Source of the DNA: Archangium sp. | GTDB lineage: Bacteria; Myxococcota; Myxococcia; Myxococcales; Myxococcaceae | Reading direction: 5' to 3' | DNA: 64,000 nt | Assembly (NCBI GenBank): GCA_030695565.1 | Contig: JAUYRZ010000015.1 | Location: forward strand, 1 to 64,000 | Shown here: one piece after another, positions 1 to 64,000 of the stretch | Numbering within the stretch: the first letter of the stretch is position 1 | Layout: every line of letters begins with the position of its first letter | Notes under the pieces: generated by a model | Seen by the model: the letters and a program-made list of their open reading frames with translations, nothing else | Databases searched by the model: none | Told to the model about the DNA's origin: nothing | Made by a program: the position numbers and the translations under genes

Positions 1-384
1 GCGGCGCCCGAAGCGCCCGCGCAGTCGTGGGATGCACCCGTTGAGATCGCGGCGCCCGAAGATCCCGCGCAGTCGTGGGATGCGCCCGTTGAGATCGCGG
101 CGCCCGAAGCGCCCGCGCAGTCGTGGGATGCACCCGTTGAGATCGCGGCGCCCGAAGTTCCCGCGCAGTCGTGGGATGCGCCCGTTGAGATCGCGGCGCC
201 CGAAGCGGCCGCGCAGTCGTGGGATGCACCCGTTGAGATCGCAGCGCCCGAAGCGCCCGCGCAGTCGTGGGATGCGCCCGTTGAGATCGCAGCGCCCGAA
301 GCGCCCGCCCAGTCGTGGGATGCGCCCGTTGAGATCGCAGCGCCCGAAGCGCCCGCCCAGTCGTGGGATGCGCCCGTTGAGATC
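1..384 (+). repeat. Eight tandem 48-bp coding repeats
   Basis: Units start at 1, 49, 97, 145, 193, 241, 289 and 337 and differ by only a few bases. A ninth, diverged unit covers 385-432. Because 48 is a multiple of three, every frame stays open through the array, which explains the long out-of-frame ORFs here. The array may continue upstream of the window. Confidence 0.95.
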
Positions 385-2544
385 GCAGCGCCCGAAGCGC
401 CCGCGACGTCGTGGAACACTCCGGTCGAAGTCGCGGCGCCTGAAGCGTCGGTCGTCGTCGGCGCACCCGAAGTTCCCGCGCAGTCGTGGGACGCGCCCGT
501 TGAAGTGGAAGGGCCTGCAGCGCCCGCGCAGTCGTGGGACCCGCCGGTCGAAGTCGCAGCGCCCGCAGCTTCCGCTCAGTCGTGGGGCGCTCCGGTCGAA
601 GTCGCGGCGCCCGTCACTCCCGCACAGTCCTGGGACGCTCCGATCGAGGTCGCAGCGACGGAGGCGCCGTCTGTCGCCGTCGCGCCCGAGCCCCCACTTC
701 AGTCGTGGGACGCTCCGATCGAGGTCGCAGCGCCGTCTGTCGTCGTCGCTCCCGAGCCCCCGGTTCAGTCGTGGGACGCTCCGATCGCAGCCCCGCCTGC
801 CCCTCCGGTTCAGTCATGGGACGCTCCGATTGAGGTCGCGGCGCCTGAAGCTCCTTCGGTCGTGGTCGCGCCCGAGCCCGCAGCTCAGTCGTGGGACGCT
901 CCGATCGAAGTCGCGGCGACCGAAGCGCCGTCCGTCGTCGGCGCGCTCCAGTACGCGCCGACACCGTCTTCCGTTCAGGCCTGGGATGACCAGGAAAGCG
1001 AGTCGCGCCGCCGCCGCGCTGAAGCCGACCAGGAGGAAGAACTTCACGCCCGCGAAAGGCAGCTGCGCTCGTCGGAGAACAGTCGGGCCCTCGCTGCAGC
1101 AGCGTTCTCGGCGCCTCAGGCTCCCGCTTTCGCAGAGCAGGGGAGCGAAGAGATCGATCGGATGGCCCAGGCCATCGCCGCCGAGCCCACGCCCTCGTCG
1201 TCTTCCTCGTGGGACGACGTGCCGATCGTGGGCGACTCTTCGCCTGCGACCGTCGCGGGAGCCCCGCCCACCGAGCCTGAGGAGATGATCCTCGAAGCGA
1301 CGCTCGAGCCGGGCGCAGCAGAGGTCGCCCCCGTCTCACTCGCGAGCGGTTCGGCCTTCGACATGCTGGCGATGGCCCCCGAATCAGCGCCTCGCATTCC
1401 GACCTTTGCACGGCCGGCGCCGCCGCCCCCGGTGGCGAGCTGGGCTGAGCCCGGCCCCGTCGAAACCAAAGCCGACACCTCGGTCTTCGGCGCCGCGTGG
1501 GACAACGGCGAAGCAGACCCCGTGCTCGCGGGTTCCCCTTCCGATGCAGTCGAGCTCGCTTCGCCCGCAGACTTCCTCTCCGGCGTCGCGGTGGCCGAAG
1601 AGGTCTCGCTCGAAGCCGACCTCGGTGAGTTCGTGGTCGAGTCGGCGTCTGCCGCCGCGCTCGCCACCAACGTGCCTGAGTCGGGCCCGTCTTCGATCGA
1701 CGACGGCAAGATCGAGCTCGCGAAAAACTCCGACTTCATCGACAACTCGCAGCTCACCGGTACGGGCGAAGCGTGGTCTGACGATCGCAGCTCGCTTTCG
1801 CTCGAAGGCGACGACGACGGCGATGTGATTCAGGGCATGGTTCTCGAAGAAGAGGATCCCGTGCCTTCGCCCGAGCCCGCCGACTCGTGGGGCGTGGCCG
1901 TCTCGCAGCCCTCCCCCGTGCCCGTCGCGCCCGCGCCTCCGCCGATGGCCGTGCGCCCGCCGCCTGCGCCGCCTCAGGCCCGCGTGGTACCGCCGCTGGG
2001 TGGCGAGACGCGCGTGGCGCTCCCCGTCTCAGCGCCGTCCACCTCGGTCTCTCAGTCGCCGCTTCCCGTGGCCGCCCCGCGGACCTCCGTCACGCAGTCG
2101 GCCGTGCCGGTCGCGGGCCCTGGCACCGCGGGAGGCACGGCCGGTGTCATCTCCGGCGCCAACGTGCAGCCGGTGTTCGTGCCCGGTGAACACCGGGTGA
2201 TCCTCCACACGGTCGAAGGCCAGGTGAAACGCGGCGCGATCAAAGACGCCAAGCTGGGTGAGCCGCAGCTGGTGCTCCACCTCGCGACCAGCGGCACCGA
2301 GACCTTGCCCCGCGAGCGCGTCAAAGCCCTGTTCTTCATGCTCGCCCCCGGAGCACGCGCCCCGTCGACCGAGGGCAACAAGGTGCGGGTCACCTTCAAA
2401 GATGGCCGGCAAGTGGCGGGCTTCTCGACGGATCACAAGGGCGCCACCGCGGGCTTCTTCGTGGTGCCCGCTGACAACCGCACCAATACCGAGCGGATCT
2501 TCATCTTCCGCCACGCGGTCCAGAGCATTTCGATCGACAGCTGA
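1..2544 (+). CDS. Repeat-rich protein with conserved C-terminal domain, 5' end cut by window
   Basis: The frame is open from base 1, so the start lies upstream; 847 residues are visible. Residues 1-128 are eight near-perfect 16-residue repeats of the type AAPEAPAQSWDAPVEI (48 bp each, bases 1-384). Residues 129-325 are degenerate versions keeping the QSWDAP core, interspersed with Ala/Pro/Glu/Val segments. The middle is acidic and low in complexity, with a charged RRRRAEADQEEELHARERQ stretch, and a Pro-rich linker follows. The last ~125 residues (from about base 2170) form a compact domain beginning VILHTVEGQVKRGAIKDA. It resembles the small beta-rich domain that ends several myxobacterial signalling proteins, but I cannot name its function. 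There is no signal peptide in the visible part. It is probably a cytoplasmic scaffold or regulatory protein; the function is unknown. Confidence 0.8.
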   Translation, partial: AAPEAPAQSWDAPVEIAAPEDPAQSWDAPVEIAAPEAPAQSWDAPVEIAAPEVPAQSWDAPVEIAAPEAAAQSWDAPVEIAAPEAPAQSWDAPVEIAAPEAPAQSWDAPVEIAAPEAPAQSWDAPVEIAAPEAPATSWNTPVEVAAPEASVVVGAPEVPAQSWDAPVEVEGPAAPAQSWDPPVEVAAPAASAQSWGAPVEVAAPVTPAQSWDAPIEVAATEAPSVAVAPEPPLQSWDAPIEVAAPSVVVAPEPPVQSWDAPIAAPPAPPVQSWDAPIEVAAPEAPSVVVAPEPAAQSWDAPIEVAATEAPSVVGALQYAPTPSSVQAWDDQESESRRRRAEADQEEELHARERQLRSSENSRALAAAAFSAPQAPAFAEQGSEEIDRMAQAIAAEPTPSSSSSWDDVPIVGDSSPATVAGAPPTEPEEMILEATLEPGAAEVAPVSLASGSAFDMLAMAPESAPRIPTFARPAPPPPVASWAEPGPVETKADTSVFGAAWDNGEADPVLAGSPSDAVELASPADFLSGVAVAEEVSLEADLGEFVVESASAAALATNVPESGPSSIDDGKIELAKNSDFIDNSQLTGTGEAWSDDRSSLSLEGDDDGDVIQGMVLEEEDPVPSPEPADSWGVAVSQPSPVPVAPAPPPMAVRPPPAPPQARVVPPLGGETRVALPVSAPSTSVSQSPLPVAAPRTSVTQSAVPVAGPGTAGGTAGVISGANVQPVFVPGEHRVILHTVEGQVKRGAIKDAKLGEPQLVLHLATSGTETLPRERVKALFFMLAPGARAPSTEGNKVRVTFKDGRQVAGFSTDHKGATAGFFVVPADNRTNTERIFIFRHAVQSISIDS

Positions 2545-2563
2545 GGGCTTCGCCGCACTGCGT

Positions 2564-2581
2564 TAACGCTTAAAAGCGTTA
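2564..2581. terminator. Palindrome after the first gene, terminator or operator
   Basis: TAACGCTT-AA-AAGCGTTA is a perfect 8-bp inverted repeat 20 bases after the stop of the first gene. No T-run follows, so it could equally be an operator for the PilZ gene downstream. Confidence 0.35.
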
Positions 2582-2608
2582 CCTGAGCGACAACCTTCGG
2601 CCGGTGGA

Positions 2609-2614
2609 TTGACA
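2609..2614 (+). promoter_or_regulatory. Possible -35 box (TTGACA) for the PilZ gene
   Basis: A consensus TTGACA lies 61 bases upstream of the PilZ start codon. No convincing -10 box follows at 16-18 bases, so this is only a candidate. Confidence 0.3.
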
Positions 2615-2674
2615 AGAGGTGGGCACATCGCGCACCTTTCCCTCCGCAAGCGCTGACTGTGGGCCGGAGGTCGA

Positions 2675-3031
2675 ATGCCGAGTGGGAATCAGGGCCGGGA
2701 CAAACGCACGTATCCGCGAATCGAAGTCGCGCTCACCGCCCATTGCCGGATCGGCAATCGGTTCGTGCGCGACGCGATCGCTGATCTCTCCGAAGGCGGG
2801 CTGTACCTGAAGACCAAGGAGCCCGCGCGCGCAGGGACTCCGGTGCGGGTGGCCCTGGCGCTCCCCTTCCCCGATGGCCCTCGCTACTGCACCCTGGTCG
2901 GCAGCGTCGCGCGCATCGATCGCGATACGAAGGGCCACTCGAAGGGCCTGGGCGTGAGCTTCGAAGGCATCGACACGAACGTGCGCGATCGCGAAGCGCT
3001 CAAGGTCTTCTTGTCGAAAGACGCGGCGTAA
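2675..3031 (+). CDS. PilZ domain protein
   Basis: This 118-residue protein is essentially one PilZ domain. The two c-di-GMP-binding motifs are both present: R11-TYP-R15 (RxxxR) and D37-L-S39-E-G-G (D/NxSxxG). The predicted product is a single-domain cytoplasmic c-di-GMP receptor. PilZ singletons of this size are numerous in myxobacteria and act in motility, exopolysaccharide or development, but the target cannot be read from the sequence. It is flanked by the repeat protein upstream and converges with the DUF4388 response regulator downstream, 16 bases away. Confidence 0.9.
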   Translation: MPSGNQGRDKRTYPRIEVALTAHCRIGNRFVRDAIADLSEGGLYLKTKEPARAGTPVRVALALPFPDGPRYCTLVGSVARIDRDTKGHSKGLGVSFEGIDTNVRDREALKVFLSKDAA

Positions 3032-3047
3032 CTCCCGCCCCAGAAGT

Positions 3048-4373
3048 TCAGGCCTCGCGCGCTTCGAGGATCTGCACCCCCAGCATCGCCGCGAGGAACG
3101 CTTTGACCTGGTGTTCTGGCTTGCCCGCCATCGCCAGCAGCTCGGCGTTGGTGCGGGTGCCATCGACGCGGGGCAAGAGCTGCGCTTCCCACTTCTCCAG
3201 CTCGAGTTCGTGCAGCTGATACGCCGGCTGCTGGCTGGGGATGAGGCGATCTTCAGGCCGCACGATGCGGGTCAGGCGATCGGGCTTGTAGAGCTTCTTC
3301 ACGCCACGAATCGTGAGGTTGCCGGGGAAGAGATCGAGCTTGATGCTCTCGGAGCGTGCCTTCTCGCGGAACGCGACGGTGAACTGGCCCTCTTCCCAAC
3401 CGAAGAGGCTGTAGATGATCGCCTTGACCTGCTGCCCTACGTAATAGAGCCGCTCGGTGTCCTTGAGCAGGCCGCGCTCCACCAGGACGTCGCCGGTGCG
3501 GCGTTTGCTCTGCGCGGCCACCACGGCGGCGTCTTGCAGCTGGTCGGGTTTGATCTTCCCCACGCGCACCAGGAACTGACCGAACCGATCGGCGGCGAGG
3601 TTGCTCAGCGCGAAGACGGGCTGACCGCCTTCGAAATAGACGACCTTCTTCACCTTGCCCTTCTGCACGTACAGCTCGCCGGTTTCGCGCGAGAGGTAGA
3701 AGGCGCTGATCAGCCCGGGCAGGTTGTCGCGCAGCTCGCCCTGACGGGAGAGCCGCTTGGGGTCGAGCTCCTGGCTGGGCGCGCTGGTGGGCGGGGGGCG
3801 GGTACCGGAGACGGGGCCGGCGATGTGTTTTTGCGCGGTGAGCTTCTCGCCCTGGAGCTCGGCGGTGATGTTGCCGCCACCGGTGACGCGGATCTTTCCG
3901 GTGAGCTCCATCGCTTCATTTTCGTCGTCGACGTCGATGTCGAGCTCGACGTCGAACGGCTCGTCGACAGGTTGGGTCGAAACTGCCGGCCGCGTGACGG
4001 GCGCGAGCACCTTCACCGTCTCGAGCAGCTGCTTGGCGTCGAAGGGTTTTTCGAAGAACCTGGAGCCGGGGAAGCGGGTGAGCGCTTCGTTGGAGTGTTT
4101 GCTGCCCTTGAAGACGCCGCTCATGAACAACAGGGGCAGCCCGGGCTTGCCGGCGCGCAGGCCTTCACCGACGTGGTACCCCATCATGTCGGGAAGCAGC
4201 ACGTCGATGAGGGCGACCGCGATGGGCTCGGTCTTGATGAGCTCGACGGCCGCTTTGCCCTTGCTGGCCCCGACGACGGCGTAGCCCGCCTCCTCGAAGA
4301 GCGACGTGAGCAACGCCACCAGCTCCTTGTTGTCGTCGACGACGAGAATGGTGGGCGACATACCGTCGGTCAC
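3048..4373 (-). CDS. Response regulator with DUF4388 (PATAN-like) output
   Basis: The 441 residues start with a receiver domain (about 6-125). It has the acidic pair D13-D14, the phospho-acceptor D57 in ALIDVLLPDM and the conserved K109 in FFEKPFD. After an acidic linker, a DUF4388 domain starts near residue 208 (GELRDNLPGLISAFYLSRET) and runs into a C-terminal helical region. DUF4388 is fused to receiver or FHA domains in many myxobacterial and cyanobacterial regulators and is thought to mediate protein contacts rather than DNA binding; no DNA-binding domain is visible. The start could also be Met5 (base 4361). It is divergent from the small gene at 4412, with 38 bases between them. Confidence 0.88.
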   Translation of the reverse strand: MTDGMSPTILVVDDNKELVALLTSLFEEAGYAVVGASKGKAAVELIKTEPIAVALIDVLLPDMMGYHVGEGLRAGKPGLPLLFMSGVFKGSKHSNEALTRFPGSRFFEKPFDAKQLLETVKVLAPVTRPAVSTQPVDEPFDVELDIDVDDENEAMELTGKIRVTGGGNITAELQGEKLTAQKHIAGPVSGTRPPPTSAPSQELDPKRLSRQGELRDNLPGLISAFYLSRETGELYVQKGKVKKVVYFEGGQPVFALSNLAADRFGQFLVRVGKIKPDQLQDAAVVAAQSKRRTGDVLVERGLLKDTERLYYVGQQVKAIIYSLFGWEEGQFTVAFREKARSESIKLDLFPGNLTIRGVKKLYKPDRLTRIVRPEDRLIPSQQPAYQLHELELEKWEAQLLPRVDGTRTNAELLAMAGKPEHQVKAFLAAMLGVQILEAREA

Positions 4374-4411
4374 GTTAGCCTCTGCGGCGACTGCTCCAAA
4401 GCAAACGCGTC

Positions 4412-4711
4412 ATGCGAACCTGCCTCTTCGTACTTCTGTTGGGAGTGTCTACGCCGGGCTGGGCACAGGATCTGCCTGACTCCGGCCTGCCCGACGGCTC
4501 GGTCGAGGGCGGCAGCGCGGAGGGCATGACCGAGGAGAACGACCCTCAAGGCGGCCCCTGTCTGGAGTCCAAAGACTGCGCCCAGGGCTTCGCGTGTTCG
4601 GGCGCCCGGTGCGTGCCGGTCAAGCCGAAGAACGTGGGCTGCACCTCGGCACCTGCCGCGCTGGTGGCTGCCGGCGCCGTGTTCCTCGCGCTGCGACGCC
4701 GACGCAGCTGA
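4412..4711 (+). CDS. Small secreted Cys-rich protein with MYXO-CTERM-like tail
   Basis: This is a 99-residue protein. Residues 1-18 are a signal peptide ending near GWAQ. The mature part is acidic and carries a short Cys-rich stretch (PCLESKDCAQGFACSGARC, six-cysteine style) that probably forms disulfides. The C-terminus is Gly-Cys, a hydrophobic helix (APAALVAAGAVFLAL) and RRRRS. That layout matches MYXO-CTERM sorting signals, in which the Cys is processed by a myxosortase-type protease and the protein is kept at the envelope. The stop overlaps the start of the archaemetzincin gene by one base (TGATG), so the two are translationally coupled and may work together. Confidence 0.7.
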   Translation: MRTCLFVLLLGVSTPGWAQDLPDSGLPDGSVEGGSAEGMTEENDPQGGPCLESKDCAQGFACSGARCVPVKPKNVGCTSAPAALVAAGAVFLALRRRRS

Positions 4712-5652
4712 TGGGCCGGATTCTCGCGGTCAGCGCCGTGCTGGTCGGGGGGATCATCGTGGTGGGCATGCTCGCGACCACCCCACCGCCTCCTCGCGCC
4801 GTGCCTGCGACCGCCGCCAAGCCCCGGCTGAGCCGCGAAGAGGTCTTGCGGGCCGAGGCGTTGCCGGAGGGGCTCACCGCGCTCACGAAGGTCGCCCAGC
4901 CCAAGCTGCCCTCGCGTGAAGGCGACTGGCTCACCGAACATCCCGAAGAGGGTCAGTCGCTGGCGGGGCACCGGGCCGATTGCCAGCCGGTGGCCGGGCG
5001 CACCATCTACCTGGTACCCACCGGGGAGCTGCAGGCCAGCGCTGCAGGGGCCAGGGTGATGGACCTGTTGGAGCCGCTGCTGGCGGCGCACTTTCAATTG
5101 AAGGTGAAGCGTTTGCCCGCGCTCGATCGTGCGGTGGCCGGGAAGTCGGAGCGGAAGAACGACCTGGGGCCGCAGTGGTTGACGCAGGACATTCTCGAGG
5201 CGCTGCTGAAGCTGCGGCCCGACGATGCGGCGGCGGTGATGGCGATCACCACGGTCGATCTGTACCCGGACCCCACGTGGAACTTCGTGTTCGGTGAAGC
5301 TTCGTACGATCAGCGGGTGGGCGTGATGAGCCTCGCGCGTACGGGCGATGTGGAGCTCGAGAAGGAGCTGGTGCTCAAACGTTCGTACGGCACGGCGATG
5401 CATGAGATCGGTCACATGTTTCAGCTGCAGCATTGCGTGGCGTGGGAGTGCCCGATGAATGGGTGCAACCACCAGGAAGAATCGGATTCACGGCCGTTGG
5501 AGCCGTGCCCGCATTGCCTGGCGAAGCTGATGCGGGCCACGGGCCTCGATCCGAACAGGCGGTGGGCGGAGCTGCGCGCGGCGTTCGAGGCAGCGGGGCT
5601 GACGCAAGGCGTGAAGGAGATCGATCGCGAGCTGCAGGCCCTGAAGAAGTGA
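4711..5652 (+). CDS. Membrane-anchored archaemetzincin-type zinc metalloprotease
   Basis: 313 residues. An N-terminal hydrophobic segment (about 4-21) is a membrane anchor or uncleaved signal, and a Pro-rich linker follows. The catalytic motif is H231-E232-I-G-H235-M-F-Q238-L-Q-H241-C242, then C247-P-M249 and the pair C266-PH-C269. This H/C/M/CxxC arrangement is the signature of archaemetzincins, in which the cysteines bind a second zinc. The residue at position 8 of the HExxHxxGxxH core is Gln instead of the usual Gly. Family members are usually soluble, so the anchor suggests an envelope role. The start was chosen at the ATG overlapping the upstream stop; an in-frame codon at 4594 would put charged non-homologous residues before the anchor. 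Confidence 0.85.
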   Translation: MGRILAVSAVLVGGIIVVGMLATTPPPPRAVPATAAKPRLSREEVLRAEALPEGLTALTKVAQPKLPSREGDWLTEHPEEGQSLAGHRADCQPVAGRTIYLVPTGELQASAAGARVMDLLEPLLAAHFQLKVKRLPALDRAVAGKSERKNDLGPQWLTQDILEALLKLRPDDAAAVMAITTVDLYPDPTWNFVFGEASYDQRVGVMSLARTGDVELEKELVLKRSYGTAMHEIGHMFQLQHCVAWECPMNGCNHQEESDSRPLEPCPHCLAKLMRATGLDPNRRWAELRAAFEAAGLTQGVKEIDRELQALKK

Positions 5653-5676
5653 TCCCCTCTCCCTTCAGGCGAGGGA

Positions 5677-8391
5677 CTAGCGGCCGGTACGCTTGCGAGC
5701 CTTGTCACGAGCGGCCGACAGCGCGTCCTGCATCGACGGAGCACTGGGCTTGGCCGGCTTCTCCGCAGGAGACGCTGCGACCGCCGGCGAAGAGACGGTG
5801 CGAACAGGAGCCGCGACCACCGCCAGCGCCACCGCGGCCGGCCGAGCGCGCCGACGCAACCGGGGCCCCGACAAGAACCGGCGCACGAACACCTCCGAGA
5901 CCAGCAACAACACACACAACGCGAGGATCGCCGGCGCGAGCGGAATGGCGGCCTCCGACTCGACGGCGTCTTTGAACAGACCGACCATCGCGATGCGGAT
6001 GATCCCGCCGCCCGCCTTCGCGACGGCCGAGAGCAGGTCCTTCCCCTCACTGACCGGCGCGGGCTCGAACTCCGGAGCCCACGGCAGCGTGACGGGAGGC
6101 GCGCGGAAGAGCCGATCACCCAGCCGCACCACCGGATGCCAGGTGCCGCTGCCGGGCAATACGAAGTGAGCACCGACCCTGTCTTCGTCTTCCCAGCGCA
6201 TCGGCAGCTCGAGCGGCTTCTGCTTCGCGTCACCCGACAAGAGCACCAGGGTCGGCGTGCCCGAAGGCGGCGGCGCGAGCGGATCGAAGTCGAGCGTGAC
6301 GTGGAGATCGCTGCCGGTGAGCTGCGCCCGCGCCACCGCGTCGAGCTGCAGCGCGAGCGGCGGCATGGTCCACCGCACCAACTGGGTGATCAGCGCGCGT
6401 TGCCCACTCCACTGACGGAACGCGCCGGTGAACGGCCCGTCGACCTCGGCCATCAACGCGCCCACCCGGCCCGCGCCGCGCGGCCACATGCTCAGCAGCG
6501 GCGCGTCGTTGGTGTCGGTGGTGCGCAGGCCCACGCTGGCCAGCGGCTTCAAGTACGTCAGGTTGTAGCCACCCAGCGTCGGCGCATCGGCGGTGGGCAG
6601 CTTGCCCAGCTGCGCGAGATCCGGCCCCACTTTGCAGGCCGTCTTCTCCTCCACGAAGGTGGAGCGCGCGACCGCGATGGTCTCCTGGCTGAAGATGCGC
6701 GGCAGGCTGAGCACGTCTTCGGCGAAGTAGATGCGGCCGTTGCCGCGGCGCGCGACCTCCTCGAGCAGCTTGGCGTCTGAGTCGGCCCGCGTGCCCATGC
6801 CGATCACCGACACGGTCACGTTCTCGCGCACCAGGTCGGCGATGGTCTTCTCGTAGTCGTCGGGCTCTTCGGAGTCGGCTGCGTCGGAGAAGAGCAGCAC
6901 GTGCCGCGTCTCCTTGTTCGACGCGAGGATCTGCTTCTTCGCCGAGCGCAGGCCTTCGCCCACGAAGATGCCGCCACCGCCGGAGAACCCCTTGGCGACC
7001 TTGTCGAGCGGCAGCCCGCCCGCCACGGGGCTCATGGGGAAGATTTGATGGGTCTCGGTGTCGACCATCGCCACCGACGCTTCGTCGCGCGGGTTGAGCA
7101 GCTGCAGCGCGCCGACCACGCCTTCGGCCGCGAGCTCCATCTTGGTGCGGCCATCGGGCACGCGCGCGCCCATCGAGCAGCTGCAGTCCATGATGATGGC
7201 CATCGCGATGGCGGCCTTGCGCTGTTCTTCTCGCACCTCGAGCGAGACGGGGAGCAGATCTTCGACGGGCGATTTGCGGTAGCCGCCTTCACCGAAGCTG
7301 TGTTTGCCGCCCGTCATCACCAGGCCGCCGCCCGCTTCTTTGACGAACTGCGCGAGCACGTGAAGACCGTTTTCGCTGAGGCGACCGGCCTCCACGTCTT
7401 CGAGCACCACGGCGCCGACCCCTTCGAGCTGCTCCATGGTGAGCGGGCCCGGCGCGCGCACCTCGAGGGCGAAGTTCGCGTCGGCGAGCACTTTGGCCAG
7501 CGTGCCTTTCGGCTTGTCGGTGAAGAGCAACACGCGCGGAGGGCCTTCGACGCGCACCACCGCGCGCCCGATGTCGTTCTCCACCACGCCATCGTCGGCG
7601 GTGTCGGCGCGCAGCTCGTAGGAGGCGAGACCCGGAGCGTCGACGAGATCGCGGAACGTGAGCACCGTCGCGCCCACGGGCAAATCACGTTCGGTCTTCA
7701 CCAGCGGGCGGCCATTGCGCAGCAAGGTGAGGCGGGTCTTCGCGGGCGAGGTGGCCTTCAGGGTGGCCGTGAGAAGAAACGGCTCCTTCGCGGCGACGGT
7801 GGGCGGCACCACGAGCGAGGTGACCGCCACGTCCATCGAGACTTCTTCACGGCCGATGAAGCGCACGTCGACGGGCACACCGCGGGAGGTCAGCCGGCGG
7901 GCGGCGGCGCGGGCATCGAGGCCCGTCGCACGGCCATCGGAGAGCACCAGCACGCGCCCGCTTCGTTCGGAGGGGATGAGCTCGCCGGCGGCGTCGAGGG
8001 CGGCGGAGAGGTTGCTCGCTTCTCCGTCGATGGCCGCGTTGAAGCCGGGGAACCGGCCGTCGGTGGAGAGCGCCATCTCGATGCGGGGATCGCGGCCGAA
8101 GGAGATCACCCCCAGGCGATCGCCCGGCCGTCGCTGCGGCTCGAGCAGGCGGATCAGTTCTTCTGCGCTCGCTTCACCCCGCGGGGGCATCGAACGCGAA
8201 CGATCGACGATCACCACCACGTCGCTGCCTGCACTGCGCAGCCTGAACTCGGGCCGGGCGAGCGCGAGCACCAGCAACGAGACCAGCGCCACGCGCAGCC
8301 ACATCGGCGGGCCGTGAATGCGCGCGGTGAAATAGAGGAACAGGCCGAGCGGCAAGAGCAGCAGCAACGCCTGAGGAGCGACGAGGTTCAT
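5677..8391 (-). CDS. Large VWA-domain membrane protein (BatA/YegL type)
   Basis: 904 residues. Two N-terminal membrane helices (about 5-22 and 30-46) precede a first von Willebrand A domain with a MIDAS-like DRSRS motif near residue 63. A beta-rich region and a second VWA domain follow (MDCSCSMGARVPDG, a D-x-S-x-S-like MIDAS near residue 404). A C-terminal membrane helix lies near residues 825-850, followed by a Lys/Arg-rich tail. This is the classic architecture of the VWA proteins that work with MoxR ATPases and DUF58 proteins, and both are in the same operon. A Shine-Dalgarno CAGGAG sits 7 bases before the ATG. It is the last gene of the minus-strand run that begins near 19422. Confidence 0.85.
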   Translation of the reverse strand: MNLVAPQALLLLLPLGLFLYFTARIHGPPMWLRVALVSLLVLALARPEFRLRSAGSDVVVIVDRSRSMPPRGEASAEELIRLLEPQRRPGDRLGVISFGRDPRIEMALSTDGRFPGFNAAIDGEASNLSAALDAAGELIPSERSGRVLVLSDGRATGLDARAAARRLTSRGVPVDVRFIGREEVSMDVAVTSLVVPPTVAAKEPFLLTATLKATSPAKTRLTLLRNGRPLVKTERDLPVGATVLTFRDLVDAPGLASYELRADTADDGVVENDIGRAVVRVEGPPRVLLFTDKPKGTLAKVLADANFALEVRAPGPLTMEQLEGVGAVVLEDVEAGRLSENGLHVLAQFVKEAGGGLVMTGGKHSFGEGGYRKSPVEDLLPVSLEVREEQRKAAIAMAIIMDCSCSMGARVPDGRTKMELAAEGVVGALQLLNPRDEASVAMVDTETHQIFPMSPVAGGLPLDKVAKGFSGGGGIFVGEGLRSAKKQILASNKETRHVLLFSDAADSEEPDDYEKTIADLVRENVTVSVIGMGTRADSDAKLLEEVARRGNGRIYFAEDVLSLPRIFSQETIAVARSTFVEEKTACKVGPDLAQLGKLPTADAPTLGGYNLTYLKPLASVGLRTTDTNDAPLLSMWPRGAGRVGALMAEVDGPFTGAFRQWSGQRALITQLVRWTMPPLALQLDAVARAQLTGSDLHVTLDFDPLAPPPSGTPTLVLLSGDAKQKPLELPMRWEDEDRVGAHFVLPGSGTWHPVVRLGDRLFRAPPVTLPWAPEFEPAPVSEGKDLLSAVAKAGGGIIRIAMVGLFKDAVESEAAIPLAPAILALCVLLLVSEVFVRRFLSGPRLRRRARPAAVALAVVAAPVRTVSSPAVAASPAEKPAKPSAPSMQDALSAARDKARKRTGR

Positions 8392-8398
8392 CGCCGTG

Positions 8399-8580
8399 CT
8401 CCTGAGGAACAGCCCACCGTTCGCCCCGAGAGCAGTCGAGGGGCCACCTGCCGCGACTGCTCTCCTAAGGAACAGCCCACACCGGCCCCCGCGAGCGGAG
8501 TCGAGGGGTCACTTGCCGCACGAAGCGGAGGTGGCATCTCGACTGCGCTCGATGCGAACGGTGTGCGTCTGTTCCTTCGG
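8399..8580. repeat. Three copies of a ~57-bp dispersed repeat (two direct, one inverted)
   Basis: Copies at 8399-8455 and 8462-8520 are direct repeats starting CTCCTGAGGAACAGCCCAC and CTCCTAAGGAACAGCCCAC. A third copy, around 8528-8580, is inverted. The shared core is close to CCGTTCGCCCCGAGAGCAG followed by TCGAGGGG. The second and third copies can fold into a long hairpin. The outer edge of the first copy supplies the ribosome binding site of the VWA gene ending at 5677. Related copies lie at about 46073-46116 and 62100-62172. Confidence 0.8.
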
Positions 8581-8623
8581 AGGAAATCGCCGGCGAAGCC
8601 GGTCCCTGGTCGGGAGGAACGGA

Positions 8624-10351
8624 TCACGTGGTCGCCTCTTTCCGTCTCGGTGCGGCGGTGAGCCAGAAGTCGAGCAGCACCAGCGCGAGCACCACCAGGA
8701 TCGGCCACCACGGGCGGGGGTGTGCAGTGGCGAACGACGCGAAGGCCTGCGGCCTGGCCGGAATCACTTCCCACGCGCCGCGGGTACGCAGATCCGACTC
8801 ACGTGGATCGAGCGGCAACACCACCAACGCGTCGAACGGCTCACCGTCTTTCTCCAGCTTCCATTGGCCCGAAGCGTTGAGCGGCGGCAGGGTCAGCACG
8901 CCGCTTCCCATCACGTGACGTGACTGCCCATCGGGCGCGATCAACTCCCAGGTCGAGCCGGGGCTGGCCACCAGCGGCGTGTCTTCACCCAGCATGAGGT
9001 GCTTGCGCGGGAAGCCCGGCGTGGAGAGCCGGCTCTGCCGCACCAGGTTGCTCAGCAACACCGGCCACGCCACCGTGCGCTGAACGTTGCTGCGGCCGAT
9101 GTCGAGGTTCAGGTGAACCACGCCGTCGTCGTCTTCACTGATCAGCACCACGTCACCGGCACTCATCAGCACCCGCCCGGGGGGATTCTCGCCGGCCGTC
9201 CACACCACGCCGCCGAGCTGCACGTCATCGAGGAGCGTGTTCCCCTTCTGGGCGAAGAACGGCCCGACGAACGACTTGAGCGGCGGCTTCGCACCGAGTG
9301 TCACGCCGGCGGTGCTGCCAGGAGGACCGAAGGTGAGCAACGACGGCACGCTCAACTTCACCCCGGGCGCGACGGAGAGAAACCGCCGCAGCGCCTGCTG
9401 ACCTGCGGCATCGAGGCCCTCGAGCAGGCTGACCGTCACGTCGGCCAGGGGCGAAGGCAGCAGCGTGAGGTGGCCGTCTTCAGCGAGCGCGTCGTCAGGC
9501 AACGTCACCGTGATGGGCTGCGAGGTCTTGAAACCCACCCGCAACACCGCGGTGCCCGACGGTTGGAGCTTCACCTGCTGCTTCTGCGGCGCGTCGTCGG
9601 CTGCGCTGAAACGCACCTCGACGTTCTGGGGCGTGTCGCTGAAGTTGCCCACCCGCACCGTGACCTGCGCTTTGCCGTCTTCATCGCGGCGCTGGGCGGA
9701 GAGGAAGGCGAGGTTGTTCGCCTGTTTGCCGACGGAACGGCCTTCGACTTGAGAAGGAATGGCGACGGCGTCTCCCACTGGCCCGTCGGTGAGGAAGAAG
9801 ATGTGGTGTTCGCCTGCGCCGGAGAGCTCGCGCGCCAGCGTCAATGCGGGCGTGATGTCGTGTGCGGGCTGAGCGGGGGTCCAGCGCTCGAGCGCGGAGA
9901 GGGCGCGGTCGCGCTCTTGTTGCGGGCCGGCGATCAGGGTGGGCTTCACGCCGGTCTCGATGAGCGTGAGGACTCCGGCGTTCTCCTGCCTCGCGATGCG
10001 GGCGATCTCGGTCTTCGCGCGTTCGGTCGCCGTGCTGCCGCCGACGCGGGCGTTCATGGAGAGGCTGCCGTCGAGGATGATCACCACGTGCTGCTGGTTG
10101 ACGGCCTGGCCGCAGCGCACGTCGGAGAGGAAGAGCGCGGCGAAGAGCACCGCGAGGATCTCGAGCGCGAGAGAGCTTTCGCGGGAGAAGCGGTTGAGGC
10201 GCGGACCGGCTTCGGCGCGTTGATCGGGGGTGCGCCAGAGGAAGAGCGCGGAGACCGTGCGTGGGGGCTGGCGGCGGCGCAGGAAGTACGCGGCGACGAG
10301 TGCGGGCACGGCGGCCAGCGCGAGCAGACCCAGAGGGAAGCCGAGCGTCAT
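8624..10351 (-). CDS. BatA-like VWA domain membrane protein
   Basis: 575 residues. The N-terminus has the BatA (aerotolerance regulator N-terminal) arrangement: one membrane helix, the RRRQPPRTVSALFLW motif, then a second helix near residues 62-80. A VWA domain follows with ILDGSLSMNAR as its MIDAS loop (D-x-S-x-S near residue 93). The C-terminal half is beta-rich and extracytoplasmic and ends in one membrane helix (PILVVLALVLLDFWL) with a basic tail. Such proteins act with MoxR chaperone-type ATPases in envelope maturation or stress. It lies between the DUF58 gene upstream and the larger VWA gene downstream in the same operon. Confidence 0.85.
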   Translation of the reverse strand: MTLGFPLGLLALAAVPALVAAYFLRRRQPPRTVSALFLWRTPDQRAEAGPRLNRFSRESSLALEILAVLFAALFLSDVRCGQAVNQQHVVIILDGSLSMNARVGGSTATERAKTEIARIARQENAGVLTLIETGVKPTLIAGPQQERDRALSALERWTPAQPAHDITPALTLARELSGAGEHHIFFLTDGPVGDAVAIPSQVEGRSVGKQANNLAFLSAQRRDEDGKAQVTVRVGNFSDTPQNVEVRFSAADDAPQKQQVKLQPSGTAVLRVGFKTSQPITVTLPDDALAEDGHLTLLPSPLADVTVSLLEGLDAAGQQALRRFLSVAPGVKLSVPSLLTFGPPGSTAGVTLGAKPPLKSFVGPFFAQKGNTLLDDVQLGGVVWTAGENPPGRVLMSAGDVVLISEDDDGVVHLNLDIGRSNVQRTVAWPVLLSNLVRQSRLSTPGFPRKHLMLGEDTPLVASPGSTWELIAPDGQSRHVMGSGVLTLPPLNASGQWKLEKDGEPFDALVVLPLDPRESDLRTRGAWEVIPARPQAFASFATAHPRPWWPILVVLALVLLDFWLTAAPRRKEATT

Positions 10352-10361
10352 GGCAAGCCCA

Positions 10362-10404
10362 CTCCCCGACCCTCTCCCCCGCGGGGGAGAGGGAGACAGT
10401 TGTC
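10362..10404. repeat. CTCTCCCC-family hairpin repeat
   Basis: CCTCTCCCCC-GC-GGGGGAGAGG is a perfect 10-bp stem (10371-10392) inside a longer shared sequence that begins CTCCCCGACC and ends GACAGTTG. It lies in the 58-base gap between the DUF58 and BatA-like genes. It is one of five copies in the window. Confidence 0.85.
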
Positions 10405-10409
10405 GAGCG

Positions 10410-11261
10410 TCATGCGACCTCCACGAGCTCGTTCAGCTCGCGGCGGGCCAGGGCGTCGAGGGTGAACTCGGCCGAGGCCTGGCTCCAGCTGGCGCGCACG
10501 CGTCGGGCTGCGCCCTGCCAGAGCGAGACGTGTGCCTTCAGCCGGGCGAGGTACTGGTCCACTACGCCGGGCGTGAGGATGCGCTCGAGCACTTCACCCG
10601 ATTCAGAATCCGTCAGGCGTGCACCCGCACCACCCGAGGGGTCGAGGTCTTCCGGGTCGAGCACCTGCACCAGGGCCAGACCCGAAGCACCGCGGGCGAG
10701 CCGTTCGGCAAATGGCTCCGGTGGCGACTCGAAGAGGAAGTCACTGATCACCACCCGCAAACCACACGGACGCAGCGGCGGAGCGCGGCGAAGCGCGGCG
10801 TCGAACGGCTCGCGGCCATCGAACTCCAACGCCTCGAGCATCGCGCGCGTGGCAGGCCCACCCGCTTTGCGCACAGTACTGCCGGTGGCGATGACCACGG
10901 GATCCAGCCCACCACGCCGCGCGAGGGCGCAGACCCAGGCAGCCACTTCCCTCACCCGCGCCGCCTTCTCGTCGGAGATGGCGATGGAGGCCGAGCCGTC
11001 GACCAGCACCTCGACCCGCGGGCTCACTTCATCCTGGCGCACGCGCAGGTACAGCTCGCCGGTGCGCGCGACGGCGTTCCAGTCGATCTGCCGGAGGTCG
11101 TCGCCCGGTGCGTACTGCCGGAAGTCGTGCAGCTCGAGGCTGCTGCCCACCGACGACGCGCGCACCTCGCCCAGCTTGCCGCGATGAGGGCCGCGGGGAA
11201 GACGCAGCGCACAGCCCGCCGCCGCGCGCTCCACCACGCCTTGATCGAGCCGCACGGTCAT
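10410..11261 (-). CDS. DUF58 domain protein
   Basis: 283 residues with the DUF58 core: GSSLELHDFRQYAPGDDLRQ, IDWNAVARTGELYLR and VEVLVDGSASIAIS, the last forming a VWA-like D-x-S-x-S metal site. No membrane helix is visible. DUF58 proteins are encoded next to MoxR AAA+ ATPases and VWA membrane proteins and are thought to be part of the same complex. The start codon overlaps the stop of the upstream permease gene (ATGA), so the two are translationally coupled. Confidence 0.9.
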   Translation of the reverse strand: MTVRLDQGVVERAAAGCALRLPRGPHRGKLGEVRASSVGSSLELHDFRQYAPGDDLRQIDWNAVARTGELYLRVRQDEVSPRVEVLVDGSASIAISDEKAARVREVAAWVCALARRGGLDPVVIATGSTVRKAGGPATRAMLEALEFDGREPFDAALRRAPPLRPCGLRVVISDFLFESPPEPFAERLARGASGLALVQVLDPEDLDPSGGAGARLTDSESGEVLERILTPGVVDQYLARLKAHVSLWQGAARRVRASWSQASAEFTLDALARRELNELVEVA

Positions 11262-12691
11262 GACGAGCGCACCTCATCACGCGCGTGCAGCACCACGGCC
11301 GCCAGGAAGACGGCCATCAAGGTGACCGCGCCGAGCAGCACGATGGCGGAGTTCAACTCGGAACCCGAGCGGTCGATGAAGTTGAACAGGCCCACGAGCG
11401 GGTTGAGCGCGTTCATTTCTCTGCCCCTCGCACTGCCCTCGAACACAAGCGAGAGCGCCATCGAAGCGACGACGCCGACCACCACGCTGAGAATGAAGCC
11501 AACCCGGGTGGCCACCGGCTCGGACAGGTGGCGCAACGGGGTGAGCCGGCCCATCAACACCCCGAGTGAGAGGTAGAGCGTGGGGAAGGCGAAGGCCGCC
11601 ATCGTGCCGCGGAACGCCCGGCCGTCTGCGTTGCCATCGTTGGACACCGTGTAGTCGCCGATGAGCAGGCCCCACATCAACGCGGACAGGAAGAGCATCA
11701 CCACCGCCAGCCAGAAGCTGCGCGCCGCGCCCGGTTTGAGCCAGGAGCCCGTCGCGGCCTGACGAGGCCAGCCATCGGCCTCGGAGACGCAGAAGGCGCC
11801 TGCGATGGTGAAGAAGAAGCTGGTGATCACCTGCCCTGCCACGGCGTCTTTGGGTCGGCCCTTCTCGAGCAGAAAGACCGCCAGGCCGAAGGCCAGCCCC
11901 AGCAACCCGACGATGACGTAGGCGATGCGAGGGCCTCGCGACGCGGCCTCCGAAGGCAGCGCCAGACCCGCGGCGGCGCTCTCCAGCATCAGCCAGGTCA
12001 GGCCCCAGCTGAAGACGCCCGCGCCGATCGCGAAGTTGCGGAAGGCGTCGTTGGTGACCAGCCGATGGCCTTCTTCGGCGATCACCCACGCGAAGGCGAT
12101 GCCCGCCATGGTGCCCAGGCCCAGCAGGCCGAGCACCACGAAGTGCGCGATCGTGCGGCCGAGCTTGCTCTGCGCCTGGGTGGCGACGGCCACGCCGATG
12201 GAGGTGAGCAACGCGCTCCAGCCGGTGGCCAGCACGAGCGCGGTCACCACCTGCACGATGTCGATGCCGTTGAGGAAGTAGCTGAACAACACGAACGGCG
12301 CGCAGGCCGAGCCGAACAGCAGCGCCTGCGACATCGCGCTGACCCACTTGCCGCGAACGATGCTGTTCGCGCCCAGGCCGGTGAGCGTGAGCAGCACCCA
12401 GGTCTCGTCTTCGAGCTCACGCACCATCGAGCGGAAGGCCACGAACGGAATCACGAAGAACGTCACTGCGCCCAGCGCCGTGAGGTAGCCGCCGAAGAAG
12501 TCTTTTCCGAACGCAGTGCCGGCCGCTTCGGTGGCCTGGGCGACGGCGACGAGGGCCATCGAGAGACACACCACCAGCAACGAGCCAAAGAAGATGGCGA
12601 AGACCTTCGCGCGGAGGCCCTGACGGACCTCCTTGACCACGATGGGCCCCACCGACTCGACGAATCGTTCACTGGCCGAGAGAACGGTCAC
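11258..12691 (-). CDS. ABC-2 type transporter permease (second of pair)
   Basis: About 477 residues with roughly ten to twelve membrane helices. The N-terminus shares GPIVVKEVRQGLRAKVF with the neighbouring permease, so the two are paralogues. The start was chosen at the GTG that overlaps the stop of the upstream permease (GTGA); an ATG-equivalent codon at 12763 would overlap the neighbour by 76 bases and add Arg-rich residues. It forms an exporter with the other permease and the ATPase at 14136. The substrate is unknown. Position inside a MoxR operon suggests export or assembly of an envelope component. Confidence 0.85.
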   Translation of the reverse strand: MTVLSASERFVESVGPIVVKEVRQGLRAKVFAIFFGSLLVVCLSMALVAVAQATEAAGTAFGKDFFGGYLTALGAVTFFVIPFVAFRSMVRELEDETWVLLTLTGLGANSIVRGKWVSAMSQALLFGSACAPFVLFSYFLNGIDIVQVVTALVLATGWSALLTSIGVAVATQAQSKLGRTIAHFVVLGLLGLGTMAGIAFAWVIAEEGHRLVTNDAFRNFAIGAGVFSWGLTWLMLESAAAGLALPSEAASRGPRIAYVIVGLLGLAFGLAVFLLEKGRPKDAVAGQVITSFFFTIAGAFCVSEADGWPRQAATGSWLKPGAARSFWLAVVMLFLSALMWGLLIGDYTVSNDGNADGRAFRGTMAAFAFPTLYLSLGVLMGRLTPLRHLSEPVATRVGFILSVVVGVVASMALSLVFEGSARGREMNALNPLVGLFNFIDRSGSELNSAIVLLGAVTLMAVFLAAVVLHARDEVRSS

Positions 12692-14139
12692 GCCAGCCAC
12701 TCGGTGTCGCGCGAACGCAACGAGAAGAAGGCGGAGAACCCGAGGCCCACGGCGATGCCCCACACCAGCAGCACCAGGGGCATCGCGTCGTGTGATTGGC
12801 GCTCGATGTTGATGAGGCCCACCACCGGGTTGAGTGCGTTGAGGAAGAGATCGTCAGCGTCAGACACGATCTCCCCGATGAGCGGAGGCACACCCGTCAT
12901 CAAGACGATGAGCCCCAGGAACACGAGGCGGATCATCGCGGGCGTCTGCCAGGGCGGGTGCGGGATCCACCTCGCCACCACCACCGGCAACGAGAGCATC
13001 AACAACGCGAAGGCGGGCGCGGCCACCAGCACCAACATGGCGCCCATCGGCAGCGTGCCTTCACCCAACGCCAGGCCCGTGAAGGCCACCGCCATCAGCA
13101 TGAGCAGCGAGATGACCAGCACGAAGCCACGCAAGCCGCCGGGCTTGAGCAGCGCGTAACGCCCGCCACTGACCCAGTGCACCTTGGCCATGCCGTCGCG
13201 ATCGCTCGCCACGAACAGGCCGACCAGCGTCGCGTACACCGAGAGCGTCACGCTGCCAGCGGTGAGCACTTCGGCCTCTCCGCTGATGGACCAGCCCCAG
13301 AGGAACAGCAGCCCCGCGCCGATGAACTGGATCGCGTACACGAAGCGCGCACCGCGGGCGTAGTCCTCGGTGGCGAGTGAGAGGCGCGCCGCAGCCGACT
13401 CGAACAAGAGCAGGCCAGTGGTGATCATGCCGAACAACACCGCCAACGACGTGAGCCAGAACGCGGCGGTCGAGGTCACCTTCTGCGCGAACTCGCCGAT
13501 CAACACGGCGCCGGTGATGCCGAAGCCCAGGCCCTGCAGCAGCACACCCAGCAACACGAAGTGGAGCAGCGAGCGCACCAGCCGCGACTCCGCGAGCGTG
13601 GCGAGGCTGACGGACACCGAGACCAGGAAGATCTGGTACCCCATCGAGATCACCACGCCCACGATGATGGTGGGCAGGTCGATGCCGTTGAGGAAGTACG
13701 AGAAGAGCAGGAACGGCGTGGCGGCCGAGGCGTACAGAATGCCCTGAAGCACCGAGCTGCCCAGCTTGCCGGCGAGAATGCGGCGCGGCCCGATGCCGGT
13801 GAGCGTGAGCAACACCCAGGTCTCGTCTTCTGCTTCGCGCGCCATCGACCGATACGCGGCGTAGGGAATGACGAAGAACTGCACGAAGCCCAGGCACACG
13901 AAGTACGCGATGAAGGTGGCCTGGCCCGCCTTGTCTGCGATGCCGTCACTCGCGGCGAAGGCGAAGAGCGAGATGAAGAGGCAGGCCACCAGCATCAACG
14001 AGAAGAAGATCCAGAACACGCGGGTGCGCAGGCCCTGGCGGACCTCCTTCACCACGATGGGGTTGATTCGATCGGCGAGCTGCTCGCCGAACCGATCGAA
14101 GGCATCGGGTTCGCGCGCCGTGACGGCCTGAGCGCTCAC
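12688..14139 (-). CDS. ABC-2 type transporter permease (first of pair)
   Basis: 483 residues with about twelve hydrophobic helices. Conserved parts match the neighbouring paralogue (PIVVKEVRQGLRTRVFWIFF, EDETWVLLTLTGIG). Two distinct but homologous permeases with one ATPase suggest a heterodimeric channel. It overlaps the ATPase gene upstream (ATGA) and the second permease downstream (GTGA). Confidence 0.87.
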   Translation of the reverse strand: MSAQAVTAREPDAFDRFGEQLADRINPIVVKEVRQGLRTRVFWIFFSLMLVACLFISLFAFAASDGIADKAGQATFIAYFVCLGFVQFFVIPYAAYRSMAREAEDETWVLLTLTGIGPRRILAGKLGSSVLQGILYASAATPFLLFSYFLNGIDLPTIIVGVVISMGYQIFLVSVSVSLATLAESRLVRSLLHFVLLGVLLQGLGFGITGAVLIGEFAQKVTSTAAFWLTSLAVLFGMITTGLLLFESAAARLSLATEDYARGARFVYAIQFIGAGLLFLWGWSISGEAEVLTAGSVTLSVYATLVGLFVASDRDGMAKVHWVSGGRYALLKPGGLRGFVLVISLLMLMAVAFTGLALGEGTLPMGAMLVLVAAPAFALLMLSLPVVVARWIPHPPWQTPAMIRLVFLGLIVLMTGVPPLIGEIVSDADDLFLNALNPVVGLINIERQSHDAMPLVLLVWGIAVGLGFSAFFSLRSRDTEWLA

Positions 14140-15134
14140 TGCACCCTGCCCTTCGTGACCGACATGAACGCGTCTTCGAGGTCGTGTTCACGCGTGCGGA
14201 AGCTGGTGACGGGGATCTCCGCGTTCACCAGCACCTTGAGCACGCGCACGCTCGCCTCTTCCACCCAACCCGACGCGGGCGTGGCGCCCACCGCGAGCTC
14301 GAGGCGGAAGCGCAGCGCGTTGTTGAGCACCGAGACGTTGGTGACCAGCGGCTGCTCGAGCAGGAGCCGCTCGGTCTTCCTGGCGATCTCCTCCAACGGC
14401 ATGCCCGCGCCGGCCCACAAGGTCAGCTCGACCTCGCTGAAGGCGGCGGCGTTCGAGGTGCGGGAGAGCACCTCTTGCACGGTGCCGGTGGCGAGCAGGT
14501 GACCCTGTTCGATGATCGCGCAGGTGTCACAGATCTCGGAGAGCTCGGTGAGGATGTGGCTGGAGATCAGCACCGCCTTGCCCTGAGAAGCGAGCGCCCG
14601 CAGCAGCTCACGCAGCTCGATGCGTGCACGGGGATCGAGACCGTCGGCCGGCTCGTCGAGGATGAGCAGCTTGGGATCGTGGAGCAACGTGCGGCCCAGG
14701 GCCACGCGCTGCTTCATGCCCTTCGACAGCTCGGAGGTGAGCTTGTCTTTGAGCGGCATGAGACCGGTGAAGTCCATCACCGAGTCGACGCGCGCCTTCC
14801 GCTCGTTGCCCCGCAGCCGGTACGCGCGCGCGAAGAAGTCGAGGAACTCGAAGACGGTCATGTCGTCGTAGGTGCCGTAGCGATCCGGCATGTAGCCGAG
14901 CAACGGGCGCGCTTGATCGGGCCTTGCCACCAGCGACTTCCCATCGAGCAGCACCTCGCCGCTGGTGGGTACGTCGAGCGTGGCGATGATGCGCATGGTG
15001 GTCGACTTGCCCGCGCCGTTCGGGCCGATGAAGCCGAGAATGGTGCCGGCCGGCAGCGAGAAGGTGATGTCGTCGACCGCCTTGAGCGCGCCGTAGTAGC
15101 GGGTCAGGCCCTTCACTTCGAGAAGCGCGCTCAT
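14136..15134 (-). CDS. ABC transporter ATP-binding protein
   Basis: 332 residues. The Walker A motif is GPNGAGKST (about 37-45), the signature is LSKGMKQR, Walker B is LLILDEP, and the switch His is in SSHILTEL. A C-terminal extension of about 100 residues follows, as in drug- or lipid-exporting ABC-2 ATPases. It powers the two permeases encoded immediately downstream. It overlaps the upstream gene by four bases (ATGA). Confidence 0.92.
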   Translation of the reverse strand: MSALLEVKGLTRYYGALKAVDDITFSLPAGTILGFIGPNGAGKSTTMRIIATLDVPTSGEVLLDGKSLVARPDQARPLLGYMPDRYGTYDDMTVFEFLDFFARAYRLRGNERKARVDSVMDFTGLMPLKDKLTSELSKGMKQRVALGRTLLHDPKLLILDEPADGLDPRARIELRELLRALASQGKAVLISSHILTELSEICDTCAIIEQGHLLATGTVQEVLSRTSNAAAFSEVELTLWAGAGMPLEEIARKTERLLLEQPLVTNVSVLNNALRFRLELAVGATPASGWVEEASVRVLKVLVNAEIPVTSFRTREHDLEDAFMSVTKGRVQ

Positions 15135-16885
15135 TCTTCGAACTCCCCTCGCACCCAGTGCTCCGCGTCATTCAAGGTGGCGGAGATGCCGCCGGTGGGC
15201 ACGAGCGAAGCGCCGGTGATCTTCGCGAGGAACTGGTGGTGCTGCAGGGTGCTGCTGCCCACTGTGTCCGTCACGTCGCTGCTGAACCGGCTGGCGGCGA
15301 TGCTGCCTGCGTAAGTGAGCGTGTTGCCGGGGGCCAACTCCAGCTCTCCGCCGTCGCGAATGGGGCCTCCCGTGAAGAACTGGCCATCGACGTTGACCAG
15401 TACGCGCTCCACGCGCACGCCCAGGGCGTTCTGTGCGACCCAGCTCTCGCCCTTTCGTTTCACCACCACGCGAGCACGCGTCGGTTCGACCGAGATGAAG
15501 CCCCACTCGCGGTAGGTGCGTGACGGCACGAAGTCACCACCGAGGCTGAGGCCATCTTTCCAGGCGAGATCGGCCACGTACTTGTCGCGGCGATCTTCGA
15601 AGGGCGCGACCAACATGGTGCCGGGCCCCAGCGTGGCTTTCGAAGGCGCGAGGTTGGCGTAGTACGCGGTGACGCCGTGGGTGATGGCGCGGTGCTGCTG
15701 GCTGTCGAGCAAGGTGAAGCCGTACGACGAGGTGTGCACCGTGAAGCCGTCGGCGATGACCGAGTAGGCGATGATCAGCGCGCAGGTGATCACCGCAGTG
15801 CCGGGGATGGTGACCAGCAAGGCTGCGGGCCCACGACGGCGGGCGACCCACACGCTGCCGGGGCCGATCGCCAGGGTGAAGAGCGTGATGATGAGCAGGA
15901 AGCGGCCCAGGGGCGCCGTGGCCTGCGGGAGCAGCAGGTCTTTCTTCGCGTCGGAGTTGTAACGCCGCTCGTATTCCGGGAGCGCGCCGTGCGGGCTGAC
16001 CGGCAACGTGTCGCGGAAGACATCGAGGTCTCCGGTGGGCGGCCCGGTGGTCACCAGCAGCTTGCCGAAGCCGTAGCGCGAAGTGCCGGGACGAATGGCT
16101 TTGAGCAACGGGAAGATCGCCGCGCTGCGCACCACGCCGCCGACCAGCAGGTGGCCGCCGGTCGCGACGTAGGCCTCGAGCGCGCGGCGTTGCGACTCTT
16201 CGAGCGTGTCGAGGATGGCGCTGTCGGGCACCACGATCGCGTCGTAGCCCAGGTACGAAGCGAGCTCGCCCGGCGCTTCCCCGGGGGGAATGGCGTGCAC
16301 CTGAACGTTGGCGCCGGAGTACCGCGGGGCCTTGCCCACGTACTTCTCGAACTGCTCGGGCCTTGAGATGGTGAGCACCACGCGCTGCGGATCGTAGGTG
16401 GCCTGGAAGTACATCGAGGCGTTGGCGTCTTCCGAGATGCCCGGCCCCTCGGCGCGCACCGTGCCGTAACGCAGCTCGCTGGGCACCGGCACGTTGACCG
16501 TGCGGCGTTCGCCTGCGGTGACCTCGACGCTGCGCACCACCGAGTGCATGCCGCCGGAGACCGTGCTGCGAATGGAGAGCGTCAGCACCTGGGTGGGGCC
16601 CGAGGTGTTGTCGACGAAGAAACGCACCGGGAAGCTGCCGGAGCGGGGAGAGGGCGCGTTCGACTCCACCGAGACCTTGGTGCGGCCGCTGGCGACGTCG
16701 ATGCGATTGACCTGGGCCACTTGATAATCGAGGAGTGACACCACGCTGCTGGAGGGATCTTCGTCACGCTCCGCAGGAATGAGCGTCGGCGTCGCGACTT
16801 CGGCGGCGAGCTCGTCGGTCTCGACGTCGGCCGTCACGTCCTGGGTCACCGCGAGCAGCGCGGCGAGGAGAAAACTCTCAACCAC
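15131..16885 (-). CDS. Envelope protein with GATase-like domain and membrane helices
   Basis: 584 residues, GTG start, with an N-terminal signal peptide (VESFLLAALLAVTQ). The first ~200 residues are beta-rich and look like Ig-type domains. A Rossmann/class I amidotransferase-like segment follows (GYDAIVVPDSAILD, then EAYVATGGHLLVGG). Two or three membrane helices lie near residues 330-400, followed by another extracytoplasmic beta region. This arrangement resembles DUF4350 or GldG-like accessory proteins of ABC-2 transporters, but I cannot assign it firmly. It sits between MoxR and the ABC ATPase, overlapping both genes by a few bases. Confidence 0.7.
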   Translation of the reverse strand: MVESFLLAALLAVTQDVTADVETDELAAEVATPTLIPAERDEDPSSSVVSLLDYQVAQVNRIDVASGRTKVSVESNAPSPRSGSFPVRFFVDNTSGPTQVLTLSIRSTVSGGMHSVVRSVEVTAGERRTVNVPVPSELRYGTVRAEGPGISEDANASMYFQATYDPQRVVLTISRPEQFEKYVGKAPRYSGANVQVHAIPPGEAPGELASYLGYDAIVVPDSAILDTLEESQRRALEAYVATGGHLLVGGVVRSAAIFPLLKAIRPGTSRYGFGKLLVTTGPPTGDLDVFRDTLPVSPHGALPEYERRYNSDAKKDLLLPQATAPLGRFLLIITLFTLAIGPGSVWVARRRGPAALLVTIPGTAVITCALIIAYSVIADGFTVHTSSYGFTLLDSQQHRAITHGVTAYYANLAPSKATLGPGTMLVAPFEDRRDKYVADLAWKDGLSLGGDFVPSRTYREWGFISVEPTRARVVVKRKGESWVAQNALGVRVERVLVNVDGQFFTGGPIRDGGELELAPGNTLTYAGSIAASRFSSDVTDTVGSSTLQHHQFLAKITGASLVPTGGISATLNDAEHWVRGEFEE

Positions 16886-17873
16886 GCGGCACCTCGGGCA
16901 CGGCGGCGAGCAGTTGCTCAGCCACGTTCTCGGCGCTCACCCGCTCGAGGCCCGCTTCATACGAGAGCACCAGGCGGTGGTTGAGCACGGCGCTGGCCAT
17001 GTCTTTGACCTCGTCGAAGCCCACGTTGGGTTTGCCCCTGGCGAGCGCCCACGCGCGGGCGGAAGCAGCCAGCGCGAGCGCCGCACGAGGTGAAGCGCCG
17101 TACCGCACGAAGCGCTTCACCGAATCAGGTGCGCTCGCGGCGCTGGGGTGCGTGGCCTCGACGAGCCGCCCGATGAACTCGGCGACGGGCATGGGGAGAT
17201 GCACCCGATCGACCAACGCGAACAGAGTGGCGAGGCTGGCTCCATCGAGCACCGGTGAGAGCTGCGGCGGCTGGCCGCGGAAACGGGAGGTGAGGATGGT
17301 GGCCATCGTCTTCGCGCTGACCGGCGGCACGATCACCCGGAACATGAAGCGGTCGAGCTGAGCTTCGGGCAGCGGGTAGGTGCCTTCGAGCTCGATGGGG
17401 TTCTGCGTCGCGAGCACGAAGAAGGGCGCGGGGAGTTGATGGGTGGTGCCGAGAACCGTGACGCTGCGCTCCTGCATCGCCTCGAGCAGCGCGGATTGCG
17501 TCTTGGGCGAGCTGCGGTTGATTTCGTCGGCCAGCACCACCGAGGCGAAGAGCGGGCCCGCGCGGAAGGTGAAGGCGCGCGTCTCTGAGTCGATGACGTA
17601 GGTGCCGGTGATGTCGCCGGGCAGCAGGTCGGGGGTGAACTGGATGCGCTTGAACGGCAGATCCATCAGGCGCGCGAGGCCCTTGCAGAGCTCGGTCTTG
17701 CCGAGGCCCGGCAGACCTTCGAGGAGCAGGTGGCCGCGCGCGAGGATCGCCGTGGTGACGCGATCGACCACCGAGGTCTGATCGATCAAGACCTGGTTGA
17801 GTCCGGCTTTGAGCCTGGCGATCGACTCGCCTGCGGCCTGGACTTCCTGCGGCGTGAGCAGCTGATCCGACAC
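16878..17873 (-). CDS. MoxR family AAA+ ATPase
   Basis: 331 residues, GTG start. Walker A is GLPGLGKTE (about 57-65), Walker B with the sensor region is VVLADEINRSSPKTQSAL, and sensor 1 is FVLATQNP. It ends in the MoxR C-terminal lid. MoxR proteins are chaperone-like ATPases working with VWA and DUF58 partners, all encoded downstream in the same run. A second MoxR in the window (62175) belongs to a different cluster. Confidence 0.93.
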   Translation of the reverse strand: MSDQLLTPQEVQAAGESIARLKAGLNQVLIDQTSVVDRVTTAILARGHLLLEGLPGLGKTELCKGLARLMDLPFKRIQFTPDLLPGDITGTYVIDSETRAFTFRAGPLFASVVLADEINRSSPKTQSALLEAMQERSVTVLGTTHQLPAPFFVLATQNPIELEGTYPLPEAQLDRFMFRVIVPPVSAKTMATILTSRFRGQPPQLSPVLDGASLATLFALVDRVHLPMPVAEFIGRLVEATHPSAASAPDSVKRFVRYGASPRAALALAASARAWALARGKPNVGFDEVKDMASAVLNHRLVLSYEAGLERVSAENVAEQLLAAVPEVPRG

Positions 17874-17889
17874 GTGGACTCCCCTCGAA

Positions 17890-19422
17890 CTACTTTGAAT
17901 CGAAGTACCGCTGAACGAGCGCGCGGTTGCGGGGCCTCATCGCCCCTTCGTCGTAACCGGCCGCTTGATCGCCTGAAGCGCTCTGGCCGGTTCCGGTGCT
18001 GATGGTGCGGTCTGGGTTCGTCTTCGGGTTGGTGCCGCGCAGCCCGAAGAGTTCTTCACCCTCGCCGCCGTTTCCTTCGGGCAGCGCTTCGTACTTGAGG
18101 CGATCGGGATCCATCTCGGCGTTGCCTCCGAAGACGAGCTCTTGCGCGTCACCGCCGCGACCCACGCCGCCTTCTTCCATGCCGCGCGAGGCGTGCTCAT
18201 CGCCGTTGGTGCCGGTCTTGCCCTGGCCTTTTCCTTCTCCCTGGCCTTCGCCCTGCCCCTCGCCTGATCCTTTGCCTTGGCCCTTGCTCGGGCTCTTGCC
18301 GGACGACGGCCGCTTCGCCTGCGGGGAGTTGCCCTTGCTGAACTGCTTGGAGAGCTGGTCCTGGCGCTGTGCGAGGGCCTTGCGGAGATCGCTCACCTGC
18401 TTGCTGGTGGGTCCGCTCTTGCCAGGGCTTTGACCGTCTTTGCCTTGCTGACCGTCTTTGCCCTGCTGACCGTCTTTGCCCTGCTGGCCGTCTTTGCCCT
18501 GCTGGCCGTCTTTTCCTTCGCCGTCCTTCCCCTCGCCGTCTTCACCGTCTTTGCCTTCGCCGTCTTTGCCTTGCTGCCCCTCGCCCATTGCCTGCTTCAT
18601 GGCCTGCTCGCCGGAGTTGGCCTGGCCGTCGGAGAGATCCATCAGCGCCTGCTCGAGTTCGTCACGTTCGCGCTTCTCCGATTCCCCGGACTGCGCGTTG
18701 GCCATGGCGTTCTCGAGGTTCTTGGCGGCGTTCTCGGCGCGTTCGAGTTCACGAGACGCTTCGGCGGCCTGATTGTCGACCTGCTGCTCGAGGGCGTCAG
18801 CGGCTTCCCAATCAGCGGCATCGAAGGAGTTGTCAGCGAGCTCTTCCTGAAGACGCTGCAGCTCAGCGAGCGCAGCCTGCTCGGCCGGCTCTTCTTTGGC
18901 GATCGCCTCCATCTTCTCGGCGAGTTCTTCCACGCGCGTGGCCGCCGCGGCGTTCGGAGGAACGAGCACGCTCTGCGCCTGCGGCACCAGCATGCCGACG
19001 AGCAGGAAACAGAACGCGAGACCGATCAACGAAGCCGGCCTGCGAAGCTGAATCTCGGGGAGTGGGATGGCCTTGAGCTGCTGGTTGAGACCGAGCTCCC
19101 AGTCACCGACGGGCATCTCGAGGCGGGTGAGCAGCAGACCACCCGCTTCGGCCTGACGATCCGCGATCACCGCGGCGCGCGCCTGGCTGACGCCTTGATT
19201 GCGAACCAGCAGCCAGGTGATGAACGCGCCGAGGGCGAGCGCCAGGGGGCCGACGATGAAGAGGCCCTTCTGCACGAAGATGCGCCAGACGACGAAGGCG
19301 GTGATGGCGACCCAGACTGGACCCACCGCGGCCCGGAGAAGCACCTCGAGGTTCAAGTGACGGCGCACGCGGGAGATGCGTGCTTCGACCGCTTGTCTCC
19401 GTCGTTCTTCCCCGGCGGCCAT
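17890..19422 (-). CDS. Membrane protein with coiled coil and GKDGQQ repeats
   Basis: About 510 residues from the ATG at 19422; a GTG at 19458 is an alternative start. Two close membrane helices lie near residues 32-75 and a third near 140. A long Glu/Ala-rich coiled coil follows (about 160-250). A low-complexity region of GKDGE and GKDGQQ repeats and Gly/Gln/Lys-rich sequence covers about 265-390. The C-terminus is acidic and then basic. The layout resembles the DUF4175-like or YfbK-associated membrane proteins at the head of MoxR operons. It is the promoter-proximal gene of the minus-strand run. The function is unknown; a structural or scaffolding role is plausible. Confidence 0.75.
   Translation of the reverse strand: MAAGEERRRQAVEARISRVRRHLNLEVLLRAAVGPVWVAITAFVVWRIFVQKGLFIVGPLALALGAFITWLLVRNQGVSQARAAVIADRQAEAGGLLLTRLEMPVGDWELGLNQQLKAIPLPEIQLRRPASLIGLAFCFLLVGMLVPQAQSVLVPPNAAAATRVEELAEKMEAIAKEEPAEQAALAELQRLQEELADNSFDAADWEAADALEQQVDNQAAEASRELERAENAAKNLENAMANAQSGESEKRERDELEQALMDLSDGQANSGEQAMKQAMGEGQQGKDGEGKDGEDGEGKDGEGKDGQQGKDGQQGKDGQQGKDGQQGKDGQSPGKSGPTSKQVSDLRKALAQRQDQLSKQFSKGNSPQAKRPSSGKSPSKGQGKGSGEGQGEGQGEGKGQGKTGTNGDEHASRGMEEGGVGRGGDAQELVFGGNAEMDPDRLKYEALPEGNGGEGEELFGLRGTNPKTNPDRTISTGTGQSASGDQAAGYDEGAMRPRNRALVQRYFDSK
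18434..18505. repeat. 18-bp tandem coding repeats
   Basis: Four near-identical 18-base units of the form CCGTCTTTGCCCTGCTGR on the plus strand encode GKDGQQ hexapeptides on the minus strand. More degenerate GKDGEGKDGE units continue to about 18570. Confidence 0.9.
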
Positions 19423-19527
19423 TTCGTCGAGCAGCCTAACTCGCGAGGGCCACCACACCTTCCCCTTTCTGGCAGGGCGTCATCAGCGGAACCGAAGGGT
19501 CAGCTCCGGCGTCTGAGCGGTCTCCGA

Positions 19528-20532
19528 TCAGGTCTTCAAGGCGAGTTCGGCGACGTTCACTTGTTCGTCCCATGCCCGGGAGTCGTCGGCGTCGATGATG
19601 GACTTGCCGCGCTCGCCGTCACTCATGCCGTTCCAGAACCGCAGGCTCTGATCGGTGATGGTCGCGATCGCCAGGACCAGACGAGCCAGCCGCGGCGGCA
19701 TGGGCTCCTTGCGCTCGTCGCGCGCGAACGCGTCGGCCAGGCTGCGGGCGCGGTTCCAGGGCTTTTCGTCCCACACCTTGGAGTAATAGGTGCCGTCCCC
19801 GGAGTAGCCCATGTTCTCGGCGTACACGCGGCAAGCGCGGATGAAGGTCTCGAGCGTCGCCTTCGCCTGCAGTTCACGGTCTTCAGCGATGGCCTCGTTG
19901 ACAGCGACTTCTCCGAAGCGATCCTTCAGCGCATCGGCCAACACGAAGCTTCGATGAGCGCCGGGGTGCTGCTCGCAACCCCAGAGGTGCTCGCGAAACG
20001 TCTCGAGAGGGAAGATGCCAGCGCACCAGGGGCACGGGTCGATCGCGCGCTCCACGATGTTCATCGTGGAACGCAGCGCCCCGCGTACGGATCGCGCGGC
20101 CTCTTGCCGCTTGTCTGCGCTGACACCATCCCGTCCGAGCAGCGCGACGGCCTCCGCGAAAGGAACGAACATCCAGAAGTCTTCGTCTCGGCTACGCGAC
20201 GGGAAGGTCAACGCGGGAGCCGGCTCGAGATCATTCGGCACGCCGCGCTGCTCCGACAAACGCGCCGCGACCCGGGAGAGCCGCTGGTACTGAATGCGGG
20301 CGGGGTGGCGCTCGCACCGGAGCACGTGTGCGGTGGCGTCGGTGGCGCTGACCTGTTCGATGCCGCAGAAGGCACAGTACGGCGCCGACAGGTTGGGCCA
20401 CTTCACCTGGGCGTTCAGCTCCGCGCGCTCGAGCAACACCCGCTGCTCGAGTTCGTTGAGCGGCGCGAGCTCCAACCGCTCGAGAAGTCGGACCACTTCG
20501 GAGGTTTGCCAACCGGTTTGTTGATTCGCCAT
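19528..20532 (-). CDS. Protein with two C2HC zinc fingers, divergent from DISARM
   Basis: 334 residues. The ATG is preceded by AAAGGAG at 8 bases, which decides the start against longer in-frame ORFs. Two internally duplicated Cys/His motifs are visible: C-AF-C-x12-H-x3-C-ERHP near residue 54 and C-PW-C-x11-H-x3-C-EQHP near residue 166. Each fits a C2HC zinc finger ending in E-x-HP. The rest is helical, with an alternating charged C-terminal part. I do not recognise the family. It diverges from drmD across a 123-base intergenic region, so it may be a regulator or accessory of the defence locus, or an unrelated neighbour. Confidence 0.75.
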   Translation of the reverse strand: MANQQTGWQTSEVVRLLERLELAPLNELEQRVLLERAELNAQVKWPNLSAPYCAFCGIEQVSATDATAHVLRCERHPARIQYQRLSRVAARLSEQRGVPNDLEPAPALTFPSRSRDEDFWMFVPFAEAVALLGRDGVSADKRQEAARSVRGALRSTMNIVERAIDPCPWCAGIFPLETFREHLWGCEQHPGAHRSFVLADALKDRFGEVAVNEAIAEDRELQAKATLETFIRACRVYAENMGYSGDGTYYSKVWDEKPWNRARSLADAFARDERKEPMPPRLARLVLAIATITDQSLRFWNGMSDGERGKSIIDADDSRAWDEQVNVAELALKT

Positions 20533-20655
20533 GAGGAGCACTCCTTTGGTCCACGAAATGTGGGCCAATGAAGGATGACTGCCCACGCTGACATCTGAGG
20601 ACATGGCCTCTCCTTCCAAGGGGTTGAAGGCGAGCGGTTCGCTATTGTCGCGGCC
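20533..20655. promoter_or_regulatory. Divergent intergenic region upstream of DISARM
   Basis: These 123 bases separate the zinc-finger gene and drmD and must hold promoters for both unless drmD is read from elsewhere. An imperfect inverted repeat GGTCCAC-gaaat-GTGGGCC (one mismatch, about 20550-20568) is a possible operator. I see no clear -35/-10 pair. Confidence 0.4.
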
Positions 20656-23600
20656 GTGCTCACCGACTCCCTGCCTCGCCCTGGAGACATCGCTCGCGTT
20701 CGTCACCGCCAGTATCTGGTCGACGAGGTCCAGGCCGCGAGCGGCGTGCGCGATACGAACACGCTCGTTCGACTCACCTGTCTTGACGACGACGCGCAAG
20801 GAAGGCCGCTCTCCGTGCTCTGGGAGCGGGAGCTGGGTGCGCAAGTGCTCCGCCCCGAGACGCGGGGATTGGCCCACGCGACGAAGCTCGATGAACCACG
20901 GCACTTCGCGGCCTACTTGCACGCGCTGAAGTGGAGCTCGGTCACGGCGACCGACGCCCGGCTCTTTCAGGCGCCATTTCGCGCTGGCATTCACCTGCTC
21001 GATCACCAACTGACGCCGCTGAAGAAGGCGCTCGAGTTGCCTCGGGTCAACCTCTTCATCGCGGACGACGTGGGCCTGGGAAAGACGATCGAAGCGGGCC
21101 TGGTCATGCAGGAGCTGATGCTCCGCCAGCGCGTCGAGCGGGTGCTCGTGGTCTGCCCTGCGTCCGTCACGCTGCAGTGGAAGGAAGAGATGGAGCGGCG
21201 CTTCGGCCTCCACTTCGAGATCTTCAACCGCGACTTCGTGGCGCGTCGCCGGCAGGAGCGCGGCTTTCAGGTTCCCGTCTGGGGAACGCATGCGCGCTTC
21301 ATCGTCTCGTACCAGACGCTGCGGCGCAGCGAGTACTTCGAGCCGCTCAAGACCTTCCTCAGCGAGCGCGGGAGACAGAAGTCGATGCTGGTGCTCGACG
21401 AGGCCCACGTCGTCGCCCCGGCGTCTTCGACGCGGTACGCGGTCGACACCGAGACCACCCGCAGCATCCGCCAGCTCACCGAGCTGTTCGAGCATCGCCT
21501 CTTCCTCTCGGCGACGCCGCACAACGGGCACAGCAACAGCTTCTCGGCGCTGCTCGAGATGCTCGACCCTCAGCGTTTCACGCGCGGAACCCGGGTGAAG
21601 GAGCAGCAGCTCGAACCGGTGATGGTGCGCCGGCTGAAGAGCGATCTGCGCGCGCTGGGCAGCGACGATTACCCTGAGCGGCAGGTGCTGGCGATTCACC
21701 TGACCCACCAGCAGGGCGCGTGGACGGCGACCTCTCCCGACGGCAGCGTCACCCCACTCGGCGAGGGCCCTGCCACCGAGCTGGAGCTGTCCACCATGCT
21801 CGCGCGCTACACCGAGCTGATGCGCCCTACCGCCCGGCGCGGCCGGCTGGTGTTCATCAACCTGCAGAAGCGACTGCTCTCGAGCATCGAGGCCTTCCAC
21901 CGCACGCTCTCGGTCCACGCGGCGGCGTTCGGTGCGGGCTCACTCGCGCCGGGTGCGCGCGCGGAAGAAGAGAGCAGCCCGGCCGAAGAGTTCGGGGAGA
22001 CAGACTCTGAGTTGGAGCTCGAGTTCGAGCAGGAGGTGCGTGAGGAGAGCAGCGGGCTGAGCCCTGATGTTCAAGCGCGGGTGCTGCTCGATGAGCTGCT
22101 CTCCCTGAGTGCCAGGCACCGCAACCGCCCCGACACCAAGCTCAAGGCGCTGATCGAGTGGATCAAGCAGCACCTCTGCGCGCTCACGCCGGGGGCGGCG
22201 TGGAAGCCGCGGCGGGTGATCATCTTCACGGAGTACGGAGACACGCTCGGCTATCTGAGAGAGCAGCTCACCGCGGCCTTCGAGTCCACCGAGCGTGGTG
22301 ACGAGCGCATCCTCACGCTCAAGGGCGGCCTGGGTGACGAAGGCCGCGCGGCGGTACAACGCGCCTTCAACGGCGACCTCGAGGAGCACCCGGTTCGCGT
22401 GCTGCTGGCGACCGACGCCGCGCGAGAAGGCATCAACCTGCAGGGGCACTGCGCGGATCTCTTCCACTTCGACGTGCCGTGGAACCCTTCGCGGCTGGAG
22501 CAGCGCAACGGCCGAATCGATCGCGCGCTGCAGCCTGAGAAGGTCGTGCGCTGCGGCTACTTCATCTACACGCAGCGCGCAGAAGACGCGGTGCTCGAGA
22601 CGCTGGCGCGCAAGGTCGAGGTGATCGCGCGCGAGCTGGGGAGCCTGGGCAGCGTGCTGATGGATCAGATGGAGGCCGCCCTGCGCGAGGGCATTGGCGC
22701 GGGCACCCAGGAGGCGGTGGAGAAGGCGGCGCACTCCGCGTTGTCAGACGTGGCCAGGCAGGAGCTGGAGACCCAACGCACGCAGACCCGACTCAAGAAG
22801 GAGCTCGACGCGATCGCGGAGATCACCGAGCGCAGCCGCAAGGTGATGGACTTCGACCCGGCCCTGCTCCGTGACGCTTTGGACGTGGGCTTCGAGCTCT
22901 CCGGAGCGCAGCGCCTCTCGGCGCAGAACCTCAAGGAAGACGGCAAGGCCCTGAACGCGTGGAAGATGCCAACGCTGCCCGACTCGTGGAGCCGCACGCT
23001 CGACAGCATTCGCCATCCGCGCGAGAAGGACGAGACGCTTTGGGATTGGAGGAAGCGGCCCGTGCGCTCGGTGGTGTTCGAGGCGCCGGAGCGGATCTCG
23101 AGCGAGCTGGCGCACCTGCACCTCTCTCACCCCATCGTGCAGCGCGTGCTTCAGCGCTACCTCGCGCAAGGCTTCAGCGCGAATGATCTGAGCCGGGTCA
23201 CGGTGGTGCGCACCAAGCGCGACGCGGTGGCGCGGGTGATCGTGTTCGGGCGGTTGTCACTTTTCGGAAACGGCGCGGCGCGCCTGCACGACGAAGTGGT
23301 GAGCGTCTCTGCGAAGTGGCTGGAGGCGGAGGGAAAAGGCCACCTCAAGCCGTTCGGAGACGAAGCCGATCGACGGGCGATCGATCAACTGGAGGCGACG
23401 CTCGCAGAGGCGCCAGACCTCTCCTCGTTGCCGGAAGCCGTGCAGAAGAAGCTCCTCAAGGCCGCCCCGGGCGACTTCGCCAAGCTGTGGCCTGCGGTCG
23501 AAGACGAGTCGTCGCGCCGAGAGAAGGACGCGAGGAAGAAGTTGGTCGAGCGAGGCCAGGCTGAAGCGAAGGCGCTGACGAAGATCCTCGAGCTGCAGCA

Positions 23601-23823
23601 GGAGTCGATCGCCGAGGTGCTCGATCGGCAGCTCGACCTCGACCTGGTCGCCAAAGAAGAGGTCGATCAGTTCAAGCGCGACAAGGGACACCTGGAGAAC
23701 CGGCGCGCAGCGCTCGAGAAGGAACTCGAAGAACAACCCGAGCTGCTGAAGCAGACCTACGACGTGCGGCTCGCGCGCTTGACGCCTGTGGGCATGGTCT
23801 ACCTGTGGCCGAGTTCACGATGA
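20656..23823 (+). CDS. drmD: DISARM SNF2-family helicase DrmD
   Basis: 1055 residues, GTG start. The SNF2/RapA-like helicase core begins with DDVGLGKTIEAG (motif I, about 138-149). Motif II is DEAH at 248-251, and motif III is LFLSATPHNGHSNS. The C-terminal RecA lobe contains LLATDAAREGINLQG and the arginine-finger motif SRLEQRNGRIDR. A helical region and a coiled coil finish the protein. In class 1 DISARM, DrmD is the SNF2 helicase encoded at the head of the operon with drmMI, and that is its place here. Its product probably helps detect or remodel invading unmethylated DNA. Confidence 0.92.
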   Translation: MLTDSLPRPGDIARVRHRQYLVDEVQAASGVRDTNTLVRLTCLDDDAQGRPLSVLWERELGAQVLRPETRGLAHATKLDEPRHFAAYLHALKWSSVTATDARLFQAPFRAGIHLLDHQLTPLKKALELPRVNLFIADDVGLGKTIEAGLVMQELMLRQRVERVLVVCPASVTLQWKEEMERRFGLHFEIFNRDFVARRRQERGFQVPVWGTHARFIVSYQTLRRSEYFEPLKTFLSERGRQKSMLVLDEAHVVAPASSTRYAVDTETTRSIRQLTELFEHRLFLSATPHNGHSNSFSALLEMLDPQRFTRGTRVKEQQLEPVMVRRLKSDLRALGSDDYPERQVLAIHLTHQQGAWTATSPDGSVTPLGEGPATELELSTMLARYTELMRPTARRGRLVFINLQKRLLSSIEAFHRTLSVHAAAFGAGSLAPGARAEEESSPAEEFGETDSELELEFEQEVREESSGLSPDVQARVLLDELLSLSARHRNRPDTKLKALIEWIKQHLCALTPGAAWKPRRVIIFTEYGDTLGYLREQLTAAFESTERGDERILTLKGGLGDEGRAAVQRAFNGDLEEHPVRVLLATDAAREGINLQGHCADLFHFDVPWNPSRLEQRNGRIDRALQPEKVVRCGYFIYTQRAEDAVLETLARKVEVIARELGSLGSVLMDQMEAALREGIGAGTQEAVEKAAHSALSDVARQELETQRTQTRLKKELDAIAEITERSRKVMDFDPALLRDALDVGFELSGAQRLSAQNLKEDGKALNAWKMPTLPDSWSRTLDSIRHPREKDETLWDWRKRPVRSVVFEAPERISSELAHLHLSHPIVQRVLQRYLAQGFSANDLSRVTVVRTKRDAVARVIVFGRLSLFGNGAARLHDEVVSVSAKWLEAEGKGHLKPFGDEADRRAIDQLEATLAEAPDLSSLPEAVQKKLLKAAPGDFAKLWPAVEDESSRREKDARKKLVERGQAEAKALTKILELQQESIAEVLDRQLDLDLVAKEEVDQFKRDKGHLENRRAALEKELEEQPELLKQTYDVRLARLTPVGMVYLWPSSR

Positions 23824-23847
23824 GAACGATGGCGACTTTGAGCAACA

Positions 23848-23888
23848 ATCTCCCTCTCCCCGAGGGGGAGAGGGTCGGGGAGAGGGCA
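23848..23888. repeat. CTCTCCCC-family hairpin between drmD and drmMI
   Basis: CCCTCTCCCC-GAG-GGGGAGAGGG is a perfect 10-bp stem (23852-23874), followed by the family tail GTCGGGGAGAGGG. It occupies the 72-base gap between drmD and drmMI and could attenuate read-through or stabilise the upstream message. Confidence 0.85.
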
Positions 23889-23895
23889 GTGGCCA

Positions 23896-26800
23896 ATGAG
23901 TGACAACGAGCGCCGGTATCACGAGACCTGGCTGGGCATGGCGCAGCCGATCGAAGGCCTGGTCGTCTCAGTGCCCGTGCTCGACGACGCGCAGTGCATG
24001 CAGCGCCTGCACGGCTCGGAGCAGGCCAAGCTGATCGCCCTCACGGGCGCCGACAAGCCGCTGCTCACCGACGTCCCGCGCTTCCTGAAGGAGGTGCTCG
24101 ACTACCCGGAGGGCTCCTGGTCGACCGAGTTCCCGGAAGACCTCCGGCTGGACGTGGTCGAGGGCCAACAAACACTGCGGCCCACGCGAGGCCTCAAGCG
24201 GCGCGGCGCACCGCCTGCGAAGCCAGAAGGTCTGCCCGACGACTCCACGCCGACCAGCCGCGCAGGCGAAGGCTTCGTGCTGCTGACCTGGGAAATCCCT
24301 TCAGGGCTTCCGCTCGACACCAAGGAGAACACCACCGGCGCCTGGTTCTACGAGCCCAGCGCGAAGTTCGAGCGGCTGCTGCGCGCGGCCCGGGTACCGG
24401 TGGGGTTGCTGTTCAACGGAGAGTCGATCCGCCTGATGTACGCGCCGCATGGCGAGTCGACGGGCCACCTCACCTTCCGGCTGAAGGATCTCGTCACCAC
24501 CGGTGGCCGGCCGCTGTTCGACGCGATGGTGATGCTGCTCAACGCGCGGCGGCTCTATGGCGTCTTGCCCGAGCACCAGCTCCCGGCGTTGCTCGAGCAG
24601 TCTCGGCGCAGGCAAGCCAACGTCACCGAAGCGCTGGCGGAGCAGGTGTTCGAGGCGCTCACCATTCTCCTCGCCGGCTTCGAAGGCGCGGCGGATCGGG
24701 ATGGCAGCCGCTCGCTCAAAGACGCGCTGTCCCGAGGGGAAGACCACGTCTACGGCGGGCTGCTGGCGGTGCTGCTGCGCTTGGTGTTCGTGCTCTACGC
24801 GGAAGACCGCGGGCTGATGCCCACCGACGAAGAGCCGTACGCGGAAGACCTCTCGGTGAAGGCGCTGTACCTGCAGCTGCTGGAAGACTCGGGCAACTTC
24901 CCCGACGCAATGAGCCGGAGGTTCGGTGCCTGGCCGCGGCTGTTGGCGCTCTTCCGCTCCATCTTCTTCGGGGCGGCGCACGGCAAGCTGCACATGCCGC
25001 CGCGACGCGGCCAGCTGTTCGATCCAGAGGCGTACCCGTTTCTCGAAGGCTGGAGCGTCGGTGGTGCGCCCGTCGCGCCCGAGGCACGCGCGGCGGTACA
25101 GGTCCCCCCGGTCGACGACGAGACACTGTTTCGCGTGTTGGACAAGTTGATCGTCCTCGAGGGGCAGCGGCTGAGCTACCAGTCGCTCGACGTCGAGCAG
25201 ATCGGCTCGGTCTACGAAGCGCTGATGGGGTACCACGTGAAGCCGCTCACCGGAGCGGGCGTGTGCCTCAAGTCGACGCATGTGTGGGTGTCGGCGGACG
25301 AGGTATTGGAGGCTCCAGCCGCGCGCCGGGCGAGCTGGTTCGAAGACGAAGGCGCGCTCGACGGGAAGCAGGCGAAGGCGGCCGCGAAGGCGCTGGAGAA
25401 GGCGAAGACCGAAGCCGACGTGCTGGAGGCGCTCGAGCCGTGGAGACTCAAACAACTCGAGACGAAGGCCATGGGGCGGTTGGTCTTGCAGCCCGGCCTC
25501 GAGCGGCGGCGCACCAGCAGTCACTACACGCCGCGCACGCTTTCGTCTCCGATCGTGCGGCGGGCGCTGGAGCCGTTGCTTAAGGCGATGGGCGAGGTCC
25601 CCTCGTCGGAGCGCCTGCTCAACCTGAAGATCTGCGATCCCGCGATGGGCTCGGGCGCGTTCCTGGTCGAGGCCTGCCGCTTTCTGGCAGATCAGGTGGT
25701 CGCCGCGTGGACGCGCGAAGGCGTGCTGAAGGAGGCGCCGAAAGACGAAGACGTGGTGATGCGCGCGCGCCGCCTGGTGGCGCAGCGATGCCTCTACGGC
25801 GTCGACAAGAACCCGTTCGCGGTGAACCTGGCGAAGTTGTCGTTGTGGTTGGTGACCCTCGCGAAGGTGGAGCCTTTCACGTTCCTCGACCACGCGCTCA
25901 AGTGTGGTGACTCGCTGGTGGGCCTGGACCTCGAGCAAATCCGCGCGTTCCGCTGGACGCCTTCGACGAAGAAGGAGGAGCAACTCGACCTCTCCGGCGA
26001 GGTGTTCAAGAAGGCGCTCGCGGTGGCGCTCGAGAAGCGGCAGGCCATTCTCCAACTCGCGCTCGATCTGGAGCGGCCGTCTGTGAAGCGGCCGAAGCAG
26101 TTGGGGTTGGATCCTGCGAAGAAGAAGGAGGAGTTGCTGCGAGATGCCGACGAGGCGCTGGCGCCTGTGAAACGGATCGCCGATGCGTGCGTCGGGGCCT
26201 TCTTCGCGTCCGACTCGGACAAGGAGCGGGAGAAGGAACGCGTTCGTCGGCTCGACGTGATGGGGGCATGGCTTGCGAAGTCGGAAGACGGCGTTGCGCC
26301 GGCGCCCACTGAGGCCGTGCTTGGCCTCACGTCACCGCCACATGCATTTCACTGGGCGCTCGAGTTTCCCGAAGTGTTCCACGGCAAGCGGCCGGATCCG
26401 CTCGACGCGGAGCAACCGAACAAGGCCGCGTGGATGGATGCATTCGTCGGGAACCCGCCGTTCATGGGCAAGAACGGGATCATCGACACGGGTGGCGAAG
26501 GGTACTTGCCGTGGCTGCAGACGGTTCATGAAGATGCGCACGGCAACGCAGACCTGGCCGCGCACTTCTTTCGTCGAGCGTTCCACTTGCTCGGAGAACA
26601 CGGAACGATCGGGTTCATCGCGACGAACACAATCGGCCAGGGCGACACCCGAGGGACAGGCCTGAAATGGATCGTTGACCAGGGTGCAGTGCTCTTCGAC
26701 GCGGTCAGATCAATGAAGTGGCCCGTGCCCGGAGCGAACGTCGCTGTCTCGATCGTGCACGTCGCCAAAGGCAACGTGACCGAAGTTACACTCGAGCCGC

Positions 26801-27822
26801 GACTTGATGGCCGCAGGGTGTCGTCGCTTAACTCAAGGATTAGGGCCAAGCCTGAGCGAGCAGAGCCGGTCGCACTCGCAGCCAATGCGGGCAAGGCGTT
26901 CATGGGGAGTACGGTTTTGGGAATGGGATTCGTATTGAGTCCATCGAGTCGCCAACAGCTAATCGCCAAGGATCAGCGGAATGCAGACCGGATCTTTCGG
27001 TATGTCGGTGGCGAGGAGATGAACTCAGACCCAGATCCGTCCCTTGAGAGGTATGTGATCAACTTTGAGCACATGGAACTTACGGAAGCGGAACGCTGGC
27101 CAGACCTGCTTTCGATCGTTCGCCAACTTGTGAGGCCAGAGCGCGAGCGGCAGAAGGACAAGCTCGCGAAGGAGTACTGGTGGCGATTCACTAGGCCGCG
27201 GCCCGAGTTGTATGCCGCGCTTCGTCCGCTGAACCGCAGCCTGGCTCTCTCCGCAGTTTCCAAGCACCTCGTTCCGAACTGGCGGCCTGCCAGACGAGTG
27301 TTTTCGCACTCGTGCTTCGTCTTCCCATTGGAGGAGGATCGCTGGCTGGCAACCATTCAGTCGAGGGTGCATGAAGCTTGGGCGCGGTTGCTCTCCTCCT
27401 CAATGAGGACGGATCTCCGGTACGTGCCCAGTGACTGCTTTGAGACCTTCCCCTTCCCGCCCGAGCCAGCATTTGCGGCCCTCGATGGTCTCGGCGCAAA
27501 GCTCGATGCCGAGCGCAGTGGGTACTTGAAGGCCAACCAAGTTGGCCTGACCACGACCTACAACCGCCTCAAGGACGAAGCGGTGAACGACCCGGCGATC
27601 ATCTCGCTGCGTCGCCGGCACGAAGAGGTCGACCGCGCCGTACTCGACGCATACGGCTGGACCGATGTGAAGGTCCCTCCCTACTGCGGCGCCACGCCCG
27701 CCGAACTCGAGGCGTTCGAAGACGACGTGCTTGACCGCCTGTTCGATCTCAACGAGCGCCGTGCCAAGGAGGAAGCCCTTCTTGCCGCGCCTGCTTCGAA
27801 GAAGAAGCGGGCACGGGCGTGA
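23896..27822 (+). CDS. drmMI: DISARM adenine-specific DNA methyltransferase DrmMI
   Basis: 1308 residues. The AdoMet-binding motif I is CDPAMGSGAFLVEACR (about 581-596), followed by VDKNPFAVNLAKLSLW. Catalytic motif IV is NPPF (about 853-856, in FVGNPPFMGKNG), typical of N6-adenine gamma-class enzymes of the Eco57I/PglX type. The N-terminal ~450 residues are the long helical extension of class 1 DISARM methylases, and the C-terminal ~350 contain the target-recognition region. The enzyme marks self DNA. The recognition part is visibly less GC-rich than the rest. The stop overlaps the next start codon (TGATG). Confidence 0.92.
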   Translation: MSDNERRYHETWLGMAQPIEGLVVSVPVLDDAQCMQRLHGSEQAKLIALTGADKPLLTDVPRFLKEVLDYPEGSWSTEFPEDLRLDVVEGQQTLRPTRGLKRRGAPPAKPEGLPDDSTPTSRAGEGFVLLTWEIPSGLPLDTKENTTGAWFYEPSAKFERLLRAARVPVGLLFNGESIRLMYAPHGESTGHLTFRLKDLVTTGGRPLFDAMVMLLNARRLYGVLPEHQLPALLEQSRRRQANVTEALAEQVFEALTILLAGFEGAADRDGSRSLKDALSRGEDHVYGGLLAVLLRLVFVLYAEDRGLMPTDEEPYAEDLSVKALYLQLLEDSGNFPDAMSRRFGAWPRLLALFRSIFFGAAHGKLHMPPRRGQLFDPEAYPFLEGWSVGGAPVAPEARAAVQVPPVDDETLFRVLDKLIVLEGQRLSYQSLDVEQIGSVYEALMGYHVKPLTGAGVCLKSTHVWVSADEVLEAPAARRASWFEDEGALDGKQAKAAAKALEKAKTEADVLEALEPWRLKQLETKAMGRLVLQPGLERRRTSSHYTPRTLSSPIVRRALEPLLKAMGEVPSSERLLNLKICDPAMGSGAFLVEACRFLADQVVAAWTREGVLKEAPKDEDVVMRARRLVAQRCLYGVDKNPFAVNLAKLSLWLVTLAKVEPFTFLDHALKCGDSLVGLDLEQIRAFRWTPSTKKEEQLDLSGEVFKKALAVALEKRQAILQLALDLERPSVKRPKQLGLDPAKKKEELLRDADEALAPVKRIADACVGAFFASDSDKEREKERVRRLDVMGAWLAKSEDGVAPAPTEAVLGLTSPPHAFHWALEFPEVFHGKRPDPLDAEQPNKAAWMDAFVGNPPFMGKNGIIDTGGEGYLPWLQTVHEDAHGNADLAAHFFRRAFHLLGEHGTIGFIATNTIGQGDTRGTGLKWIVDQGAVLFDAVRSMKWPVPGANVAVSIVHVAKGNVTEVTLEPRLDGRRVSSLNSRIRAKPERAEPVALAANAGKAFMGSTVLGMGFVLSPSSRQQLIAKDQRNADRIFRYVGGEEMNSDPDPSLERYVINFEHMELTEAERWPDLLSIVRQLVRPERERQKDKLAKEYWWRFTRPRPELYAALRPLNRSLALSAVSKHLVPNWRPARRVFSHSCFVFPLEEDRWLATIQSRVHEAWARLLSSSMRTDLRYVPSDCFETFPFPPEPAFAALDGLGAKLDAERSGYLKANQVGLTTTYNRLKDEAVNDPAIISLRRRHEEVDRAVLDAYGWTDVKVPPYCGATPAELEAFEDDVLDRLFDLNERRAKEEALLAAPASKKKRARA

Positions 27823-28733
27823 TGAATGCAGCCACTCCGCTTCAGCTGACCTATCTGCAGTTCATCCGCGACTACATCGCGCTGCACCGTCAGGCCCCTG
27901 CCGAAGCGGACATGCAGGCCTACTTCCGAGTCTCCCCGCCGAGCGTCCACCGCATGGTCGTCGTCCTCGCCGAGAAGGGCCTGATCACCCGTGTGCCGGG
28001 CCAGGCACGCTCCATTCAGCTGACCGCGGCAGGCGCGCAGCCACGGCCAGCACCAAGCGCCGATGAACTCGAGGCCGCTGCAGACGCTCTGCTGCAGGCG
28101 CCCGCGGGTTCGAAGCAAAAGACCCGCGACTGGGCCATTCACAGCGACCCCGAGCAGGAATCAGCCGCTGCCATTGCCGGTGAACAGAGCGACGAACGAC
28201 GGCAGTACGCCCGCTGGCTGCGAAAGCAGGGCGACCCGCGCGGAGAACTCGCTCACCTCTTCGAGGCCGGCGATCCTGCCGCGGCGCAGCGGTACCTCAA
28301 GCGTCACGCCACCCTGCTCTTCAATGAAGCGGCACGGCGAGTGAGCCTGGGCCACATCGCCATCGACGCCTGGACCTTCGGCCTGGTCGACCGCGCGCGT
28401 GTTCGGCTCGACAAGGTCACCGCCACCGAACTGCGCGCCTTCGCTCATTGCCCCTCCACCCGATTCCTCTCATCGCTGACCTTCCACTTCACAGACCAGA
28501 ACCACAACGCAATCGCCAAGGTCCAGGTCGGCCGCCGCAAACTCGAGGACATCGTCGCCGTGTTGAAGAACGCTCCCTGCGCCGACTCACTGCGGGTCGT
28601 GCACGTGAGGAGCATCGACCCTGACGGCCAACCTGCCGCGGTGATGAAAGAGAAGACGGTGTGGGCGCGAGAGGCGCTTCGCAGGTTTCGCTGTTTGACC
28701 GACTGCCGCTTGTCGTTCGACTCCGAGCCCTGA
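27822..28733 (+). CDS. Winged-helix / TIGR02996-like fusion protein in DISARM
   Basis: 303 residues, with the start overlapping the drmMI stop (TGATG). Residues 5-65 look like a LexA-type winged helix (LTYLQFIRDYIALHRQAP, then PPSVHRMVVVLAEKGLITRV). The LexA protease domain is absent. Near residue 123 the sequence DERRQYARWLRKQGDPRGE matches the TIGR02996 repeat-companion motif that is abundant in myxobacteria and planctomycetes. The C-terminal half is an unrecognised alpha/beta region. It is not a standard DISARM gene. It could be a transcriptional regulator of the locus or a DNA-binding sensor; the role is inferred only from position. Confidence 0.8.
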   Translation: MNAATPLQLTYLQFIRDYIALHRQAPAEADMQAYFRVSPPSVHRMVVVLAEKGLITRVPGQARSIQLTAAGAQPRPAPSADELEAAADALLQAPAGSKQKTRDWAIHSDPEQESAAAIAGEQSDERRQYARWLRKQGDPRGELAHLFEAGDPAAAQRYLKRHATLLFNEAARRVSLGHIAIDAWTFGLVDRARVRLDKVTATELRAFAHCPSTRFLSSLTFHFTDQNHNAIAKVQVGRRKLEDIVAVLKNAPCADSLRVVHVRSIDPDGQPAAVMKEKTVWAREALRRFRCLTDCRLSFDSEP

Positions 28734-28893
28734 GCTTGACCCGAACAAATGGCCAGCCGGCCTCAATGGGTTCGACATTAAGTTCGCGGGCTGGCTGAGT
28801 TGCACGACGCCGCCGTTTGGGTCGAGACATCAAGAACCGGTTCTTCTTCGAAAGCGTGACGGAGAAGATCGAATTGGATGGGGGGTTTGTGTG
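28734..28893. other. Intergenic gap inside the DISARM operon
   Basis: These 160 bases look less GC-rich than the flanking genes by eye and contain no ORF with a coding-like third-position bias that I can find. They contain several short GGCCAGCC/GGCTGG inverted segments but no clear terminator. A weak internal promoter for the following cassette is possible. Confidence 0.4.
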
Positions 28894-29328
28894 ATGGCGC
28901 AAGCATTCCAGGAAAAGCCGTTTGAACTGTCGAGGATCTTGGATTGGCCGGGTGCCGCAGTCTCCGTGCGCGCTGATTCGATGCGGGCCGTGACGGAGCA
29001 CTACGCGGCCGCCGCCAGCCGCGTGGTGTGGACGAAGCAGCACCTGTTTGACCAACTGACGCTCGAGTGGCGCGAGGGCACCATGCGCGTCTCGTCACTG
29101 AGCGACATCGAGGCCCACCCCTCGTATCAGCGGATCATCGGCATGGGGCAAGACGCACTTCCGTACATTCTCGACGAGCTGCGGCGTGCGCCAGATCACT
29201 GGCACTGGGCGCTGGTCTCGATCACAGGAGCGAACCCAGTTCCCCCTGAGTCGAGCGGCGACCTCGAGAAGATGCGCCAAGCCTGGCTGAGTTGGGCTTC
29301 ATCGAAATCCGATGTTCTCCACGGGTAA
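28894..29328 (+). CDS. Uncharacterised 144-residue protein in DISARM insert
   Basis: The ATG at 28894 is preceded by GGGGGG at about 8 bases. The C-terminal half has the conserved-looking block HPSYQRIIGMGQDALPYI, then DHWHWAL and ITGANPVP. I remember this block from many small uncharacterised proteins in cyanobacteria and other bacteria, usually encoded beside mobile or toxin-like genes. No catalytic motif, signal peptide or membrane helix is apparent. It lies between the winged-helix gene and the darTG cassette. The function is unknown; it is perhaps an accessory or small defence component. Confidence 0.7.
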   Translation: MAQAFQEKPFELSRILDWPGAAVSVRADSMRAVTEHYAAAASRVVWTKQHLFDQLTLEWREGTMRVSSLSDIEAHPSYQRIIGMGQDALPYILDELRRAPDHWHWALVSITGANPVPPESSGDLEKMRQAWLSWASSKSDVLHG

Positions 29329-29446
29329 ATCCGGTGAAGCGGCTTCTGAAGAACTTCCCCCACCTCGACGCGACTGGGGGCGTGCAAGACGATGCTCAAC
29401 CCGCGGCGAGTCAGACGTCGATCTTCGCTCGAACCGACACGTTCTG

Positions 29447-29600
29447 CGAGGTGTCTGCCGGGAATGGTAGGGTTGCCGACAATGACGACGGCGAGTGGTG
29501 GCTCGGGGGCGGTTCGGTCGCAGCTGATCGAAGCGCTGGAGGCGGATCGGGTCGGGCCTTTCCGTCGCGTGGCTGGCGAGGCGACTTCAAAGGCGCCCGC
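29447..29600 (+). repeat. Upstream copy of 154-bp direct repeat (drmA 5' end)
   Basis: It aligns without gaps to 31409-31562 (constant offset 1962). The stretch from about 29491 to 29588 differs by one base, while the first ~40 bases are more diverged. The repeat covers the ribosome-binding region and the first ~40 codons of drmA. Confidence 0.95.
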
Positions 29601-29631
29601 GGCAAAACCGACGCGCCGTAAGGCCACTTGA
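29482..29631 (+). pseudogene. Truncated drmA leader ORF coupled to darT
   Basis: 49 codons. Residues 1-38 match the start of intact DrmA almost exactly (GGSGAVRSQLIEALEAD, then VGPFRRVAGEATS). The reading then diverges into APAAKPTRRKAT and stops. The TGA overlaps the darT ATG (TGATG). The same AGGG ribosome-binding context as intact drmA precedes it. It is therefore a fragment of drmA that may still be translated and may deliver ribosomes to darT. Confidence 0.8.
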
Positions 29632-30275
29632 TGGCCCCGATCCCGACTCCGATCCTGCGGCTCGTTCACGTCGAAAATCTCGGCGTGCTGTTGACCAGAG
29701 GTGCGCTTCACTCGGCGAACCACACGCCTCAAGACGGGTTGGGTTACCGCGCGATCCACCGAGTCGATGTGCAACAGAGCCGACACCAGCGTCAGGTGAC
29801 CGCTGGACCCTGCGGAGTGCTGCTGGACTACGTGCCGTTCTACTTCGGGAACAAGAGCCTCCTCCTGTTTCAACTGAAGACGGGTCGCGTCGCCGGGTAC
29901 GCCGCGGGGCAGCGGCCGTTGATCCACCTGCTGGTGCACGCGCAAGACGTGGTCGCAAGAGGCCTCGGCTTCGTCTTCACCAATGGCCACGCCCTGGCGA
30001 ACTACACCGACTTCTTTGACAGCCTGGACCACCTCAATGAGATCGACTGGGCCGTCGTCAATCTCCAGTTCTGGAAAGCAACCGTGGACGATCCCGATCG
30101 GCAGACCAAGAAGCAGGCCGAGTTCCTGGTGCATCAGTCGCTGCCGTGGGACCTGGTGCGCGAAATCGGAGTGGTCGACGAAGCAGCACGGGCCGCGGTG
30201 CTCGAAGTGCTCTCGCACCATCCGCACGCGCTGCATCGGCCAGTTGCGATTCGCCGAGAATGGTACTACCCATGA
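29631..30275 (+). CDS. darT: DarT-type DNA ADP-ribosyltransferase toxin
   Basis: 214 residues, the usual DarT length. Family (DUF4433) landmarks are visible: RLVHVENL with H13 and N16 at the NAD pocket, PCGVLLDYVPFYFG (about 60-73), the H120-ALAN segment, and the catalytic Glu in KKQAEFLVHQ (E164). Arg51 or Arg54 would be the conserved catalytic Arg. DarT transfers ADP-ribose from NAD to thymidine bases in single-stranded DNA, blocks replication and protects bacterial populations from phages. It overlaps the leader ORF upstream (TGATG) and is followed at once by darG, the normal order of this module. Confidence 0.92.
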   Translation: MAPIPTPILRLVHVENLGVLLTRGALHSANHTPQDGLGYRAIHRVDVQQSRHQRQVTAGPCGVLLDYVPFYFGNKSLLLFQLKTGRVAGYAAGQRPLIHLLVHAQDVVARGLGFVFTNGHALANYTDFFDSLDHLNEIDWAVVNLQFWKATVDDPDRQTKKQAEFLVHQSLPWDLVREIGVVDEAARAAVLEVLSHHPHALHRPVAIRREWYYP

Positions 30276-30292
30276 CTGAACAGGAGAGCAGC

Positions 30293-31342
30293 ATGGTCGA
30301 ATCAACCCAGGGCAACCTGCTCAAGGCCGACGTCGAGGCGCTGGTGAACACCGTCAATTGCGTCGGGTTCATGGGCAAAGGCATCGCGCTCCAGTTCAAG
30401 CAGGCGTACCCCGAGAACTTCCGCAGCTACGAGCGCGCCTGCAAGGCGCAGGAGGTTCAGCCCGGCCGCATGTTCGTGGTGCCGAGCGGCGAGCTCGAGG
30501 GCCCCCGGTTCATCATCAACTTCCCCACCAAGCGGCATTGGAGGGGCGACAGCCGGCTCGAAGACATCGACTCCGGCTTGCGCGCGCTGATCGACGAGGT
30601 CCGACGCCTCAACATCAAGTCCATCGCGGTGCCGCCTCTGGGTTGTGGCAACGGTGGCCTTGATTGGGGCACCGTACGGCCGCGCATCATCACCGCCTTC
30701 GCGAAGGTGCCAGACGTTCGCGTCCTCCTCTTCGAGCCCGCTGGGGCTCCTCCAGCACATGACGCCGTCATTCGAACGCCGCGGCCCAGACTGACAGTCG
30801 GGCGTGCGCTGCTCATCAAGCTGCTCGAACAATACTCAGCCCTCGAAGATCGCAAGACGCTGCTCGAGGTGCAAAAGCTCGCCTACCTCATGCAGGAAGC
30901 CGGGCAGCCGCTCAGGCTTCAGTACCGCGAACACCTCTACGGTCCGTACGCCCCCAACTTGAAGAAGGTCCTGGAGGCAGTCGAGGGTCACTATCTGACT
31001 GGGTATGTCGACAACGAGAAGCCCGACGTCGAGATCGATCTGCTCCCGGGTGCCACCGACGAAGCGGCGGCCTTCTTGAGCTCTGATGAAGCAGCACGCG
31101 CTCGACTGGCCCGCGTCGGCAAGCTCATCGAAGGCTATGAGACGCCCTACGGCATGGAGCTTCTGGCAACGGTTCACTGGGTCGGCCTGCACCAGAACGC
31201 CCGGGGCCCCGCCGAAGCGGTGGAGCGTGTGCACGCCTGGAGCCCTCGCAAGGCCAAGCTGTTCCGGCCGAGCCACATTCACGCGGCGTGGGAGCGCCTG
31301 GCATCGCAAGGCTGGCTGCGTGCTCCAGCTGAGGCGTCGTAG
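30293..31342 (+). CDS. darG: DarG-type macrodomain antitoxin
   Basis: 349 residues. The start was chosen at the ATG with AGGAG 6 bases upstream; an ATG at 30272 overlapping the darT stop (ATGA) is the alternative. The N-terminal macrodomain has TQGNLLKADVEALVNTVN, GFMGKGIALQFK, NFPTK with the catalytic Lys80, and PPLGCGNGGLDW. It removes ADP-ribose from DNA. The C-terminal ~170 residues (EVQKLAYLMQEAGQPL, REHLYGPYAPNL) are the DarG domain that binds and neutralises DarT directly. Confidence 0.93.
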   Translation: MVESTQGNLLKADVEALVNTVNCVGFMGKGIALQFKQAYPENFRSYERACKAQEVQPGRMFVVPSGELEGPRFIINFPTKRHWRGDSRLEDIDSGLRALIDEVRRLNIKSIAVPPLGCGNGGLDWGTVRPRIITAFAKVPDVRVLLFEPAGAPPAHDAVIRTPRPRLTVGRALLIKLLEQYSALEDRKTLLEVQKLAYLMQEAGQPLRLQYREHLYGPYAPNLKKVLEAVEGHYLTGYVDNEKPDVEIDLLPGATDEAAAFLSSDEAARARLARVGKLIEGYETPYGMELLATVHWVGLHQNARGPAEAVERVHAWSPRKAKLFRPSHIHAAWERLASQGWLRAPAEAS

Positions 31343-31408
31343 ACGTCGAGCGTCATCACCTGATTGACCGCCTGTCGGCGCCCCGAGCTGGGCGCGTTTG
31401 AGCTTCGC

Positions 31409-31562
31409 CGAGGTATCTGTCGAGAGTGGTAGGGTCCGTCTCAATGACTTCGGCGAGTGGTGGCTCGGGGGCGGTTCGGTCGCAGCTGATCGAAGCGCTG
31501 GAGGCGGATCTGGTCGGGCCTTTCCGTCGCGTGGCTGGCGAGGCGACTTCAGAGGCACCCGA
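31409..31562 (+). repeat. Downstream copy of 154-bp direct repeat (intact drmA start)
   Basis: Partner of 29447-29600. This copy leads into the full-length drmA gene. Together the two copies bracket darT and darG. Confidence 0.95.
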
Positions 31563-34500
31563 GGTGCTGCGCATCGCGCCCTCGCGTTGGTACCTCACCG
31601 GGTTCCTCGTGCCCCGCGAGCAGGGCGAGATCGAAGACGAGCCCGATGACGCCGATGGCGACGCGACGGCGGGTGACGACGTCGATGACGAAGAAGGCCA
31701 GAAGCCAGACCCCACGGTGAAGAAGGTGCGCCGCATGCCGGCCTCGATGGGGCTCTCGGTGCTGATCGAGCCTGGCGTGAAACAGCTCGAGGTCACGGTG
31801 TCGTGGGCCGACTACGTGCGCCTCGAAGGCGAACACAAACACTGGAGCCGGAAGTTTCAGCAACGCACCCGCTCCGTCTTGCTCACGGAGCTGAGCAAGG
31901 GCGTGGCGATCCCGGACAGCGGGGGGCTGAGCCTCGAGGGCCGCGTCGAGAGGACCGCTGACGACAAGCTCGCGGTGGCCGTCTTCGTGGTGAACAACCG
32001 GCAGGCCGGGGCGGTCGCCAGCAACCGTGACGAGGCCTACGCGTTCCAGGTGCGCCTGGTGCTGTCATGCCCGACAGGCTTCGTCGGGCGATACGATCGC
32101 AGCGACGAGCGCAGCGAAGACACCGACGACAACGTCAACGATCTCCAGTTTCGCAAGCAGCAGGAATGGGGCGTGGGCCACGGCGTGGCGGTGGACGTGG
32201 ATGCCTCGAAGCTGCCGGTCACCCAGGTGGCCACCACCTGGATCCCCCGCGTGAAGGTGCCTCCGGTCGAGGCGCGCGAGCTGCCCGGCGTGGTGGTCGA
32301 GATGGAGCTGCTCGCCGTGATGGCGAGCGCGGCCGACGTGGCCAGGGCCCTGGCGCCGCTGGTGGCCAGCTATCGCACGTGGATCGACGACCAGCTGAAG
32401 ATCGAGCTCGAGGGAGAACCGCGTCGCGCGACCCGTGAGACGCTGGTGACGCAGGCCCGGCGTGCGGCCGATCGCATCGACGCGGGCCTTGCGCTCCTGG
32501 CGACCGATCCACTCGCGTTCGACGCCTTCCTCTGGATGAACGAGGTGATGGCGCGAGCCGAACGAAAGGCCCGCCCCGACCAGTCACCCAAGTGGCGCCT
32601 TTTTCAGCTCGCGTTCATCCTGCTGAACCTGCCGTCCATGGCCAATGAAGATGACCTCGATCGTGACACGGTCGAGCTCATCTTCTTCCCCACCGGCGGC
32701 GGCAAGACGCAGGCGTACCTGGGCCTCATCGCCTTCACCCTGTTGCTGCGTCGGCTGCGGGGGCAGGCGCGACCCGACGGTGGGCTCGGGGTCGCCGTGT
32801 TGCTGCGCTACACCCTTCGGCTGCTCACCCTCGATCAGCTCGGCCGCGCCTCCACCCTCATCTGCGCGCTCGAGCTGCTGCGCCGAACCCACCCGACCCG
32901 CCTGGGTGAGGTGCGCTTCTCCATCGGTTTGTGGGTGGGCCGCTCCGCCACCGCGAACACCTTGAAGCAGGTCGCCGTTCAGCTCACCGAATACAAGAAC
33001 GACAACAGCGAGCGGGCGCTCTCGCCCTTTCCGCTCGCGAAGTGCCCCTGGTGCAGCAGCGACTTCAAGCGGGAGAGCTTCATCATGCTCCCGAACAAGA
33101 CCTCGCCCACCCAGGTGCTGGTCGGCTGCGCCAACGTCGACTGCGACTTCAACACCGGGCGCAACCGCGAAGGGTTGCCGGTGCTCTTCGTCGATGAGCA
33201 GATCTACGAGGAGCTGCCCTGCTTCCTCGTCGCCACGGTCGACAAGTTCGCCCTGCTCCCCTGGCGCGGAGAGACCGGCCTGCTCTTCGGGCGTGCGCTC
33301 GGCCGCACGGGCAAGACCTTCGTGGGGCCCTGCAACGACGCGCGGGAGTTGAAGGCTGCGGCCATCAAGCTGCCCAAAGGGCTGCCGCCGCCTGAGCTGA
33401 TCGTTCAAGACGAGCTGCACCTCATCTCTGGCCCGCTCGGCTCGATGGTGGGCCTCTACGAAGCGGCGGTGCTCACGCTGGCGCCGAAGGCCAAGGTGGT
33501 CGCATCCACCGCGACGGTGCGCAGGGCGCGCCAGCAGGTGGAGCGCCTGTACGGCCGCCGCGTGGCGCTTTTTCCACCCCCTGGAGTCGACGTCTCCGAG
33601 ACCTTCTTCGCCAGGGTCGGCAACAAAGGCGCGCGTGAGTACGTGGGGGTGGCCGCACCGGGAAGACCGCTCAAGGCGATCCTGCTGCGCACCTACGTGA
33701 GCCTGCTCGCCGCTGCGATGCGCGGGCACGAGGAGCTCGGCGCTGCGGCCGACCCCTACTTGACGCTGGTCGGCTACTTCAACAGCCTGCGCGAGCTGGG
33801 CGGCATGAGGCGCCTCATCGAAGACGAAGTGCGCCTGCGCACCATCAAGGCCGCCGAACGTGCGCCGGAGGACTTTCCCGATGGCGGGGTTCACCCCTGG
33901 TACCGCGGGCGAACCATTCGTGCGGAGCCCATCGAGCTCACCAGCCGGCTCTCCACCGCGAAGATCAAAGAAGCCAAGGATCTGCTGGCCGAACCGTATG
34001 GCCAGCCCAAGAGCGTCGACGTGGTGCTGGCCAGCAACATGATCTCAGTGGGCGTCGACATCGATCGACTGGGCTTGATGGTGATGGCCGGTCAACCCAA
34101 GACGACCAGTGAATACATTCAGGCCAGCAGCCGGGTGGGCCGCAAAGACAGCAAACCGGGCCTCGTGGTGACGGTGCTCAACGTCACCAAGCCCCGCGAT
34201 CGAAGCCACTACGAGCGCTTCGGCCCGTACCACGAGTCGTTCTATCGCTTCGTGGAGGCCACTTCGGTGACGCCCTTCTCTGCCCCCGCGCTCGATCGCG
34301 GCCTGGCGGGCGTGGTGGTCGCCCTCGGCCGCCTGCTGGACACCTCGATGACCGCGCCGCTGGCCGTGAAGGATCTGCACACCCATCGAGCCGTCATCGA
34401 GAAGCAGTTGATCGAGGTGATGCAGCGAGCGGGCACGGGCATCACCGACAAGGATGAGCAGGCCCGCCTGGTGAACACCGTGGTCAGCCGGGTGAAGAGC

Positions 34501-34788
34501 CTGCTCGACGCGTGGCGCTCCGTCATCGAGCAGACGAAGAAGGACGGCGGCGAGCGGGCCTACTCGCCACTCGACCCGGACGGAAAGAATATGAAGTCGC
34601 TGCTTCGTGAGGTGCTCGCGCCCATCGAAGACGCCACGCCGGAAGACCTGCGCTTCGAAGCGCCGCTCTCCATGCGCGACGTCGAGGCGTCGGTTCATTT
34701 GTGGATGCAGCGGCAGCCGCTGGGTGGCTACAAGCGGCCCATCGCCGCGAAGCCGGAAGAGGAGAAGGTGGCGGATGGCGGCGAATAG
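31444..34788 (+). CDS. drmA: DISARM helicase DrmA
   Basis: 1114 residues. The ATG at 31444 (AGGG upstream) fits the duplicated copy; a GTG at 31426 is in frame. Helicase motif I is FFPTGGGKTQAY (about 415-426), motif II is the DEXH-type DELH (about 657-660, in IVQDELHLISGP), and the second lobe has ASNMISVGVDIDRLG and QASSRVGRK. A four-Cys zinc knuckle is split between CPWC and CANVDC (about 530-565). DrmA forms the core of DISARM with DrmB and acts on incoming DNA. It overlaps drmB by 14 bases. Confidence 0.93.
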   Translation: MTSASGGSGAVRSQLIEALEADLVGPFRRVAGEATSEAPEVLRIAPSRWYLTGFLVPREQGEIEDEPDDADGDATAGDDVDDEEGQKPDPTVKKVRRMPASMGLSVLIEPGVKQLEVTVSWADYVRLEGEHKHWSRKFQQRTRSVLLTELSKGVAIPDSGGLSLEGRVERTADDKLAVAVFVVNNRQAGAVASNRDEAYAFQVRLVLSCPTGFVGRYDRSDERSEDTDDNVNDLQFRKQQEWGVGHGVAVDVDASKLPVTQVATTWIPRVKVPPVEARELPGVVVEMELLAVMASAADVARALAPLVASYRTWIDDQLKIELEGEPRRATRETLVTQARRAADRIDAGLALLATDPLAFDAFLWMNEVMARAERKARPDQSPKWRLFQLAFILLNLPSMANEDDLDRDTVELIFFPTGGGKTQAYLGLIAFTLLLRRLRGQARPDGGLGVAVLLRYTLRLLTLDQLGRASTLICALELLRRTHPTRLGEVRFSIGLWVGRSATANTLKQVAVQLTEYKNDNSERALSPFPLAKCPWCSSDFKRESFIMLPNKTSPTQVLVGCANVDCDFNTGRNREGLPVLFVDEQIYEELPCFLVATVDKFALLPWRGETGLLFGRALGRTGKTFVGPCNDARELKAAAIKLPKGLPPPELIVQDELHLISGPLGSMVGLYEAAVLTLAPKAKVVASTATVRRARQQVERLYGRRVALFPPPGVDVSETFFARVGNKGAREYVGVAAPGRPLKAILLRTYVSLLAAAMRGHEELGAAADPYLTLVGYFNSLRELGGMRRLIEDEVRLRTIKAAERAPEDFPDGGVHPWYRGRTIRAEPIELTSRLSTAKIKEAKDLLAEPYGQPKSVDVVLASNMISVGVDIDRLGLMVMAGQPKTTSEYIQASSRVGRKDSKPGLVVTVLNVTKPRDRSHYERFGPYHESFYRFVEATSVTPFSAPALDRGLAGVVVALGRLLDTSMTAPLAVKDLHTHRAVIEKQLIEVMQRAGTGITDKDEQARLVNTVVSRVKSLLDAWRSVIEQTKKDGGERAYSPLDPDGKNMKSLLREVLAPIEDATPEDLRFEAPLSMRDVEASVHLWMQRQPLGGYKRPIAAKPEEEKVADGGE

Positions 34789-36628
34789 GAAGTTCAGGAG
34801 ACCAGGGGCGCAGCTCAAGCCACCCGACGGGCGCATTCGGCAAAGCCAGGTGGTCACCACCTTCGGCCCGGGCAGCATGCTCGACCTGGTCGACGACGCC
34901 GTGCTGGTCGGTGGGCTCGACTTCTGGCGCATGCCCAACGACGGAGAACGGGTCGACGAGCCCCGCCTCCTCGAGGCCATCGAGCACTTCTTTCACCACC
35001 GCAAGTGGCCGCTCAACAAGGAGGCTCCGTTTCGCAAACCGCCCGCGGGCAACGAGCGCGAACCGACCGACGGTTGCGGCATTCAGGTGCTCGAGTTCCC
35101 CCGCTGGGTGGTCTGCCAGAACCCGCGGTGTCGCGCGTTGGTGAAGGCGAGCAGCCTCGATCGCGTGAGCGGAAAGATTCGTCATCGCTGCTCGGGCGGC
35201 GACGGAAGCACCGAGCGCTGCGTGCCCGTGCGCTTCGTGGTCGCCTGCACCCGCGGGCACCTCGACGATGTGAACTGGCCGCGGTGGACCCATGAAGGAA
35301 AGCAGTGCGCCGGCCCTCAACTGCGTCTCGAAGAAGGTCCCTCGGGCGACTTCAGCGAGATTCAGATCGCGTGCACCGCCTGCGGCAAGCGGCGCAAGCT
35401 CATCGAGATGACGGTCAGGGAGCGGCAGGACGACTGCTCAGGTCAACGCCCCTGGCTGGGCAATGAAGGCGAGGAGCGCGGCTGCACCGAGAAGGCGCGG
35501 TTGTTGGTGCGCACGGCGAGCAATGGCTACTTCGCGCAGACCCAGAGCGTGATCACCATTCCCGAACCCGAGACGCTCAGGCGGCGCGTGCAATCTCAGT
35601 GGAAGACCCTGCAGCACGCGACCAGCACGACGCTGGTGGCCTTCCGCACCCTGCCCGAAGTCCACCAGGCGCTGGGCGATGCCACCGACACGCAGGTTCT
35701 GGAGGCCATCGAAGCCGAGCGCCATCGCCAGCCTGAGTTGATGCCCGAGGTGCGTACGGCGGAGTGGCTCCAGTTCACCGGACAGCCGAAAGAGAAGCCC
35801 GGCGAAATGCCGCTCGATCGAAACGAGGTCTTCTGGGCCCGGCGCATCAAGCGGCCCAAAGGTCTGCCCGATCAGGTCGGCGAGGTCATTCTGGCGCGCC
35901 GGTTGAGGGAGGTGCAGGCGCAGGTCGGCTTCACCCGCATCGACGCGTCGACCAAAGACCTGCAAGGGCGGCTCGATCTCGACGTGAAGCTCGCCCCGCT
36001 GGCGTTGCAACGAGACTGGGTGCCGGTGACCGAGGTCAAGGGCGAGGGGGTGCTCCTCACGCTGGACGAGGATCGGCTCCACGCATGGGAGAAGTCGGAG
36101 CCCGTACTCGAGCGAACCGTGATGCTCAAGGAAGCCTATGAGCGCTGGGCAAAACACTCGAAGTCGAAGGTCGAATTTCCGGGTGCCCGCTTCTACCTGG
36201 TGCACACGCTGGCCCATTTGCTCATGACCGAGGTCTCGCTGGAGTGCGGCTATCCGGCGAGCGCGATTCACGAGCGGTTGTACTGCGCGCCCCACACCGA
36301 CCCCGTGCCCATGGCGGGTCTCCTGCTCATGACCGGCACCAGCGGAACGGAAGGCACGCTCGGAGGACTGGTCGAAGAAGGGCGGCGGCTGGGTCGCCAC
36401 CTGGCACGCGCGTGGGAGAATGCGCGGCTCTGCTCGAATGATCCCGTCTGCGCGACGCATCAGCCGACGGGGCTCGATGATCGCAACCTCGAAGGCGCGG
36501 CGTGCCACAGCTGCCTCTTCCTGCCCGAGTGCTCCTGCGAGCGATTCAACCAATTCCTCGATCGAGCGCTCGTGGTGCCGACGCTCGGGGTGGAGGACGT
36601 GGCCTTCCTGGGACGCGCATGGACCTGA
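34775..36628 (+). CDS. drmB: DISARM DUF1998 protein DrmB
   Basis: 617 residues; the start is the ATG inside the drmA 3' end, preceded by GGAGAAGG. The N-terminal motif IRQSQVVTTFGPGSMLDLVD is typical. Zinc-binding Cys groups occur at CQNPRC, in HRCSGG, and at ACTACGK. The C-terminal DUF1998 domain has ARFYLVHTLAHLLM, ECGYPASAIHERLY and the Cys-rich end CHSCLFLPECSCERFN. DrmB partners DrmA in the DNA-binding DISARM core. It overlaps drmC by 10 bases. Confidence 0.93.
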   Translation: MAANRKFRRPGAQLKPPDGRIRQSQVVTTFGPGSMLDLVDDAVLVGGLDFWRMPNDGERVDEPRLLEAIEHFFHHRKWPLNKEAPFRKPPAGNEREPTDGCGIQVLEFPRWVVCQNPRCRALVKASSLDRVSGKIRHRCSGGDGSTERCVPVRFVVACTRGHLDDVNWPRWTHEGKQCAGPQLRLEEGPSGDFSEIQIACTACGKRRKLIEMTVRERQDDCSGQRPWLGNEGEERGCTEKARLLVRTASNGYFAQTQSVITIPEPETLRRRVQSQWKTLQHATSTTLVAFRTLPEVHQALGDATDTQVLEAIEAERHRQPELMPEVRTAEWLQFTGQPKEKPGEMPLDRNEVFWARRIKRPKGLPDQVGEVILARRLREVQAQVGFTRIDASTKDLQGRLDLDVKLAPLALQRDWVPVTEVKGEGVLLTLDEDRLHAWEKSEPVLERTVMLKEAYERWAKHSKSKVEFPGARFYLVHTLAHLLMTEVSLECGYPASAIHERLYCAPHTDPVPMAGLLLMTGTSGTEGTLGGLVEEGRRLGRHLARAWENARLCSNDPVCATHQPTGLDDRNLEGAACHSCLFLPECSCERFNQFLDRALVVPTLGVEDVAFLGRAWT

Positions 36629-37305
36629 GTGCGATCTCCACTCCGGACCTCATGCGGCTCGAAGACGCGCTGAAACGAGGCGAGCTTGGCATTCCGTTCT
36701 CGGGCCATGGCTTGCGCTCGCTCGGGCTGGAGTCACTGGTGTCGCACGCACCGACACTGTCGGGCCTTGGGCGAGATGCGGCGCGCCTTCTCGTGACTGC
36801 GGTGTTGCGTGACCGCGGCAGCAGGGGCCGACGACCTGAGTTGGTGTGGACGGGGCCTGAAACGAAGCAGAGTGGCGCGCGCGACACCGCCGTGGTGCTC
36901 AGTGATCTCTTCTCATCGGCGCAGCAGTCAGTGCTGATCGCGGGCTTCGTCTTCGATCACGGAGCCACGGTGCTCAGCGCGCTGCACCAGGCAATGCAGA
37001 GGGGCGTCAACTGTCGCCTCTTCGCGGATGGCGATGCGGCTCGTCACTTTCGCCGGGACAACTGGCCCTTCGGCCCTCCTTTCCCGGAGGTCTTCCGCTT
37101 CGTACCGGCGGCGGGTGTCTTCGCCAGCCTTCACGCCAAGTGCGTGGTGGTCGACCACCACTTGGTCTTCGTGACCTCAGCGAACTTCACGGATCGTGGC
37201 CAGAACAGGAACATTGAAGTCGGGGTGCTGCTCCATGATGAGAACCTTGCAGCGGTGGTCGAGGGCCAATTCAGCTCCGCTCGGTGTTTCGTCGAAGAAC
37301 GGTGA
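36619..37305 (+). CDS. drmC: DISARM phospholipase D-like protein DrmC
   Basis: 228 residues; the ATG lies inside the 3' end of drmB. A single PLD/nuclease HKD motif is present (HAKCVVVDHH, about residues 173-182), followed by TSANFTDRGQNRNIEVG. PLD family nucleases of this size act as dimers with one HKD per chain. DrmC is the third universal DISARM gene, reported as less critical for protection than DrmA and DrmB. It closes the operon. Confidence 0.9.
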   Translation: MDLSAISTPDLMRLEDALKRGELGIPFSGHGLRSLGLESLVSHAPTLSGLGRDAARLLVTAVLRDRGSRGRRPELVWTGPETKQSGARDTAVVLSDLFSSAQQSVLIAGFVFDHGATVLSALHQAMQRGVNCRLFADGDAARHFRRDNWPFGPPFPEVFRFVPAAGVFASLHAKCVVVDHHLVFVTSANFTDRGQNRNIEVGVLLHDENLAAVVEGQFSSARCFVEER

Positions 37306-37310
37306 AGCAC

Positions 37311-37382
37311 CCCACTCTTCCTCAGTGGGAAGGCTGAACCCCGGCGGCTGAACACCCCAGTCCCCGGCACGCGGGGTCTTTC
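37311..37382 (+). terminator. Candidate terminator region after drmC
   Basis: Two hairpins follow the drmC stop: CCCACT-cttcctc-AGTGGG (37311-37329) and CCCCG-gcacg-CGGGG followed by TCTTTC (37362-37382). The second, with its short T-rich tail, is the better terminator candidate for the DISARM operon. Confidence 0.45.
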
Positions 37383-37428
37383 GAGCTGGAGCTAGATGCG
37401 CGGCTCCTCGAACGAAAGGCAGCCACCA

Positions 37429-38157
37429 ATGAAGAGACTCACGGGCAAGGTCGCGCTCATCACCGGTGCCGCGCAGGGAATGGGTGCCGCGCATGCGCGC
37501 ATGTTCATCGCCGAAGACGCGCGGGTGATTCTGACCGACGTGAACGAGACCGCTGGCAGGGCGCTCGCCCGTGAGCTCGGCCCCAACGCCGTCTTCTACA
37601 AACACGACGTCACCCAGAGCGCCGACTGGAAGGCCGTGCTCAAGGAAGGCGAAGCGAAGTTCGGTCACGTCAACGTGCTGGTGAACAACGCCGGAATCCT
37701 GGGTCCCAACGCGTCGACCGCCGAGCTGACCGAGAAGGACTTCGTCGAGGTCTGCACCGCCAATCAGACCAGCGTCTTCCTGGCCATGCAGGCGGTGCTT
37801 CCCTCGATGCTGGTGCGCAAGCAGGGGTCGATCGTGAACGTGTCTTCGATCGGCGGCGTGGTGGCGATCTCCGGCGCGCCGAGCGTCGCGTACATCGGCA
37901 GCAACTTCGCCGTGCGCGGCATGACCAAGCAGGTGGCGATCGAATACGGAAAGAAGAACATCCGGGTGAACTCGATTCACCCGGGCTTCATCAGAACCCC
38001 CACCACCGAAGGACCCGCGGGACCCACTGCAGTTCCGCTGGGCCGGCTGGCTGAACCTTCCGAGGTCTCGCAGCTGGCGGTGTTCCTGGCCTCCGACGAG
38101 TCGTCCTTCATCACCGGCATGGAGCACGTCATCGACGGCGGAATGACGGCGGCCTGA
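37429..38157 (+). CDS. Short-chain dehydrogenase/reductase family protein, catalytic Lys missing
   Basis: 242 residues; AAAGG precedes the ATG. The Rossmann motif TGAAQGMG, the NNAG motif (VNNAGILG) and the catalytic Ser region (NVSSIGG) are present. The C-terminus DGGMTAA is typical of classical SDRs. The active site reads Y-I-G-S-N where the family has Y-x-x-S-K: the codon AAC gives Asn for the Lys that orients NADPH and lowers the Tyr pKa. The protein may be inactive, altered or only cofactor-binding. The next gene starts on the base after its stop. Confidence 0.88.
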   Translation: MKRLTGKVALITGAAQGMGAAHARMFIAEDARVILTDVNETAGRALARELGPNAVFYKHDVTQSADWKAVLKEGEAKFGHVNVLVNNAGILGPNASTAELTEKDFVEVCTANQTSVFLAMQAVLPSMLVRKQGSIVNVSSIGGVVAISGAPSVAYIGSNFAVRGMTKQVAIEYGKKNIRVNSIHPGFIRTPTTEGPAGPTAVPLGRLAEPSEVSQLAVFLASDESSFITGMEHVIDGGMTAA

Positions 38158-38799
38158 ATGCCGGCTGAGCTCAAGGTGCTGGTGTTCGCGGCGTCGCTGC
38201 GCGCGGGGTCGCTCAACAAGAAGCTGGCCACGCTCGCGGCGAGAATGGCGGAGAAGCTGGGCGCGACCGTCGACCTCGCTTCTTTGCGCGACTTCGACGT
38301 GCCGCTCTACGACGGTGATCTCGAGAGTGGTCAGGGCATCCCCGCCGGGGCGCACGAACTCCGGCGGCGGCTGCAGCAGAGCGACGCCTTCATGCTGGTC
38401 TCACCGGAGTACAACGGCTCGATGCCCGGCACGATCAAGAACCTGATCGACTGGACCTCGCGCTTCCGTCCGCAGCCGTTCGACGAACGCCATGGTCTCG
38501 TGCTCTCCGCGTCACCTTCACTCGCCGGCGGAAATCGCGGCCTCTGGGCGCTGAGGGTGCCGCTCGAACATCTGGGCGCGCGGATCTTTCCCGACATGTT
38601 CTCGCTTTCCATGGCGCACAAGGCGTTCACGGAAGACGACCTGACGGATCCCGCGTTGAAGGCCCGGCTGGAGAAGACCCTGCAGGCGTTCCTCTCGTTG
38701 GCCGAGGCCGCCAAGCACTACCCGTGCATCCAGCGCGCGTGGGTCGAGTTCCTCGGGGAGCCTCCTGGCGCCGGAGAAGACCGCGTCGACGCTGCGTGA
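38158..38799 (+). CDS. NADPH-dependent FMN reductase family protein
   Basis: 213 residues of flavodoxin-like fold. The FMN phosphate loop is ASLRAGSLNKKL, and the family motif SPEYNGSMPGTIKNLIDW is intact. The predicted product reduces FMN or azo/quinone substrates with NADPH. It starts directly after the SDR stop, so the two form a small redox operon. Confidence 0.9.
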   Translation: MPAELKVLVFAASLRAGSLNKKLATLAARMAEKLGATVDLASLRDFDVPLYDGDLESGQGIPAGAHELRRRLQQSDAFMLVSPEYNGSMPGTIKNLIDWTSRFRPQPFDERHGLVLSASPSLAGGNRGLWALRVPLEHLGARIFPDMFSLSMAHKAFTEDDLTDPALKARLEKTLQAFLSLAEAAKHYPCIQRAWVEFLGEPPGAGEDRVDAA

Positions 38800-38934
38800 T
38801 CACCCGGCCGTGGCGACGAGCGACAACGGCGCCTTGCTCCACCTCGAGCCGAGCCAGAGATGCAGGCTCACCGCGAGCACGCCGTTGATCATGGCCTGCC
38901 TGCTGGCCGAGGCCGACATCGATGGGCGCCACAC
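38800..38934 (-). CDS. Possible small membrane peptide
   Basis: A 44-codon ORF (GTG; ATG at 38919) lies 4 bases downstream of the stop of the 838-residue gene. Of the 38 sense codons after the ATG, 37 end in G or C, which is coding-like for this genome. It has one short hydrophobic stretch (AMINGVLAVSLHLWLG). It may be a small gene or a remnant of a longer one. Confidence 0.35.
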   Translation of the reverse strand: MWRPSMSASASRQAMINGVLAVSLHLWLGSRWSKAPLSLVATAG

Positions 38935-38938
38935 GTTC

Positions 38939-41455
38939 TCAAGGGAAGACGAGTTCTGCGTTTCCACCCGGAGCGACCTTCACCGGCTTCGCCGCGATCG
39001 ACCCACACTGCTTGCACTTGACCTTCGCCAGATAGTCGCCGGGCATCAGCCGCTCGAAGAGAAAGGCGCCAGAAGGCTCAACGGGGGCGCCGTCGCTGCC
39101 CATCGGAGACTCCAACGAGATGAACACGTTGGCCGCACCAACCGGGAGCTGAACGCGGCCCCGAAGCTGACCCAGTGGCTCGAGTAAGACGGACGCCTCG
39201 GCCGTCTGGCCCTCCCGCGTCACCACCCTGGTCCTCCCTGCACGCGTGTCGTCTGCGTTCGACGCCACCACCGTGAGGGTGGCGGCGGGCATCTCCTCGA
39301 TCCACCCCTCTGAGCCCGTGGCACGAACCTCGTCAACGAAGGCTTCGCCGTCGACGAGGACCGTGAGGCGCGTGATCCCGCTCGCACCGTCGATTCGCAG
39401 ATGAATTCGCGCGGCCGGCCGCAGCGTCAGTGTGACCGACCCGACCGAACGGCGAAGCCCCTCGCGCTGCGCACTTCGGCCTTCCTTCGACGCGGTCACG
39501 CTGAAGGATGAATCGGTCTGAAAGCTCAGCTGCGCCACACCATCGGCGTCGGTGGAAACCATCGACACCCTGCCGGTCTCGTCCCGAGTCGAGACGCTCG
39601 CGAAGGCAGCAGGCTGTCCATCCGCTTCGAGCACGGTCACCGCCACGGCGCCTTCGAGCGGACCGAACACGAGGGTGACGGGCTCTGGCTTCTTGCCTGC
39701 CTCGAGCGTGACCGACTTCGACTCGCCCTGCAGGACACAGTCGTCGTTCGCGGCCCACCCCATGAGCGTCCACTCACCTGGGCTGAAAGTGACGGTCACG
39801 CGCGGCGTGTTCACGGGCACGAGACGCCCCTGCTGGGACCGGGCGGTCTCCATTGCGACGAGCCGAATCTCAGAAGGAGGCGCACACCGGCTGCGGTCGA
39901 GGTTGATCTCGAGCGCGACCGAGTCGGGCATCACCACCTTGACCTCGGTGTTCGTGCCGCCCTTGACCACCACGTCGGTGGGACGGGTGTTCTCGACTTG
40001 CTCGCTCACCACCCTCACCACTGCGGGCCCCGGGGGAACATCGTCGAACTCAAAGTGACCCGCGCTGTCAGAGAGCGCTTGGCGTTCAGGGAACGAGCGG
40101 CCCCTCGAGACGAGCGCGACGCGCAGACTGAGCGGCGCTCCTGTGGGCGTCTCCACCCGGCCCGACACCTTCCCGAGGCGACCGAGCACCAGATTGACTT
40201 CGACAGGAGCGCCTTCGGGAACGAAGAACCCGCGCTCTTCCTCACGCACGAGGCCCTGGGCTTCCACTTCGAGGTCATAGGTGCCGCGAGGCAGGTTGCT
40301 GATGCTCCAGGTACCATCACGCTCTGTCGTGGCTTGCCCACTGAGGCCATCATCGTTGTGAGGGCTCGTGATCAACACCGCGCCTTCGACCGGAAGGCCG
40401 TCGTCGCGTTTGACGGTGCCGTGCAGCCTGCCGCCCTTCCCCGACAGCACCACGCGAACGCTCGTCGTCGCCCCGGGCCGCACCTGCGCGTGCTGCTCGG
40501 CGGCTCCCACCCATTCGCCGAGACGAGCGGTGACGAGATACGACCCCGGTACGCGCTCCGTGGAGAAGGTGCCCGTCTCGCTGGCCTCCAATGACTCCGC
40601 GCCCGCCTCGTTGGTGATGGCGACAGAGGCGCGAGGCGCGACCCCGCCATCTGCCTGGACCACCACACCCTCGAGAAAGCCGGAACGCCTGAAGTGCAGC
40701 TTCACCACCTCGCTCGTCGGGACACTGATCATCATGGGCTCAGCGCGGCCTGCCCCCTCCGCTTCTCCCTCGAGCCGCCACCAGCCCGCCGAGAGCGCGG
40801 TGAATTGAAAGACACCCAGGGCGTTCACGCTGACCTCTGTCACTCCGACGGGAGAGCTTCGGCGACGGGTGGAGCGATCGCCCAGGGGTGTCGCGCGAAC
40901 CAACGCGGGGGCGACGGGCACGTCTTTGAAATCGACAGCGACGCCTCGCAGCACGTGCCCGGTTTCGAGGCTCACGCGCACGACCGTCACCGGCTCCCCC
41001 GCGGGTTTGGCGACGTCGACGATCGTCGTCGCGAACCCTTCCTTCACGACCGAGAGAACCCAGGCGCCCGCGCCCGCGTGGAATACGGCGGCACCGCGGG
41101 CATCGGTGCGCTCACTGAGCGGCGCATCCCACAAGGGTCGCCACGCAGCGGACTGTGGCCGTTGCCGCGAAGCGGTCAGCTGAGCGCCCGGCACAGGCAG
41201 GCCGCCAACCGTGACGAACACCTCGATGGTGTCGGTCGCGAGAAGAGCGTTCAGCCCCAAAGTCCCTCCGTCACTCGACGCCGAGGGGTTCGCGCCCTGA
41301 GCCCCACCGCCCGCCACCTGAACCTGGGTCGCCGAAAAGAGCGATTGATTCGTTCCTCCTTCCCCGCTTGGTCTCTGCCAGAGGAGCCAGACGGCCGACG
41401 TCAAGGACAGCCCGAAGACCAACCCCAGCAACCCAACCCGCGTGCGCCGTCGCAT
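38939..41455 (-). CDS. Large surface protein with carboxypeptidase-regulatory-like repeats
   Basis: 838 residues. An N-terminal signal anchor (VGLLGLVFGLSLTSAVWLLW) is followed by a Gly/Ser-rich stretch and then about seven beta-sandwich repeats of the carboxypeptidase regulatory type. Each has the G-x-V-x-x-x-G-x-P-x-x-A-x-V pattern and a D-x-x-G-x-F/W-x-F/I-x-x-L/V-P turn (examples: AEFDDVPPGP-like and TWSISNLPRG). No enzymatic domain is visible. Proteins like this are common on myxobacterial surfaces and may bind glycans or act in adhesion. Confidence 0.8.
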   Translation of the reverse strand: MRRRTRVGLLGLVFGLSLTSAVWLLWQRPSGEGGTNQSLFSATQVQVAGGGAQGANPSASSDGGTLGLNALLATDTIEVFVTVGGLPVPGAQLTASRQRPQSAAWRPLWDAPLSERTDARGAAVFHAGAGAWVLSVVKEGFATTIVDVAKPAGEPVTVVRVSLETGHVLRGVAVDFKDVPVAPALVRATPLGDRSTRRRSSPVGVTEVSVNALGVFQFTALSAGWWRLEGEAEGAGRAEPMMISVPTSEVVKLHFRRSGFLEGVVVQADGGVAPRASVAITNEAGAESLEASETGTFSTERVPGSYLVTARLGEWVGAAEQHAQVRPGATTSVRVVLSGKGGRLHGTVKRDDGLPVEGAVLITSPHNDDGLSGQATTERDGTWSISNLPRGTYDLEVEAQGLVREEERGFFVPEGAPVEVNLVLGRLGKVSGRVETPTGAPLSLRVALVSRGRSFPERQALSDSAGHFEFDDVPPGPAVVRVVSEQVENTRPTDVVVKGGTNTEVKVVMPDSVALEINLDRSRCAPPSEIRLVAMETARSQQGRLVPVNTPRVTVTFSPGEWTLMGWAANDDCVLQGESKSVTLEAGKKPEPVTLVFGPLEGAVAVTVLEADGQPAAFASVSTRDETGRVSMVSTDADGVAQLSFQTDSSFSVTASKEGRSAQREGLRRSVGSVTLTLRPAARIHLRIDGASGITRLTVLVDGEAFVDEVRATGSEGWIEEMPAATLTVVASNADDTRAGRTRVVTREGQTAEASVLLEPLGQLRGRVQLPVGAANVFISLESPMGSDGAPVEPSGAFLFERLMPGDYLAKVKCKQCGSIAAKPVKVAPGGNAELVFP

Positions 41456-41611
41456 GCACTGCGTTGTACGTCACGACGACGCGCCGCTCTACGCTGGTGC
41501 CAGCCGACGCCCCTTCCAGAGTCGCAGCGGTGGCACGGCAGAGTCATCACCGGTGCTTGACGCTCGCCGCGGGGTCCGCCACGCGCGCGGCGTGTCAGCC
41601 GACTTGATCTC

Positions 41612-41653
41612 CGTCAACTGCGCTCGGGGTCGACGTTCGATTCGCAGTTGGCG
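41612..41653. promoter_or_regulatory. Inverted repeat upstream of TonB-dependent receptor gene
   Basis: CGTCAACTGCG and CGCAGTTGGCG form an 11-bp inverted repeat with one mismatch and a 20-base spacer, about 42 bases before the receptor start. The first arm also resembles a decayed copy of the TCGACTGCGCTCGGGG dispersed repeat. It is either an operator or a repeat relic. Confidence 0.3.
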
Positions 41654-41694
41654 GGCATAGAGGCGCGAGGTCCTCTGGGCTAGACCCAGCCTCC

Positions 41695-44292
41695 GTGCGA
41701 CGTGCTTTCGCTCTGGTCCTGCTGCTGGCGGTGTCCGCGTTCGCGCAGACGCCCCCCAAGATGCCCACGCTCATCAAACAGGTGGAGCCCGTCTTCCCCG
41801 CTTCGCTGGCCGATGCAGGCGTGGGCGGCGTGGTGGTGATGGAGATCGACATCGGCGCCGACGGCAAGGTGATGGACGTCAAGGTGGTGGGCAGCGCAGG
41901 CCCAGGGTTCGACGAAGCGGCCATCGCCGCCGCGAAGCAGCTCGAGTTCACCCCCGCGGAGTTCGACGGCGTGCCCACGCCGGTGCGCATTCAGTACAGC
42001 AGCCAGTTCGTCGTTCAGCAGCAGCAGGTCGAAGTGCCCGTGGTGATGGACGCGGGCGTTCCGGTGGTGAACCTGAGAGGCCGGCTCACCGCTGCCGGCA
42101 CGCGCGAACCCATTCCCGCTGCGACCGTGACCGCGGGTGAGCTGAGCACCGAGACCGATGCCGAAGGCGCCTTCGAGTTCACCGACGTGCCCGCCGGTTC
42201 AGTGGAGGTGAAGGTCACCGCGCCGCAGTTCGAGCGCTACACCGCGACCGAGGAGATCCGCGCGGGCGAACGCACCGAGGTCCGCTACGTGCTGCGCTCC
42301 ACCGGAGATCCCAACGTCACCGTGGTGCGCGGCAACAAGGATCGCCGCGAGGCCTCGCAGGTCAAGCTCACCCAGAGCGAGTTCCGCATGGTCGCGGGAG
42401 CCCGCAACGACGCCTTCAAGGTGGTGCAGAACCTGCCCGGCGTGGCGCGTTCACCGTTCGGTGGCGCGGCGCTGGTGGTGCGCGGCAGCAAGGCGTGGGA
42501 CTCGCGCATCTACGTCGACGAGATCCAGATCCCCCAGCTGTTCCACTTCGCCGGCCTCAACGCGACCTTCAACTCGGCGACGGTGGAGAGCATCTCGTTT
42601 CAGCCCGGCAACTTCGGCGTCGACTACGGCCGGAGCATCGGTGGCCTCATTCAAGCCGACGTGAAGACGCCTTCGAAGAAGGGCATTCACGGCGCGGTCG
42701 ACCTGAACTTCTTCGACATCTCCGCCAACGTCGAGGCGCCCATCACCGACCTCTGGAGCGTGAGCGCTGCCGGCCGCTTCGGCCTCGCCCAGCTCACCGT
42801 GCCTTTTGCGATCGAGACCTTCGTGCCGGCGAACCTGCAGAACGCGCTGGGCTTCGCTCGAGCCCCGCAATTCTGGGACTACCAGGTGCGCGCCGAGCGC
42901 AAGGTGGCCAACAGCCGCAACCGCTTCTTCGTGATGATCTTCGGCTCATCGGATCAATGGGCGTTCCTGCGGCCCAACCCGTTCCTCGACAACGACGTCG
43001 AAGGCAACCGCGGCGCCGCCGGCAACTCGCAGCTCTACAACCGCCTGGTGGTGGGCATCGATCAGAAGCTCAGCGAGCGGGTGACGTTCACCTCGCGCAA
43101 CTCCATCGGCTTCGACATCACCGAGCAGCAAGGCGCCACCACGGAGATCTTCTTCCGCGCCACCCAGGTGCCCATTCAGCTGCGCGAACGTTTCCGCATC
43201 GACCTTCCTGAAGCGAAGCTGGTGCTCGGTGCGGGGCTCGACGCGCTCATCACGCCCGCCTTCCTCGATGCGCAGCAGCCGCCGCCGTTCAAGGCGAACC
43301 AGCTGCCTGATCCCTACGTCACGCGGCGTTTGATCGCGCAGACCGAAGCGCGCACCTACGTCGAGCCGGGCGTGTTCGTCGACGCCACGTGGACTCCGTT
43401 CGAGTCGGTGCAGGTGCGCGGTGGTCTGCGGCTCGACGGCGAGCTGACCACCATGAAGAAGGTGTGGGTCAACCCGCGGCTCTCGGCGCGGTGGTCGATC
43501 ATCCCGCAGTTCACCTTGAAGGGCGGCGCCGCGATGTACCAGCAGCCTCCGGACTACCGCACCGGCCAGCTCTCGCCGGTCTTCGGAAATCCCGACCTGC
43601 TCCCCGAAGGTGCGTGGCACTTCATGGCGGGCGCAGAGGCGAAGTTCTTCGACCTGCTCGAGCTCGACGTTCAGGGCTACTACAAGCCGCTCTTCAACCA
43701 GGCGCGCCAGACGCTCGCCAGCGGAGAAGGCAGCGACATCGCCATCGCCGGCAACGAGACGCGCTTCACCAGCAAGGGCTACGGGCGCGCGTACGGCGGC
43801 GAGGTGCTGCTCCGCGTGCGGCCCACCCGCTATTTCGTGGGCTGGGTCGCCTACAGCCTCACCCGCTTCGAGCGCGACTACTTCGGTGGCGTGCAGTTCG
43901 CGCCCGGCCCGCTCGACCAGCCGCACAACCTGGTGGCTGTCGCGAGCTTCAAGCTGCCGTGGGATTTGAGCCTCGGCCTGCGTTTCCGATTCTCTTCCGG
44001 CCCGCTGGTCACGCCGGTGCTCGGTTCGTTGTTCGACACCAACGGCAACTACACGGTGCCGCTGCCGGGCCTGCCGTGGAGCGAGCGGCTCCCCGACTTC
44101 TTCCAGCTCGACGCGCGCCTCGACAAACGGTTCGTCTTCGACTCGTGGACCTTCGTGGTCTACCTCGACGTGCAGAACGTCACGAACCAGCAGAACCCCG
44201 AGGCGTACTTCTACAACCACAACTACACGCAGTCGGCCTACGTGACGGGCATTCCGATTCTGCCCACGCTGGGTCTGAGAGGAGAGTGGTGA
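41695..44292 (+). CDS. TonB-dependent outer-membrane receptor with N-terminal TonB-like domain
   Basis: 865 residues, GTG start. A signal peptide ends near AFAQ. Residues ~24-105 resemble the C-terminal domain of TonB energy transducers (VEPVFPASLADAGVGGVVVM, FDEAAIAAAKQLEFTPA). A carboxypeptidase-regulatory-like domain (~124-200), a plug domain (VQNLPGVARSPFGGAALVVR) and a long beta barrel follow. The C-terminal residues GLRGEW end with an aromatic, as barrels do. The substrate is unknown. The stop overlaps the next start (TGATG), so the lipoprotein downstream is coupled. ExbB-ExbD-TonB are encoded 3 kb downstream. Confidence 0.9.
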   Translation: MRRAFALVLLLAVSAFAQTPPKMPTLIKQVEPVFPASLADAGVGGVVVMEIDIGADGKVMDVKVVGSAGPGFDEAAIAAAKQLEFTPAEFDGVPTPVRIQYSSQFVVQQQQVEVPVVMDAGVPVVNLRGRLTAAGTREPIPAATVTAGELSTETDAEGAFEFTDVPAGSVEVKVTAPQFERYTATEEIRAGERTEVRYVLRSTGDPNVTVVRGNKDRREASQVKLTQSEFRMVAGARNDAFKVVQNLPGVARSPFGGAALVVRGSKAWDSRIYVDEIQIPQLFHFAGLNATFNSATVESISFQPGNFGVDYGRSIGGLIQADVKTPSKKGIHGAVDLNFFDISANVEAPITDLWSVSAAGRFGLAQLTVPFAIETFVPANLQNALGFARAPQFWDYQVRAERKVANSRNRFFVMIFGSSDQWAFLRPNPFLDNDVEGNRGAAGNSQLYNRLVVGIDQKLSERVTFTSRNSIGFDITEQQGATTEIFFRATQVPIQLRERFRIDLPEAKLVLGAGLDALITPAFLDAQQPPPFKANQLPDPYVTRRLIAQTEARTYVEPGVFVDATWTPFESVQVRGGLRLDGELTTMKKVWVNPRLSARWSIIPQFTLKGGAAMYQQPPDYRTGQLSPVFGNPDLLPEGAWHFMAGAEAKFFDLLELDVQGYYKPLFNQARQTLASGEGSDIAIAGNETRFTSKGYGRAYGGEVLLRVRPTRYFVGWVAYSLTRFERDYFGGVQFAPGPLDQPHNLVAVASFKLPWDLSLGLRFRFSSGPLVTPVLGSLFDTNGNYTVPLPGLPWSERLPDFFQLDARLDKRFVFDSWTFVVYLDVQNVTNQQNPEAYFYNHNYTQSAYVTGIPILPTLGLRGEW

Positions 44293-45494
44293 TGCGCGCC
44301 CACCTGCTGATGGCATTGATGTTCGCGTCTTCGTGTGGAGCGCAGTTCACGCCGGAGACGCTGGTCGACTCGTTGCGAATTCTCTCGATCGTCTCCGATC
44401 CACCCGAGGTCGCGCCGGGCCAACCGAGCACCGTGAGCGTGCTCTTCGGCGATCCCACGCGCGTGGGCCAGCCCAGCACCATCATCTGGGTCGGCTGCGA
44501 GCCGGATCCGCAAGACCTCAACCGCAGCGCCTGCAACGACGCCTCGATCCTCGTGAAGCCCACGTTGATCACCGAGTACCCGGAAGGCCTCAAGCTGCTG
44601 GGCTTCGGCGCGAAGAACTCGGCCGTCTACTCGTCATCGGCCACCGTGTTCGACGTGCTCGCGCCCGAAGACGGCGTTCGCCAGAACGGCAGCGTGGGCC
44701 AGGTGATGGCGATCGTGATCGCCGAAGAAGTGAACCTGTCGGCGATGGGTGACGAGCTCACCAACGTGTTCCGCCGCATCGAGAACAAGGAGACGCCCGC
44801 GGCCATCGGCCTGACCCGCATCGTGGTGAGCCAGAAGGCGCAGAAGAATCAGAACCCCACCATCAGCAACCTCACCTTCGACGGAGCTCCATTGCCCCTC
44901 GGCGCTCGCCTGCAGGTGCGCCCGGGCCAGGAGGTCGCGCTCGGCGTGGAAGTGCCTGAAGCGTCGCGGGAGTTCTACACGGAGGTCCAACCGACGGGAC
45001 CGGTGGAGAAGCAGGAGGTGGTGGTGGGCGCCTGGTACTCCAGCAATGGCCGCTTCAGCCGCGAACGGTTCGACGTGACCTCCACCGACTCGACGACCTT
45101 CTTCGCGCCGGGCTCGGCGAAGTTCCCCGAAGACCCCGTGCCCGAACGGCGCACCGGCCAGCTCTGGTTGGTGGTGCGAGACAACCGCGGCGCGCAGGCC
45201 TTCGAGCAGTTCCGTTTCTACGTCTGCGACGAGACGCTGCCCACGCCGCGGGTGACCTCGATCGTTCCGCCCGCGCTCGCTGGCGACCCCGTGCTGGTGA
45301 TGGGCGAGAACATGCCGCGCGTGCTCGACATCTTGATCGGCGGCGTCGCGCTGGAGACCAGCACGTACAGCGCAGCGCGCGGCGCGTTCGTGGGCTTCCC
45401 CCCGGAGCTTCCTCCAGGGACCTACCCCGTCACGATGCGCGGGCAGAACTGCAGCTCGGAAGACACCGGGCTCACGTACACCGTCGCGCCCTGA
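44292..45494 (+). CDS. Probable lipoprotein paired with the TonB-dependent receptor
   Basis: 400 residues. The N-terminus MRAHLLMALMFASSCGAQ is a plausible lipoprotein signal with Cys15. The mature part is beta-rich. The last ~85 residues look like an IPT/TIG-type Ig domain (TPRVTSIVPPALAGDPVLVMG, then GTYPVTMRG). Coupled to the receptor by TGATG, it may cap the receptor at the cell surface as SusD-like partners do elsewhere, though it shows no SusD similarity. It abuts the convergent gene downstream with no gap. Confidence 0.75.
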   Translation: MRAHLLMALMFASSCGAQFTPETLVDSLRILSIVSDPPEVAPGQPSTVSVLFGDPTRVGQPSTIIWVGCEPDPQDLNRSACNDASILVKPTLITEYPEGLKLLGFGAKNSAVYSSSATVFDVLAPEDGVRQNGSVGQVMAIVIAEEVNLSAMGDELTNVFRRIENKETPAAIGLTRIVVSQKAQKNQNPTISNLTFDGAPLPLGARLQVRPGQEVALGVEVPEASREFYTEVQPTGPVEKQEVVVGAWYSSNGRFSRERFDVTSTDSTTFFAPGSAKFPEDPVPERRTGQLWLVVRDNRGAQAFEQFRFYVCDETLPTPRVTSIVPPALAGDPVLVMGENMPRVLDILIGGVALETSTYSAARGAFVGFPPELPPGTYPVTMRGQNCSSEDTGLTYTVAP

Positions 45495-45953
45495 TCAGAA
45501 CCGCGCGAGCACGAAGCCGCGCGCGGCCGCTCGTTCAGCACCGGGCTGCACCGCTCGCAGGTCACGCAAACGATCATCGGTGACGCCTCTCACGATGGCC
45601 GCGACGATCAGCATCACCACGCCGACTACCATCGCGACGGCCCCCGTAGGCACGAAGACGAGGCCCGCGATCAGGCCGACGGTGCCGGCAAACGAATTGA
45701 GCTCGATGAACGCCAGCCCGATGAACAGCACGCCGAGCAGCCCGGCGCCGGCCCCCGCGCTCAGCACGATCACGCCCGGCACCAAGCTCGGCCGGGTGCG
45801 GTCGAGCGCGTCGAGCTCACGCTGATCGGCAGACCTCCCCGCCTCGGGCGCCTGGGCCAGCAATCGGAACTTCGCCTCACGCGGTGCTTCGAAGTGACTG
45901 CCGAGCATCATCGCCACTGCCACCACGCCGGCTGAGACCATGCGCCGAAGCAT
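45495..45953 (-). CDS. Small membrane protein
   Basis: About 152 residues from the ATG at 45953. It has an N-terminal signal or helix (MVSAGVVAVAMMLG) and two long hydrophobic segments (VPGVIVLSAGAGAGLLGVLF and VGLIAGLVFVPTGAVAMVVG) separated by a short loop. The ends are charged. No family is recognised. Confidence 0.65.
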   Translation of the reverse strand: MLRRMVSAGVVAVAMMLGSHFEAPREAKFRLLAQAPEAGRSADQRELDALDRTRPSLVPGVIVLSAGAGAGLLGVLFIGLAFIELNSFAGTVGLIAGLVFVPTGAVAMVVGVVMLIVAAIVRGVTDDRLRDLRAVQPGAERAAARGFVLARF

Positions 45954-45979
45954 GAGCGCCGCTGGGCCCGGTTTCAACA

Positions 45980-46147
45980 ATGACCCCGATCGTGAAGACC
46001 GAGTCCGAGACGCCGAACGTGTTTCGTCAGGTGCTGCACTTCGTGCACAAGCTGATGACCACCACCGAGATCACCGCACCAAGTGGCATCTCGACTGCGC
46101 TCGATGTGAACGGTGTGCGGGGGCTGAGCTACGGTCCGCGCCCATGA
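45980..46147 (+). pseudogene. Truncated gene start fused to a dispersed repeat
   Basis: A 55-codon ORF. Codons 1-31 (MTPIVKTESETPNVFRQVL and following) have 29 G/C third positions, like real genes here. From codon 32 on, the sequence is the TCGACTGCGCTCGAT-type dispersed repeat and the codon bias disappears. The stop overlaps the next gene's ATG (ATGA). It is probably the start of a lost gene cut by the repeat. Confidence 0.45.
46073..46116. repeat. Copy of the ~57-bp dispersed repeat
   Basis: GGCATCTCGACTGCGCTCGA followed by TGTGAACGGTGTGCG matches the inverted copy at about 8533-8567 with a single base change over ~35 bases. Confidence 0.8.
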
Positions 46148-46665
46148 ACACGTCGGAACTGGCGGCCCTGGAAAAGCGGGTGCACGCGATCACGAGGCCC
46201 GAGCCTGCATTGTTGTGGCTGTACCTGCTGACCGCGTTGGCGCTCCTGTTCGCAGCGCCGATCGTCTTCATCCCGCTCTACTTCCGCTACCACACGCTCT
46301 GGTACCGCTTCGATCCGAACGGCGTCTCGATGGGCTACGGCATCCTCTTCCGCCGCGAGATGCAGCTGACCTACGCGCGCATGCAGGACATCCACCTCTC
46401 GCAGAACATCATCGAGCGCTGGCTGGGCATCGGCACCGTCACCGTGCAGACCGCCGGCTCAGGCGCAGGCGGAAATCTCACCATCGTGGGCGTGAAGGAC
46501 TTCAACGCCATTCGCGACTACCTGTACGCGATGATGCGCGGGGTTCGCAGCGAAGCGCACGAGCCGCACCCGGGTGCCCAGAGCACCGACGCCGTGCTGG
46601 TGGAGATCCGGGATGCGCTCCAGCAGGCCGCTTCTGCCCTCATCGCCGCGAAGAAGGTGCCGTGA
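46144..46665 (+). CDS. Bacterial PH-domain membrane protein (YdbS-like)
   Basis: 173 residues. Two membrane helices (about 22-50) form a hairpin and a bPH_2 domain follows (WYRFDPNGVSMGYGILFRRE, MQLTYARMQDIHLSQNIIER, VTVQTAGSG). It pairs with the next gene, which encodes a second protein of the same type and starts on the last base of its stop (TGATG). YdbS/YdbT-type pairs are membrane proteins of unclear envelope function. Confidence 0.85.
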   Translation: MNTSELAALEKRVHAITRPEPALLWLYLLTALALLFAAPIVFIPLYFRYHTLWYRFDPNGVSMGYGILFRREMQLTYARMQDIHLSQNIIERWLGIGTVTVQTAGSGAGGNLTIVGVKDFNAIRDYLYAMMRGVRSEAHEPHPGAQSTDAVLVEIRDALQQAASALIAAKKVP

Positions 46666-47366
46666 TGGAGCTGCTCCTTCGCCTGCTCAAGCCGATCTTC
46701 CTGCCGCTGCTCAAGCTCGACCTCTCGCCGCCGCATCTGCCCGAAGGCACTTCGCTCGTGCGCAGCTTGAAGCCGTCGGACAAGTGGCTCGCCTATCGCT
46801 ACCTGCAGACGCTCTTCGGGTTCTTGAACCAGTTCATCGGCGTGGGCATCGCGGTGATCGCCGCGGTCGCCAAGCTGCGCGGCTGGGGCGTGGTGATCGC
46901 GCTGGGTGTCTTCGCCCTCGAGGCCTTCCTCATCGGGCTCGCGCTGGTCACCACCCGGGTCGACTTCGAGCTGCGTCACTACCTGGTGGGCGACAGGTCA
47001 CTGCGCGTCGCACAAGGCGCGTGGAATCGCGAAGAGGTCACCCTCTCGTACGCGAACGTGCAGAACATCGAGGTCAACCAGGGCCCGCTGGAGCGGCTGT
47101 TCGGGTTCAAGTCGCTCACCATCTCGACCGCGGGCGCCGACACCACGCCGGGCGCAGAGAACTCGCACCTCGTCACCATGGTGGGCCTGCCCGACGCCGA
47201 TGAGCTGCGCTCGCTCATCCTCGGCATGCTCAAAGAGCAGCGCGACTCGGGCCTGGGTGAACCTCAAGCGAAGTCGACCCAGGTGGCAGCGGCTCTGCCG
47301 TTGGCCAGGCTGGAAGAAGTCAGGGCTGCCGCCTTCGCGCTGCGCGACGCCGTGCAGGTTGATTGA
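46665..47366 (+). CDS. Bacterial PH-domain membrane protein (second of pair)
   Basis: 233 residues. Two membrane helices (about 48-70 and 74-94) are followed by a bPH_2 domain (YLVGDRSLRVAQGAWNREE, VTLSYANVQNIEVNQGPLER, LTISTAGADTTPG). It is a paralogue of the preceding protein, translationally coupled to it. Confidence 0.85.
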   Translation: MELLLRLLKPIFLPLLKLDLSPPHLPEGTSLVRSLKPSDKWLAYRYLQTLFGFLNQFIGVGIAVIAAVAKLRGWGVVIALGVFALEAFLIGLALVTTRVDFELRHYLVGDRSLRVAQGAWNREEVTLSYANVQNIEVNQGPLERLFGFKSLTISTAGADTTPGAENSHLVTMVGLPDADELRSLILGMLKEQRDSGLGEPQAKSTQVAAALPLARLEEVRAAAFALRDAVQVD

Positions 47367-47426
47367 AATCAGGGGCGCCGCTCTTGCGTTCAGGCAGCTG
47401 CCTCCTCGGAAAGGCGGCCGAATTGG

Positions 47427-47432
47427 TTGACA
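47427..47432 (+). promoter_or_regulatory. Possible -35 box (TTGACA) for exbB operon
   Basis: A perfect TTGACA lies in the 136-base gap before exbB, 70 bases from the start codon. No good -10 box is visible at the expected spacing. Confidence 0.3.
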
Positions 47433-47502
47433 TTCGGCACCCCAACCACGAGATCAGCAGTCGTTTCCGGCCTTTCTCCGATCGCTTCCCCCACCAGGTT
47501 CC

Positions 47503-48177
47503 ATGACCCCGTTTCTCTTGCTCGCGCAGGCCGCACCGAATCCGCAGCACCAGGGTTGGCTCACCATGCGACTCCTCGGAGTCCTCACCGGCAACGCCGA
47601 GTGGGTGCTCTGGCTTCTGGCCGCTCTGTCGATCATCTCGATCGCCGTGATGCTGGAGCGTGGCGTCTATCTGGCGATGCACCGGTTGCCCAACAGCGGC
47701 GACGTGGTGCTCAAGCTGGCCAAGGGTGATCTCGAAGGCGTGAAGGCAGAGATCGCCAAGCACCAGGGCATGGAAGCCGCGGTGCTGCGTGAGGGTCTGG
47801 ACTGGGCCTCGAAGGGCCCCGACTCCGTCGAGCAGATCATCAACGCCACGATGGCCCGCGAGCGCCCGCGCTACGAGCGGTTCCTCTCGTTCCTCGGCAC
47901 GCTGGGCAGCAGCACGCCCTTCATCGGGCTGTTCGGCACCGTGCTCGGCATCATCAAGGCCTTCAAGGATCTCGGCATGGCCGGTGGCAAGGGCGGCGCC
48001 GAGACCGTGATGACGGGTATCTCCGAGGCGCTGGTGGCCACCGCGGTCGGTCTGGCCGTCGCGATCCCCGCGGTGGTTGGTTACAACGTGCTGCAGCGCT
48101 CGGTGAAGAACACCGCCTGGCGCGCCACGGCGCTGGGCCACGCGCTGGTCGGTCACCTGCGTTCGACGGGGAAATAG
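47503..48177 (+). CDS. exbB: MotA/TolQ/ExbB proton channel family protein
   Basis: 224 residues with three membrane helices (about 32-50, 135-155, 170-195), as in ExbB/TolQ. The family signature is present in LGTLGSSTPFIGLFGTVLGI and ALVATAVGLAVAIPAVVGYN. With ExbD and TonB encoded immediately downstream, it would use the proton gradient to energise outer-membrane transport, plausibly including the TonB-dependent receptor at 41695. Confidence 0.93.
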   Translation: MTPFLLLAQAAPNPQHQGWLTMRLLGVLTGNAEWVLWLLAALSIISIAVMLERGVYLAMHRLPNSGDVVLKLAKGDLEGVKAEIAKHQGMEAAVLREGLDWASKGPDSVEQIINATMARERPRYERFLSFLGTLGSSTPFIGLFGTVLGIIKAFKDLGMAGGKGGAETVMTGISEALVATAVGLAVAIPAVVGYNVLQRSVKNTAWRATALGHALVGHLRSTGK

Positions 48178-48180
48178 GCG

Positions 48181-48612
48181 ATGGCTGGCGGCGGAACTCC
48201 TGACGACGGCGACGAGATCACGGGCATCAACGTCACGCCCCTCGTCGACATCGTGCTCGTGCTGCTCATCATCTTCATGGTGACGGCCAACATGATCGTG
48301 CGCGAGACAGTGGAGGTCGATCTCCCCCGCGCGGCGAACACCCAGGAGAAGACCGTGCAGGGCCCCGTGATGCTGACCATGGATAAAGACGCCAAGGTCT
48401 ACTTCGACGGCGTCGAGGTGACCCCGGACGGCCTGATGAGCAAGATGAAGGACGCCGTGGGCAAAGACAAAGAGGTGCGCGCCATCATCAGCGCCGACCA
48501 GTCGCTCAACTACGGCAAGGTGATGACCCTGATCGACCAGGTGAAGGAAGCTGGCATCGCCAAGTTCGCCCTCAATATTCAGAAGGAAGCGAAGCCGATG
48601 GGCTCGCCCTGA
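48181..48612 (+). CDS. exbD: ExbD/TolR family protein
   Basis: 143 residues. One N-terminal membrane helix carries the essential Asp (NVTPLVDIVLVLLIIFMVTA), and a periplasmic domain follows. It starts 3 bases after the exbB stop. Confidence 0.93.
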   Translation: MAGGGTPDDGDEITGINVTPLVDIVLVLLIIFMVTANMIVRETVEVDLPRAANTQEKTVQGPVMLTMDKDAKVYFDGVEVTPDGLMSKMKDAVGKDKEVRAIISADQSLNYGKVMTLIDQVKEAGIAKFALNIQKEAKPMGSP

Positions 48613-48670
48613 CTTGAAGGATGGAACCGGCGAGGCGCGTTCGCGCGTTGAAACCGGGTCCGTGACCACG

Positions 48671-49435
48671 ATGAGCGCCAGCGGGCAGCACCGTTCAGAT
48701 GACCACAAGAGCCTCTGGTTCCTGGCGGGCGCCCTTGCGTTCTCGATGGTCGTGCACGTGGGCACGATGGCCACGCTGCCTGGGGTGATGTCGCGCGCGG
48801 CTCCGTCGAAGACCACCGAGATGGAGTTCTACGAGCCGCCCCCTCCCCCACCCAAGGTGGAGGAGCCCGAGCCGGAGCCGCCCAAGCCGCTCGAGAAGGT
48901 GAAGCTCAAGCCGCCGCCGGTGAAGCTGGCCGAAGTGGTGAAGCCGAAAGAAGACGTGCCGCCCCCTCCGAACGAGGAGCCCCCGCCCGAGACGCCGCAG
49001 AAGCCCGTGCCGATCGTGGTGGGCATCTCGATGTCGTCGACCACCCAGGCAGGTGGTTTCGCGGTGCAGGTGGGCAACACGACCTACGGCAAGGCCTCCG
49101 ACAAGATCGTCGATGCGGCCGACGTGAAGCCGTACGCAGCGCCGCGCTACGCGCCTCCCGGCGGTGCCGACACCGAGCCGGTGATGCTGGGTGAGGTGAA
49201 GATTCCGTATCCCGACGAGGCGAAGAAGAATGAGATCGAAGGTTCGGTGCGCCTCAAGGTGACGCTGGATCCCGAAGGTCTGGTCACGGCGGTCGCGGTG
49301 ATCTCAGGGCCCGGTTACGGGCTCAACGAAGCGGCTCGCGATGCGCTGCGGAAGTTCCGCTTCAAGCCGGCCACCAAGGGCGGCGAAACGGTCGGCTATA
49401 CGTTCGTGTACACGTACACGTTCCTGCTCGACTGA
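48671..49435 (+). CDS. tonB: Energy transducer TonB
   Basis: 254 residues from the ATG at 48671 (a GTG at 48662 is equally possible). One membrane helix (about 20-38) is followed by a long Pro/Glu/Lys-rich periplasm-spanning region (EPPPPPPKVEEPEPEPPKP) and the TonB C-terminal domain (PYPDEAKKNEIEGSVRLKV, GYGLNEAARDALRKFRFKPA). Third gene of the exbB-exbD-tonB operon. Confidence 0.92.
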   Translation: MSASGQHRSDDHKSLWFLAGALAFSMVVHVGTMATLPGVMSRAAPSKTTEMEFYEPPPPPPKVEEPEPEPPKPLEKVKLKPPPVKLAEVVKPKEDVPPPPNEEPPPETPQKPVPIVVGISMSSTTQAGGFAVQVGNTTYGKASDKIVDAADVKPYAAPRYAPPGGADTEPVMLGEVKIPYPDEAKKNEIEGSVRLKVTLDPEGLVTAVAVISGPGYGLNEAARDALRKFRFKPATKGGETVGYTFVYTYTFLLD

Positions 49436-49446
49436 GCCCTGACCGG

Positions 49447-49483
49447 TTGACCCGCGGCTGCCAGGGCGTACAGAATTCCGTAC
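49447..49483 (+). promoter_or_regulatory. Promoter and palindromic operator of the toxin-antitoxin pair
   Basis: TTGACC (49447-49452) and TACAGA (49469-49474) are spaced 16 bases apart. The -10 overlaps the near-perfect palindrome GTACAGAATTCCGTAC (49468-49483), which ends one base before the antitoxin ATG. This is the usual layout for autoregulation by an antitoxin-toxin complex and would give a very short leader. Confidence 0.5.
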
Positions 49484-49792
49484 ATGACCGTGTACAGCCG
49501 CGACATCGTGCCGTTGAGCGCCGCGCGCTCGCGCTTCTCCGAGTTGGTGGATGAGGCGCACGCGGGCGACGACAAGATCATCACCAAGAACGGCGAGGCC
49601 TACGTCGCGGTGATCGACATCGCCAAGCTCGACTACTACCGCCAGGCGGTTCGCGAACGGGGCCAGATGCTTCAGGCCCAGGACATCGAGCGATCGTTGG
49701 ATGACCTGGATGCAGGCCGCGTGCTGACCGGAGCGCAGTTCGAGAAGTCGCTCAGGCAACGCATCGCCCGGGTGAAGAAGGCGAAGAAGTGA
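49484..49792 (+). CDS. Phd/YefM-type antitoxin
   Basis: 102 residues. The N-terminal half is a Phd/YefM fold (VPLSAARSRFSELVDEA, then IITKNGEAYVAVIDI) that dimerises and binds the operator. The C-terminal helical tail would wrap the toxin. Four-base overlap with the toxin gene (ATGA... on the stop). Confidence 0.88.
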   Translation: MTVYSRDIVPLSAARSRFSELVDEAHAGDDKIITKNGEAYVAVIDIAKLDYYRQAVRERGQMLQAQDIERSLDDLDAGRVLTGAQFEKSLRQRIARVKKAKK

Positions 49793-50121
49793 AACGACGG
49801 AAGGTCGTCGTCACCGAGAACTTCGAGCGCAATCTGGATGGGCTCGAAGCCTTCCGTGCGGATCATCCCGGCGGTTTCCAGCGCGCGCTCGAGAGACTTT
49901 ACGGCGACGTGCTCCCACTCCTGCGGAAGCAAGCACACCTGGGGCGGCTTCACCGCACCGGCCAGCCGATCGTCGAGCGGATCAGGCTGCGTCTGGGAGG
50001 GGGCGTGCTGCGTGAAGTCCTGGTCGAGGAATACGTGATGCTCTACCTCGCTGGCGACGACGGGCTGGTTCTGCTGTCGATTCGCCACCAGCGTGAGCTC
50101 GACTTCGACTTCGGCGACTGA
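49789..50121 (+). CDS. ParE/RelE superfamily toxin
   Basis: 110 residues. The order of predicted strands and helices fits ParE/RelE, with RLRLGGGVLREVLVEEYVML and a C-terminal RHQRELDFDF as the last strand (compare R-x-R-x-x-Y and H-R in the family). It is probably an mRNA interferase or gyrase poison; the target cannot be told from sequence. Confidence 0.82.
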   Translation: MKRRKVVVTENFERNLDGLEAFRADHPGGFQRALERLYGDVLPLLRKQAHLGRLHRTGQPIVERIRLRLGGGVLREVLVEEYVMLYLAGDDGLVLLSIRHQRELDFDFGD

Positions 50122-50140
50122 CTCTCTGGCAGCGAGAGTC
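50120..50140 (+). terminator. Hairpin after the toxin gene
   Basis: GACTCTC-tggcagc-GAGAGTC is a perfect 7-bp stem starting at the toxin stop codon. There is no T-run. Confidence 0.35.
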
Positions 50141-50286
50141 CATCTGGGAGCGTCCGCGCCCCATCGCTTGCCGAGCCTGCAGCAGCCCTTCATCCCGTTG
50201 ATCCAGAGCAGGCCCGCACTGGCATGGCCGCTGCTCAGGCCCCCTGTACGTCGGCACTGACGCCGACGCTGCAAGGGAGGTTGGGC

Positions 50287-50568
50287 GTGTTGGCACCGGG
50301 AAAACGGCTGCAGGTCTTCTCCATCAAGGAGATGGCCGAGAAGCCAGGCGAAGAGAAACGAACGTTGTGGGTGAAGGCAGGCACCGCGTGGGTGAACCGC
50401 GACGGAAGCCTGAACGTGTACCTCGACGTGCTCCCGCTCGACGGGAAGCTGCACGTGCGGGAGCAGCTCGAGGAGAAGCGGGCAGAGGGCAACACCAGCA
50501 GGGCTGCCTCGACGAATGGTTCGTCGACGCAGGAGGCCACTTTGGCCGATTCGATGGGGGGACACTGA
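50287..50568 (+). CDS. Small conserved protein of unknown function
   Basis: 93 residues. The GTG at 50287 has a strong AAGGGAGG 6 bases upstream, better supported than the ATG at 50224. The core LWVKAGTAWVNRDGSLNVYL followed by DVLPLDGKLHVRE is a small beta-rich unit I have seen in myxobacterial proteins of this size. A Ser/Thr-rich tail follows. The function is unknown. It ends 1 base before the ComEA-like gene. Confidence 0.65.
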   Translation: MLAPGKRLQVFSIKEMAEKPGEEKRTLWVKAGTAWVNRDGSLNVYLDVLPLDGKLHVREQLEEKRAEGNTSRAASTNGSSTQEATLADSMGGH

Positions 50569-50569
50569 A

Positions 50570-50965
50570 ATGAAGAACACGGGAACGAAGGTGATGGGGT
50601 GGGTGGCGGTGGTGGTTCTCGCGATGAGCGCGGGGTCGGCGTTCGCCGGCAAGCCGGTGATCAAGAAGGAAGTGAGCGGCGTGGTGAACCTGAACACCGC
50701 GTCGGCGCAGCAGCTCGATCTGCTGCCCGGCATCGGTGAGAAGGCGGCCAAGCGCATCATCGAGCACCGCAGCAAGACGCCGTTCGGCAAGGTGGAAGAC
50801 CTGCGCAAGGTGAAGGGCTTCGGCGCGAAGAAGCTGGAGAAGCTCAAGAGCTTCCTCACCACTTCGGGGCCCACCACGGTGGCCGTGAAGAAGGTGAAGA
50901 CCGACGCGAAGGCGGACGCTTCGCCGGCGCCGGCAGCCCAGGGCCGTCGACCGCAGAACCGCTGA
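50570..50965 (+). CDS. Secreted ComEA-like helix-hairpin-helix protein
   Basis: 131 residues. A signal peptide (residues ~10-26, ending SAFAG) is followed by a ComEA-type double helix-hairpin-helix (VNLNTASAQQLDLLPGIGEK, then GKVEDLRKVKGFGAKKLEKL) and a basic Ala/Lys-rich tail. The predicted product is a periplasmic DNA-binding protein. ComEA captures DNA during uptake, but no other competence gene is in the window. Confidence 0.88.
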   Translation: MKNTGTKVMGWVAVVVLAMSAGSAFAGKPVIKKEVSGVVNLNTASAQQLDLLPGIGEKAAKRIIEHRSKTPFGKVEDLRKVKGFGAKKLEKLKSFLTTSGPTTVAVKKVKTDAKADASPAPAAQGRRPQNR

Positions 50966-51059
50966 GTCGTGGGTAGCGGGCGCCGGGCTGCCTTCACGGG
51001 CGGCCCGGCGTTCGTATGGGCAGATTGTCGAGGTGGGCGCACGTGGCTACATTGGTCCG

Positions 51060-51200
51060 ATGAAGACCCGGACCGTCGAAACGAAACCGCGTCCTCCGCT
51101 GCGCATTCGCCCAGCCGTCAAGGACCACTCCGATCTCCGATGGTTGAAGAAGCGACCGGCTGCGCTCGAGTTCACCCGGGCTGACAAAGAGCTTCACTGA
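51060..51200 (+). CDS. Doubtful small ORF
   Basis: 46 codons of basic sequence (MKTRTVETKPRPPLRIRP). About 71 percent of codons end in G or C, lower than neighbouring genes. It lies in the 262-base gap before the DUF547 gene and may be chance. Confidence 0.2.
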   Translation: MKTRTVETKPRPPLRIRPAVKDHSDLRWLKKRPAALEFTRADKELH

Positions 51201-51227
51201 ACCGGCTGTCCCGCCGCCTGTCATTTC

Positions 51228-52094
51228 ATGCGAAATTCCGCGGCTGACGTGAGCGCGCGCAGCTTCTTCCGGAAGGTCGTGTACGTGATGGCCGCCGCCA
51301 TGATCGGTGTCGCCGCTTTCGTGCTGCACGTGAACGGTCAGTTCCCTGCTTCGGTGCCCGCTGACGCGCCGGCCCACCAGATGAGTGACCTCGTCGATGC
51401 GCTGCGATCCGTCGATGCGCGTGGCCAGATCGATCTCATCGAGCTCAAGAAGCGGCACGGCAGCCTCGAGTCGTTCGTCGCCTCGCTCGCCGCGTTCTCA
51501 CCCGATCACTCGCCGGAGCTGTTTCACACCGTCGAGGCGCGGCTGGCCTACTGGCTCAACGCGTACCATGCACTCGCGTTGCTCGAGCTGCTCGACACCC
51601 GCAGCACCACCACCTCGGCCTGGCGTGATGCGTTCGATGCCGCGTCGATCGGTGGGCGGAGATTGACGAGATTGGCGATCTACCGGCGCACGCTCAGTCA
51701 GTCGGGTGACGCGCGGGTGTTCTTGTCGATCTTCACCGGCGCGAAGGGGCGCGGAGTGCTCGATGGGGCTCCGTTCGATCCCGAGTCGCTCAACCTGCAG
51801 CTCGATGACGCGACCCGGCGCTTCGTGCAGCGGCGGGATCATTTTGCGATCGAGGGGAAGACGGTGAAGTTGTCAGAGCTGTTCCGCATTCATGCGGATG
51901 AGTTTCTCGCGGCGCTGCCGGAAGAGCGGAAGAACGTGCTGCAGATCGTCTGGGCGTATCTCCCGGAGACGTGCGCGGAAGACCGGCCGGGGTGCGACAC
52001 GCGGGCGGATCTGGATCGCGCTTGCGGGACTCGGTTCGATGCTTGCGAGATCGACTGGGTGGCAGTCGATGAGACGCTCGCGGTGAAGAACTAG
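51228..52094 (+). CDS. DUF547 domain protein
   Basis: 288 residues. An N-terminal membrane helix or signal (VVYVMAAAMIGVAAFVLHV) precedes the DUF547 core, with AYWLNAYHALALLELLD and FTGAKGRGVLDGAPFDPESL. The C-terminus has several Cys residues that may form disulfides. DUF547 proteins are secreted or membrane-tethered and of unknown function. It overlaps the convergent gene's end by 4 bases. Confidence 0.85.
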   Translation: MRNSAADVSARSFFRKVVYVMAAAMIGVAAFVLHVNGQFPASVPADAPAHQMSDLVDALRSVDARGQIDLIELKKRHGSLESFVASLAAFSPDHSPELFHTVEARLAYWLNAYHALALLELLDTRSTTTSAWRDAFDAASIGGRRLTRLAIYRRTLSQSGDARVFLSIFTGAKGRGVLDGAPFDPESLNLQLDDATRRFVQRRDHFAIEGKTVKLSELFRIHADEFLAALPEERKNVLQIVWAYLPETCAEDRPGCDTRADLDRACGTRFDACEIDWVAVDETLAVKN

Positions 52095-53215
52095 GGCGTT
52101 ACGCCCTCTCCCCGACCCTCTCCCCCTCGGGGAGAGGGAGCAGTTTTCTCCTTCTTCCGGTCGGCGATGCACTTGCGGAAGGTCTTCTCCATGTATTCGT
52201 ACGGCAGCCCCGCCTCGAGGCGGAAGTCGCTCCCCCCTTCGGCGCTGCGCACGTGGGCGAGGTCGAGCAGGTCGGCCTCTTCGGTCTTCCCCTTCGCCTG
52301 CGCCTGCATACGCGCGAGAGAGAGCGCGCTGCCGATGGTGCGCCGCAGCTCCTCAGTGGTCTGCGGGTTGCCCGACTCGATGTCCGCCACCAACCCGACG
52401 TCGTGCGAGACGTCCATGTGCAACTGCACCGACTTCGCCGACTGCCGAATCGTCTCACCCAGCCGCGCGTCTTCTTTGCCGATCAGATCCGCCAACATGC
52501 CCGAGGCGATCACCCCGTAGACCTCGCCGTACGCCATCGAGTCATCGAGCACCGAGCTGGCCTGCGGCGGCCCATTGCCTTCGAGCCTGTCGAGGATCAT
52601 CTTCTGCGAGGCCTCGTTGCCACCGGCGATGAACATCTGCCCGCCCCACACCGCGAAGGTCTGCACGCCGCCGTCTTGACGTTGCACTTCGATCACCTCG
52701 CCCTGCCGCCCGTACCCCTTCCCCACCGCGTCGGCCGGGAGGAACTTCTTCCACTGCGAATTCTTGAAGTCGCCGGTGACCACCAGCGAGTCGTCGATCA
52801 TCGCCACCCGGTCGACCTTGGTGATGGGATCCATGCCCGCGTCACGCAGCTCGCCCAGGAAATCGTCTTCACCGAAGAGACACTCGGTCATCAACCCACC
52901 CAACTCGGAGTTGATGATCGCGTTGAACTCCGCCACCACCGCCGCGCGTTTCACCTCGGCCGGCATCAACGCGAGAATGGGATCCTTCGCAGGGGGCGGC
53001 TTCACGAAGCCCGCATCCGCCGCGGCCATCGGCACCCAGGTTCTCCGATCGTCAGCGCGCTGGTTCTCGCTCTTGTTCATGCGCGTCGGAAGTCGCACGG
53101 GGGGCGGCGGCGGACGGCTCGGCGGCTCTGCACCCCGCATCAACCACGCGCCCCCGGCCAGCAGCACTGCCGCGACGATCAACCACACCCACGGAGTCCG
53201 TCGCCGTTGAGCCAT
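52091..53215 (-). CDS. Membrane-anchored protein of unknown function, C-terminus repeat-encoded
   Basis: 374 residues. An N-terminal membrane anchor (WVWLIVAAVLLAGGAWLM) and a Pro-rich linker precede an alpha/beta domain with no family I recognise. The last ~14 residues (APSPRGGEGRGEGVTP) are the translation of a CTCTCCCC-family repeat, so the original C-terminus has been replaced or extended. It follows the ABC permease by 3 bases, suggesting a role with that transporter. Confidence 0.75.
   Translation of the reverse strand: MAQRRRTPWVWLIVAAVLLAGGAWLMRGAEPPSRPPPPPVRLPTRMNKSENQRADDRRTWVPMAAADAGFVKPPPAKDPILALMPAEVKRAAVVAEFNAIINSELGGLMTECLFGEDDFLGELRDAGMDPITKVDRVAMIDDSLVVTGDFKNSQWKKFLPADAVGKGYGRQGEVIEVQRQDGGVQTFAVWGGQMFIAGGNEASQKMILDRLEGNGPPQASSVLDDSMAYGEVYGVIASGMLADLIGKEDARLGETIRQSAKSVQLHMDVSHDVGLVADIESGNPQTTEELRRTIGSALSLARMQAQAKGKTEEADLLDLAHVRSAEGGSDFRLEAGLPYEYMEKTFRKCIADRKKEKTAPSPRGGEGRGEGVTP
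52104..52144. repeat. CTCTCCCC-family hairpin repeat inside a gene end
   Basis: CCCTCTCCCC-CTC-GGGGAGAGGG is a perfect 10-bp stem (52116-52138). It lies between convergent genes, but the minus-strand gene reads through it. Confidence 0.85.
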
Positions 53216-53218
53216 GTC

Positions 53219-54055
53219 TCAGAAATCCTTTCGCTCGAAGCGGTACGCCGCCACCGAGAGCAGCGCAGCGCTGAAGATGAAACACCCGGCCAGCAGCCGG
53301 CCCACCAGCTCGCCTTCGATGGGCTCCGACGCAGCCAGCCGCGCAGACACGGTCGCGAGCGTTCCCAGCCGGGGAATGGGCAACATCGCCCACGAGAAGA
53401 GCTCACGCCCGAAGCCCGCGGTCATCGCCACCGCGATCGACTCGCGGAAGCTCGCGATCACCCCGAGGATCAACGTCACCACGCCGAGCGCGCCCGAGAG
53501 CGCTGCGCTGCGCACGAAGAAGTTGCTGGTCAACATCACCGCGTAGAGCGCGCAGAAGCCCACCCACCCCACCCCGCTGCCGATGAGCAGCTTCACGTTC
53601 CACACGCCCGTCTTCACGCCGAGCAGCACGGTCAACCCACCTGCGCCGTACAACACGCCCAGCGCCGCGAGCGCGACCACGCCGAGGTACGTGCCGAAGA
53701 GCAGTTGCCACCGAGAGACGGGCAACGAGAGCAGATGCTCGATACGCCCGGGCGCCAGCAACTCAGGCGCGAAGTCGCTGCACGCGATCGCGAGGAAGAA
53801 CGCGCCGCCGTAGAAGCTGACGTAGGCGGTCGCCATGTAGAGGCCGCCCATGACCTGGTGGGCCGAGACGATGTCGTCGAACAGCAACGAGCCGAACAAC
53901 TTCGAGCCGGCGATCGCACCATCGACCACGTCGAGCTGCAGAGAGAACCCGAGCACCAGCAGCACGAGGGTGATCGCGCCGAACAGGCCGAGAAACCACT
54001 TGCGGCGCGCGGCCTCGAGCAGGAGATCGAACGCGACCCGGAAGAGCTGCCTCAA
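53219..54055 (-). CDS. ABC-2 type transporter permease
   Basis: 278 residues with about six membrane helices and the ABC-2 extracytoplasmic loop pattern (APGRIEHLLSLPVSRWQLLF is the conserved cytoplasmic part). The start overlaps the ATPase stop (ATGA). Confidence 0.87.
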   Translation of the reverse strand: MRQLFRVAFDLLLEAARRKWFLGLFGAITLVLLVLGFSLQLDVVDGAIAGSKLFGSLLFDDIVSAHQVMGGLYMATAYVSFYGGAFFLAIACSDFAPELLAPGRIEHLLSLPVSRWQLLFGTYLGVVALAALGVLYGAGGLTVLLGVKTGVWNVKLLIGSGVGWVGFCALYAVMLTSNFFVRSAALSGALGVVTLILGVIASFRESIAVAMTAGFGRELFSWAMLPIPRLGTLATVSARLAASEPIEGELVGRLLAGCFIFSAALLSVAAYRFERKDF

Positions 54056-54948
54056 TTGGTCTCCCTGGAGATCAACGAGTCGGCCAGCACGGCTTCGAGA
54101 TCACGCGTCTGGGGCGTGACCGCGATCACTCTGAGTCCTCGAACCCGCGCGGTGTCGAGGGCCTGGTTGAGCCCTTCTACGTCACCCTCGTAGGACCAAC
54201 CCGCTTCGGCGCGCGTGAAGCCGGCGTCTTCGGCGGTGACCTCGCCTTCGAAGCGCACCACCCAGCGGCTGGCGGCCCGGCGCACGTCGTCGAGCGTTCC
54301 TTCGAGACGCAGCTGACCGTGCTCGAGCACGCCGATGCGATCGCAGATGCGCTCGGTCTCGGAGAGCAGGTGCGAGTTGAGGAGGATCGTCGCGCCGCGT
54401 TTCTTCTCTTCCAGGAGCAACGCGCGCACTTCCACTCGCCCGACGGGATCGATGCCGTCGGTGGGCTCATCGAGAATGAGCAACTCCGGCTGGCCCAGCA
54501 TCGCCGCGGCGAGGCCCAGTCGCTGGCGCATGCCCTTGCTGAAGGTGCCCACCCGCTGCGAACCGGTGCGCAGGCCGACACGCTCGAGCAGCCGATCGAG
54601 CTCCGTGTCGGAAGGCGACAGGCTCTTGAGCGTGGAGACCGAACGGAGAAAGTCGCGGCCGCGCAGCGCCGCCGGCAGGTGCATGCGCTCGGGCAGGTAG
54701 CCGATGCGCGCTCGAACCGCGGTGTCCTGCGGATCTCCGCCGAGCACCGTCACGTCACCCGAGGTCGGCCGCACGACGCCCAGCAGCACCTTGATGAAGG
54801 TGGTCTTTCCCGCTCCGTTGGGGCCGATCAACCCGAACGCAGCGCCCTTCGGTACGGAGAGCGTGAGGCCTCTCAGGGCGTGTTGGGCTGGCCCGAACAA
54901 CCCCTTCCAGGTCTTGACCAGTTGGCTCACCGAGAGGGCTGCTGTCAT
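54052..54948 (-). CDS. ABC transporter ATP-binding protein
   Basis: 298 residues from the ATG at 54948; an in-frame codon at 55089 would add a non-homologous Arg-rich stretch. Walker A is GPNGAGKTT, the signature is FSKGMRQRLG, Walker B is LLILDEPTDG, and the switch His is in NSHLL. Works with the permease downstream; the substrate is unknown. Confidence 0.92.
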   Translation of the reverse strand: MTAALSVSQLVKTWKGLFGPAQHALRGLTLSVPKGAAFGLIGPNGAGKTTFIKVLLGVVRPTSGDVTVLGGDPQDTAVRARIGYLPERMHLPAALRGRDFLRSVSTLKSLSPSDTELDRLLERVGLRTGSQRVGTFSKGMRQRLGLAAAMLGQPELLILDEPTDGIDPVGRVEVRALLLEEKKRGATILLNSHLLSETERICDRIGVLEHGQLRLEGTLDDVRRAASRWVVRFEGEVTAEDAGFTRAEAGWSYEGDVEGLNQALDTARVRGLRVIAVTPQTRDLEAVLADSLISRETN

Positions 54949-55042
54949 GGGCGCGCCGACTGTACGCGCGGGGCCTCGAAGGCTTGCAGCGATTCCACCG
55001 AGCCGCCCGTTCGAAGGGGTGAATGGTCGGCGTGGATGTTGC

Positions 55043-56146
55043 TCATGCATCGAAGTGAAGCTGCAGCCCCGGCCGTGGTTCGATGACATCGCCCCGCCGC
55101 AAGAGCGCTGTCCTTCGCACCACCCCGTTCACCCTCAGCTCACCGCTGGTGGTGCTGAGCCTCCATCGTTCGTCTTCCCAGAAGATCCCGAATGGAGGAC
55201 ACCCCGGCCCGAGCTCGGTGCCGGCGTGAAGGGTCACCGCTGGATCGAGCGCGTGCGCCTTGCCTTCGAAGGTCAGCGTTGCAGCGCGCCAGGGACGGAA
55301 GAGCGAACGGGTAGTGGTGGAGAAGCGGGGATGAAGCTCGCGCCGCGCGCGGAGTTGAGGGGCGAGCAGGTCGGCGTCAGGCGGTGGCTCACCCGGCCCG
55401 AGGACGAGCGTCTCCAGCATGGGGAAGTCATTGCCCAGCAGCGCCAGCACCCGATCTGCCCAGCTGCTCTCGAGACTCGCGCGATGGAATGAAACGAGAT
55501 CGAGCTCCAGCACCCGGAGAAATCGGAAGAGGGTCTCCGACCTGAGCAACGCCAACGGCCTCTCCCAACTCACCTGCCAGCCGGTGGGGGCCAGGTTTCG
55601 CAGCACCGCCTTCGCGGGCACGCCATGCGCCCAGCTCACCTGCAACACGCCCCGGCCCGCGAAACCCGCGAGGGGCCCGAGCCAACGGCGATGCTCGCCT
55701 TCGCGCGGATTGGCAAGACGTTCTCCCAGCGGTGCGCCGTGCTCCTGGAGCCAGTCTGCGTAGACCGACCAGCGCTGCGCATCGTCGGGGAGCTCGATGA
55801 GGGCCTGCTCCATCTGCTCGTCACGCAGGTCGATGGGTTCGCGAAGCAACAGGCGGAAGCAGACACTCGCGGGGAGTTCGAAGACGTCTCCATCGCGCAG
55901 CTCGGCGTCGTGGATTCGTTCGCCGAGGTGGAAGGTGCCGTGGGTGGTGCCGAGATCGCGCACCCACCAGCGGTCGTATTCGTGCACCACTTCGCAGTGC
56001 CGGGGCGCGACGTCGGCAGTCGGTACAGTGAGCGTGTTGTCTTTCGCGCTGCCGATGCGGAAGGGGCTGACGAGCGGAATGCGCGTCCCCACGAGGAGCT
56101 GGTGGGCTCCATTCGTGAGGACTTCCAGGGCGGGAAAGTCGGCCAT
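55043..56146 (-). CDS. FHA-TIGR02996 protein with possible second FHA domain
   Basis: 367 residues. The N-terminal FHA domain (about 20-100) has FRIGSAKDNTL, the phosphothreonine-loop PRHCEVVHE and TTHGTFHLG. The TIGR02996 motif WSVYADWLQEHGAPLGE lies near residue 131. A leucine-rich-like middle region follows. The C-terminal ~75 residues (HAGTELGPGCPPFGIFWED, RRGDVIEPRPGLQLHF) look like a degenerate FHA domain. It would read Ser/Thr kinase signals. The same TIGR02996-like motif occurs in the DISARM-embedded protein at 27822. Confidence 0.82.
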   Translation of the reverse strand: MADFPALEVLTNGAHQLLVGTRIPLVSPFRIGSAKDNTLTVPTADVAPRHCEVVHEYDRWWVRDLGTTHGTFHLGERIHDAELRDGDVFELPASVCFRLLLREPIDLRDEQMEQALIELPDDAQRWSVYADWLQEHGAPLGERLANPREGEHRRWLGPLAGFAGRGVLQVSWAHGVPAKAVLRNLAPTGWQVSWERPLALLRSETLFRFLRVLELDLVSFHRASLESSWADRVLALLGNDFPMLETLVLGPGEPPPDADLLAPQLRARRELHPRFSTTTRSLFRPWRAATLTFEGKAHALDPAVTLHAGTELGPGCPPFGIFWEDERWRLSTTSGELRVNGVVRRTALLRRGDVIEPRPGLQLHFDA

Positions 56147-56162
56147 CTGGGGAAGAGTCTAA

Positions 56163-56205
56163 GCCCTCTCCCCGACCCGCTCCCCCTCGGGGAGAGGGGG
56201 ACAGT
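56163..56205. repeat. CTCTCCCC-family hairpin repeat
   Basis: CCCTCTCCCCGACCCGCTCC followed by CCCTCGGGGAGAGGGGGACA is another family member, in the 90-base divergent gap before the discoidin-domain gene. It carries one base change in the left stem, so the perfect inner stem is CTCCCC/GGGGAG. Confidence 0.8.
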
Positions 56206-56236
56206 TGGTTTTTCCGTACTAGGGTCCGCGCCGCCC

Positions 56237-58402
56237 ATGCGCCTGCTGCTCCTCTGCCTCCTCGTTGGGTCCTCGTTTTCCGCGCAGGCCCAGAACGTGC
56301 TCGGGCGCCGGATCCCTTCGCAGGCCAATGGCGTTCCGGGCCCCGATCGGGTGACCAACCAGCAGAGCCCCGTCGACGGTGACGGGTGGGATGGGCCGAG
56401 CGCCGCGGTGATGCCGCCGGGCGCGATGATCGAGTGGGATCTCGGCAACCCGCACACCATCACTGGCGCCGCTGTGCAGGCGGACAACAACGACGACTAC
56501 CTGGTGTACTTCTCCGACGACGGCGAGAAGTGGCGTGAGGCCTGGCGCGCGGGGCCCATCGAAGGTGGCGGGCTGCGCACGCGCTCCATCACCGCGCCAC
56601 TGGGCACCACGCGCTTCGTGCGCTTGATGGCCACGGGCGGTGACACCCGCTACAGCGTCTCGGAGCTCGAGCTGTTCGCAGGCGACGCCGACGACTCCAC
56701 GTTGTTGCGCGCGCGGTGGATTCCCCGCAGGCCCCTCGAGCAGACCTTCATCAACTGGATCATCGCGGCCGCGGTGCTGCTGATGATCTCCAGCCGCAAG
56801 CTGCCGCTCATCCCGTTGCTGGTCCTGGCGGCGCTCGGGCTCGGTGGGAGCGCCTACCTCGTCTTCGAGCTCACCCCGAAGACGCCGGGCGCCCTCCAAT
56901 CTCTTCCGTGGATTCGCGCGGCCGTGGCGCTGGTCGCGGCCGCCGCGGTGATTCGCGATCGGCTCTGGCGTGGCAGGTGGCCTGCGCACGACGGCTTCAT
57001 CATCGGAACGCTCGGCCTCACGGGCGCGATGGCGATGTGGTGCTTCCTCAACCTGGGCACTCCGCAGTTTCACGACGCCACGGAGCGGCGGGGCACCTGG
57101 CTGCACCACTACGACATGCGGACGTACTTCCCCATCGCCAAGTACTTCCCCGAGCTGCGCTTCGATGGCGTCTACGCCGCGAGCGTGCTGGCGGTGGCCG
57201 ACGGGAAGAACCTCGATCTGTTCGACGCCCAGCCCCTGCGCGACCTGCGCACGCACGTGCTCACCAACGTGCGCGACTCGAAGGCGCACCTGCTCGAGGT
57301 GCGTTCGCGCTTCACGCCCGAGCGGTGGGCGATGTTCATGGAAGACATGGGGTACTTCCGGCGCGCGATGGGCGACGGCGGGTTCCTGGGCTCGATGAAC
57401 GATCACGGCGGCAACGCGACGCCCGTCTGGTTCCTGACTGCCCGCGCCTTGTTCGCTTCGGCACCTGCCAGCGACGCCACGTTGTGGACAGGCGTGGTGG
57501 CCGATCTGGCGCTGCTCGCGTTGGCTTTTCTCGCGCTGGGCTGGGCCTTCGGCGCACGCACCGCGCTGCTCGCGATGACCGTCTTCGGCGCGATGGATTT
57601 CTACCAGTTCGGCAGCAACTGGTTCGGCGCCACGCTGCGCCACGACTGGCTGTCGTTGTGGGCCATCGGGCTGGCGCTCTTGCAGAAACGCAAGCTGGCC
57701 TGGGCCGGCGCGGCGTTCGGCTGGAGCGCGTGGATTCGCGCGTTCCCCGCCCTCACGTTGATCACCTTGAGCTTCCCGGTGGTGTGGGTCGGCCTGAAGC
57801 TGATCTTCCAGGGCAAACGCGTGCAGGCCCTCGAGGTGATCAAGCCGCTGCTGCGCGTCGCGATGGGCGTGGTGATCGCCAGCGTGGTGCTGGTGGGCTT
57901 CTCGATCGCGGTGTTCGGCGCCGACGCGTGGGTGGAGTGGCTGCACAAGGTGCAAACGCTCGATCGCGACAACCACCTCAACAACGTGGCGTTCCGCACG
58001 TACATCACGAACGACAAGCAGGCCTGGGTGGCCGCGTGCGTGGGCTCGCTGGTGCTGCTGTTGCTCACCTTGCGCCGCGCTTCATTACCCCGGGCTGCGG
58101 CCTGGGGCGTCGCGCTCATCGGCATCGTGTTCAACCCGGCGAACTACTACCTGCACTCGGTCTTCTTGATGGTGACGCTCGCGGGTGAGCGGCACACCAG
58201 TCATGGCTCGACGGTGCGGCCGCGCGGGGTGTTGGTGTGGCTGGTGCTGCTGGCGATGTGCGTCGCGTCGTATCTGACCAACCTGTCGAACGATGCGGGC
58301 GCGCACTTTCGCATGGAGACCATCATTCTCTTCGTCACGTTGGGTGCGCTCTGGCTGCTCGAGCTGGGCCGACCGCGAGAAGACGTGCCCGTCGCGAAGT
58401 AG
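56237..58402 (+). CDS. Polytopic membrane protein with N-terminal discoidin-like domain
   Basis: 721 residues. The start is the ATG before the signal peptide RLLLLCLLVGSSFSAQA; longer in-frame ORFs read through the repeat upstream. Residues ~25-150 fit an F5/8 type C (discoidin) carbohydrate-binding domain (IEWDLGNPHTITGAAVQADN, TTRFVRLMATGGDTRYSVSE). About ten to twelve membrane helices follow, with large periplasmic loops (RRGTWLHHYDMRTYFPIAKY), reminiscent of GT-C glycosyltransferases, although no DxD or similar metal motif is certain. It may build or modify surface glycans. Confidence 0.8.
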   Translation: MRLLLLCLLVGSSFSAQAQNVLGRRIPSQANGVPGPDRVTNQQSPVDGDGWDGPSAAVMPPGAMIEWDLGNPHTITGAAVQADNNDDYLVYFSDDGEKWREAWRAGPIEGGGLRTRSITAPLGTTRFVRLMATGGDTRYSVSELELFAGDADDSTLLRARWIPRRPLEQTFINWIIAAAVLLMISSRKLPLIPLLVLAALGLGGSAYLVFELTPKTPGALQSLPWIRAAVALVAAAAVIRDRLWRGRWPAHDGFIIGTLGLTGAMAMWCFLNLGTPQFHDATERRGTWLHHYDMRTYFPIAKYFPELRFDGVYAASVLAVADGKNLDLFDAQPLRDLRTHVLTNVRDSKAHLLEVRSRFTPERWAMFMEDMGYFRRAMGDGGFLGSMNDHGGNATPVWFLTARALFASAPASDATLWTGVVADLALLALAFLALGWAFGARTALLAMTVFGAMDFYQFGSNWFGATLRHDWLSLWAIGLALLQKRKLAWAGAAFGWSAWIRAFPALTLITLSFPVVWVGLKLIFQGKRVQALEVIKPLLRVAMGVVIASVVLVGFSIAVFGADAWVEWLHKVQTLDRDNHLNNVAFRTYITNDKQAWVAACVGSLVLLLLTLRRASLPRAAAWGVALIGIVFNPANYYLHSVFLMVTLAGERHTSHGSTVRPRGVLVWLVLLAMCVASYLTNLSNDAGAHFRMETIILFVTLGALWLLELGRPREDVPVAK

Positions 58403-58426
58403 CTGCCACTGGGCCCCTCACTCCGA

Positions 58427-58447
58427 CCCTCTCCCGAGGGGAGAGGG
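58427..58447. terminator. CTCTCCCC-family hairpin between convergent genes
   Basis: CCCTCTCCC-GAG-GGGAGAGGG is a perfect 9-bp stem in the 48-base gap between convergent genes, in the position of a bidirectional terminator. No T-run follows. Confidence 0.5.
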
Positions 58448-58450
58448 AGT

Positions 58451-60247
58451 TCATGGCACGCCGGCGTCGACGCTGATCAACTTGCCACCACGTTCATACT
58501 TCCACTCGCCGACCTTCTTGCCGTTCGCGTAGCGCCCCACCGACATCACGCCGCCATCGGTGAGCCAGCTCGTCCACAGCTGATCCGGCTGACCGTCGGT
58601 GTACGCGCCCTCGAAACGCGGCTGGCCGGTGCGATAGCCACCCGTCCACGGGCCGACCTCAACCCCGCCATCGAAGTGCCCGCGCATCATCACCTCGCCG
58701 TTGTCGTGGAAGAACTTCCACTCACCCGCGGGTTTTCCTTCCACCAGAAAGCCCTGCTTCTCGATGCCGCCGCTCGGGTGCCAGTACGTCCACAAGCCGA
58801 TGCCCACGAGCTCGATCTGATCTTCCGGCCGCGCGCGGCAGACCACGCAGCCGAGGGTTCGCTGCTCACCATCCGGCGTCCACACGCCGCCCAGGCGTGA
58901 ACACGCCCTCGCGGCTTCGTCCTGCTCGCGGCCGTGCACGAACTCAGCTTGCCGCCAGGCTTCGCCCGTCGACCAGAACATCTCCCACGGGCCTTCGTTG
59001 CTGGCGCCCATGCGGGTGCCCTTCGCGCTCGGTTTGCCGGTGGGGTGGTAGTCGGTCCACACGCCGTTCGGCACGTCGTCTTGCATCTCGCCTTCGGAGC
59101 GCAGCTGCCGGCCCCAGCGCCAGAAGCGCCACGTGCCCGCGCGAACGCCGTCTTCGTAGCGGCCCACGAAGTCGGGATCTCCGTTCATGTACCAGGCCTT
59201 CCACTCTCCCACTTCGCGGTTCTCCTTGAACTCGCCGACCAGCTTTCGCTGACCGTTGGTGTGGAACCAGGTGTACGTGCCGTCGCGGTTGCAGTTCGCG
59301 TAGTTCGCTTCGACCTGCAGACGGCCATCTTCGTTGTACGAGCGCCACACGCCATCGACGCAGCCGCGCACGTACTGGGCGTCTTCAGCGACCTTCCCGT
59401 TGGGGTGGAAGGACTGCCACGCACCGAAGCCCTTGGAGATGGTGGAGCCGCCGTAGAGCGAGCCGTCGGGACCCGAGAAGAGGTGTTGGCCGTCGGGGAC
59501 GCCATTCACGTACTTGCCCTTCCGCATGACCGCTCCCGTGGGGTGGAAGTCGGTGTACGTGCCGTTGAGCGATCCCTTTTCGTACTGCGCGCGCCACCGC
59601 AACTTCCCGGTGCCATCGAAGCCAGTCCACGTGCCGTCTTCGAGGCCCTCGACGGTGCAGCCTTCACGACGGCCCTTGAAGTCGACGGTCCACTCGCCGC
59701 CCCGATCGTCACACTCGAGCTGGGCTGGGCCCACGCGCAAACCCTGGTGGAACTTCACCTCGCGCCACTTCTCGCCGTGCGGCAGGTACTCGGTGAACTG
59801 CCCCTCGGCGACGCCCTTCACGTACGGACCTTCGAGGTGTTTGAGGCCGGTGTCCGGGTGGTAGCTGATCCACGTGCCGGTCTCGCGGCCGAGGCTGAAG
59901 CTGCCTTCGCGCTCCTTCTTTCCCTCTGCGGTCCAGAAGATCCACGGGCCGTCGCGCGCGCCCTTCTTGTACGCGCCGCGTTCGGCGATGAGGCAGCCCT
60001 CTCCCCAGCGCTCGTACCTTCCCGAACGCGCGCCGTGCAGCCACTCGGAGCGCTCGACCACCTGGCCGCCGGGCAAGGTCAAGGTCCACACGCCCTCGCG
60101 ATTCTTTCCGGCGAGGCACCCTTCCCAACCGTTGGCCCGGGTCCACCTGCCACCGACGCAGTGGCCTGTCTCTTCAGCAAACGCAGGAAGGCCCAGGAGC
60201 AACGCGGCTCCGAGCACGAACACCTTCTGGGAGTTCAGGGAGATCAT
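58451..60247 (-). CDS. Secreted MORN/YwqK-type repeat protein
   Basis: 598 residues. A signal peptide (VLGAALLLGLPAFA) is followed by roughly twenty repeats of the YwqK/MORN style (G-x-W-x-x-Y/F-x-x-x-G-x-x-x-x-x-G-x-Y/F), for example KDGTWTGFDGTGKLRWRAQY-like units. Several Cys residues recur within the repeats. Such proteins are often mislabelled as antitoxins; here it is an exported scaffold-like protein of unknown function. The start overlaps the upstream stop (ATGA). Confidence 0.85.
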   Translation of the reverse strand: MISLNSQKVFVLGAALLLGLPAFAEETGHCVGGRWTRANGWEGCLAGKNREGVWTLTLPGGQVVERSEWLHGARSGRYERWGEGCLIAERGAYKKGARDGPWIFWTAEGKKEREGSFSLGRETGTWISYHPDTGLKHLEGPYVKGVAEGQFTEYLPHGEKWREVKFHQGLRVGPAQLECDDRGGEWTVDFKGRREGCTVEGLEDGTWTGFDGTGKLRWRAQYEKGSLNGTYTDFHPTGAVMRKGKYVNGVPDGQHLFSGPDGSLYGGSTISKGFGAWQSFHPNGKVAEDAQYVRGCVDGVWRSYNEDGRLQVEANYANCNRDGTYTWFHTNGQRKLVGEFKENREVGEWKAWYMNGDPDFVGRYEDGVRAGTWRFWRWGRQLRSEGEMQDDVPNGVWTDYHPTGKPSAKGTRMGASNEGPWEMFWSTGEAWRQAEFVHGREQDEAARACSRLGGVWTPDGEQRTLGCVVCRARPEDQIELVGIGLWTYWHPSGGIEKQGFLVEGKPAGEWKFFHDNGEVMMRGHFDGGVEVGPWTGGYRTGQPRFEGAYTDGQPDQLWTSWLTDGGVMSVGRYANGKKVGEWKYERGGKLISVDAGVP

Positions 60248-62178
60248 TTTCCGAGCAGCTTCTTCATCGCCTGATCTGCACCCACGCGCACCGGGCTGCC
60301 ATCGAGGCTCTTCAAGTCACTCTGGGTGAGCGACACCTTGGGCGAGAACGCCGCTGAGTGAAACGCATCGAGCGCCTTGTCGGCGCCTTCACCTGAAGCG
60401 CACGCCAGCTGCGAGCCGTTGTCGTCGAGCAGGCAGATGTCGATGGTCTTGGAGCCCGTCACGGTGATCTGAAACGGCGCCTTGTCCTCCACGTCGAGAC
60501 GCGGCGAACGGCCCAGGCGGGTGGCCGTCTCTTTCGCCAGCGCACTGCCATCGTTCGAGATCTTCACCGGCACCGCGAGATCCAACATGCGAAAGGCCGT
60601 GGGCCAGCGCTGCAGCACCTCTTGATAGTCCGCGCGCGCTTCGTTCATGCGGCCGAGCCGCCGGAGCGCGTCGGCCCGCCACGCCATGATGCGCCAGCGC
60701 CAGAGGGCTTCGCGCTTGTTGAGGCCCGCGAGCGCCGAGGTGCCGAGCTTCACCGCGTCTGCCCAGGAGCGCTCCTGGAACGCCACTTCACCTTCCAATG
60801 AATCGAGGGGGCCAGTCGCTTCAGGGAACGCCGCATCGAGCACCCGCGCGCGGGAGATCGACGCCCGCATCACCCCGGTGCCCACGATGCCGATCAGATC
60901 GCCGGTGCGCCAGTTCGCCCAGTCGGAGGGATCCGCCAGCATGGGCCGGGTCATCATCAACAGGCGGTCGTCGCCCGAGAGCAGCTGCACCAGCGCACGG
61001 CGAATCTCCCAGCGAATGGTCACCACCCGCGCGAGCTCGGCTGCAATCGAAGCGGGCCCGGGCCGCGGCGCGTACGAGAGCTGCTCACCGAGCTGGGCGA
61101 TGCGGCCATCGAGCGCGTGCAGGTAACGGAGCGTTCGGGTCAGCCGCTCCATCTCGGGCGCGCCGCTGGAGACGCCCATGCGTTGCTGCTGACCGTAGAG
61201 CTCGGTGGCGAGCTTGAGGGCTTCTTCGGGCTGGCCCACCGCCTCGAGCAGATCGACCAACACGCCGCGGCGCTCGAGCGCGAAGTGCGGGCGGTACCGC
61301 TTCTCGATGTACGTCGAGCGGGAGGACTCCAGCGCGGCCACCGCCTGCTGGAATTGCCCCATGATGATGCTCAAGCTGGCGATCTGGTTGTCGACCGGAT
61401 CGATGCAGTCCTTGAGCTTGCGCGCCCGGTTGGAGAACTCCTCGGCCTGATCGAGCTTGAAGCGGATGTACGCGGCGCTCGAGGCGTTGCGGAGAATCGT
61501 GCAGTTCTTCCCCCCGGTCGCTTCCACGCCGGCCATCGACCACTTGTACGTGCCGGCGCGATCGCGCTCTTCGAAGGCGATGCTGAGCAGGCCGTTGTAG
61601 CCCTCGGCGCGATCGGCGTCGTCTTCACTCGCGGCGAGCCGGGCGGCGATCACCCGCGCCTCTTCACTGCGGCCCGACTTGAACATCGGCCACACCCGCA
61701 GGTAGGCGGGCGCCGGGCCGTACTTCTCCTCGAAACGGTCAAGCTGCTGGAGCGCCTCCACGTTGCGGTTCATCTCCGCGAGGATGAAGTGTTCTTCGAG
61801 CATCACCTTCATGCCCCACTCCTTGTCGGCGTCGCCCAGCAGCTCGTTCGCGCGGCGGATCCACGCAAGGGCGCGGGCGTGGTTGCCTTCTTCTTCGAGC
61901 TGCACCTTCGCCATCGCCCAGGTGGCGGGGAAAGAACGGGGCGACTGGGTGAGCACCTTCTCTGCGAGGTCGCGCGCCTTGATGAACTTGCCCTGGCCGA
62001 CCTGCTCGAGCACTTCCTTCTCGGCGGCGGAGAAGGTGTCGGCGTAGTCAGCCCGCGCCGTCGAGCAGAGAAGAAGAGCAGCCAACACCAAAGGTCCTCC
62101 CGAGAGCAGTCGAGGGAGCACCGCGGCTGTGCGCGGCCAGTGGCCCCTCGACTGCCCTCGGGGCGAACGGTTGGTCAC
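60244..62178 (-). CDS. Exported tetratricopeptide-like protein
   Basis: 644 residues; the GTG start overlaps the MoxR stop (GTGA). The N-terminal 27 codons lie inside a dispersed repeat. The signal peptide (LVLAALLLCSTARA) is followed by helical TPR-like repeats (FIKARDLAEKVLTQSPRSFP, ALAWIRRANELLG). The C-terminal ~100 residues are a beta-type domain (APFQITVTGSKTIDICLLDD). It may serve as a periplasmic adaptor for the MoxR/transglutaminase system. Confidence 0.78.
   Translation of the reverse strand: MTNRSPRGQSRGHWPRTAAVLPRLLSGGPLVLAALLLCSTARADYADTFSAAEKEVLEQVGQGKFIKARDLAEKVLTQSPRSFPATWAMAKVQLEEEGNHARALAWIRRANELLGDADKEWGMKVMLEEHFILAEMNRNVEALQQLDRFEEKYGPAPAYLRVWPMFKSGRSEEARVIAARLAASEDDADRAEGYNGLLSIAFEERDRAGTYKWSMAGVEATGGKNCTILRNASSAAYIRFKLDQAEEFSNRARKLKDCIDPVDNQIASLSIIMGQFQQAVAALESSRSTYIEKRYRPHFALERRGVLVDLLEAVGQPEEALKLATELYGQQQRMGVSSGAPEMERLTRTLRYLHALDGRIAQLGEQLSYAPRPGPASIAAELARVVTIRWEIRRALVQLLSGDDRLLMMTRPMLADPSDWANWRTGDLIGIVGTGVMRASISRARVLDAAFPEATGPLDSLEGEVAFQERSWADAVKLGTSALAGLNKREALWRWRIMAWRADALRRLGRMNEARADYQEVLQRWPTAFRMLDLAVPVKISNDGSALAKETATRLGRSPRLDVEDKAPFQITVTGSKTIDICLLDDNGSQLACASGEGADKALDAFHSAAFSPKVSLTQSDLKSLDGSPVRVGADQAMKKLLGK
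62100..62172. repeat. Dispersed repeat forming a 17-bp hairpin over a start region
   Basis: Arms CCGAGAGCAGTCGAGGG (62100-62116) and CCCTCGACTGCCCTCGG (62145-62161) pair with one mismatch. The sequence is the same family as 8399-8580. It covers the first ~26 codons of the tetratricopeptide-like gene. Confidence 0.85.
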
Positions 62179-63170
62179 GCAGCACCCAACGTGGAGCGGG
62201 AGAGCTTTTCGATCGGCCCCTTGAGCGCGTCCTTCACCAACAGGTCGGCCTGCACGCCGGGCATCAACTCCATGCGGTGCGCGAACAGCGGGTACGCGAG
62301 CGCCTCGATGTCTTCCGACGAAACGAAGTCTCGCCCCAGCAGCATCGCGCGCGTCTGCAGCGCGGGAATCGCCTGCACCAACGAGCGGGTGGAGACGCCC
62401 TGCCGCGTGCGCGTGGTGTCACGCAGGCCAGTCGCGATGTCGACCAGGCACTGCTGCACCGACCTCGACACGGCCACGCGCTCCCGCAGCAACTGGCGGC
62501 CCGCGACCACTTCGGCGCGGTGCACCTTCGGCAACTCCATCGCGACGCGGGGCTTGCCCCACGCCTCCAGCACGCGCAGCTCGGAGGCCATGTCGATGTG
62601 CTTCATGGTCAGCTTGAACAAGAACCGATCGAGCTGCGCCAGCGGCAACGGATAGGTGCCCACCGAATCGAGGGGGTTCTGGGTGGCCATCACGAAGAAG
62701 AGCTCATCGAGGCGGTGACTCACGTTGTCGACGGTGACCTGCTTCTCCGCCATCGCCTCCAGCAGTGCCGACTGAACCTTGGGTGAGGTGCGGTTGATCT
62801 CGTCGACCAGCAGCACCGAAGCGAACACCGGCCCGCGCCGAAACGAGAAGAGGTTGGTGACGGTGTCGAAGATGGTCACGCCCGTGATGTCGGACGGCAG
62901 CAGGTCAGGCGTGAACTGCACGCGCCGGAAGGTGGCGATGCCCAGCGCGTCGGTGGGCGCCTCTTCGACGAACGCGCGGCCCAGCGCCTTGGCGAGCGTG
63001 GTCTTGCCCGAGCCCGGGTAGTCCTCGAGCAACACGTGACCATCGGCGAAGAGCGAAATGAGGACGAGCTCGACGATGTCGTCACGGCCGATCACGTCGT
63101 GGCGCACGTGGTCGCGGATGCGGGCGGCGATGCCGCGAACTTCGTCGAGGGTCGAGAGCACAGGAATCAT
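62175..63170 (-). CDS. MoxR family AAA+ ATPase (second)
   Basis: 331 residues. Walker A is DYPGSGKTT, Walker B is VLLVDEINRTSPKVQSAL, and sensor 1 is FVMATQNPLDSVG. The C-terminal MoxR lid is present. It is placed between a transglutaminase-like membrane protein and the TPR-like protein. Confidence 0.93.
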   Translation of the reverse strand: MIPVLSTLDEVRGIAARIRDHVRHDVIGRDDIVELVLISLFADGHVLLEDYPGSGKTTLAKALGRAFVEEAPTDALGIATFRRVQFTPDLLPSDITGVTIFDTVTNLFSFRRGPVFASVLLVDEINRTSPKVQSALLEAMAEKQVTVDNVSHRLDELFFVMATQNPLDSVGTYPLPLAQLDRFLFKLTMKHIDMASELRVLEAWGKPRVAMELPKVHRAEVVAGRQLLRERVAVSRSVQQCLVDIATGLRDTTRTRQGVSTRSLVQAIPALQTRAMLLGRDFVSSEDIEALAYPLFAHRMELMPGVQADLLVKDALKGPIEKLSRSTLGAA

Positions 63171-63186
63171 GAGCCGTCTTTCGTCA

Positions 63187-64000
63187 TCATCGGGTGAACC
63201 ACCAGCCGACAGGGTTGAAGAGCCCGCCGATACGGGCGAGCAGAGAAGTGCGCGCGCGGAGCTCAGCGCGGGTGGCCTTCGCCAGCGCCTCGACCTGCGC
63301 GCGGCTTTCGGGATCGTCGTGGCCGAGCGTGAGGCGCAGGTGCGCCGAGGTCAGCGGCACGAAGCTGGGCGCGCGTTCAGCGAGGCGGTGCGCGTGGCGT
63401 TCCCGGCTCTCACCCGGGTGACGCGCTTGACCGAGATCGGAAAATACGTCGAGCACCGAGCGATACACCAGCCGGTGCGAACCACGGCCGAGTCGCCGCC
63501 AGAACTTCACGACGAAGGCGCCGGCCAGCGCGAGGCCCGCGAGCGTCACGGTGATGAAGCCGATGAGTTCCCACGGAATCACCAGCGGGGCCGTGTCTTC
63601 CAGCGTACCCGCGGGATCCTTGCGCGCGAGTTCTCCCAACGCCGACTCGAGATCCTGATCGACGTGCGGAGCCGGCGGCTCATCGGAGTGCTCCGGCATG
63701 ATGTCGAAGGTCACCCAACCCACGCCGTCCACGTAGAGCTCGGGCCAGGCGTGCGCCTCGTTGGCGAAGATGAGCACCGCCGAGCCGGCGCCGCGTTGCT
63801 GCGTCTGCACGCCGTAGCCGATGGCCACCCGCGCCGGCAGGCCCTGGCTTCGCAACAGGAAGACGGCTGCGTGGGCGAAGTGCACGCAGTACCCGCGCAA
63901 ATCACCGAAGAGGAACTGGGCGACCGGGTCGTCGCCGACGAGCGTCTTCTCCTCGAGCGAATAGAAGCCCTCCTTCTCGAGGTACTGCTTGATGGCGAGG
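63187..64000 (-). CDS. Transglutaminase-like membrane protein, 5' end beyond window
   Basis: The frame is open to base 64000, so the start lies outside; about 270 residues are visible. The catalytic triad region is GYCVHFA (Cys), NEAHAWPELY (His) and VTFDIMPEH (Asp), as in TgpA/DUF3488-type transglutaminases. A membrane helix (LIGFITVTLAGLALAGAFVV) and a cytoplasmic C-terminal domain follow. TgpA-type proteins typically co-occur with MoxR and DUF58. Confidence 0.88.
   Translation of the reverse strand, partial: LAIKQYLEKEGFYSLEEKTLVGDDPVAQFLFGDLRGYCVHFAHAAVFLLRSQGLPARVAIGYGVQTQQRGAGSAVLIFANEAHAWPELYVDGVGWVTFDIMPEHSDEPPAPHVDQDLESALGELARKDPAGTLEDTAPLVIPWELIGFITVTLAGLALAGAFVVKFWRRLGRGSHRLVYRSVLDVFSDLGQARHPGESRERHAHRLAERAPSFVPLTSAHLRLTLGHDDPESRAQVEALAKATRAELRARTSLLARIGGLFNPVGWWFTR

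Follow-up and report, generated by a model that had tools for sequence, protein, structure and literature searches.

The window, a 64,000-nucleotide stretch of an Archangium sp. contig (genome G000), carries a complete class 1 DISARM operon on its forward strand in the order drmD-drmMI-insert-drmA-drmB-drmC. The SNF2-like helicase gene drmD (20656..23823; NF038317, 1069 bits against a cut-off of 610; PADLOC DrmD) is followed by drmMI (23896..27822; PADLOC DrmMI PDLC02643, 1214 bits), which encodes an MmeI/PglX-like adenine methyltransferase. Beyond the insert lie the DISARM helicase gene drmA (31426..34788; NF038325, 1092 bits), the DUF1998 gene drmB (34607..36628; NF038324, 551 bits), whose real start is probably further inside the open reading frame (ORF), and drmC (36502..37305; PADLOC DrmC, 242 bits), coding for a phospholipase-D-type nuclease. 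A second drmD-drmMI pair, 44-45% identical to that of the window, is present in the same genome (contig C47:1-8000, locus L097) and runs off the contig end.

The gene that follows drmMI, designated P0001 (27822..28733, forward strand), is an uninterrupted frame encoding 303 amino acids. Its ATG at 27822 shares one base with the TGA stop of drmMI (27820-27822), so the overlap noted in the sequence-only reading is confirmed; an in-frame GTG at 27819 provides an alternative start. The homologue of P0001 in a second genome (P0002 in G002, locus L059) has 219 amino acids, begins with a GTG inside GTGA and, like P0001, overlaps the stop of drmMI; the start/stop overlaps of the two loci read GCGTGATGA and GCGTGAAG. 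Between the two genes, the differences at codon positions 1/2/3 were 0.46/0.34/0.59. The third position varies most and the second least, which is the pattern expected for a protein-coding gene under selection. P0001 is a real gene, and it is probably produced together with DrmMI.

Downstream of P0001 lies an ORF of 145 amino acids with no assigned function (28891..29328, forward strand). It belongs to a small family, present in 14 of 145 genomes of the class and bearing the motif HPSYQRIIGMG; the closest relative (L186) has a 155-amino-acid gene next after it. Between this ORF and drmA are the forward-strand genes of DarTG, namely darT for the ssDNA ADP-ribosyltransferase toxin (29628..30275; Pfam PF14487, 1.7e-52; PADLOC DarT) and darG for the macro-domain antitoxin (30146..31342; NF048014, 463 bits; PADLOC DarG), where the domain match begins at residue 50 and the real start is probably within the ORF. 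A direct repeat of the drmA start (158 bp, 91% identity) lies on either side of DarTG: an incomplete, degraded copy of the 5' end of drmA (29447..29602, forward strand) is 91% identical to the intact 5' segment at 31409..31564. This repeat suggests that DarTG came as a separate event. Most simply, drmA would originally have started near 29447, and the later entry of DarTG would have duplicated its start, leaving the direct repeat as the likely scar of that entry into the operon.

Residues 1-67 of P0001 (27822..28022) form a LexA-type winged helix. Residues 1-63 matched Pfam LexA_DNA_bind (PF01726; 8.1e-7, 29.2 bits, cut-off 23.7), the match to solved LexA structures was weak, and AlphaFold2 modelled residues 1-70 as a confident winged helix with pLDDT values of about 80-94 by blocks. 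No peptidase domain follows it, in agreement with the earlier description of a LexA-type DNA-binding domain without a protease. LexA likewise carries its DNA-binding domain at the N-terminus, but P0001 lacks the S24 peptidase and scored 28.7 bits against the LexA equivalog model (cut-off 110.95). Having the winged helix alone, P0001 is not a LexA repressor, which would combine it with an S24 autoprotease domain.

The C-terminal part of P0001, residues ~108-303, comprises a diverged TIGR02996-like unit with the motif YARWLRKQGDPRGELAHL (28143..28268), recognized by alignment to TIGR02996 proteins, and a short LRR-like tail (28269..28730) that stops far earlier than in the relatives and contains the block VVHVRSIDP.GQ, conserved between P0001 and the G002 homologue. 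The NCBIfam TIGR02996 model (curated cut-off 29.05 bits) matched neither the whole protein nor fragments of it. A profile, A1, was built from two sequences, residues 80-303 of P0001 and the G002 homologue. Within the aligned region it matched proteins that score above the TIGR02996 cut-off (44.7-58 bits against 29), remaining in register with TIGR02996-LRR proteins across WL..QGDPRGEL and continuing into the first repeats. The TIGR02996-like motif claimed in the sequence-only reading stands as a distant kinship, visible through the profile alone, and not as a match to the family model. No mention of TIGR02996 was found in the literature searched.

The combination of a TIGR02996 unit with LRRs is the core of WGR-TIGR02996-LRR proteins, which are common in myxobacteria. 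These proteins, exemplified by one with WGR, TIGR02996 and STM4015-like LRR regions (L132:805-2163, reverse strand), share the domain order of P0001 and are matched by A1 at 35-53 bits; the winged helix of P0001 stands where they hold the WGR domain, if present. P0001 differs from them in that its TIGR02996 unit is below cut-off, its repeats are few and it lies inside DISARM. Pfam LRR and NF038076 matches occur in the relatives and are absent from P0001 and P0002, where the AlphaFold2 model is poor. Over the whole of P0001 the mean pLDDT was 57.9, and the AlphaFold2 model was reliable for the winged helix only.

A search with A1 of 195 genomes of the phylum returned two full-length members, P0001 at 436 bits and the G002 homologue at 406 bits; both scores are high by construction, as these sequences built the profile, and the telling point is that nothing else exceeded 53 bits. 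No full-length homologue of residues 80-303 was found in 72,556 plasmids, 50,697 phages and viral contigs. The two proteins are 38% identical across 204 residues (E 2e-42), and the G002 homologue is without the winged helix. Both full-length homologues of the C-terminal module lie directly after drmMI (2 of 2, small numbers), in DISARM loci rather than elsewhere. The two host loci do not come out as sisters in the DrmA tree, where G002 groups with G009 at 99/99 and G000 is weakly placed. Thus either the gene is ancient and has frequently been lost, or two separate arrivals brought it to one and the same point.

Relatives of the P0001 winged helix are proteins of ~79 amino acids with 50-70% identity over residues 5-67; those borne by IS630 end after the winged helix, whereas P0001 is fused to a further module. 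Of 20 distinct loci examined, 14 have an IS630-family transposase or fragment adjoining the winged-helix gene; they come from myxobacteria and rhizobial plasmids (L169-L171 for the latter), and the two genes are usually divergent, a few dozen nucleotides apart. Genome G133 holds two 100% identical copies of an IS630-family element with a LexA-type winged-helix passenger (L175:1829-3341 and L176:1855-3367, 1513 bp). Its inverted ends are CTAG-AGCTCGGCACAGAGGTT... and ...AACCTCTGTGCCGAG-CTAG, and since transposase and winged-helix genes both lie between them, the winged helix is there inside a mobile element. The DNA-binding domain of P0001 thus belongs to a separate small family carried mostly by IS630 elements. 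P0001 itself does not lie within such an element beside a transposase: no IS630 transposase is left in the window, and the IS630 terminal repeat gave 2 loose matches near P0001 against 2.6 expected. The winged-helix tree, which is weak and too short to settle the direction of capture, places P0001 nearer two non-IS630 copies with other C-terminal extensions. Because the window holds neither transposase nor terminal repeat and the tree points to non-IS630 copies, capture of the winged helix from a transposon is offered as a proposal. A search for an operator shared between the IS630 transposase and winged-helix genes found nothing conserved beyond near-identical copies.

The survey of the drmMI-drmA junction covered 31 DISARM loci whose contigs carry both genes. 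In 23 of them drmA directly follows drmMI, with a gap of -15 to +29 nt; in the other eight the gap spans 616 to 7024 nt, part of which may be a longer DrmA N-terminus in G116a and G140. Known or candidate defence genes among the inserts include DarTG in the window, PDC-M02 with IetAS in G002, and a restriction endonuclease-like protein, AIPR and a UvrD helicase in G092. The G002 locus (L059:4250-10700) nests PDC-M02A/B and IetA/IetS between drmMI and drmA. The C-terminal module of P0001 occurs in 2 of the 31 loci, and its fusion to a winged helix was found once only. Absence from the remaining 29 loci indicates that P0001 is dispensable for DISARM. It is a rare accessory at a cargo site and not a general or core DISARM component, and the earlier designation as a candidate new component survives in this restricted form. 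The scatter of homologues that the sequence-only reading had named as evidence against a DISARM link is seen domain by domain, the winged helix being mostly IS630-linked and TIGR02996-LRR proteins occurring scattered without a DISARM link; the C-terminal subfamily is DISARM-linked in both its members.

Common to the two copies are the TIGR02996-LRR-type module and the coupling to drmMI, not the winged helix, which makes a protein-binding accessory likelier than transcriptional control. Since the cargo differs between the loci, the common gene is tied to the DISARM slot and not to one cargo. The reading we tentatively favour, at somewhat less than an even chance, is that P0001 is a cargo-site accessory, a DrmMI-coupled adaptor that binds a partner and to which DNA binding has been added through the winged helix. 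Its LRR-type module would bind DrmMI, DrmAB or a DISARM substrate, and the winged helix, joined to the N-terminus of the module in this lineage, would bind DNA, so that P0001 would serve DISARM as a modulator or as a scaffold for DNA docking rather than as a core enzyme. The overlap with drmMI in both full-length A1 members, the selection pattern in the codons, the WGR-TIGR02996-LRR make-up of the relatives and the confident winged-helix model are consistent with such an adaptor. Against it stand the two known copies among many DISARM loci without the gene, the possibility of independent arrivals in non-sister hosts, the low-confidence C-terminal model, the failure to find a shared operator and the lower conservation of the gene (38-41% identity between G000 and G002, against 56-67% for the drm genes). 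A more specific form, in which an LRR-type adaptor with a transposon-type winged helix and an exchangeable N-terminal domain (winged helix, WGR or none) would dock DISARM on DNA via DrmMI or DrmAB or report DNA state, we consider doubtful. An independent gene at an integration-prone junction, functionally unconnected with either DISARM or DarTG, would account for the unrelated inserts, some of them other defence modules, that share this junction with P0001, and for the abundance of TIGR02996 proteins in the genome (19 matches over cut-off). That both copies come first after drmMI, overlap its stop and adjoin different cargo is a repetition unexpected by chance, and this explanation is unlikely.

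Winged helices of the LexA type typically act as repressors that bind DNA, and P0001 could act on an operon promoter, upstream of drmD or before darT, repressing or derepressing it, with the LRR-type module as the sensor of a ligand or partner. The divergent position of the small relatives near the IS630 transposase is a layout typical of a local repressor, and the literature describes regulators such as BrxR in other defence operons. However, the same-slot homologue is without a DNA-binding domain, so regulation cannot be the common function; with no common operator found between the IS630 copies and DarTG apparently inserted separately, autoregulation seems rather unlikely. Dedicated regulation or sensing of the DarTG toxin cassette, which the sequence-only reading had raised, would fit the position of P0001 on the same strand upstream of darTG and its DNA-binding domain. 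The idea is weakened, and we regard it as highly improbable: the position of DarTG between the two drmA-start copies suggests that it was inserted separately, other cargo and no DarTG adjoins the G002 homologue, and DarG already serves as antitoxin.

If the adaptor reading is true, DISARM, for which most auxiliary parts are uncharacterised, can take on adaptors specific to a lineage, the drmMI-drmA junction is a site for nesting further defence modules within the operon, and in P0001 a defence locus has incorporated a DNA-binding domain of a mobile-element family. The literature mentions that DISARM operons can hold further auxiliary genes (PMC9142583), and RmuC-domain (ShdA-like) genes have been described within Pseudomonas DISARM operons of one lineage (PMC10270631). 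The latter resemble P0001 as a lineage-limited accessory inside DISARM, but their domains are unrelated. Inserts also occur at a second place, between drmD and drmMI, in two genomes: a Schlafen AlbA_2/HATPase-type gene was seen there at L110:3179-5005, by Pfam match, and a similar protein is encoded at L111:12090-13790 (reverse strand).
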